Shown here one piece after another: positions 1 through 33,225 of a DNA stretch of 33,225 nt. Within the stretch, counting starts at the first letter, position 1, and each line of letters starts with the position of its first letter. Source of the DNA: Trichodesmium erythraeum GBRTRLIN201 (GTDB lineage Bacteria; Cyanobacteriota; Cyanobacteriia; Cyanobacteriales; Microcoleaceae); NCBI GenBank assembly GCA_018457135.1, contig JAGGDU010000024.1, positions 1-33,225 of the forward strand, in the 5' to 3' direction. The notes under the pieces are model-generated. The model saw nothing but the letters and a program-made list of their open reading frames with translations, did not search any database and had not been told where the DNA came from. The translations under genes were made by a program, and so were the position numbers.

Positions 1-1263
1 CTGAATATGTCGAGCAGCAGCCAGAGCTTCTGGTAATAATTCTGGGAATTTCTCAGCCAAAGCACTGAGAACGTGGGCGCGACCCCGCTCAGACTGAATA
101 TGTCGAGCAGCAGCCAGAGCTTCTGGTAATAATTCTGGGAATTTCTCAGCCAAAGCACTGAGAACTTGGGCGCGATAGTATTCATCCTGAATATGTCGAG
201 CAGCAGCCAGAGCTTCTGGTAATAATTCTGGTAATTTCTCAGCCAAAGCACTGAGAACTAGGGCGCGACCCCGCTCAGACTGAATATGTCGAGCAGCAGC
301 CAGAGCTTCTGGTAATAATTCTGGGAATTTCTCAGCCAAAGCACTGAGAACTTGGGCGCGATATTTATCATGCTGAATATGTCGAGCAGCAGCCAGAGCT
401 TCTGGTAATAATTCTGGTGTCAGTTTCTTAGCCAAAGCACTGAGAACTTGGGCGCGATGTGTTTCACCCTGAATATGTCGAGCAGCAGCCAGTGCTTCTG
501 GTAATAATTCTGGGAATTTATCAGCCAAAGCACTGAGAACTTGGGCGCGATCGTATTTATCCTGAATATGTCGAGCAGCAGCCAGTGCTTCTGGTAATAA
601 TTCTGGGAATTTATCAGCCAAAGCACTGAGAACTTGGGCGCGATCGTATTTATCCTGAATATGTCGAGCAGCAGCCAGTGCTTCTGGTAATAATTCTGGT
701 GTCAATTTATCAGCCAAAGCACTGAGAGCATGGGCGCGATCGTCTTCATCCTGAATCTGTCGAGCAGCAGCCAGTGCTTCTGGTAATAATTCTGGTGTCA
801 ATTTATCAGCCAAAGCACTGAGAGCATGGGCGCGATCGTCTTCATCCTGAATCTGTCGAGCAGCAGCCAGAGCTTCTGGTAATAATTCTGGCATCAATTT
901 CTCAGCCAAAGCACTGAGAACTTGGGCGCGATAGCATGCAGACTGAATACGTCGAGCAGCATCCAGAGCTTTTTGTAATAATTCTGGTGTCAAGTTCTCA
1001 GCCAAAGCACTGAGAGCATGGGCGCGATCGTCTTCATCCTGAATATGTCGAGCAGCAGCCAGAGCTTCTGGTAATAACTCTGGTAACTTATCAGTCAAAG
1101 CACTGAGAGCTTTGGCGCGATCGTCTTCATACTGAATATGTCGAGCAGCAGCCAGAGCTTCTGGTAATAACTCTGGTGTCAATTTCTTAGCCAAAACACT
1201 GAGAGCTTTGGCGCGATCGTCTTCATCCTGAGTCTGTCGAGCAGCAGCCAGTGCTTCTGAAAG
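1..1263 (-). repeat. Tandem 93/96-bp coding repeat array (about 14 units)
   Basis: Unit boundaries, marked by CTGAAT or CTGAGT on the plus strand, fall at 1, 94, 187, 280, 373, 469, 562, 655, 751, 847, 943, 1039, 1132 and 1228. Spacing is 93 bp or 96 bp. The 96-bp form carries one extra codon, reading TPELLPEAL or MPELLPEAL in place of the PELLPEAL form. Units are nearly identical at DNA level including silent positions; the variable residues cluster in the DEYY/DEDD/SERG segment after HIQ. Translated, each unit is a helix-turn-helix of TPR/HEAT type. The array continues past the left edge. Confidence 0.95.
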
Positions 1264-2835
1264 CGCCTGTTTTTTGAAGTTTTCTGGCAAATAATCAACT
1301 AACATTACCAGAGATTTTACTTTATCCAGTAGATCTGGCTTTTGTAATGCATAAGCCAACCCTTGCTCAGGACTCCATACATTGTTTTTAACCAAAGCCA
1401 CCAATAACTCCCTTCGTAAATTCGCTGCCAAACTATTAATAGAAGCAGTGATCAAAGCATAACGACACTGCCAACCAACAACTTGAGCCAACCGACCTTC
1501 ATCCCAGTCAACCTCTGCTAACTCCCAAGCACGAGCCACATCAGTAATAAAAATCCCAATTCGCCCCAAACCATCGCAGGTTTCATACCAACCATTAGCC
1601 CCACTTTTCGACTCCTCCCCCAATAACCCATGAATATCCCCTATCATCCCCGCCCTTTCAAAATGCCAGACCAGATGCTGATGAATATAACCATCATCAG
1701 GCAAAGTATGCCAAAGATAATTATCAGTTAACCTCCTATATTTCTCCAAAAATATTCCGTGAGCCTCAGCCAGACCAATACCCAACCCCGCCAGAGCACC
1801 CCTACCCCTTGGCTTTAGGGGAGCACTCAACAAATTCCGAGCCAAATGATGAAATAAATCATGTAAACGATAACTCTTCTTACCATCAGACAAAGCCACA
1901 CCATCCAACAACAACGCCTTACTCCGCAAATACCCCAACTCATCCCTGGCATCCCGCTCATCATCCATATCCCAGAGTACAGCCGTCATCCCCTGAGTAA
2001 TATTCACATCCTCCGGCAATATCCCCAACCAAATCAAACCCTCCCTAGTTTCCGGCTCCAGTCTCTTAAGACTCAAATTCAACGAAGCAGTCAAACTCAA
2101 CCGTTTTAAACTAGCCTCATCAACAACATCCCTCGCCCCCGGTCGATCCAACGTTCTCAACCGAGCAACTTCTCCTTGAATATCCTCCAACAGCACACCC
2201 CAAGACAGACCATCCTCAACTTGAGCCGCCGCCAACTCCAAAGCCAAAGGCAAATATCCCAACTCCTGAACCAAAGCCTCCGCCTGCCGAGCCTCCTCTC
2301 CCCAAATCTCACGGCCCAACCTCCCACTCAACAACAACATCGACTGCTCCAAGGTCATCACATCCAGACTATAAGTCTTAGCACTCAAAGCCTCAGCGAT
2401 CGCCCTTTCCCGAGTAGTCACCAAAACCTGACAACGGGGACCACCCAGATTAAATATTTGAGCATGGTCCGAATTCCAAGCATCATCCACCACCAAAAGC
2501 ACAGCCTTATCAGAAAGCAAAATCCGCAGATGATTAACAGTCACCTCCACACTTGTCGGTTTAAAATCATAGTCACCCAACTTCTGGACCCAACGACCAA
2601 GCATAGGCAAAATATTAGGCTCTTGGCCCAAAGTCACCCAGAGAATACCATCACAAAAACGAGATTGTACATCCCCATCATAAGCCAAAGCGGTTGCCAG
2701 AGTAGACTTACCCACAGCACCCAAACCGTGGATAGCAGTCACGACAATAGCAGGCCTATCTAATGAATCTATCAGTAGATTAGCCTTTAAATTGTCACTG
2801 TATTCGGGGCGGTCTACATAATATTTTGGGAGTGG
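1..2835 (-). CDS. NB-ARC STAND ATPase with tandem 31/32-residue repeats (partial; continues beyond position 1)
   Basis: This minus-strand frame is open from 2835 to the window edge (945 codons). It encodes a linker (YYVDRPEYSDNLKANLL), then the NB-ARC module: Walker A GLGAVGKST (about 2701-2727), Walker B LLVVDDAW (about 2476-2505), LVTTRE, LPLAL and an MHD-like LHDLF (about 1850-1866). A helical spacer follows, then from about 1263 down to 1 a repeat array (LPEALAAARHIQDE..RAHALSALA). NB-ARC ATPases are signalling switches: ligand binding to the repeats triggers nucleotide exchange and oligomerisation that activates an N-terminal effector. No ATG, GTG or TTG exists in this frame between its upstream stop (near 2928) and a GTG at 2742 abutting the P-loop, so it was probably translated as the C-terminal part of the hydrolase gene (2814-3668), now one base out of frame at a C7 run. 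GC content is visibly higher than in neighbouring genes. The stop codon is outside the window. The NB-ARC call is secure; the ligand is unknown. Confidence 0.9.
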
Positions 2836-3668
2836 GGGGGCCTCAAATATATTGATTCTAACTTTTGTCGTGTAGGTGGAGGCACCAAATATTTTTTTAC
2901 AAACTTTTTTACGGAAAGATAAACCAAATCATTTTTTCGAGGTTTAGCAATAGAATTATGATCTGCTTCAACAGCAACAGGTTTAACATCCTTAATTCCT
3001 GGGTTAGCACTATCCTCATCTACAACCAAAACCCCAGCCATAGGCTTAGTTTCATAAAGGACATGAGTTTTAATATTCAAATTTTCAATATTTTGTCGAT
3101 ACCATTCGTTCAGGTCCCGTAACTGAGGCCCATGGGCTTTCAACTCCTTAACATTAACCGTCGCTTTTGTCAAGACATTAAAATTATCAATTAAATTAGC
3201 CAGATGTGAACCTTGATGGGGAGTAGACAAAAAAACTATTCCTTGAGTCTGTTGGATAATAGCTTTTTTCTCATCAAAATTTTGAGCAGTGCGAATTAAA
3301 TCTTTAACAACCAGACCACCCATACTGTGAGTGATAAATATTAAAGGGCCATCGCCTATATCATTAACATCTAGATATTCCCATAGATTACTTGCTAAGT
3401 CAAAACGCGGCATGCCCTCACCAACATATCCAAAGCGAGGCGCATCATATCCAAAAGTCCAGACATTAACAGCTATTTCATCTTTCTGTAAATCTTGCCC
3501 CAACCAAAAAGGCCAAAAGTCCAAATTTTGATTATTTTTTTTACCTTGAGGATGCCATGTCCCCCAGGGGTGGCCAGCTAACCCATGAACAAAAACAATA
3601 TCACCTCTAGGATGAGAATTTTCACACTCAAATACTCGTGATAAACCAAGCATCTTTTCTTCTGTCAT
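2814..3668 (-). CDS. Alpha/beta hydrolase domain (SERAC1/DUF676-like), likely the N-terminal effector of the NB-ARC protein
   Basis: A 284-residue serine-hydrolase fold. The N-terminal strand/oxyanion segment is DIVFVHGLAGHPWGTW. The nucleophile elbow is FITHSMGGLVVK, with the usual first Gly of GxSxG replaced by Thr (THSMG). The acid is probably in VLVVDEDSAN, and the catalytic His is in ADHNSIAKP followed by the LVYLSVKKFV helix, as is typical of SERAC1-like lipase/esterase domains. In cyanobacteria and other multicellular bacteria such domains often sit in front of NB-ARC or NACHT modules as effectors. The frame ends after RPPHSQNIM at 2814 because it leaves the NB-ARC frame at a C7 tract; a single -1 slip there would join YLRPP directly to PLPKYYVDRPEY. 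It may now act as a stand-alone hydrolase, or the gap may be a sequencing error. Substrate unknown; no signal peptide, so cytoplasmic. Confidence 0.85.
   Translation of the reverse strand: MTEEKMLGLSRVFECENSHPRGDIVFVHGLAGHPWGTWHPQGKKNNQNLDFWPFWLGQDLQKDEIAVNVWTFGYDAPRFGYVGEGMPRFDLASNLWEYLDVNDIGDGPLIFITHSMGGLVVKDLIRTAQNFDEKKAIIQQTQGIVFLSTPHQGSHLANLIDNFNVLTKATVNVKELKAHGPQLRDLNEWYRQNIENLNIKTHVLYETKPMAGVLVVDEDSANPGIKDVKPVAVEADHNSIAKPRKNDLVYLSVKKFVKKYLVPPPTRQKLESIYLRPPHSQNIM
2834..2840 (-). other. C7 homopolymer at hydrolase/NB-ARC frame switch
   Basis: Seven G on the plus strand (C7 in the mRNA sense) lie exactly where the hydrolase frame must shift -1 to enter the NB-ARC frame. Reading AGG CCC CCC and slipping back one base gives CCA CTC CCA, which continues as PLPKYYVDRP. 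C8 instead of C7 would also fuse the frames. It could be a sequencing or assembly indel, a true inactivating mutation, a phase-variable tract or a slippery site; the sequence alone cannot decide. Confidence 0.7.
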
Positions 3669-3933
3669 ATTATTTTCAGTTTAAAAAGCACATCTTGACT
3701 TACGGAAAATATAAAATTGTACAATAAAAATAGGAATTAACATTTTTGGAGTGCTCCGTAAAATGAAAAATCCTATTTAAAGTTAGTAATTATAGGTAAA
3801 CCTTTTAGACTATAGCATAAAATTTCCATAATTATTACAGTACTTTCCGTTGCCAGTAAGTTAAAGTTTATAAAAGATATAATTTTATTCTTAAAACATT
3901 ATCTGTAGTCAGACTTTAGAAAATTAGTATTAG

Positions 3934-5037
3934 TTAAAATCTAGGAATTAAAGTTTTGAGAGTAGCTTCCATAATATCTGTAGTTTGAGCAGAAACTGTA
4001 TATACTAGAGCCTCTCGATAAACCCGTTGCGCCGCATTATTTTTATCATTTGCTGCTCCACTAGAAACAGTAACAGCAGCAGTAGCACAACGTTGAGCTA
4101 AATTAATAGCTTTTGCTCTAAGATTAAGTTTTGTAGCAAAATCTATGTCAGGATTTTTATTAGCTAATTCTATAGAACTTCGACATTGATTAACCTCTGC
4201 TGTCAGAGAACTTATAGTATCTGTAATAAAAGCTAGAGATTTATTTTTTGACACTTCTATCATAACATCTATACCTGCCAAAGCACATCCTAAAGCAAAC
4301 GAAGTAAAGTATAATATTTTTTTTATATCGTTTTCTTGAATATAATTTTTAGGTTTAATAGAAACTAAACGTGAATTAGGTAAAAACCAATTCTTAACTG
4401 TAGCACTAACAGTATTAGTTGAATTAATAGCACACAACTGCATAGGTTTTGAGAAAGTAATATTGCCATTTAATTGATTATTTTCAACAAAAGGCATCAT
4501 ACCAAAAATTGCTTGACCATCAGGTAATTTTGCTGCAATAATAAACTCTTGAAATATACCCCAACCAGTTATCCAAGGTACAACTCCTTCTATATAATAT
4601 CCATCCGTAGTTGGAACAGCTTTCACAGGTGCTTCCCCAGAGCGTCGAAGTTGAGAAAAGGCTATTCCTAATAATATTTTGCCGTAGCTCAAATGGGGTA
4701 AATATTGTTTTTGTAATTGATAATTTTGACTTGATGCTAACATTGCCGCTGCACTTTGATGTTGGGTTTGGAGAAAAGATAACGCACCAGAATGTCTTGC
4801 TAAAAGTAATTGATAATTAAAATAATCTTGTTGATTTAATTCTAAACCCCCCCATTTTTTAGGAACTCGTAGTCCTAATAAACCTGATTTTCCCAAACTC
4901 ATTAAAGCCTTTTCTAATTCTCGTGGGTTACTGTCAATTTCATTAGCTACAGGAGTAATATTTTGTAAAATTGAATAGTCAATTTGCTCTACATTTTGGT
5001 TTCTTTCTGAATTTTTAGGGGGAAGTGATATAGTCAT
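3934..5037 (-). CDS. Acyl-CoA dehydrogenase-family flavoprotein lacking the usual catalytic Glu motif
   Basis: A protein of 367 residues with the three-part acyl-CoA dehydrogenase fold: N-terminal helical domain (LRVPKKWGGLEL, residues about 50-75), middle beta domain (GIAFSQLRRSGEAPVKAVP followed by GYYIEGVVPWITGWG) and C-terminal helical domain ending in SSGAANDKNNAAQRVYREAL. Family enzymes bind FAD and oxidise acyl-CoA thioesters at the alpha-beta bond. The usual IYEGTSEIQ segment that carries the catalytic Glu in many members is replaced by VYTVSAQTTDIMEATL, so activity may differ, for example monooxygenase-like as in DszC relatives. A TTG six bases upstream (5043) could start translation, but GAGGA at 5045-5049 is spaced seven bases from the ATG at 5037, which I prefer. 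It is isolated from its neighbours by long spacers. Substrate unknown. Confidence 0.8.
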   Translation of the reverse strand: MTISLPPKNSERNQNVEQIDYSILQNITPVANEIDSNPRELEKALMSLGKSGLLGLRVPKKWGGLELNQQDYFNYQLLLARHSGALSFLQTQHQSAAAMLASSQNYQLQKQYLPHLSYGKILLGIAFSQLRRSGEAPVKAVPTTDGYYIEGVVPWITGWGIFQEFIIAAKLPDGQAIFGMMPFVENNQLNGNITFSKPMQLCAINSTNTVSATVKNWFLPNSRLVSIKPKNYIQENDIKKILYFTSFALGCALAGIDVMIEVSKNKSLAFITDTISSLTAEVNQCRSSIELANKNPDIDFATKLNLRAKAINLAQRCATAAVTVSSGAANDKNNAAQRVYREALVYTVSAQTTDIMEATLKTLIPRF

Positions 5038-5043
5038 AAGCAA

Positions 5044-5518
5044 ATCCTCAACTAGTTTTTGGACTACATCATATCACAATTAAATTTTTAGCAACAGGAA
5101 ATATCCAAGAAGAAAAGGCAGGTTCAGGAAGCTTCTGAAACCCTCGTAGTGTATTTTTGGCAACGAGAACATAAGGGTTTGAGCATAAATATTGAATTTG
5201 TTAATAAAACTTAACATCTTGAGATATACTTACCCTAAAAGAGTTATTTTTATTTGTATTGTTTTACCAGTTTTTGGACTAAACTTTTAGTCACAGAAAA
5301 AATAACGGCCACAAATGCGAATTGATATTTTCTGTTTATCGTTTCAAAAGTGTAGCAACTATTTTTTCTTAACGTATTTGGAAGTGCTAATGGTCATTTA
5401 AATAATCTCAAATATAACTCAATAGTTATAAACCAAAGTTATACACCAAATTTTGCTATTGTAATTAATTAACAAAAAGAGCTAAACCCGAACCATAAAC
5501 AACAACAAACTTGACAAA
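5044..5518. other. Intergenic spacer with two competing hairpins (5121-5180)
   Basis: No gene is seen. The 5121-5180 segment can pair in two ways: GGTTCAG (5121-5127) with CTGAAACC (5135-5142, one bulge), or AAACCCT (5138-5144) with AGGGTTT (5174-5180), enclosing CTCGT/ACGAG (5143-5147 and 5163-5167). The two overlap and exclude each other. The element lies about 85-145 bases upstream of the acyl-CoA dehydrogenase-like gene on the same strand, so it could be a leader element, or the terminator region of the TAXI gene. The rest is AT-rich sequence without recognisable content. Confidence 0.4.
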
Positions 5519-7057
5519 TCAATTATCCTCTGAACCTATAGGAAAATGACGATTATTATTAACCTGATAATAATGATTATTATTTTGGTTGAGATAGGAA
5601 CGAACCTGCTGGTTTAGATGAATGTAAGTCTGAATATCAATTTGATTTAATAATAACATTTCCCTATATTTATTAGCTGCAGTTTCCAGTCTTTCTCTCA
5701 TTTTTTCTTGGCATATTCCTGAAAGACTTTGAAACTCATCAATTAATGCTATTGTATTTTGAATATCTTTTCGATGTTGTTTTTCTTGTAGTTTTCGAGA
5801 CTTATTAGCAAGATCTTGTGTCATATGCTCTAGTTTTTCATAAGCTTCTCTAGACAAATTTCCTTCAACCAACATTAACCGATGTTGGTGTCTTAACTCT
5901 TCCACCTCTTTAAGAGCTTTACTAGGATTTGTTTGTGCAGACATACTTATTTCATTGAGAGCTAAATGGGTATTTATAATCAGCTTTTTACACTGTTTAT
6001 GACGCCACATTCGTAGCATAAAACCGAGAATACCTGTAAACAAAATAATAATAAAACTAGCTTGTAAGTCTTGATTTTCCTCAAAGTAACGCATCCAAAT
6101 TTTTCTAGGATCCCCTTGCTCAAATGATAGTTTAGCACCAGGATGGAGATATAGTAAACCATTACTCAACAAAGACTCAGGGTCGTCCTGAGAAAATTCT
6201 GGATCAAATAACGAGTATTTTTGATAGGATGAAATCAAAGACCAAGTTAAAAGAGCAATTTTTTCTTTGCTAACATCAGGGCGAGTTACTAAAGCAGCAG
6301 CAGTAGAAATAGTCGGTAAATCTTTCTCCGGTATTGGTGATAGAGGCATATAACTACCTTTGGGAAAGACTGTACTTTGGTATGACTCTGGAAATTGAAT
6401 AGTTAAATAGTTAATAAAAGAAGTCGTTATGGGAACTAATTTAAGACTAGGAGGACTCGTTAGTTGGCTTTTCACTTTTTTACTGCCTCCCAAGGGACCG
6501 ACATAAACTAAAGCATCTATTTCTCTTTGTTTAAGTTTATTAAACCCTTGTTCTAGATCAAGTTCTTCTTCTATGATTTTTAAATTTGTAGCACTGAATA
6601 GTCGTTTAGCAGTAAAGTAAGTACCGCTGCCAGGAGTACTAAAGCTAACTCTTTTTTCTTTGAGATCCTGAAAAGTTTTTATTTCCGAGTCAGATAGGGT
6701 AATGAGGTGCAAATATTCATTAGCAAGAACAGCTACTGCTTGTATTTGTCCAGCTTTCATAGCTTCGCTAGCTACATCTAATTGAACTAGGGCAATATCT
6801 GCTTCTCTATTGCGCAGGCGTTGTAGGTTTTCCTGTGAACCCTGGGATATATTGTCGTCAATAGATATTTTCCCAACATCACTAGCTGAATGTATTATTT
6901 GTCTGCCAATACGCTCGTATGCTCCACCTTCAACGCCGCTTGAGAGTATGAGGGTCTGATTTTGGGGAGTACAGCTAGTTAATGTGATCGCTGATAATAA
7001 TATTCCTCCTATTAATTTACTGATTTTTTGGTGATGGGAGTATATGTTATTTAACAT
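5519..7057 (-). CDS. TAXI-family solute-binding lipoprotein with transmembrane helix and coiled-coil tail
   Basis: A 512-residue protein. The N-terminus has a hydrophobic segment and lipobox-like LTSC (LLSAITLTSCTPQ). Residues about 35-310 form a TAXI (TRAP-associated extracytoplasmic immunogenic) periplasmic binding domain: ILSSGVEGGAYERIGRQI, then SFSTPGSGTYFTAKRLF and LVYVGPLGG. Ordinary TAXI proteins are about 320 residues and pair with a TRAP permease, of which there is no gene here. This one continues into a hydrophobic helix (about 333-349, FIIILFTGILGFMLRMW) followed by roughly 160 charged residues predicted as coiled coil (KALKEVEELRHQH and onward). The layout suggests a membrane-anchored sensor or scaffold rather than a transport component. 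That role is inference; the ligand is unknown. It starts at ATG 7057 with only a weak ribosome-binding site. Confidence 0.8.
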   Translation of the reverse strand: MLNNIYSHHQKISKLIGGILLSAITLTSCTPQNQTLILSSGVEGGAYERIGRQIIHSASDVGKISIDDNISQGSQENLQRLRNREADIALVQLDVASEAMKAGQIQAVAVLANEYLHLITLSDSEIKTFQDLKEKRVSFSTPGSGTYFTAKRLFSATNLKIIEEELDLEQGFNKLKQREIDALVYVGPLGGSKKVKSQLTSPPSLKLVPITTSFINYLTIQFPESYQSTVFPKGSYMPLSPIPEKDLPTISTAAALVTRPDVSKEKIALLTWSLISSYQKYSLFDPEFSQDDPESLLSNGLLYLHPGAKLSFEQGDPRKIWMRYFEENQDLQASFIIILFTGILGFMLRMWRHKQCKKLIINTHLALNEISMSAQTNPSKALKEVEELRHQHRLMLVEGNLSREAYEKLEHMTQDLANKSRKLQEKQHRKDIQNTIALIDEFQSLSGICQEKMRERLETAANKYREMLLLNQIDIQTYIHLNQQVRSYLNQNNNHYYQVNNNRHFPIGSEDN

Positions 7058-7806
7058 TTAAAGTAACCTATTTTTATAATAATTTACAACAGTTTTAAGG
7101 CCAATAAATAAATTACAAAAAAATGATCATCTTGTAAGAAGTTTTCATGCAACATCTCCATATTTATAGTTTACTGAAAATAGCTATAATTTAATTAAAT
7201 TTGATTAATTTCACTATACCAAATTTTTATACATAATATTATAAAACTCTAAAAATCATGTTTCATTCATTATTGTAGTTAAACCTCTTAGCTTAAATTC
7301 TAGTAAGACCTAGACCTGAGACCCCATTCCCTATTAGGGTATGGACAGTATCTCTCCCCTCTCCTCCCTGGAGTTGGGTCGAGGAATAGACCTTAAATCA
7401 TGAAACTTACCCACAAAATAAATCTAGATGTGCTACAATAAAATGTTTAAATAAAAATTTAAATCATCAAAAATACTTAGGAATATCTAACCTCTTATCA
7501 TACACTATTTCAGTTTTGTTATACCAAAGGTTATAAATGTTTATTATAAACGTAATAGAGAATAAGAAAAACTGAAATTAGAGTAAATATTGAAAAAAAG
7601 AGGAACTGAATAGAAATATAGCATCAGACTAGAAAAATTATGTATAAACCATTTCAGTTAACCTGATTAAGATGTACCTGTTTAATGAATTCTTTTGTCC
7701 AAGTAGTCTCACTGAACTACTTAAATAAACTGATGTTAAAGGGTAACTACAAATAGATATTTTTGGTTATAATTAATAATAACTATACCAATGATGTTAA
7801 ATAATT
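7058..7806. other. Intergenic spacer, divergent promoters region
   Basis: About 750 bases between the divergently oriented TAXI gene and the NACHT gene. It is AT-rich and stop-dense in all frames. The one compositionally distinct patch is 7310-7390, which is C-rich and contains the small palindrome CCCTATTAGGG. It presumably holds promoters for both flanking genes, but none could be assigned with confidence. Confidence 0.5.
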
Positions 7807-10800
7807 ATGATTGAATGGTTAATTACTTGGGGAAGTAGTGAAGCGGTTAAATGTATTGCGAATGAAGTTGTCGGAGTATTAGCTAAGGGCGCTGCCGAAG
7901 ACTATGTTAAAGATTTTTTTAAGCAAAGTTTCTCTGATGCTTTTGGTGGAATAGCAAATGGAGAACCTTTAAAAAAAGCTACTAAACAAGCAATTAAAGA
8001 TTTTTTAGACTTAGGATATCAAGAGTTAGAAAATGCTGAATTGAGTGAAAGTGACTTAAATAAGTATTCTCAATATTTCAAATCTTTTATTAAAGAAGGA
8101 TCTGTTTTAGAGGTTTTGATTAGTGCTTTTGATAATAAAATCAAAATTTTAGATACTCACAAGCTGGCTATTTCATGGAAACAAATAAACCCACCTTTAC
8201 CAGATAATTTTGACTGGGAATTTCTAGCAAAGCAACATCAGAGAAATGTCAAAAATATTATCCGAAATTCCCAAGAACTACGGTCAATATTAGATTCAAA
8301 AAATCTGGAAGAGATTGTAAACAAAGACATTAAAATCAGACCAGAATTTGACTTAAAAAAATATCAAGAAGGAATCCTAGAACAATATGGAAATCTCAAA
8401 TTAGAAAGTTTAGAGACCAGTGGTTATAGTTATAATGAATTGAAATTATGGAAAATGTTTATTCCTCAAAATGTCCGAGAATCTCAGGAATTTATGCCTC
8501 AAATACATGAAATTCCTAAAGAATATCTCTCCAAATTAAGAGACACTAGACAATTAGAAGCAGAACTTTCTCAAGAACAACTGAAAAGTGTCCGGCGTAG
8601 GTATTTTGAGCAACAGACTCACTCAGTTTTAGAATTAATAGAATATAACAACTATAAATATTTAGTTATTCTGGGAGACCCCGGTTCTGGTAAATCTACT
8701 TTATTACAATATATCGCTTTGCAATGGGCAGAATTACCTCTGAAAGATTTATCTTTAAACCCAATTCCTCTATTAATTGAACTGCGGACTTATGTACGCA
8801 ACCATAATGAGAATAAATGTAATAGTTTTCTAGATTTTTTGGAAAAAGGTAGTGGTGTAAGTTGCCATTTACCTCAGGAAGAACTTCATACTAAATTGCA
8901 AAATGGTAATGCAATTATGATGTTTGATGGGTTAGATGAAGTTTTCGAGCTTGCCAAAAGAGAACAGATAATTACTGATATTCATAGGTTTACTAATGAC
9001 TATAAAAATGTGCAAGTTATTGTTACTTCTCGGGTAATTGGTTATAAGCCACAAAAACTCCGGGATGCAGAATTTTATCATTTTATATTGCAAGATTTGG
9101 AGTCGGAACAAATTGAAACTTTTATTCAACGTTGGCACGATTTGACTTATCAAGATGAGCGAGAAAAGGAGCGGAAAAGAGAAAGGTTAAAACGGGCAAT
9201 TAAAGATTCTTCAGCTATTAAGCAATTGTCAGAAAATCCCTTGTTATTAACAATGATGGCTATTTTGAATCGTCATCAAGAATTACCCAGAGATAGAGCA
9301 GAACTTTATCATCAAGCTTCCCGGATTTTACTGCAGCAATGGGATATGGAAAGGGCATTAATTGATGCGAATCTTAACCCCATGACTATTGACTATAAAG
9401 ATAAGCAAGCAATTTTGCGTCAGGTAGCTTTTTTTATGCAGGAAAATAAGGCAGGTTTAGCTGGTAATTTGATTCATGGAAATGATTTAGAAAAGATTAT
9501 CAGAGCTTATCTAAAAAGTGAAGATATTAATGATCCAAAAACTGTGGCTAGAGCCCTGATGGAACAGTTGCGAAGTCGCAATTTTATTTTGTGTTTTGTT
9601 GGCGCAGAATATTATGCTTTTGTGCATAGAACTTTTTTAGAATATTTTTGTGCTTGGAGTTTTGTTTGGCTGTTTGAAAAAGAACAGAAAATGTCTCCAG
9701 ACAGACTTATAGAAGAAGTTTTTGGTCAGCACTGGCAGGATGAAAAATGGCATGAAGTTTTGCGGTTAATTGTAGGGATGATAGATACTAAGTTTGCGAG
9801 AAAAATAATTTATTATTTAATGGAGCAAGATGGAGAAGAGAAAAAATTTCTGAATTTATTTTTAGCTGGTAAGTGTTTGTTTGAAGTCAGAAATAATCAG
9901 AATATTAGTTTTAGTGATATCGGATATCGGTTATTAAATAAATTAAAACACTTGACTGGGTATGACCTTGGTTATTCTTATGAAGAATATGACAATTATT
10001 CTAAAGAAATTTATCAGAAAAATGCAGCCTTAGTTTATGAAATTCGTACTCAAGCTGTGCAAGTAGTAGCTACAACCTGGAGAGATGAGCGTTTAACCTA
10101 TACTTGGCTCAAACAAAGGGTAGCTTCTGACAATGACCAGGATGTGCGACGTGAAGCTCTGCGACAAATAGCTACTGGTTGGAAGCATCAGCCGGAAATT
10201 TTTGACTTACTTAAACAATGGGTATTCTCTGAGAATGACCAGGATGTGCGACGTGAAGCTCTGCGACAAATAGCTACTGGTTGGAAGCATCAGCCGGAAA
10301 TTTTTGACTTACTTAAACAATGGGTATTCTCTGATGAAAATTCGGATGTGCGACGTGAAGCAGTGCGACAAATAGCTACTGGTTGGAAACATCAGCCGGA
10401 AATTTTTGATTTACTTAAACAATGGGTATTCTCTGATGAAAATTCGGATGTGCGACGTGAAGCCCTGCGACAAATAGCTACTGGTTGGAAACATCAGCCG
10501 GAAATTTTTGATTTACTCAAACAAAGAGTAGAGTCTGATGAGAATTGGGATGTGCGACGTGAAGCAGTGCGACAAATAGCTACTGGTTGGAAACATCAGC
10601 CGGGAATTTTTGATTTACTTAAACAATGGGTAGTCTCTGATGATGACCCAGATGTGCGACGTGAAGCAGTGCGACAAATAGCTACTGGTTGGAAACATCA
10701 GCCGGGAATTTTTGATTTGCTCAAACAAAGGGTAGTATCTGATAAAAATTGGGATGTGCGACGTGAAGCAGTGCGACAAATAGCTACTGGTTGGAAACAT

Positions 10801-11844
10801 CAGCCGGGAATTTTTGATTTACTCAAACAAAGGCTGGTATCTGATGATGACTGGTATGTGAGGGTTGAAGCCCTGCGACAAATAGCTACTGGTTGGAAAT
10901 ATCAGCCGATAATTTTTGATTTACTCAAACAAAGGGTAGAGTCTGATGATGACCCAAATGTACGACGTGAAGCAGCGCGACAAATAGCTGCTGGTTGGAA
11001 ACATCAGCCAGGAATTTTTGATTTACTCAAACAAAGGGTAGAGTCTGATAAAAATTGGGATGTGCGACGTGAAGCGGTGCGACAAATAGCTACTGGTTGG
11101 AAACATCAGCGGGGAACTTTTGGTTTACTCAAACAATGGGTAGACTCTGATAATAGTTCCACTGTGCGACATGAAGCACTGCGACAAATAGTTACTGGTT
11201 GGAAAGATGAACCGGGAATTTTAGATTTACTCAAGGAAAGGGTGAGCTCTGATCATAGTTCTACTGTGCGACGTGAAGCACTGCGACAAATAGTTACTGG
11301 TTGGAAAGATGAACCGGGAATTTTAGATTTACTCAAGGAAAGGGTGAGCTCTGATCATAGTTCTACTGTGCGACGTGAAGCACTGCGACAAATAGCTGCG
11401 GGTTGGAAAGATGAACCGGGAATTTTAGATTTACTCAAGGAAAGGATGAGCTCTGATCATAGTTCCACTGTGCGAGGTGAAGCACTGCGACAAATAGTTA
11501 CTGGTTGGAAACATGAACCGGGAATTTTAGATTTACTCAAGGAAAGGGTGAGCTCTGATCATAGTTCCACTGTGCGAGGTGAAGCAGTGCGACAAATAGT
11601 TACTGGTTGGAAACATGAACCGGGAATTTTTGAGCTGTTTTATCACATCGCTCTCAATGACCCCTTTCAACGTGAAGAATATTTGGATAAGAACCCTCGA
11701 CAAATTGTACTAGCGGCAATAGTCAAACAATATCCAGACCATCCGCAAATTCTCCCACTATTACAAGACAGAGTCGCAAACGACCCAGACGAACAACTAC
11801 GCCACTGGGCAAAAAAGAAATTGCAGGGATTAGAAAATAGCTAG
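7807..11844 (+). CDS. NACHT-domain STAND NTPase with C-terminal HEAT-like repeat array
   Basis: A 1345-residue protein. Residues 1-150 form a helical N-terminal domain (VVGVLAKGAAEDYVKDFF) of the kind found before bacterial NACHT modules; its effector activity is not evident. The NACHT ATPase follows: Walker A GDPGSGKST (290-298), Walker B AIMMFDGLDEV (369-379), VIVTSRVIGY, and the downstream helical region with HRTFLEYFCAWSFVW. From 779 to 1288 there are 15 units of 34 residues (VRREALRQIATGWKHQP), then a diverged HEAT-like cap ending QLRHWAKKKLQGLENS. NACHT proteins are regulated switches related to animal NLRs, and several bacterial ones are antiphage. The repeats are so alike that recent duplication and recombination is likely. 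The gene is a single unit with its own long upstream spacer. The NACHT assignment is firm; a defence role is inference. Confidence 0.93.
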   Translation: MIEWLITWGSSEAVKCIANEVVGVLAKGAAEDYVKDFFKQSFSDAFGGIANGEPLKKATKQAIKDFLDLGYQELENAELSESDLNKYSQYFKSFIKEGSVLEVLISAFDNKIKILDTHKLAISWKQINPPLPDNFDWEFLAKQHQRNVKNIIRNSQELRSILDSKNLEEIVNKDIKIRPEFDLKKYQEGILEQYGNLKLESLETSGYSYNELKLWKMFIPQNVRESQEFMPQIHEIPKEYLSKLRDTRQLEAELSQEQLKSVRRRYFEQQTHSVLELIEYNNYKYLVILGDPGSGKSTLLQYIALQWAELPLKDLSLNPIPLLIELRTYVRNHNENKCNSFLDFLEKGSGVSCHLPQEELHTKLQNGNAIMMFDGLDEVFELAKREQIITDIHRFTNDYKNVQVIVTSRVIGYKPQKLRDAEFYHFILQDLESEQIETFIQRWHDLTYQDEREKERKRERLKRAIKDSSAIKQLSENPLLLTMMAILNRHQELPRDRAELYHQASRILLQQWDMERALIDANLNPMTIDYKDKQAILRQVAFFMQENKAGLAGNLIHGNDLEKIIRAYLKSEDINDPKTVARALMEQLRSRNFILCFVGAEYYAFVHRTFLEYFCAWSFVWLFEKEQKMSPDRLIEEVFGQHWQDEKWHEVLRLIVGMIDTKFARKIIYYLMEQDGEEKKFLNLFLAGKCLFEVRNNQNISFSDIGYRLLNKLKHLTGYDLGYSYEEYDNYSKEIYQKNAALVYEIRTQAVQVVATTWRDERLTYTWLKQRVASDNDQDVRREALRQIATGWKHQPEIFDLLKQWVFSENDQDVRREALRQIATGWKHQPEIFDLLKQWVFSDENSDVRREAVRQIATGWKHQPEIFDLLKQWVFSDENSDVRREALRQIATGWKHQPEIFDLLKQRVESDENWDVRREAVRQIATGWKHQPGIFDLLKQWVVSDDDPDVRREAVRQIATGWKHQPGIFDLLKQRVVSDKNWDVRREAVRQIATGWKHQPGIFDLLKQRLVSDDDWYVRVEALRQIATGWKYQPIIFDLLKQRVESDDDPNVRREAARQIAAGWKHQPGIFDLLKQRVESDKNWDVRREAVRQIATGWKHQRGTFGLLKQWVDSDNSSTVRHEALRQIVTGWKDEPGILDLLKERVSSDHSSTVRREALRQIVTGWKDEPGILDLLKERVSSDHSSTVRREALRQIAAGWKDEPGILDLLKERMSSDHSSTVRGEALRQIVTGWKHEPGILDLLKERVSSDHSSTVRGEAVRQIVTGWKHEPGIFELFYHIALNDPFQREEYLDKNPRQIVLAAIVKQYPDHPQILPLLQDRVANDPDEQLRHWAKKKLQGLENS
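10141..11670 (+). repeat. 15 tandem 102-bp HEAT-like coding repeats
   Basis: Units of exactly 102 bp (34 codons) start at 10141 and every 102 bases after. Two subfamilies are visible. Units 1-10 have WKHQP..IFDLLKQ with variable linkers (SENDQ, SDENS, SDENW, SDDDP, SDKNW). Units 11-15 have WK[DH]EPGILDLLKERVSSDHSS. Differences concentrate at the linker and at the residue before VxSD (W or R), while the VRREA.RQIATGW core is nearly invariant. Confidence 0.95.
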
Positions 11845-12322
11845 TGTGACCATCTTTAAACTATATCCTTACCGCATTTCATGTAGCCTAGGGTTTCATC
11901 TCGACAATAGCCGAAAACGCCTAGTGATATAACTGAAAAGCATTGGAAATTTGCCAACCCTCTTGGGGGTTGGTTGGGGTGGTTTGTGCTAGTCTTCGCG
12001 TCCGTTTTTTGTTTCGGACTCTCCTAGGGCAACTAATTAATGAAAATTTAGGACAAGATATATATTCAAAAAAAACAACTAAAAAGTCACTCCCTTATGG
12101 GCAAAGCTGCAAACCAAATTTTTCGTTAATGTTTATTCTGTTAATATTTATTCATAGCAATACAATATTAGACATTGATAGAATTGAAATCCTTTACAAC
12201 CATTATACTTCTCCTCCAACAGGTTCTTAAGTCCTTAATATATCCTTAAAATCGGTATTTTTAGAGAGGTTTAATAGTTTGGGACTCAGCTGATAGTTGA
12301 TAGCTGACTCTTTAAGCCTATA
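11845..12322. other. Intergenic spacer after NACHT gene
   Basis: About 480 bases between the NACHT gene and the transposase remnant. It contains a strong hairpin at 11954-11973, listed separately, and a short run of GATAG/GCTGA-type repeats (about 12287-12310, AGCTGATAGTTGATAGCTGA), a common cyanobacterial intergenic motif. A reading frame from 11943 to 12230 shows no protein-like features and is not called. Confidence 0.5.
11954..11973 (+). terminator. Possible terminator hairpin downstream of NACHT gene
   Basis: CCAACCC (11954-11960) pairs with GGGTTGG (11967-11973) around a six-base loop, 110 bases after the NACHT stop codon. No clean T-run follows, so it may instead be an intergenic palindromic repeat. 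Confidence 0.35.
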
Positions 12323-12760
12323 TCAGACATTTGAACTACATTTTTTCATATATTCCCAGCCACGCTGGGGAGAAACGCGATCGCGTCCAATTGTCTTAGC
12401 AATCCATTCTGCTACTTTTGGCCCTGTCCATACTGCTTGGTCTTGAGGTGGACTTTTCAGTACTATGCGTAATTGTTCTTGTTGTTCTTGAGTCAGTAAA
12501 GCATGAGAAGGGTAAAACTTTCGGGTTTTCCGTCGGTTCAAAATACCCTCGGGCCCTTTTTGATTATAGTTTTTAACTATATCCTTAGCATAATCATAGT
12601 TAAGACCCAAAGCTTGAGCTGCTTCTTTAATAGTCCAGTTTTGAGACACTAACCACAGCAGGTGCCAGCGCCGAGATTCAACCCTATCTCTAATTTGGAG
12701 ATAGCGGTTTTTGATTTCTGTCTCACTCAAGTAGGATTTGAGATAGGCTTTTTTAGGCAT
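12323..12760 (-). pseudogene. IS630-type transposase remnant (helix-turn-helix part only)
   Basis: A 145-residue frame with a first helix-turn-helix (WTIKEAAQALGLNYDYAKDI), a linker GILNRRKTRKFYPSHALL, and a second winged-helix segment (KVAEWIAKTIGRDRVSPQR). It ends abruptly after GWEYMKKCSSNV. In IS630/Tc1-type transposases GWEYMKK is followed by a linker and the DDE catalytic domain, which is absent here. DNA below 12323 shows no continuation in the frames read. It is therefore a truncated insertion-sequence fragment, although the DNA-binding part could still be expressed. Not obviously the same lineage as the truncated protein at 30946-31437. Confidence 0.7.
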
Positions 12761-13464
12761 CTTTTTCTACTTTATCAGGGGTATGAAATATCAACAATTC
12801 AACATTAGAAAGTAATAAGACTAACTTTCACTAGTGGAAATAATCGATCACTTTCCTCACGTAGATGACCCTGTAAAGTCCATATCAACCGTTACAACTT
12901 AAAATTATTTTTTATCTACATCAATTGTGTTAACGGTTTAATGGTTTATATATTTACTTTCAAATACTTTATCATATCGGTTTAAATAAATCAAGTTATC
13001 TAAATAAATTAAGCTTAATCAGTATATACAAAATGACAGACTTTTTCAGGGGTAACCCTTAATATATATTTGCTAGCCTCAGATAATATTACGGTAGGTC
13101 AAGCATGAATGTATTTCAACTATCAAATTATTACATAATCTTTACAAAAGTTAGCTAGAATATACAATATGTTAATTAAATAATTCTATAAATATTTACT
13201 TATAAATTTAGTCAAGCAGAAAAAAGCGATCGCTGCTTTTTATCAAAAGTTATTGGCAAAGGTTAAATGTAATAGGATTTAGATAAAACCAAAACTATTC
13301 TGGTATAGAAGCAAAATCATAAGCCTTTCAAATTCCAGAACTTTAAAAAAGAATCTATTACTAAAATATATTGGTTTATCAATCATCAGAATTTACTATC
13401 AAAACTATTATTAATTAGTATCATATAAATAACTATTCATTTAGGCAATAAATACTTCTATAAT
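12761..13464. other. Intergenic spacer with hairpin around a HIP1 site
   Basis: About 700 AT-rich bases without a gene. At 13221-13241 a HIP1 octamer sits within AAAAAGC...GCTTTTT, which can form a 7-bp hairpin that ends in a T-run and resembles a weak terminator. The remainder upstream of the AAA-like gene must hold its promoter, but no box stands out. Confidence 0.4.
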
Positions 13465-16140
13465 ATGAACACTTCAAGGCAAAAATCTTATTATCAAGTT
13501 GGTGGTTGTCTTCCTATAAATGCACCGAATTATGTTCAAAGACGAGCAGATGAATACTTTTATGAAGGTCTGAAAGCAGGTGAGTTTTGTTATGTTCTTA
13601 ATTCTCGTCAAATGGGAAAATCTAGTTTGCAAGTTAGAACAATTCAAAGATTACAAAAACAAGGTATTTGTTGTGCAGCAATCGACATTTCAGAAATAGG
13701 TAATCGGGGAGTAACCATCGAACAGTGGTATGCAGGTATTCTGCGGATATTAGAAAATAATTTTAATCTGTCAGAATATGTAAATATTCGTACTTGGTGG
13801 CGAGAGCGAGATTATCTTGCCCCCGTGCAAAGATTAAGTGAATTTATTAACACTGTATTACTAACAAAAATAAATCAGAATATTGTAATTTTTATTGATG
13901 AAATTGATAGTATTCTAGCCCTAGATTTTCCAGTCGATGATTTTTTAGGATTTATTCGAGCTTGTTACAACAAACGTGCTCATAATAATGAATATAATCG
14001 TCTAACTTTTGCTTTGTTAGGAGTTAGTACACCTCAAGATTTATGTCAGGATAAAAGTAGTACACCTTTTAATATTGGAAGAGCAATTGAATTAACTGGC
14101 TTTCAATTAGATGAAGCTTTCTCATTAATAGATGGACTAGTGGGAATTTGTCAGAAACCAGAAGCAGTTTTAAAAGAGGTTTTACTTTGGACTGGAGGGC
14201 AACCATTTTTAACTCAAAAAGTCTGTAAACTCTTAATTGAAAATGGAGAGTTAATTATTAACCCAGCGGAAGAAGTAGCAGGAATTGTTAGGTCAAAAAT
14301 TGTTCATAATTGGGAAGCACAAGACATGCCAGAACATTTAAAGACTATTCGCAACCGCATTTTAAGAAAGAATAAACGAATAGTCAGAAGATTAGGGTTA
14401 TATCAAGAAATTTTACAGAATAACTTGACTGGAATAATAGCAGATAATAGTTCAGAACAAATGGAACTTAGGTTATCTGGATTAGTAGTTAAACGAGATA
14501 ATAAGTTAATAGTTGCTAATCTAATATATAGGACTGTTTTTCATGAAAATATGATTCTTGAAGAATTGGAAAAATTACCTCCCTATTCAGAAGAAATTAA
14601 AGCATGGATTAATTCTAACTGTGCAGATAAATCATATCTATTGCAAGGAAAACATTTACAATCAGCTTTAGTTTGGGCAACAGGAAAAAGTTTAAGAAAT
14701 CAAGATTTCCAATTTTTGACTACTAGCCAAAAATTAGTATTAGATGCTCAGACACAAGCTCTAGAATTAACAAAAATTGAAACTAAAAAAGCTCAAGCAG
14801 AAGTTGTAAAAGCACAACAAAAAGCTCAACTTTGGATTCAAATAGGCTCCACTATTTTTAGCATATCTTTGATTTTATCCATAGGTTTTTCTATATTAGC
14901 CTATCAAAAATTTAAACTAGCACAATCTAGTCATGAAATTGAACAAATTGGCACTGACGCTTTATTATTAGCTATCGAAAAGTCAGCAACAAATCAGGAA
15001 TTATTAGAAGCTTTACCCAAAGCTATATCTGCAGGAAAAAGATTAAAATCTTTAGTAAATAACAATACTCCTCTAGCAGAATATCCTGGGACTCGACCAA
15101 TATTAGCTTTACAAATGATTCTTGATAAACTTGACGAACAAGAACAATTTCAAGATAGTATACTTCAGAAAAGAAAAATTATTTTGCAAGGGCATAATGG
15201 TGCAGTTACCAGTGTAAAATTTAGTCCAAATCAAGAATTTTTAGCTTCAGCAGGAGTAGATGGAAAAGTAATTATTTGGAATCTGGAAGGCAAAAAAATT
15301 ACAGAATGGGAAACAGAACAAAAATCAATTAATAGTCTAATTTTTCATCCTGATAATAAATATTTAGCAACTGCTGGTAGTAACGGCACAGTAAAAATAT
15401 GGAGTCTATTAAAGAAAAATTTAGGGATAAAATTATATGTATTAGAAATATCTCAAACTGAAGTTAATAGTATTAGTTTTAGTGCTAATGGTAAGTATTT
15501 AGCAACTGCTGGCATAAATATTCCTGTACAAATTTGGAACTTATCATCGCTGCCGATAAATATATCATCTGATCAAGTTTTGGATGATCATGGTTTAATT
15601 AGAAACATTCATTTTAGCCCTAATGATAATTTTCTAGCTACATTAGATGGGAAATCTACTATTAGATTATGGAATTTATCTGAAAATAAATTTAAAATCC
15701 TAGATGTAGAAGCTATTAGTATGAATTTTAGCATTAATAAACCTCAGATATTACTAACAGCAACGTCAAATGGAATAGTAGAAATGTGGCAGACTTATAC
15801 TGGGAGATTAGTCAATAATTTTCAAAGTTTACATTTAGATACTAAGCTAGTTAATTTTAGTCCTGATGGAAGATTAATAGCTACTGTTGGAATTGATAGT
15901 ATTGTAAGACTTTGGAATTTATCAGGGCGACAAATTAACCAATTTGAATTTTCCGAAAATGTAATTGATATAGCCTTTAGTTCAGATGGAAAAAAAATTG
16001 CTGTAGCTGATAGTAACGGTCAAATTTGGTTGATTTATTTGGAAAATTTAGAGGAGCTTTTGAGTAAAGGATGTAGGTTTTTATTAAAAAGACCAAACTA
16101 TTTTATGAGGGTAGAAGAATTTTGTCAGAATAGTAGGTAG
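13465..16140 (+). CDS. AAA-like domain / transmembrane / WD40 repeat protein
   Basis: An 891-residue fusion. Residues 1-380 are the cyanobacterial AAA-like (AAA_35) ATPase: [20 protein letters not shown] at the start, atypical P-loop NSRQMGKS (46-53), Walker [13 protein letters not shown] (about 142-153) and [10 protein letters not shown] charged coiled coil ([19 protein letters not shown]) leads into one membrane helix (about 456-481, [18 protein letters not shown]). Residues 571-870 make seven WD40 blades, the first [13 protein letters not shown]...WNLEG; several blades have lost the GH or WD signature residues. Such proteins are abundant in filamentous cyanobacteria and are thought to be STAND-like sensors; no partner is known. 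It is monocistronic. Unlike the NB-ARC and NACHT repeats, the blades are strongly diverged from one another. Confidence 0.9.
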
Positions 16141-16307
16141 TAGGGATTAGGGTTTTTAGGAATAAAATATCTTCACTTCATGGTTAGTTAAAACATTACA
16201 GAGCCTTTATAGCTATCATTCTTGTCTTTTTTTATTCAATATTTATTCCTGATTCTCTCTTACCTTTTTACTTCTTGTACCATTTTGAAAGTAGGGAAGT
16301 ATGTAAG

Positions 16308-16427
16308 ATGCCTAGCATCAGAAGAATAATTAATATTGCAATGCAATCTAATTACATTGAAGGTAACTTATCTAGTATTAATGACTTAATAACTGAAATA
16401 TTACCTAAGTATACAATTAATGAATAA
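16308..16427 (+). CDS. Possible small protein (39 residues)
   Basis: A short frame starts at ATG 16308 with GGGAAG about nine bases upstream. It encodes a mildly amphipathic peptide (RRIINIAMQSNYIEGNLSS, then INDLITEILPKYTINE) with a protein-like composition. It lies in the 307-base gap between the AAA/WD40 gene and the convergent COP23 gene. I do not recognise the family, and it could be a random frame or the tail of a lost gene. Confidence 0.3.
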   Translation: MPSIRRIINIAMQSNYIEGNLSSINDLITEILPKYTINE

Positions 16428-16447
16428 AATAGGTACTATTTGTTATA

Positions 16448-16900
16448 TTAATGAATATTAATGGGTAGTAAATTTGGTTTAGGATCAACAATTCTTTTCA
16501 ATAATTCTTGTTGAGCTTGTTGAGGATTTTGACCATGAGGAACTTGATATAATAATCGACAAGAACCACCTATAGCAGCACAAATAATGGGTTGTCCCTG
16601 TTTGTATATACTAACAGTAATATTCCTATATCCATTTTGTTTTTGAGTAGATAAAATTCCAGATACTCTGGTACATCTGGTAAGAGTATCTTCTCCTGAT
16701 TGAGCAAAATAATTATTAGCGCTCCAGAGAATAATCGGAATATTATTACCTTGTTTATTAGCTATTGTAGCTGGAGTATTCCCAATTTTACCACAAAAAA
16801 AATTAGGAGTTTGAGCCTTAGCAGAAAGGTTACTGATAGAGAGATTTAAAAAACCAATTATTGTGGCAGTAAAAATAGAAGTTAATGATAAAATTTTCAT
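16448..16900 (-). CDS. COP23-domain secreted protein
   Basis: A 150-residue protein with a clear signal peptide (IFTATIIGFLNLSISNLSAKA, probable cleavage after AKA before QTPNFFCG). The mature part shows the COP23 pattern: FFCGKIGNTPATIA, PIILW, then GEDTLTRCTRVSGIL, ITVSIYKQGQPIICAA, and a closing LLYQVPHGQNPQQAQQELL. Four cysteines (FCG, TRC, IICA, GSC) are placed as in the family and could form two disulphides. COP23 was described as a circadian-oscillating, membrane-associated protein of a unicellular cyanobacterium; its biochemical function is unknown. It is a single gene, convergent with the AAA/WD40 gene. Family assignment is from motif memory. Confidence 0.8.
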   Translation of the reverse strand: MKILSLTSIFTATIIGFLNLSISNLSAKAQTPNFFCGKIGNTPATIANKQGNNIPIILWSANNYFAQSGEDTLTRCTRVSGILSTQKQNGYRNITVSIYKQGQPIICAAIGGSCRLLYQVPHGQNPQQAQQELLKRIVDPKPNLLPINIH

Positions 16901-17329
16901 GGACTATAATCTATATGTATAACACTACAAACATTTTATAAACTTATATATACTTATTGAGTGCCAGTAATGGATTTTAAGAAAAAAGTTCTGCAAGTAT
17001 ACTTGGGAAGTCCTGGAAATTATGATTATAAATGGTTTTTATATATTGTTCATTGTCAGACTCATTAATTAGTTTGCTTACCTATATTCCCTTTACAATT
17101 TATTATCTACCTTAACTTCGGTTATTTGAAGTATTCAGCTAAAAGCTATCAGCTAGCTTCCTGGGTGGGAACTTCACCACTCAACTATGAATCATGAACT
17201 CATGATCTTGGAATAAAAAATTAGTCTCCAAGGAAAATTAAATGTTATGTTTTATAGCATAACCCAAGAAGGAAAAAGTTGATCAGCTAACCTTAGTCAT
17301 TTTTTCAAAATTTACTCCAACTTTGGTCT

Positions 17330-17700
17330 TCAAGATTTAGTCTTTCTTTTTCCTGACAAAAAATCTAACCAAAATATTTTAGAAAAATTCATAATGCGAC
17401 TATGAGCAAGATTAGCTGCTTCTAAGTCATAATCTTTTCCACCTATCCGATGTAAAACATAATTAATATTTGGATAAAAATGTATTTATACTAGTGGAAA
17501 ATCCCTTAATTATACTTTGAAATGAGTTTTAATTTATGGATAAATATAATCATTTTTTTTTGCAATATTAAGCATTAATGGATGTTGGATATTAGCTGCT
17601 TCATCAATATTTTTTTCATCCAAACTCCATAATCACTAACATTACATCTTGCTAGGGAACAATTCTCTCTAAAATCAGCAATTTTACCTCTTAAACCAAA
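17330..17700 (-). pseudogene. Decayed protein-coding fragment, family not recognised
   Basis: Reading the minus strand gives protein-like pieces broken by frameshifts and stops. The first is RGKIADFRENCSLARCNVSD. After a one-base shift comes DEKNIDEAANIQHPLMLNIA. After an interruption comes YVLHRIGGKDYDLEAANLAH followed by a basic tail and a stop at 17330. Composition and continuity are far better than in surrounding sequence, so this is probably an eroded gene. Confidence 0.45.
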
Positions 17701-17861
17701 AGATAAATTGAAAATTATGGAGATAATTATAGTAATTATTTGAGATTCTTAATAATAAAAATTAAATTATTTATTAACTATTTAATTTTATCAAAAATAG
17801 ATTAATTTTAAATGTTTTTTTAGTTATATTTAGATTGGTTTTACATTTAAATTTATAGTTT

Positions 17862-18041
17862 TTAACGCCAAAATAATTCAGGTACAATTGGTACATAATT
17901 TCCCTGAACATATCTATTAACTATCTTATCCATTACCTCATGAAATCAGAAAATTTATGGGATAAAAATTAATCTCGGAACAGGTGTAAAAGCAGGGCTT
18001 TTTAAGTAAGTAGTAAAAATCTCACATTCCGGTGTGGGAAA
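17862..18041 (-). pseudogene. Decayed C-terminal coding fragment with two in-frame stops
   Basis: One minus-strand frame reads TYLKSPAFTPVPRLIFIP, stop, IF, stop, then FHEVMDKIVNRYVQGNYVPI and a final VPELFWR before a stop at 17862. The segment reads like the C-terminus of a real protein with two nonsense mutations. Family not recognised; it may or may not belong to the same lost gene as the fragment at 17330-17700. Confidence 0.4.
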
Positions 18042-18249
18042 TTATAATTTTCATCAGGCTTAATTTATTTGATAAAATCAAATCATGTTAAAATCATCTG
18101 GTTTTTTAAGATTAGCTTAGATAAAAAAAATAGGAAAACTCTGATCAGAAATTTATTTTGTTTGCAAGACTATTTAATAACTGAAAGCTTCTATATTTCT
18201 AGTAATCAAATTTATAGACCTATAAGCTTAACTAATTATTGAACTAGAC

Positions 18250-18278
18250 TTGACAAAAATTATAACTTTTGTTAAAAA
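18250..18278 (+). promoter_or_regulatory. Candidate sigma-70-type promoter for the Gfo/Idh/MocA gene
   Basis: A perfect TTGACA at 18250-18255 is followed after 17 bases by TAAAAA at 18273-18278 (4 of 6 to TATAAT), 37 bases before the GTG start. In DNA this AT-rich the -10 match is weak evidence; the -35 match is better. Confidence 0.4.
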
Positions 18279-18315
18279 ATGTTAAAAACTCATATAGTTA
18301 AGAGGATCTTAGATT

Positions 18316-19329
18316 GTGAAAATAGCTATTGTTGGTTTTGGATTTAGTGCTGAGAAAAGCCACTTACCAGCTTACAAGAATCGTTCTGATATTCATCTCA
18401 CAGCAGTAGTAGATCCTGTAACAGCAAGACGTGCAGCTGCACTGCGACAATACCCAAACATCCGAGTTTATGAGAAATTTGATGATTTACTAGAAGAAAA
18501 CTCTGATGAAATAGATATAGTTGATATTTGTTTGCCTAATGCTTTTCATCTCCAAAGTGCTAAACAAGCATTAGAAGCAGATAAACACGTCTTATGCGAG
18601 AAACCATTAGTATTAAAGAAAGATGAATACTCTGAATTAGTAAATATAGCAAATAACAGAAAACGTATTTTATATCCATGTCATAATTATAAATTTGCTC
18701 CTTCAATAGTACATGCTGCTTACTTAATTAACTCGGGTAAAATAGGCAAACCTTTATTTGCGTCTTTTAATATATTTGGTGCAGATTTGCAAAGTGAGGT
18801 ATCCCAGTACAAACCAGGCTTGGAAGAAAATCAAGAACTATCTGGTGATGGTATTATGATTGACCATGGTTTAGATGCAATTTCTGTTGCTCAAACTCTA
18901 TTTGGAGGTTCTCCTCAACGCATATCTGCACATATTAAAAATCTCAATCAAACACATAATAAATTAGAAGACTTAGCTGTTTTTTGTTTAGATTGGGAGG
19001 AAAAATTAATTAACATTAGTGTTAGCTCTTTAGGATCAACACCAAAAGCTTATTACAGAATTCAGGGAACAGAAGGAGAAATTAGTATCGAAAATAACGA
19101 TATATTTTTAAGCGTGAAAAATCAGCCTGTTCAACAGATTTTTGTACCTACACATTTTGACAATCCTGGTCATGCAAATTGGTTTAATGGATTGATTGAT
19201 AATTTATTAGATTGTATTAAGACTGAAGACACTAAACCATTCCCATTAATCGAAGCTGGTCTAGTTCTTGATATAATTGAGAAAGCAAATTATTCTAGTC
19301 ATAATGAAGGTATTTGGATAACAATATAA
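18316..19329 (+). CDS. Gfo/Idh/MocA-family NAD(P)-dependent oxidoreductase
   Basis: A 337-residue protein starting at GTG 18316, supported by AGAGGA about ten bases upstream; no nearby ATG is in frame. The N-terminal Rossmann fold begins KIAIVGFGFSAEKSHLPAY, the family EKP motif appears as HVLCEKPLVL (K96), and the C-terminal beta-sheet domain starts at CHNYKFAPSIV and includes SGDGIMIDHGLDAI, carrying the likely catalytic D/H pair. Members oxidise or reduce sugars, inositols or biliverdin using NAD(P). Length is normal for the family. The sugar or other substrate cannot be told from sequence, and no pathway partners lie nearby; upstream are only gene remnants. Confidence 0.9.
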   Translation: MKIAIVGFGFSAEKSHLPAYKNRSDIHLTAVVDPVTARRAAALRQYPNIRVYEKFDDLLEENSDEIDIVDICLPNAFHLQSAKQALEADKHVLCEKPLVLKKDEYSELVNIANNRKRILYPCHNYKFAPSIVHAAYLINSGKIGKPLFASFNIFGADLQSEVSQYKPGLEENQELSGDGIMIDHGLDAISVAQTLFGGSPQRISAHIKNLNQTHNKLEDLAVFCLDWEEKLINISVSSLGSTPKAYYRIQGTEGEISIENNDIFLSVKNQPVQQIFVPTHFDNPGHANWFNGLIDNLLDCIKTEDTKPFPLIEAGLVLDIIEKANYSSHNEGIWITI

Positions 19330-19845
19330 CTTATTATTAAGTCATTACAAAGGATTTAGTGGGTTGGTAACTATTTGCTAGAACTAGGCAAGATAAGACA
19401 TGAAACTTGTTTTTTTACAAATTTATTGACCTGGTTCTAAGCAGTTTTTTAATTTATAGTTCTCCGGGCAAATAATAAGCAATAAGGAAAATATATTGAT
19501 ACGGGAGCTGCTATTTTGAAGATAAAAGAATAACCCGATAAATACAAAAGGATGTATTGTAGTATGTATGAAGTGAGCAGGACATTATTATAGTGGGGAA
19601 ATAGCTGCTACATAATCGAATGTTAATTATTACTAATATTCACCAAGCAAATACTCCAGGTAAAATATTTTTGCAGAAAGGCTATTTCTAAGACTTGGTA
19701 GAGCAATTCAATTCTCTAACAAAATCAACTCTCTAACAAAACTTGGTCACACATATGCAGTCCAAATAAAGAAAAATTATAATTATTAAATCCTACAACA
19801 TATATTGCTTTTACCTAAGTCCTGATTATGAAGAAAAGAGATTAC
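19330..19845. other. Intergenic spacer between convergent genes
   Basis: About 515 bases, no gene seen. A short direct repeat, CTCTAACAAAA, occurs twice around 19716-19741. No convincing terminator hairpin was found for either flanking gene. Confidence 0.4.
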
Positions 19846-22161
19846 TTATTTCTGGTTATTTATCTGAGCGACTAAACCTGTTGCTGCAGTCATATCAAGG
19901 GGTTTAGAAAATAAATAACCTTGAGCATATTCACACTTTAAAGCTTGAAGCTGAAGTGCTTGCTCTGGAGTTTCTACCCCCTCAGCAACAACGTTTATAC
20001 CCAAATTATGAGATAAAGTAATAATTGAACGAAGAATTTCTATTGTTTTAATTGACTTATTATTTACTAAATTAGTAAGGCCTATTCTATTGATAAACGA
20101 ACGGTCAATTTTTAAAGTATTCATTGGAAAGTTGTATAAATAATTGAAAGAAGAATATCCCGTGCCAAAATCATCAATATATAAATCAATATTCCTCGCT
20201 CTTAACCGAGACATTTTTCCTCTGATAGACTCATTATTTTCGATCAAAGTACTTTCAGTAATTTCCAGTTTTAAACTCTTACCATCAAGCTGAGTTTCTA
20301 GCAGAATTTTGTCTATTTGATCAATTAAATCTACTTGAGCAAACTGCTTCGCAGAAAGATTAACATTAATGTTTAAATGATAATTATTCGGCAATTGATT
20401 TTGCCATTTACGTAATTGGAAACAAGCTTCTCTTAATATCCACAAACCGAGAGGTATAATTAATCCTGTTTCCTCTGCAAGAGGAATAAATTCATCAGGA
20501 GAAATGAAACCAAGTTTTGGATGTTGCCAACGTACCAGTGCTTCAAAACCAGTAATCTCATTTGTAGCTAGGGAAACAATTGGTTGATAATAAAGTATAA
20601 ACTCAGATTGCTTTCTAAGTGATTGACTCTGAATATTGTTGAGAGCACTTTGTAAATCATTCTCTAACTGAACACGCTGTAAAAATTGACTCCGCATAGA
20701 ATTACAAAAAACTTGATGAGACCCTCTACTTAAATTTTTGGCATGGTACATCGCTATTTCTGCATCTTGCAAAATATGTTCTGCTGAACTGATATTTCTG
20801 GAACCGACAGCAATACCGATACTAGGATTAATAAATATCTCATTTCCATCTAAAATAATTGGTAAAGTTAGCTGTTTGTTGATTTGATCAGCAATATACG
20901 TAGCATCGCTAATATCTGAAATATTTTCTAACAAAATTCCAAATTCATCTGGACTCAAACGAGCAACTGTATTTCCATGATTCAACAATGTTTTTAACTT
21001 CTTGGCTATCATAACTATCAGTTTGTTTGTTATTTGATGACCAAAACGATTATTCAAAACTTTAAATCTATCAATATCTACCAGTAGGACTGCAAACAAA
21101 AGTTTTTTTCGACACTTAGTTTCCTTGATTTTTTCCTCCAAACGATCTATAAACAGGTCATGGTTAGGGAGATGAGTTAGTGCATCGTGGAATACGTTAT
21201 ATTTCCATCGTTCTTCAGTTAGCTTACGTTGAGTAATATCGTGACTGTTGATAATGATGCCTCTAACTCCTGGATCGTCTAAAAAGTTAGTTAAAATACC
21301 TTCAAAGAAACACCAAGAACCCGAACTATTCTTAACTCGGTATTTAATAGCTGTTTGACTTATATTGGGATTTTTAATTGCTTTATTGATAGTGCAAGTC
21401 ACTAATAATAAATCATTAATGTGAATTAGATCGAATATACTTTGGCTCACAACTTCTTCTGGTACATACCCCAAAGTTTTCATTACTGATGGACTGACAT
21501 AACTAGAAGTTCCATGAGCATCAATAATCCATGTTAAATCTGTAGTATTTTCTATCAGAGCACGCAATCTTCGTTCATTTTCTAGCTTTGCTTTTCTTGC
21601 TTGTTTGCCCTCAGTAATATTATGCATATCTTTAAGCATTTTGATCGGCTCTAGTTGACTAGTAATAGCAGTTTCTTTGGCTTTCTGTTGAACTTGTTGT
21701 TCTAATTTTTTAATTGTCAGTTGCTGTTCTTTTTTTAATTTATATTCAGCGATCGCCCGCTCTAAAATAATTGATAAAGTAAATAATTTATTTTTTAAAA
21801 CATAGCTATTAACTCCAGCTTTTAAAACTTTCAAAGCTTCCTTTTCTTCTAACTCCTCTGCAATTAAAATTAAAGGAATTTCTTGCTCTGATTGTTGTAG
21901 TAATCCTAGCACTTCAAAGATATCAGAATGAACTACATGATAATCTGATAATATTGCATCATATACATTATCTTTAAGCAATTGTCGATAGTCTAGATAA
22001 CTTTTTGCAATATCATAATCGTAAGTAAACTTTATACCATCAGATTTTAAGATCTGTATGATTAACTCCACATCTTCCATAACGTCTTCCACAATTAGCA
22101 AGTGTAACTCTTGGCTAGCTGCTGGTCTAATTTGATACATCCCATGTTTGATCTCTATCAT
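19846..22161 (-). CDS. Response regulator / PAS / degenerate GGDEF / EAL protein (c-di-GMP phosphodiesterase type)
   Basis: A 771-residue protein. Receiver domain at 19-145 (LLIVEDVMEDVE, phospho-acceptor D73 in AILSDYHVV). A coiled linker precedes PAS (about 200-315, ALIENTTDLTWIIDAHG). GGDEF at about 325-490 starts HDALTHLPNHDLF, but its active-site motif is SPDEF (403-407), so cyclase activity is unlikely. EAL at about 510-765 keeps the catalytic set: FEALVRW (E540), NVNLSAKQF, LEITESTL, DDFGTGYSSF, KIDRSFI and AEGVETPEQ. It should therefore hydrolyse c-di-GMP, with the GGDEF part perhaps an allosteric sensor. It starts at ATG 22161; an internal ATG seven codons in is an alternative, and neither has a clear ribosome-binding site. 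No histidine kinase gene adjoins. Confidence 0.93.
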   Translation of the reverse strand: MIEIKHGMYQIRPAASQELHLLIVEDVMEDVELIIQILKSDGIKFTYDYDIAKSYLDYRQLLKDNVYDAILSDYHVVHSDIFEVLGLLQQSEQEIPLILIAEELEEKEALKVLKAGVNSYVLKNKLFTLSIILERAIAEYKLKKEQQLTIKKLEQQVQQKAKETAITSQLEPIKMLKDMHNITEGKQARKAKLENERRLRALIENTTDLTWIIDAHGTSSYVSPSVMKTLGYVPEEVVSQSIFDLIHINDLLLVTCTINKAIKNPNISQTAIKYRVKNSSGSWCFFEGILTNFLDDPGVRGIIINSHDITQRKLTEERWKYNVFHDALTHLPNHDLFIDRLEEKIKETKCRKKLLFAVLLVDIDRFKVLNNRFGHQITNKLIVMIAKKLKTLLNHGNTVARLSPDEFGILLENISDISDATYIADQINKQLTLPIILDGNEIFINPSIGIAVGSRNISSAEHILQDAEIAMYHAKNLSRGSHQVFCNSMRSQFLQRVQLENDLQSALNNIQSQSLRKQSEFILYYQPIVSLATNEITGFEALVRWQHPKLGFISPDEFIPLAEETGLIIPLGLWILREACFQLRKWQNQLPNNYHLNINVNLSAKQFAQVDLIDQIDKILLETQLDGKSLKLEITESTLIENNESIRGKMSRLRARNIDLYIDDFGTGYSSFNYLYNFPMNTLKIDRSFINRIGLTNLVNNKSIKTIEILRSIITLSHNLGINVVAEGVETPEQALQLQALKCEYAQGYLFSKPLDMTAATGLVAQINNQK

Positions 22162-22926
22162 TGTTAAGAATTTATAAGATTTAGCACTTTATTTATACTA
22201 TTATATTACAATTAGAAAATTTTTGTTTTTTTTACTTCCTGTTTCCCAAATTACTACGAGCTATAGGGTCAGCTCATCTTAACAATCATTAACAAATAGT
22301 ATATTTTCTGAACCTATTGCTCTGAAAGGTTTTGGGATTAATTTAGTGACGAAAATACATTCCAATTGTTAAACCGCGAAAACCGATAATATGAAAATTC
22401 TGTGATATTTATAATTCCTTGAAAAGCTTGTATTGCAAGCAGGTGACAAAAATATTGATTTGTCAATAAAATTTTAGATGAGCTTGCCCTGCTACGAACT
22501 AGGAACTGTGTATAGAAAGTCCTTATGTACTCCCTAAAACAATTTATAGCGAAGTTATCTGGTATATTTAAAGCTTTTTAATAAAGACTTACTGTAAAGG
22601 GTTTGGAGTATCTTTAGAGGGTTTGAACTGTAAATATGCCAGGACTCACTGCGATAGAATAGTTCTCATATCCTTTATCCTGAATATTTGAGGAGGAATT
22701 AATTATGTATAGATAGCATTTGAGCTATATTTTGGATTTGAAAATATAGGATTAAACATCTAGCTTAAAAAATTACCCATAGCAATCCTATCAAATGATT
22801 GTGAAAATTTAAAAAGAAATAAACTGCAAAACTTTTGCCAATTTCTTCCAAACCTATCCCCTATTTCCCGAAAGCGCCAAGATTTTGGAAAAAGTAAAAA
22901 TAGGATTGCTGTATGACTAAAAAAAA
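22162..22926. other. Intergenic spacer between divergent genes, containing repeat copy A
   Basis: About 765 bases between the EAL gene and the protease/WD40 gene. Apart from the dispersed repeat at 22546-22670 (separate entry) it holds AT-rich sequence with no protein-like frame. AGGAGGAATTAATTATG at about 22690-22706 looks like a ribosome-binding site plus ATG, but the frame closes after two codons (TAG), perhaps a relic of a lost gene. Confidence 0.4.
22546..22670 (+). repeat. Dispersed repeat, copy A
   Basis: About 105-125 bases that align with 30726-30850. Shared landmarks are ATAGC.AAGT at the start, then A.GACTTACT.TA.AGG, CTTTAGAGGGTT, and ACTGTAAATATGCCAG, followed by a weaker CTCACTG/CTTACTG stretch. 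The copies differ by substitutions and small indels, so the duplication is not recent. Confidence 0.7.
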
Positions 22927-24663
22927 ATGAATTTAAAGAAAACAATTGTCATAATTATTATTAGCAACTTACTCAATATAAACACAACCAATATCAGGAA
23001 TTTTATTGTTGCTATTACCATCACTAATTCACTAATAACACAAAAAATTGCTCTGGGATCAACAGCATCAGAAATTAATAAAATTGCAGCCGAAATTACA
23101 GTTAGAATTGACGGAAGAAACAGAAGTGGCTCAGGAGTAATTGTTGAAAAACAAGGAGACACATATTATGTACTCACCAACTGGCACGTTGTTAATACAG
23201 TAGGAGATTACCAAGTACGTACACCTGATGGAAAAATGCACCCTGTTTACTATACCTTAATCAAGCAATTGCCAAATATAGACTTAGCCATCATACCATT
23301 TAGCAGTTCTCAAAACTACCCCATTGCCGAAACAGGAGACTCCACTAAATTAGTTTCTGGAACTAAGGTATTTGTGGGGGGATGGCCTCGTTCTGGTAGC
23401 AATCTCAAGCAACGAATTTTTCTGAGCACCCCAGGAGTGGTGAAAGGTCGTCAGCAACCTGTTGCTGGTTATAGTTTACTATATGATAATTTAGTCAGAG
23501 CGGGGATGAGTGGTGGACCTGTACTTAATGAAGAAGGTCGCTTAGTAGCTATTAATGGTATTGTCAAATTGCAAGAAAACTCTGATGTCATTGTCTCAGG
23601 AGGGATTGAAATTAATACTTTTTGGGACTGGCGACAAGGAGTTTCATTGCCCATTGTTTCTCAAATACCTGAAAATATCCAAGCTCCAGCAAGTCCAACA
23701 GAAACAACAAATCCTGTTGCTACAAATACTGCTACCAGAGAGGACGATACTGAAACTGTCCTGGACTTTACTCTCGCAAAAGCAATTACTGATGAAATTA
23801 GTGGAATAGTTAATTCAATAGTTGTTCTAAATGCTTACATCGTTATGGGAAGCAGTAATGGTATGATTTCAGTTTGGGATATCGAGAATAGAGAAATTAT
23901 AGCTATCTGGAAAGCACATCCAGAGTCAGTAAACTCAGTTGCAGTAACTCCTGATGAACAATTTGTTATTAGTGGAAGTGATGACAAAACTATTAAAATA
24001 TGGAAACTACCTAAAAATAAAAATATCAATGATATTAGCTTGGTGCAAACTCTCACAGGACATACTGATGTGGTAGATGGAGTTGCGATCGCTCCCAATA
24101 GTAAGATTTTTGCTAGTGGGAGTTGGGATGGGACTATTAAAATTTGGAATTTGGCTAGCGGGGAGTTGCTGCAAACAATAGCCGGACATTCTGAGATAGT
24201 CAATGGGATCGCCATTAGTCCAGATGGGCAATTTTTAGCTAGTGGTAGCAAGGATAATCAGATTAAATTGTGGAATTTGCAGACAGGACAACTTGTTCGT
24301 ACTATTAATACTAATTCTGTTTCAATTTTGTCTGTAGTTTTTAGTCCTGATAGTCAAATCTTAGCTAGTAGTAGTAGTAATGGCACAATTAATATTTGGA
24401 ACTTACAGACAGGTAAATTAATCCATAATTTAAAAGAACATTTAGATGGAGTTTGGTCAATAGTTATTACTCCTGATGGAAAAACTTTAATTAGTGGTAG
24501 TTGGGATAAAACAATCAAATTTTGGGAACTGAGTACAGGTAAATTAAAAGGAAGTTTAAGGGGACACAACAGTTATATTAGTGTCGTAGCAATTAGTCCT
24601 AATGGGCAAATCATCGTTAGTGGTGGTTGGGACCGGAAGATTAATATTTGGAAAGCTCCCTAA
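22927..24663 (+). CDS. Exported trypsin-like serine protease fused to a seven-bladed WD40 propeller
   Basis: A 578-residue protein. Residues 1-43 are hydrophobic and signal-like, ending near QKIALGSTAS. A chymotrypsin-fold protease spans about 45-245 with a complete triad: His87 in LTNWHVVN, Asp119 in NIDLAIIPF, Ser195 in RAGMSGGPVLN. After a Pro/Thr-rich linker (APASPTETTNP), seven WD40 blades run from about 275 to the end, most with well-kept GH...WD cores (GHTDVVDGVAIAPNSKIFAS, IKIWNL). Similar protease/WD40 fusions occur in filamentous cyanobacteria; the propeller probably docks substrates or partners outside the cytoplasm. No ribosome-binding site is obvious at ATG 22927, and the A-rich start makes the exact start uncertain. 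Monocistronic. Confidence 0.9.
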   Translation: MNLKKTIVIIIISNLLNINTTNIRNFIVAITITNSLITQKIALGSTASEINKIAAEITVRIDGRNRSGSGVIVEKQGDTYYVLTNWHVVNTVGDYQVRTPDGKMHPVYYTLIKQLPNIDLAIIPFSSSQNYPIAETGDSTKLVSGTKVFVGGWPRSGSNLKQRIFLSTPGVVKGRQQPVAGYSLLYDNLVRAGMSGGPVLNEEGRLVAINGIVKLQENSDVIVSGGIEINTFWDWRQGVSLPIVSQIPENIQAPASPTETTNPVATNTATREDDTETVLDFTLAKAITDEISGIVNSIVVLNAYIVMGSSNGMISVWDIENREIIAIWKAHPESVNSVAVTPDEQFVISGSDDKTIKIWKLPKNKNINDISLVQTLTGHTDVVDGVAIAPNSKIFASGSWDGTIKIWNLASGELLQTIAGHSEIVNGIAISPDGQFLASGSKDNQIKLWNLQTGQLVRTINTNSVSILSVVFSPDSQILASSSSNGTINIWNLQTGKLIHNLKEHLDGVWSIVITPDGKTLISGSWDKTIKFWELSTGKLKGSLRGHNSYISVVAISPNGQIIVSGGWDRKINIWKAP

Positions 24664-25387
24664 TTAGAGTTTATTAGATTGAGGCAAAGCTAGACATAGG
24701 TTATGGCACAAATAAATGAGTTATATAATTTTATGCAAGTCAACTAACATTTTTATTCCGACCAAAGGGCAGAGTCAAAAGCCATACATTAAGATTTTAT
24801 AGGCTCAAAACTTTTTTAGAAATACTGTAATAAATATTGTAGTGGTAAAATTAAAATATTGGAGTTATAAGTTAGATAGGTATGAAAAAACTGAACTATA
24901 TTAAGATTTGTATACTAAGTCCAAGCTTATTTAAAAAGTTGACTTGAGTAGTATTGACATTTTGTTATATAGCGACAGATTTTAACGCCAACTTATACTG
25001 TTTGACTAAAGTCAGAATTAAAAAAAAAATAAGTTACAAGGCTCAATTTAATTGACTAAAAATTTTGATTAAACAATAGCTTAAGCAAATTATTATTTTA
25101 CATTTGAAATTGGAAACTATTTCTGACATCCCTAAGGTGAATTGGTATTACTTAATTGTTTTGTGAATGATATAGTAAATTCAACCTTGGTGAGGCAGAC
25201 ATACGCAGGTAAAAAGCCGACATAACAAACATTTTATTGTTAATATTTGTAATTTATATCCTTTAAATATGCTGTATTGTAAATAATGTTGACTAAAAGC
25301 AAAAAAAATTAGAATTAAAACTGCTATAAAATATATAAAAGTTAAATAATACAAGTCAAAAAAATTAGAGTATTTCAGGAGGAATAG
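24664..25387. other. Intergenic spacer
   Basis: About 720 bases of AT-rich sequence before the DUF1800 gene, with no protein-like frame. TTGACA occurs at 24954, but no matching -10 box follows at normal spacing. The only strong signal is the ribosome-binding site at 25377-25383. Confidence 0.4.
25377..25383 (+). promoter_or_regulatory. Strong ribosome-binding site deciding a TTG start
   Basis: AGGAGGA sits four bases before TTG 25388. No ATG occurs in frame before the signal peptide, so this site supports TTG as the start codon of the DUF1800 gene. Confidence 0.7.
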
Positions 25388-26875
25388 TTGATACCAAAAA
25401 CCTTTAGATACTGGATTATATCTTTGCTATTAAGCTTAATTATCTGCCTAGGTATATCAAGTCCTAGCTACGCCTATAGTCAATCTATTACTACCAAAAC
25501 AATCCATGTTTTAAATCGTCTGACTTTGGGCCCTAGGCCAGGAGATATAGAACGAGTTGAGTCTATAGGAATTGATAATTATATTAAATCTCAACTGAGA
25601 CCAGAAACTATTAGAGAATCTCCTCAACTTACACAAAAAATGGCTAAGTTAACCAATTTCTACTTATCACCAACAGAATTATATCAAAAAACTGTCTCTC
25701 CAGTTAAAAAAAGAGATAAAAATTTGACTCAAAAACAACGAATAGAAATAAGAAATAAAAATATCAGAAAAATTTTACGGGAATCAGAAAATGCACGTTT
25801 ACTTCAAGGAATATTGAGCAACAAACAACTACAAGAAGTAATGGTAGATTTTTGGTTTAACCACTTCAATATTTCTGTAGGTAAAGGTTACTTAACTCGC
25901 CTCTGGGTAGGGACTTACGAAAGAGACGCTATTCGACCTTATGCACTTGGTAATTTTCGTAATTTATTAGGAGCAACAGCCCATCATCCAGCAATGCTAT
26001 TTTATTTAGATAATTGGCTAAATACTGCCCCTGGTAGTAAAGGTGCCCGTGGCAAATTTAAAGGCTTAAATGAAAACTATGCCCGTGAGCTTATGGAGCT
26101 TCATAGTATGGGAATTAATGGAGGTTATACACAACAAGAGATAATAACTTTAGCAAGAATTTTTACAGGTTGGGGAATAAAGTACCTTAGTGAAGATGGT
26201 AGTGGGTTTAAGTTTTATCAAAATCGCCATGATAATAGTGACAAAATATTCCTAGGAGTACCCATTAAAGGTGGTGGAGTAGAAGAGGGAGAAAAGGCTT
26301 TAGATATTTTAGCAAAACATCCATCTACTGCCCATTTTATTAGTTATAAATTAGCTCAATATTTTGTTGCCGATGTACCTCCCAGTAGCTTAGTTAATAA
26401 ACTAGATCAAAGATTTCAAGAAACTAATGGCAATATTCGTTATGTATTAGAAACCTTATTTAATAGTTCTGAGTTTTGGAATGAAAAATATTATGATAGT
26501 AAGTTTAAAAACCCTTATCAATATATTATTTCTGCTGCTAGATCAACGGGTACCGAAAACCCAAGATTCGGCAGAATTAAAAGAATTTTAGGTCAATTAG
26601 GAATGAACCTTTATGGCTGTAAGACTCCTGACGGCTATAAAAACACTCAAGAAGCATGGTTAAATCCTGATGCTATAATGCGTCGGATTAGTTTTGCTAC
26701 AATTATATCCCGTGGTCAGTTGAATCAAGGAAAGCCTAAACTGGTAAATTATCAGCAACTTAGGGCAACTTTAGGAAATAGATTTTCTACCCAAACTCAA
26801 GCCGTTATTAACAATAGTCCAGATAATTTACAGGCAGCATTAATTTTAGGTAGTCCAGAAATGATGAAAAAATAA
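25388..26875 (+). CDS. DUF1800-family exported protein
   Basis: A 495-residue protein starting at TTG. Signal peptide RYWIISLLLSLIICLGISS with probable cleavage after PSYA. DUF1800 hallmarks follow: VLNRLTLGPRPGDIERVESI near the start, VMVDFWFNHFNIS, ENYARELMELHSMGINGGYT, EIITLARIFTGWGI and FISYKLAQYFVAD. The biochemical function of DUF1800 is not established; it is very often encoded next to a DUF1501 protein, as here (27183-28409), and both are exported. Length is typical. The 307-base gap to the partner is long for an operon, so the two may be co-regulated rather than strictly co-transcribed. Confidence 0.88.
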   Translation: MIPKTFRYWIISLLLSLIICLGISSPSYAYSQSITTKTIHVLNRLTLGPRPGDIERVESIGIDNYIKSQLRPETIRESPQLTQKMAKLTNFYLSPTELYQKTVSPVKKRDKNLTQKQRIEIRNKNIRKILRESENARLLQGILSNKQLQEVMVDFWFNHFNISVGKGYLTRLWVGTYERDAIRPYALGNFRNLLGATAHHPAMLFYLDNWLNTAPGSKGARGKFKGLNENYARELMELHSMGINGGYTQQEIITLARIFTGWGIKYLSEDGSGFKFYQNRHDNSDKIFLGVPIKGGGVEEGEKALDILAKHPSTAHFISYKLAQYFVADVPPSSLVNKLDQRFQETNGNIRYVLETLFNSSEFWNEKYYDSKFKNPYQYIISAARSTGTENPRFGRIKRILGQLGMNLYGCKTPDGYKNTQEAWLNPDAIMRRISFATIISRGQLNQGKPKLVNYQQLRATLGNRFSTQTQAVINNSPDNLQAALILGSPEMMKK

Positions 26876-27182
26876 ATTAAAAGTTATGGTCAATTTTTCT
26901 ACTGATTAATCTGTCATTTTAGTTATCAGTTATTAGTTATCAATACCTATGACTGAAGATATAGCTTGAAATAGTGAAGTTAATTTTTTTATCCTCTTGA
27001 AATGGGAGGCTTGAGACCTGATTTTTAGCTCAAGATTCAACTTTTAATTACAAGGAGAATTATCTTCCAGTTGTGATGATATTAAAAATTAAAAATTAAC
27101 TATAGATACCGCTATTTTTAGAAGCAAAAAATACCTAAAATTTGAAAATAAACTTGACAATATTTAATATTTTGGAGGAAGT
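26876..27182. other. Spacer between DUF1800 and DUF1501 genes
   Basis: 307 bases, no gene. It contains a weak 6-bp hairpin CTTGAG/CTCAAG around 27010-27034 and ends in the ribosome-binding site GGAGGA (27174-27179) of the DUF1501 gene. Confidence 0.4.
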
Positions 27183-28409
27183 ATGAAAAGAAGAAAATTT
27201 TTACAATTAGCTAGTTTATTATCTGCTTCAGGAATTATCTCTATTGGTAGTCATGCTTGGGTGGCAAAAGGATTAGCTCAAACCAATAATCGTCAAAAAT
27301 TAATAGTTGTTTTTCTCCGAGGAGGAGTCGATGGGTTAAATGTAGTTATTCCCTATCAAGAAGACGCTTATTATGATGTGCGACCCAAAATAGCCATTCC
27401 CGCCCCAGGAGAAGAAAATGGAGCAATAAATTTAGACGGTCAATTTGGTTTACATCCAGCTTTAGGAAGCATCATGCCTTTCTGGCAAAATCGTAGTTTA
27501 GCTTTTATTCACGCTTGTGGTTTAAACAACGATACTCGCTCTCATTTTGATGCTCAATATTATATGGAAACAGGCATACCAGGTAACAAAAAAATACTTG
27601 ATGGATGGATGAATCGTCTGTTAGCAAACATCCCAAAAGATAGACCTACTCAAGCAGTAAACTTAGGCAATACACCACCTCGCATTCTCATGGGTGAAAT
27701 GCCAGTTGCCAGTCTCCCCACAGGTAAAAAGTCTACCCGCAGTTTGCCAATAGATCGCCCCAAAGTTTATGCAGCATTCGATCGCCTTTATAACGGCAAT
27801 GATGAACTGAGTATAGTTTACCAAGAAGGTCGTCAAGCAAGGGACTTATTATTAGCTGACTTGGAGAAAGAAATGGTAGAATCTTCGGGTGGCGCACCAC
27901 CGCCAACAGGCTTTGCAAGTGATGCTAAAAATTTGGCTCAAATTATGGTTGGTGATTCCAGAACGCAATTAGGGTTTTTGGCTCTGGGTAGTTGGGATAC
28001 TCACGTTAACCAAGGCAACAGTCAAGGTGTGTTAGCAAGACGATTAAAACCTCTTGGGGAAGGTTTAGCTACTCTAGTTCAGGAATTGGGTTCACTTTAC
28101 TCAAATACCGTGATTTTAGTAATATCAGAGTTTGGTCGCACAGTTAAAGAAAATGGTAATGGTGGCACCGATCATGGTCATGGTAATGTGATGTGGATCT
28201 TAGGTGGTGGCTTGCGTGGGGGTCAGGTTTATGGAGAATGGCCTGGTTTAGATGAATCAGAATTATTCCAAAAACGTGATTTAACTGTAACGACAGATTT
28301 CCGAAATCCGATCGCTAGTATTTTTCAACAGCACTTTGGTTTCAGTAAATCGCAAATAGCACGGGTGTTTCCTGGTTATGATTTCAATCAACCTTTACCT
28401 TTATTTTAA
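27183..28409 (+). CDS. DUF1501-family exported protein (sulfatase/alkaline phosphatase-like fold) with Tat-type signal
   Basis: A 408-residue protein. It begins MKRRKFLQLASLLSASG, a twin-arginine-like signal (RRKFLQ) with cleavage probably near GLAQ, so it is likely exported folded. DUF1501 motifs: VFLRGGVDGLNVVIPY, FGLHPALGSIMPFW, SHFDAQYYMETG, SWDTHVNQG, VISEFGRTVKENGNGGTDHG and HGNVMWILGGGLRGG. The conserved Asp and His residues resemble the metal-binding set of alkaline-phosphatase-superfamily hydrolases, to which DUF1501 is related, but no substrate is known. A good ribosome-binding site (GGAGGA) precedes the ATG. It pairs with the DUF1800 gene upstream. Confidence 0.88.
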   Translation: MKRRKFLQLASLLSASGIISIGSHAWVAKGLAQTNNRQKLIVVFLRGGVDGLNVVIPYQEDAYYDVRPKIAIPAPGEENGAINLDGQFGLHPALGSIMPFWQNRSLAFIHACGLNNDTRSHFDAQYYMETGIPGNKKILDGWMNRLLANIPKDRPTQAVNLGNTPPRILMGEMPVASLPTGKKSTRSLPIDRPKVYAAFDRLYNGNDELSIVYQEGRQARDLLLADLEKEMVESSGGAPPPTGFASDAKNLAQIMVGDSRTQLGFLALGSWDTHVNQGNSQGVLARRLKPLGEGLATLVQELGSLYSNTVILVISEFGRTVKENGNGGTDHGHGNVMWILGGGLRGGQVYGEWPGLDESELFQKRDLTVTTDFRNPIASIFQQHFGFSKSQIARVFPGYDFNQPLPLF

Positions 28410-28735
28410 AATGCTGTTGGTGGAACATTCTGTCATCAAAATTGAAAAACATCAGTGCTCATGGATAGAGATTTTGAATACAACCTTTTCCACTGTTGGA
28501 TTAATTCTGACACTTGAGGTGGAGTGTTATTTTTATTACTACTCTACCATACTGTGTACAAAAATACTAGTTTTCAACTGTAGAAAGTTAACTATCCAAG
28601 ATTACTAACCCACCCGTCTATATTATTGGACTAAGGTTTAGCACATTTTCTACAAATTTTAGACTTTTGCTGTTATCCTGATCAATAAAACGCTAAATTA
28701 AATAATTAACCAAATAAAATAATTAACCAAATAAA
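28410..28735. other. Spacer ending in a 17-bp direct duplication
   Basis: 326 bases, no convincing gene. The last 34 bases (28702-28735) are two perfect copies of ATAATTAACCAAATAAA abutting the ATG of the next gene, which consequently has no Shine-Dalgarno sequence. Confidence 0.6.
28702..28735 (+). repeat. Perfect 2 x 17-bp direct repeat next to start codon
   Basis: The unit ATAATTAACCAAATAAA is repeated exactly at 28702-28718 and 28719-28735, and ATG starts at 28736. It could be replication slippage or a paired operator. Confidence 0.85.
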
Positions 28736-30283
28736 ATGTCTCAAACAGATGTAATTGTAATTGGTAGTGGAATTGGTGGTTTAAGCTGTGCTGCTTTACT
28801 AGCGCACTATGGTTTTGATGTCGTAGTTTGCGAAAGTCATTCTATTGCTGGAGGTGCTGCTCATAGTTTTGAGCGTCAGGGATTTAAATTTGACTCAGGA
28901 CCATCTTTACATTCTGGTCTTTCCTATCGCCCTTCTACTAACCCACTAGCACAAGTTTTGGATGCTATCGGTGAGTCAGTACCCTGTGTAACTTATAAGA
29001 CTTGGGGTTGTTGTTTACCAGAAGGTAACTTTAATACATCAGTGGGTGCAGACCAATTTTGTGATGTTCTCCAAAAGCTGAGAGGTGAAGGTGCTGTAGC
29101 AGAGTGGCGTAAACTACAAAAAATTATGGCTCCACTAGCAGAAGCAGCGATCGCTCTTCCTCCTGCTTCTGTCCGTTTTGACCTAGGAGCAATAATGACA
29201 ATGGGGCAATTTCTACCTACTATGGCAAAGCACACTTTTAACATTGCTAAGTTAACGGGAGCGTTTTCCGAAATTCTTGAAGAGGTTGTCACAGACCCTT
29301 TTATCCGAAATTGGTTTGATTTGCTTTGCTTCCTACTTTCAGGCTTGCCAGCAAATGGTACCAGTGCTGCTGAAGTTGCATTTATGTTTGCTGAATGGTA
29401 TCGACCGGGAGTTGTACTTGACTATCCTATAGGTGGTAGTGGAGCAATAGTTGATGCTTTAGTGAGGGGGTTAAAACGTCATGGCGGTCAACTAATGTTA
29501 AATGCTCATGTGGAAGAGATAGTAATTAGAGGTGGGCGTGCTGTTGGGGTATTGTTGCAGAATGGAGAGGAAATTCGGGCAAAGCAAGCAGTAGTTTCAA
29601 ATGCTTCTGTCTGGGATACTTTGAAATTACTTTCAGAGGATGCTGTTTCAACATCTTGGCGGGAAGAACGACAAGCAACACCAGAATGTAATAGTTTTAT
29701 GCACTTACATTTAGGTATTGATGCTACAGATATCAAACCAGATCTATCCTGTCATCATATTATTGTCAATCATTGGGATCAAATAGATGCGCCCCAAAAT
29801 GTTGTATTAGTATCTATTCCATCCTTAATAGACTCTACTCTTGCACCCCCAAAAAAGCACGTTATTCATGTTTATACTCCAGGAAATGAACCATATCAAC
29901 TATGGCAGGGTATGGATAGAAAGAGTCAAGAATATGCACAACAAAAGCAGGAAAGAGCTGAGGTAATGTGGCGAGGGTTAGAGAGAATAATACCTGATAT
30001 TCGTTCCCGTTGTGAAGTTAAATTAGTAGGAACTCCCATAACTCACGAACGTTTTCTTCGTCGTCATCGGGGGTCTTATGGTCCGGCAATTCGTGCTGGG
30101 GAGGGGTTATTCCCTGGACCTATAGCATTACCGGGGTTATTATGTTGTGGTGACTCTACTTTTCCTGGTATTGGTTTACCTGCAGTGGCAGTAAGTGGGA
30201 TGATAGCAGCAAATACTCTTGCTCCTGTATCGAAGCACAGAGAAATGTTGGAAAGATTAGTAATATCAACTCCAGGTAATTAG
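28736..30283 (+). CDS. FAD-dependent oxidoreductase of the phytoene desaturase / carotenoid isomerase (CrtI/CRTISO) family
   Basis: A 515-residue protein. The N-terminal dinucleotide fold is DVIVIGSGIGGLSCAALLA (GxGxxG at 11-16), followed by the family segment ESHSIAGGAAHSFERQGFKF and DSGPSLHSGL. The middle has YPIGGSGAIVDALVRGLKRH and a second nucleotide-facing segment. The C-terminus closes with GLLCCGDSTFPGIGLPAVAV, the FAD-binding motif of CrtI/CRTISO-type enzymes. The family includes prolycopene isomerase and phytoene desaturases, as well as unrelated retinol saturases. No carotenoid gene adjoins, so the substrate is open. The protein is cytoplasmic or membrane-associated. GC content is somewhat higher than in the neighbouring spacers. 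Confidence 0.85.
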   Translation: MSQTDVIVIGSGIGGLSCAALLAHYGFDVVVCESHSIAGGAAHSFERQGFKFDSGPSLHSGLSYRPSTNPLAQVLDAIGESVPCVTYKTWGCCLPEGNFNTSVGADQFCDVLQKLRGEGAVAEWRKLQKIMAPLAEAAIALPPASVRFDLGAIMTMGQFLPTMAKHTFNIAKLTGAFSEILEEVVTDPFIRNWFDLLCFLLSGLPANGTSAAEVAFMFAEWYRPGVVLDYPIGGSGAIVDALVRGLKRHGGQLMLNAHVEEIVIRGGRAVGVLLQNGEEIRAKQAVVSNASVWDTLKLLSEDAVSTSWREERQATPECNSFMHLHLGIDATDIKPDLSCHHIIVNHWDQIDAPQNVVLVSIPSLIDSTLAPPKKHVIHVYTPGNEPYQLWQGMDRKSQEYAQQKQERAEVMWRGLERIIPDIRSRCEVKLVGTPITHERFLRRHRGSYGPAIRAGEGLFPGPIALPGLLCCGDSTFPGIGLPAVAVSGMIAANTLAPVSKHREMLERLVISTPGN

Positions 30284-30585
30284 TTACTGTACCTTTAAGG
30301 TTGGGTAGTTCACAATATAATGACAGAAATTACCCAAGGGTGTTTATATAGTCTTAACCCTTAAGACTATCTCGATATTGCTGCTCTTTACTAAGTTCTC
30401 TAGATCCCCTAAAACACAAAATTTATAACCTAAACTCAAATACTAAATATAGTTTATTTTCCTCGTTTAAACATGAATATATTTAAATAAATGTAGAAGT
30501 TATCATTTAAAATTATGTTAATAAATAGTTAGTTTGTAACACAAAGATTAATGGAATGACTAGATAACTGAGGAAAAATATATTA

Positions 30586-30644
30586 TTGCCCCTTAAAAAT
30601 ACAGGGGTTTGTTGCTGCCGGTTAGGTACAATAACCAGGGGCAA
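30586..30644. other. Nested stem-loop element
   Basis: TTGCCCCT (30586-30593) is the exact reverse complement of AGGGGCAA (30637-30644). Inside, GGTTA (30620-30624) pairs with TAACC (30632-30636), directly abutting the outer stem, and ACAGGGG can offer an alternative partner to the CCCC. On the plus strand the outer stem is followed by AAATTTT, so a terminator for the upstream oxidoreductase, a structured RNA or a palindromic repeat are all possible. Confidence 0.5.
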
Positions 30645-30725
30645 AATTTTCACTACAATGTTTTTATTATTTATCCTGTACGTCATTTAATAGCTCATCT
30701 ACTGTAAATAGCAAGGATAGATGAT

Positions 30726-30850
30726 ATAGCAAAGTGCGCTGGTGTATTTACAATTTTTGTTATAAGGACTTACTTTAGAGGCTTTGGACTGTCTTTAGAG
30801 GGTTGGGACTGTAAATATGCCAGAGCTTACTGCTATATTAGTGCTCAAGA
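30726..30850 (+). repeat. Dispersed repeat, copy B
   Basis: Counterpart of 22546-22670, same orientation. The best-preserved block is CTTTAGAGGGTT followed by ACTGTAAATATGCCAG. It lies about 100 bases from the stop codon of the truncated IS630-type gene. Confidence 0.7.
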
Positions 30851-30945
30851 GTAATATAAAAATCTTGGATAATTAAGTTGGAATGACTAAAAAAAATCTC
30901 TGGTCAAACAATTAAAATAAAAGGAATGCTTTTTCTTATTAAAAC

Positions 30946-31437
30946 TCAAGTCATTTTTTTTTCTTTTTGATTTTTGTCGCTATTCTTGGCTTTGTTTTGC
31001 TCAGATAATAAATCTGCTTTTTTTTGTTTTAAAATCCTCCTTACTTGAGAACTACTCAACTTAATGCCAGTTTCTTTTTCCAGGTGATTTACTAATTTTT
31101 CTGCTGTCCAACTACCAAATTGATACCCGTATTTCGATGGTTTATTATCAACTATTTTTAATAGCAAATTGATATATTGTTCTGTAGCTTTTCTATAATT
31201 TCCTTTGGACCTTCCATCTGTAAAACTTTCCGGTTGATCTGGGTCTGCTTGCATAGCCCAATATGCTACTGTAGGATAAGATATTTGTAAAAAATCACTG
31301 ATTTCTTCATAAGTCTTTCCGTCATTCATCAATAACAAAATCATTACTCTGTTCCTAATTAAAGGACTTTCACTTTCTCTAAAAATTTTCAGTAAATTTT
31401 GACGTTGTTTTTGACTAAGGTGGTTGGGTGCTGGCAT
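30946..31437 (-). CDS. Truncated IS630-type transposase N-terminal (helix-turn-helix) protein
   Basis: A 163-residue frame. The N-terminal helix-turn-helix reads KIFRESESPLIRNRVMILLL, GKTYEEISDFLQISYPTVAY, then WAMQADPDQPESFTDGR. A second winged-helix segment, YGYQFGSWTAEKLVNHLEKE, is followed by IKLSSSQVRRILKQKKA. This is the DNA-binding half of IS630-type transposases from cyanobacteria, which normally continue into a DDE domain. Here the frame runs into a lysine-rich tail (NKAKNSDKNQKEKKMT) and stops. No catalytic domain follows downstream. Decayed catalytic sequence lies on the same strand but upstream (31650-31830), so it belongs to another copy or was rearranged. The intact HTH reading frame could still bind DNA. 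Confidence 0.7.
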   Translation of the reverse strand: MPAPNHLSQKQRQNLLKIFRESESPLIRNRVMILLLMNDGKTYEEISDFLQISYPTVAYWAMQADPDQPESFTDGRSKGNYRKATEQYINLLLKIVDNKPSKYGYQFGSWTAEKLVNHLEKETGIKLSSSQVRRILKQKKADLLSEQNKAKNSDKNQKEKKMT

Positions 31438-31649
31438 TTTTATTTCTCTATTCTATATACGTTATTATTTTTGAATTGGATAAGATGAAAATGTTACCTA
31501 TAGACTAGGTTAAGCTTATATGTAAACTTTTATTACCGCATTCAACATTTCTGTACCAATACCAATTAATGTGTTTATTTTTTTAGCCTGGATAAAATAG
31601 CTTTATTTCATGTATCCTAGTCCCTCCAAATTTTCATAAGTTCTTTTTT

Positions 31650-31830
31650 TACCTAGTATTACACTTATTTAATCTAAAAAATACTAAGTTTTCTGGATTT
31701 ATATCTTTCACATTTTTCTAGTATTCTCCTCTTAATTTTTGCACTCTTGGTATCGCTCCCTAGCTACTGTACAACGTTTTTTTTATAGCTTAATTCAAGT
31801 TTTTGTAAGTCTCGACAAATGGCCGCCTAA
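31650..31830 (-). pseudogene. Decayed IS630-family transposase catalytic-domain fragment
   Basis: The minus strand reads AIKKTLYSS, stop, GAIPRVQKLRGEY, stop, KNVKDINPENLVFF, then CNTR and a stop. This matches the IS630 pattern KKTLYSSERD..R..KLR.EYW..VKDI.PE.LVFLDES, with both internal stops falling at otherwise conserved residues. The DDE Asp after LVF is lost. It is dead transposase sequence. Confidence 0.6.
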
Positions 31831-32417
31831 ATCATCCTATTTTTGATATTAAGTGAAAATAATTTATATCATTCTACTATAACTATATCTGATTTTGTGA
31901 TATCAGTTGTTTAAAATTTAATTTTGCATTTTTTATATGACTAAACCTTAATTTCCAACCTGATTAATGATTGTAAATTTCCAGATTTTTTGTGTTATAA
32001 TCAAAGTTTTGCAATTTGCTTACATAAAATATGATAACCTCTGAGCTTAAGCCACTAGAAAGCTAGTACTTTTTTCCAAAAAAAAAGCTGTAAGCTTTAT
32101 ATTTCAATCCTTTGATAGTTTATAGTACTCAAGCAATTGCTTTTTTTGGGTGAAAATCCCTTAAACCTAGATTTAACAATCTTAAATCTTATTTAAAATC
32201 ACTGGACTTGTTAAAAAAAAGCTCGAACTCATCTAAGTTATATTACTTTAGGATAATGCCTCTTACTTCCTGCCTTAAAGCGGCTTTGATCTTTCAGTCT
32301 TCAGGTAGAATTTCTAGTAATCAGGAAACAGGTTGATTAAATGTATCACTTTTACTATATTAGATATTTAAGTTATCTCATCATATCAGTAAACAAATGG
32401 CTAATATTCAATGTTTT

Positions 32418-32842
32418 TTAACTATTGATTATATAGTTTTTGCAACTCATATTTTGAGAAATTTGGGGAATTTGGAATACTATTCTCTCTAACAATTTCA
32501 GACTATCTATTTTTGAAATAGCTGATAAACTTTCCACAGATTTATATCCCAATTTTAGTTTTAATCCCATTTTAATTACTAATAATAACTCCTGTTTAAC
32601 TTGAGTGTATTTTTTAGATATTTCAATATTTTTACTATTACTCTTTATTTTCTTTTTTTTGATGACATTTCTATCAGTATCGCACCAACAAAAATAAGTA
32701 CTATTAATATTTTCAATACACCATTATATCAAGTTAATTCTAAGTTCATTTTGGCAAACCAAGAATCATTTTTAGGAATATAATAATTAATTTCTAGTTG
32801 AAATATTTCCAGTACAGTTTGGCTGAGTTTTGGCAGCGGAGC
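32418..32842 (-). pseudogene. Decayed minus-strand coding fragment, family uncertain
   Basis: Two protein-like pieces in different frames. The upstream piece (32842-32729) reads LPKLSQTVLEIFQLEINYYI then PKNDSWFAKMNLELT, stop. The second (32723-32418) is open for 101 codons without a normal start codon: INSTYFCWCDTDRNV, a lysine-rich stretch, then YTQVKQELLLVIKMGLKLKL, SISKIDS-like helices (SLSAISKIDSLKLLERIVFQ) and a stop. The last part vaguely recalls the C-terminus of Rpn/DUF4351-type transposase-associated proteins, but the match is weak. Confidence 0.4.
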
Positions 32843-32891
32843 CTAGATAACATAAGAAGAAATTTGTAACTTTGCGTAGTCTTTTAATTTA

Positions 32892-33225
32892 CTTCCGCAA
32901 ATTTGTAGGTGGGGTTTAGTTTACCAAACCCAACATCACGAAAATTCTCTAGTCAAATGTTGACAGAGAAATATTCAAACCTCATCAGAAATAATTCCCA
33001 AAAACGCTTCCGCAATTTTGTAGGTGGGGTTGAGTTAGCCAAACCCAACATCACTAAAATTATCTAGTCAAATGTTGACAGAGAAATATTCAAACCTCAT
33101 CAGAAATAATTCCCAAAAACGCTTCCGCAATTTTGTAGGTGGGGTTGAGTTAGCCAAACCCAACATCACTAAAATTATCTAGTCAAATGTTGACAGAGAA
33201 ATATTCAAACCTCATCAGAAATAAT
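32892..33225. repeat. 115-bp tandem repeat (2.9 copies, runs off window) with a palindrome
   Basis: Units start at CTTCCGCAA 32892, 33007 and 33122. Units 2 and 3 are identical where both are visible; unit 1 differs at about ten positions. Each contains TAGGTGGGGTT...AAACCCAAC, an imperfect palindrome resembling the GTTGGGTTTC/CAACCCAACCTAC-type repeat widespread between cyanobacterial genes, plus TGTTGACAGAGAAATATTC. Confidence 0.9.

Follow-up and report, generated by a model that had tools for sequence, protein, structure and literature searches.

A TAXI solute-binding protein of Trichodesmium with a transmembrane helix and a duplicated helical tail, a candidate membrane receptor

Results

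A TAXI domain, a membrane segment and a tail in one reading frame

The window is the whole stretch of 33,225 nucleotides that was analysed, from Trichodesmium erythraeum GBRTRLIN201 (genome G000; an assembly of 7.2 Mb in 241 contigs, of the same genus as G430 in our survey and presumably a filamentous cyanobacterium). The gene under study is an ATG-start ORF on the minus strand (5519-7057) that encodes 512 aa. Its product starts with a predicted signal peptide (residues 1-29; 6971-7057, minus strand) ending in a lipobox, LTSC, in which Cys29 is invariant in a five-row alignment and is found in 9/9 rows of a second one. The TAXI solute-binding domain follows (about residues 33-314; 6116-6961, minus strand). 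TIGR02122 matches residues 20-310 (E 1.8e-39; 135.4 bits, where the cut-off is 84.35), which places the protein in the TAXI family, and PF16868 matches residues 41-309 (E 1.8e-30); these profiles cover 57% and 53% of the protein, respectively. In accordance, the closest solved chains in a phmmer search are the TAXI proteins 1us4, 8u79, 9ibo, and 8s4j (E 7e-15 to 7e-14). No other protein of the genome matches TIGR02122 above the cut-off, and four weaker matches lie below it.

A single late hydrophobic segment (residues 330-348, hydropathy 1.89) corresponds to a predicted transmembrane helix, which the AF2 model of the tail also contains (6014-6070, minus strand). The order of a TAXI domain and then a transmembrane helix, as well as the lipobox-like N-terminus, had been proposed in an earlier note on this DNA, and both are borne out by the profiles, the hydropathy, and the two alignments. 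The remaining 164 residues form the tail. It comprises two helical units predicted to be cytoplasmic, unit 1 (residues 349-424; 5786-6013, minus strand) and unit 2 (residues 425-490; 5588-5785, minus strand), and an Asn-rich, non-conserved end (residues 491-512; 5522-5587, minus strand), where 0/22 columns are invariant and pLDDT falls below 50 in the final ten residues.

Judged by its conservation, this layout, in which a lipobox and a TAXI domain are followed by a single predicted transmembrane helix and 164 further residues with a predicted cytoplasmic location, is real and above chance, because it recurs in eight further genomes of the family at 61-74% identity and dN/dS is below 1 in 6/6 pairs.

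Surroundings of the gene

Three large signalling-type ATPases lie within 16 kb: an NB-ARC protein (1-2742, minus strand) truncated at the start of the contig, a NACHT protein with the order NNH2-NACHT-HEAT (7807-11844, plus strand), and an AAA_35-WD40 protein (13465-16140, plus strand). The group looks like a STAND-type or defence-like gene cluster; its PADLOC matches are weak. The HEAT repeats of the NACHT protein are encoded by a 102-bp tandem repeat in fifteen copies (88% matches; 10108-11633), and a 93-bp tandem repeat in the NB-ARC gene has 13.3 copies (90% matches; 1-1259). The latter array may be the reason for the assembly break at the contig start. Beside the NB-ARC gene, a frame on the minus strand (2814-3668) appears by eye to be alpha/beta hydrolase-like; it matches DUF626_VIII of PADLOC (E 1.2e-22), and its Pfam match, DUF7379, is below the cut-off.

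For the TAXI protein itself, no defence model matches at E 1e-5, and the scan for viral contigs found none. In a tblastn search of plasmids and phages, no place covers 80% of the query, and the 24 matches listed end by residue 334.

The tail is a tandem duplication

The two halves of the tail align to each other over 65 columns (hhalign probability 95.5, E 1.4e-8; the input had six rows, two pairs of them near-identical). None of 200 column shuffles scores as well, and a reversed control gives a probability of 2.5. The match between the halves indicates that the tail arose by tandem duplication, and on this alignment evidence it is a pair of ~65-residue units, predicted to be helical.

In the earlier note, the tail was a charged coiled coil of ~160 residues. 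The helical part of that description agrees with the model, but the tail consists of two tandem units, and its charge and periodicity make the term a loose one. Charged residues account for 27% of the tail vs 22% of the TAXI domain. The hydrophobic periodicity over residues 403-500 is 3.65 (a heptad has 3.5), and 35/500 shuffles do as well, a weak signal; two sub-stretches have periods of 3.75 and 3.85, and three short ones have periods of 3.3-3.45, not above shuffles. The tandem duplication and the weak periodicity speak against a plain charged coiled coil as the description of the tail.

An AF2 model of the helix and tail, built from three sequences, has a mean pLDDT of 85 and underlies both units, along with the duplication. 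It predicts helices at residues 326-374, 378-397, and 403-501, and the transmembrane segment sits in the model within one unbroken helix (326-374). The full-length AF2 model, likewise from three sequences, is poor (pLDDT 39.9) and splits the last helix into 403-442, 450-469, and 475-500. Therefore, the continuity of the helix 403-501 is unsure.

We searched for relatives of the tail in several ways. No Pfam or NCBIfam model passes its cut-off on the tail, which has no recognised output domain; the best matches below it are Thioredoxin (E 0.15) and a helicase model (E 0.007, 15.2 bits vs 686). Foldseek against the PDB gives no match at E ≤0.001. A profile search of the PDB returned two AI-designed repeat proteins (E 4e-7 and 6e-7), which were discarded as relatives because they add up four weak local matches, none significant alone; V-ATPase subunit C (E 0.02) was rejected as well. 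Of the 386 genomes of the phylum, six match the tail profile strongly (E 6e-63 or better), in each case within the frames of these TAXI proteins, and five further matches at E 1e-3 to 1e-2 are chance-like.

The tail is under selection. For six pairs, dN/dS is 0.20-0.54 in the helix and tail vs 0.16-0.26 in the TAXI domain, all below 1, and it is higher in the tail in 5/6. These values come from a custom counting script applied to 6 of the 36 possible pairs of nine sequences, with the broken G430 gene excluded. By this measure, both parts are under purifying selection, which is weaker on the tail in 5/6 pairs.

Topology of the protein

The first 15 residues of the tail include five Lys/Arg and no acidic residue, and an Arg/Lys-rich sequence comes directly after the late segment in 8/8 close rows. 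As one helix follows a periplasmic domain and the positive charge lies on the tail side in all eight rows, the tail should be cytoplasmic. In sequence, the layout fits a one-piece receptor, with a predicted extracytoplasmic ligand domain, a predicted transmembrane helix, and a predicted cytoplasmic part.

Alternatively, the late segment might not span the membrane, or the protein might be a usual lipoprotein that carries a helix at its C-terminus, and the tail would then be periplasmic. Such an arrangement would fit the two close rows in which the hydropathy of the segment is merely 1.46 (L004 and L005). It fits less well with the six other close rows, where the value is 1.71-2.25, and with the basic flank common to all eight. 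Moreover, the tailed paralogues of a second lineage (described below) have a lipobox match in 0/18 rows and an N-terminal hydrophobic segment in 17/18, the exception being L014, whose frame starts late; all but L014 thus combine an N-terminal and a late hydrophobic segment, which is the usual layout of a receptor. We consider a periplasmic tail very improbable.

The ligand pocket

In VcGluP, residues Y45, S75, Q93, E125, Y200, and M201 were mutated, and the Gln and Tyr proved critical (PMC11574862, in excerpt). The importance of the Y and Q is confirmed for BP0403 (PMC12344293, in excerpt). By alignment, the equivalents in the window protein are Y47, S74, Q92, E114, Y185, and V186. Five of the six mutated contact residues are therefore kept, and M201 is replaced by V. 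Residues S75, Q93, E125, and Y200 of VcGluP are identical in 8/8 close rows, and Y45 is identical in the seven rows that reach it (L032 starts later); its equivalence is bridged through 1us4, as the aligned VcGluP stretch starts later. Two water-binding positions are changed, H123 to A and D157 to T.

Many other TAXI rows also have the pocket Y, S, Q, and E (L031, described below, is left out of this table). Therefore, the pocket supports a protein that still binds a ligand over one that specifically binds glutamate. Given the wide spread of these four residues and the changes at H123 and D157, the call of glutamate is a weak one, and the TAXI domain possibly binds L-glutamate or a near relative. 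In the second lineage, the position of Y200 is occupied by Arg in 15/18 rows, which suggests that these proteins probably bind a different ligand.

The pocket also bears on whether ligand binding is still the task of the protein. A structural or scaffolding protein could have retained the TAXI fold while its main task became oligomerisation or membrane organisation via the helical tail. The long helices in the tail model and the lack of an output domain would suit such a role, and the best 50 of 124 Foldseek matches include membrane-remodelling and coiled-coil proteins, but all of these have E ≥0.76 and are not significant. A scaffold would also leave the retention of the pocket side chains to be explained, as well as the stronger constraint on the TAXI domain, in which 107/288 columns are invariant vs 32/142 in residues 349-490 and 0/22 in the end. 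We regard this explanation as quite improbable.

Distribution of the window lineage

Full-length relatives are present in at least five of the 386 phylum genomes besides that of the window (G380, G076, G093, G045, and G033), at 34-44% identity. In a survey of 61 genomes of the family, eight carriers are found in addition to G000, at the 61-74% identity given above; the copy in G430, whose contig equals a record of Hydrocoleum sp. CS-953 in reverse complement, is in pieces, and a match in G387 (30%, ending at residue 392) is excluded from the count. A piece from a MAG labelled Crocosphaera (L033), cut within the tail, is 75% identical. Altogether, at least 14 genomes or MAGs carry the gene besides the window genome. 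The phylum counts are lower bounds, as the searches scored the best three (relatives) or five (TAXI) candidates per genome.

Two records deserve comment. The 75% identity of L033 to the window gene is above expectation for Crocosphaera, a possible binning error or transfer. On a contig of Hydrocoleum sp. CS-953 (L032 = L089, a single record counted once), stretches of the TAXI gene are repeated around N positions, so that a single gene falls into three frames, which resembles a scaffolding artefact.

The earlier note had suggested a search for other proteins of this order and for their neighbours. The layout is indeed found in further genomes, and its neighbours are not conserved across genera. 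Within a genus they are common, as in G076 with G093, G045 with G033, and the five g149 genomes. Across genera, no conserved neighbour beyond scattered matches and no fusion partner is found for the lineage. Ribosomal genes, which we take to be rplU and rpmA, adjoin the TAXI-tail gene in 4/5 g149 genomes.

Transporter partners

By inspection, none of the listed ORFs of the window encodes a TRAP permease, in line with the earlier note, which had found none nearby. The observation is weak evidence, since the DctP genes of this genome are not beside the permease genes either. G000 has a DctPQM-type system with its only DctM match and a DctQ-like ORF away from the window, on contig C86, and two DctP genes on C113, and no DctP is found in the 10 kb around the DctQ-DctM pair (L002, L060). 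Gene order thus says little in G000.

A fused permease (TIGR02123) was searched for in 24 of the 33 genomes with TAXI proteins. It is above the cut-off in one and has no match at all in nine. In each of the remaining nine TAXI genomes, the one DctM match falls in a frame of 443-469 codons, which is the length of an unfused permease. G000 has no fused TAXI permease above the cut-off; its best match is the unfused DctM (E 1.4e-14, 54.8 bits vs 320.65). The one genome with a fused permease (689 aa), G111, encodes it directly after an ordinary TAXI protein of 318 aa and away from its tailed TAXI. Tailed paralogues of the second lineage occur in nine genomes without a fused-permease match; eight of these lack a DctM match, and G300 has one at E 7.7e-4.

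A full-length GltS (PF03616) is encoded in 3/24 genomes, at positions far from the TAXI genes. None is found in G000 (where a match below the cut-off has internal stops), G380, G033, or G045, and by these positions no GltS is coupled or fused to a TAXI gene. The 363 ORFs that neighbour 31 loci (30 distinct) include no DctM-like or fused-permease match at E 0.5 or better; a smaller run of neighbour ORFs had one 38-residue permease match at E 0.38. In these searches, gene order links none of the tailed proteins to a TRAP permease or to GltS.

Co-occurrence in genomes gives a different picture. Within the family, 9/9 carriers have DctP vs 10/52 other genomes (Fisher 5e-6), and 8/9 have DctM vs 9/52 (Fisher 6e-5), both uncorrected for kinship; the carrier without a DctM match, G389, is 83% complete. 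In the draw from the phylum, DctM is full-length in 6/6 carriers. Counted by genus, the link is not significant: all 3/3 carrier genera are among the 8/11 with DctP in the family (p 0.34), and all 4/4 are among the 45/85 with DctM in the class (p 0.07; the 45/85 is a hand count, with genus numbers g1-g85 read as the class).

These counts speak in favour of a transport accessory. In that case, the protein would be a binding protein with two tethers that supplies a permease encoded elsewhere, either the DctQM on C86 or another carrier, and the tail would serve as a cytoplasmic anchor or clamp. A precedent for an unrelated carrier is at hand, as a TAXI protein works with GltS according to evidence in PMC12344293 (in excerpt). 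Against this explanation, the link fades when counted by genus, the two DctP genes of G000 presumably serve its DctQM, and TAXI systems use a fused permease (PMC12344293, in excerpt), which G000 lacks above the cut-off. Furthermore, a conserved cytoplasmic tail is not needed for uptake, and the neighbour ORFs hold no permease. We consider a transport accessory unlikely.

The statement of the earlier note that the protein is not a transport part finds support. It agrees with the lack of a fused permease above the cut-off in G000 and with the single one elsewhere lying beside a tailless TAXI protein. It is weakened by DctP or DctM, one or the other of which is present in 14/14 carrier genomes searched (the MAG is outside this set). 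A TRAP permease co-conserved with the gene, which the earlier note would have taken as evidence against its reading, is found in part, at the level of genomes, and the association is not significant by genus.

Tailed TAXI proteins in the cyanobacterial phylum

At E 1e-15 or better, TIGR02122 matches at least 37 proteins in at least 33 of the 386 genomes. We inspected 36 of the 37, all but a 193-codon frame in G286. In 26 of them, a tail of 79-245 aa comes after a late segment with a hydropathy of at least 1.4, and 10 have no late segment.

In a tree of 36 TAXI domains, the window lineage is one clade (100/100), and the other tailed proteins, G010 excepted, form a second clade (100/99). The support that bears on one tailed ancestor for both lineages is low (70/53). 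Left out of the tree are the eight orthologues from the family, L032, L033, and L031, the G286 protein, which had been taken in the wrong frame (its correct one is 193 codons long).

The tails of the second lineage (in proteins of 440 or 540 aa) are built from another unit, present once or twice, that is not detectably related to that of the window protein. A common origin of the two kinds of unit is unsupported (hhalign probability 0.9, with 6/200 shuffles as good; the tails of G010, G174, and G231 and the second tail of G306 are left out of this comparison).

The neighbours of the second lineage are partly common across genera, as in G030 with G306 and G300 with G191. In G030 (L055, 6140-10158) and G306 (L056, 6237-10059), which belong to different genera, the tailed paralogue has the same genes on either side, one of 605-623 aa upstream and one of 165-166 aa downstream.

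Discussion

Comparison with known systems

The window protein has its domain of residues 20-310 in common with the TAXI proteins of TRAP transporters (TIGR02122), such as VcGluP and TtSBP (1us4). Known TAXI proteins have 300-350 aa and are mostly encoded with a fused permease (PMC12344293, in excerpt). In contrast, the window protein has 512 aa, adding a transmembrane helix and the 164-aa tail, and has no fused QM permease above the cut-off.

The TAXI-GltS protein BP0403 of Bordetella pertussis resembles it in being an elongated predicted lipoprotein with a TAXI domain, an extra helical region, and no TRAP permease; its architecture is called previously unidentified in the same excerpt (PMC12344293). 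However, the extra domains of BP0403 precede the TAXI domain and gltS is coupled to it, whereas in the window protein the extra part follows the transmembrane helix and the genome has no full-length GltS.

The nearest functional parallel is GlnH-GlnX-PknG of actinobacteria, in which information from an Asp/Glu-binding lipoprotein is believed to reach a helical membrane protein as well as the cytoplasm; its direct contacts are not yet demonstrated, according to PMC9769921 (in excerpt). The likeness is one of description. GlnH and GlnX are two proteins, and GlnX has four transmembrane segments, whereas the window protein is one polypeptide with one late helix.

Solute-binding protein families also serve as sensor domains of membrane receptors, including sensor kinases, chemoreceptors, and cyclases (PMC9602780, in excerpt). 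With these receptors the window protein has in common an outside ligand domain of the solute-binding type, a transmembrane helix, and a predicted cytoplasmic part, although its tail passes no Pfam cut-off. That source flags low profile coverage (a sign of receptor sensor domains), a transmembrane region, and an absent signal peptide in curation. Two of the three flags apply here, as coverage is below 60% and a transmembrane segment is present; the signal-peptide flag is not applicable.

A model of signalling

On balance, we think it somewhat more likely than not that the window protein is a one-piece TAXI membrane receptor with L-glutamate or a near relative as the likely ligand, a private two-unit tail, and a putative cytoplasmic partner. 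Points against this reading are that the searches recognised no output domain in the tail and no conserved neighbour or fusion partner of the gene, that the carrier genomes have DctP or DctM as well, and that the full-length AF2 model is poor. The computed features that precede, namely the TAXI identity, the lipobox, the hydrophobic segment, the tail duplication, the conservation and selection, and the pocket residues, are compatible with the following model. The lipid-anchored Venus-flytrap domain would bind a small carboxylate in the periplasm. Closure of the flytrap would be passed on via the one helix in the membrane, which in the AF2 model of the tail runs on into the predicted cytoplasmic part, and the duplicated helical tail would change its contacts with a cytoplasmic partner. 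Since the tail resembles no known enzyme, it would have to act by contact. The topology, the ligand, the oligomeric state, the passage of the signal, and the partner, like every step past a TAXI domain outside and a tail inside, are what we infer, and so is signalling through the membrane as such.

Implications

In a literature search that had most subscription journals outside its scope, we did not find TAXI-transmembrane-tail proteins described. TAXI domains carry the name of a TRAP subunit, and yet 26 of the at least 37 in the phylum are membrane proteins with tails. Because most have tails and the sole fused permease adjoins a tailless TAXI protein (in the 24 genomes searched, which hold 25/26 of the tailed proteins), the name TRAP transporter subunit is probably wrong for most tailed TAXI proteins.

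More tentatively, and with rather less than an even chance of being right, cyanobacteria may have turned TAXI proteins into one-piece receptors, perhaps twice independently, each time with their own helical repeat tails. The window lineage would then sense glutamate or a relative and inform nitrogen or carbon metabolism in the cytoplasm with none of the modules of kinases, cyclases, or chemoreceptors. Should the protein prove to be a receptor, bacterial sensing would gain a ligand domain and a new output domain, and filamentous cyanobacteria a candidate amino-acid sensor.
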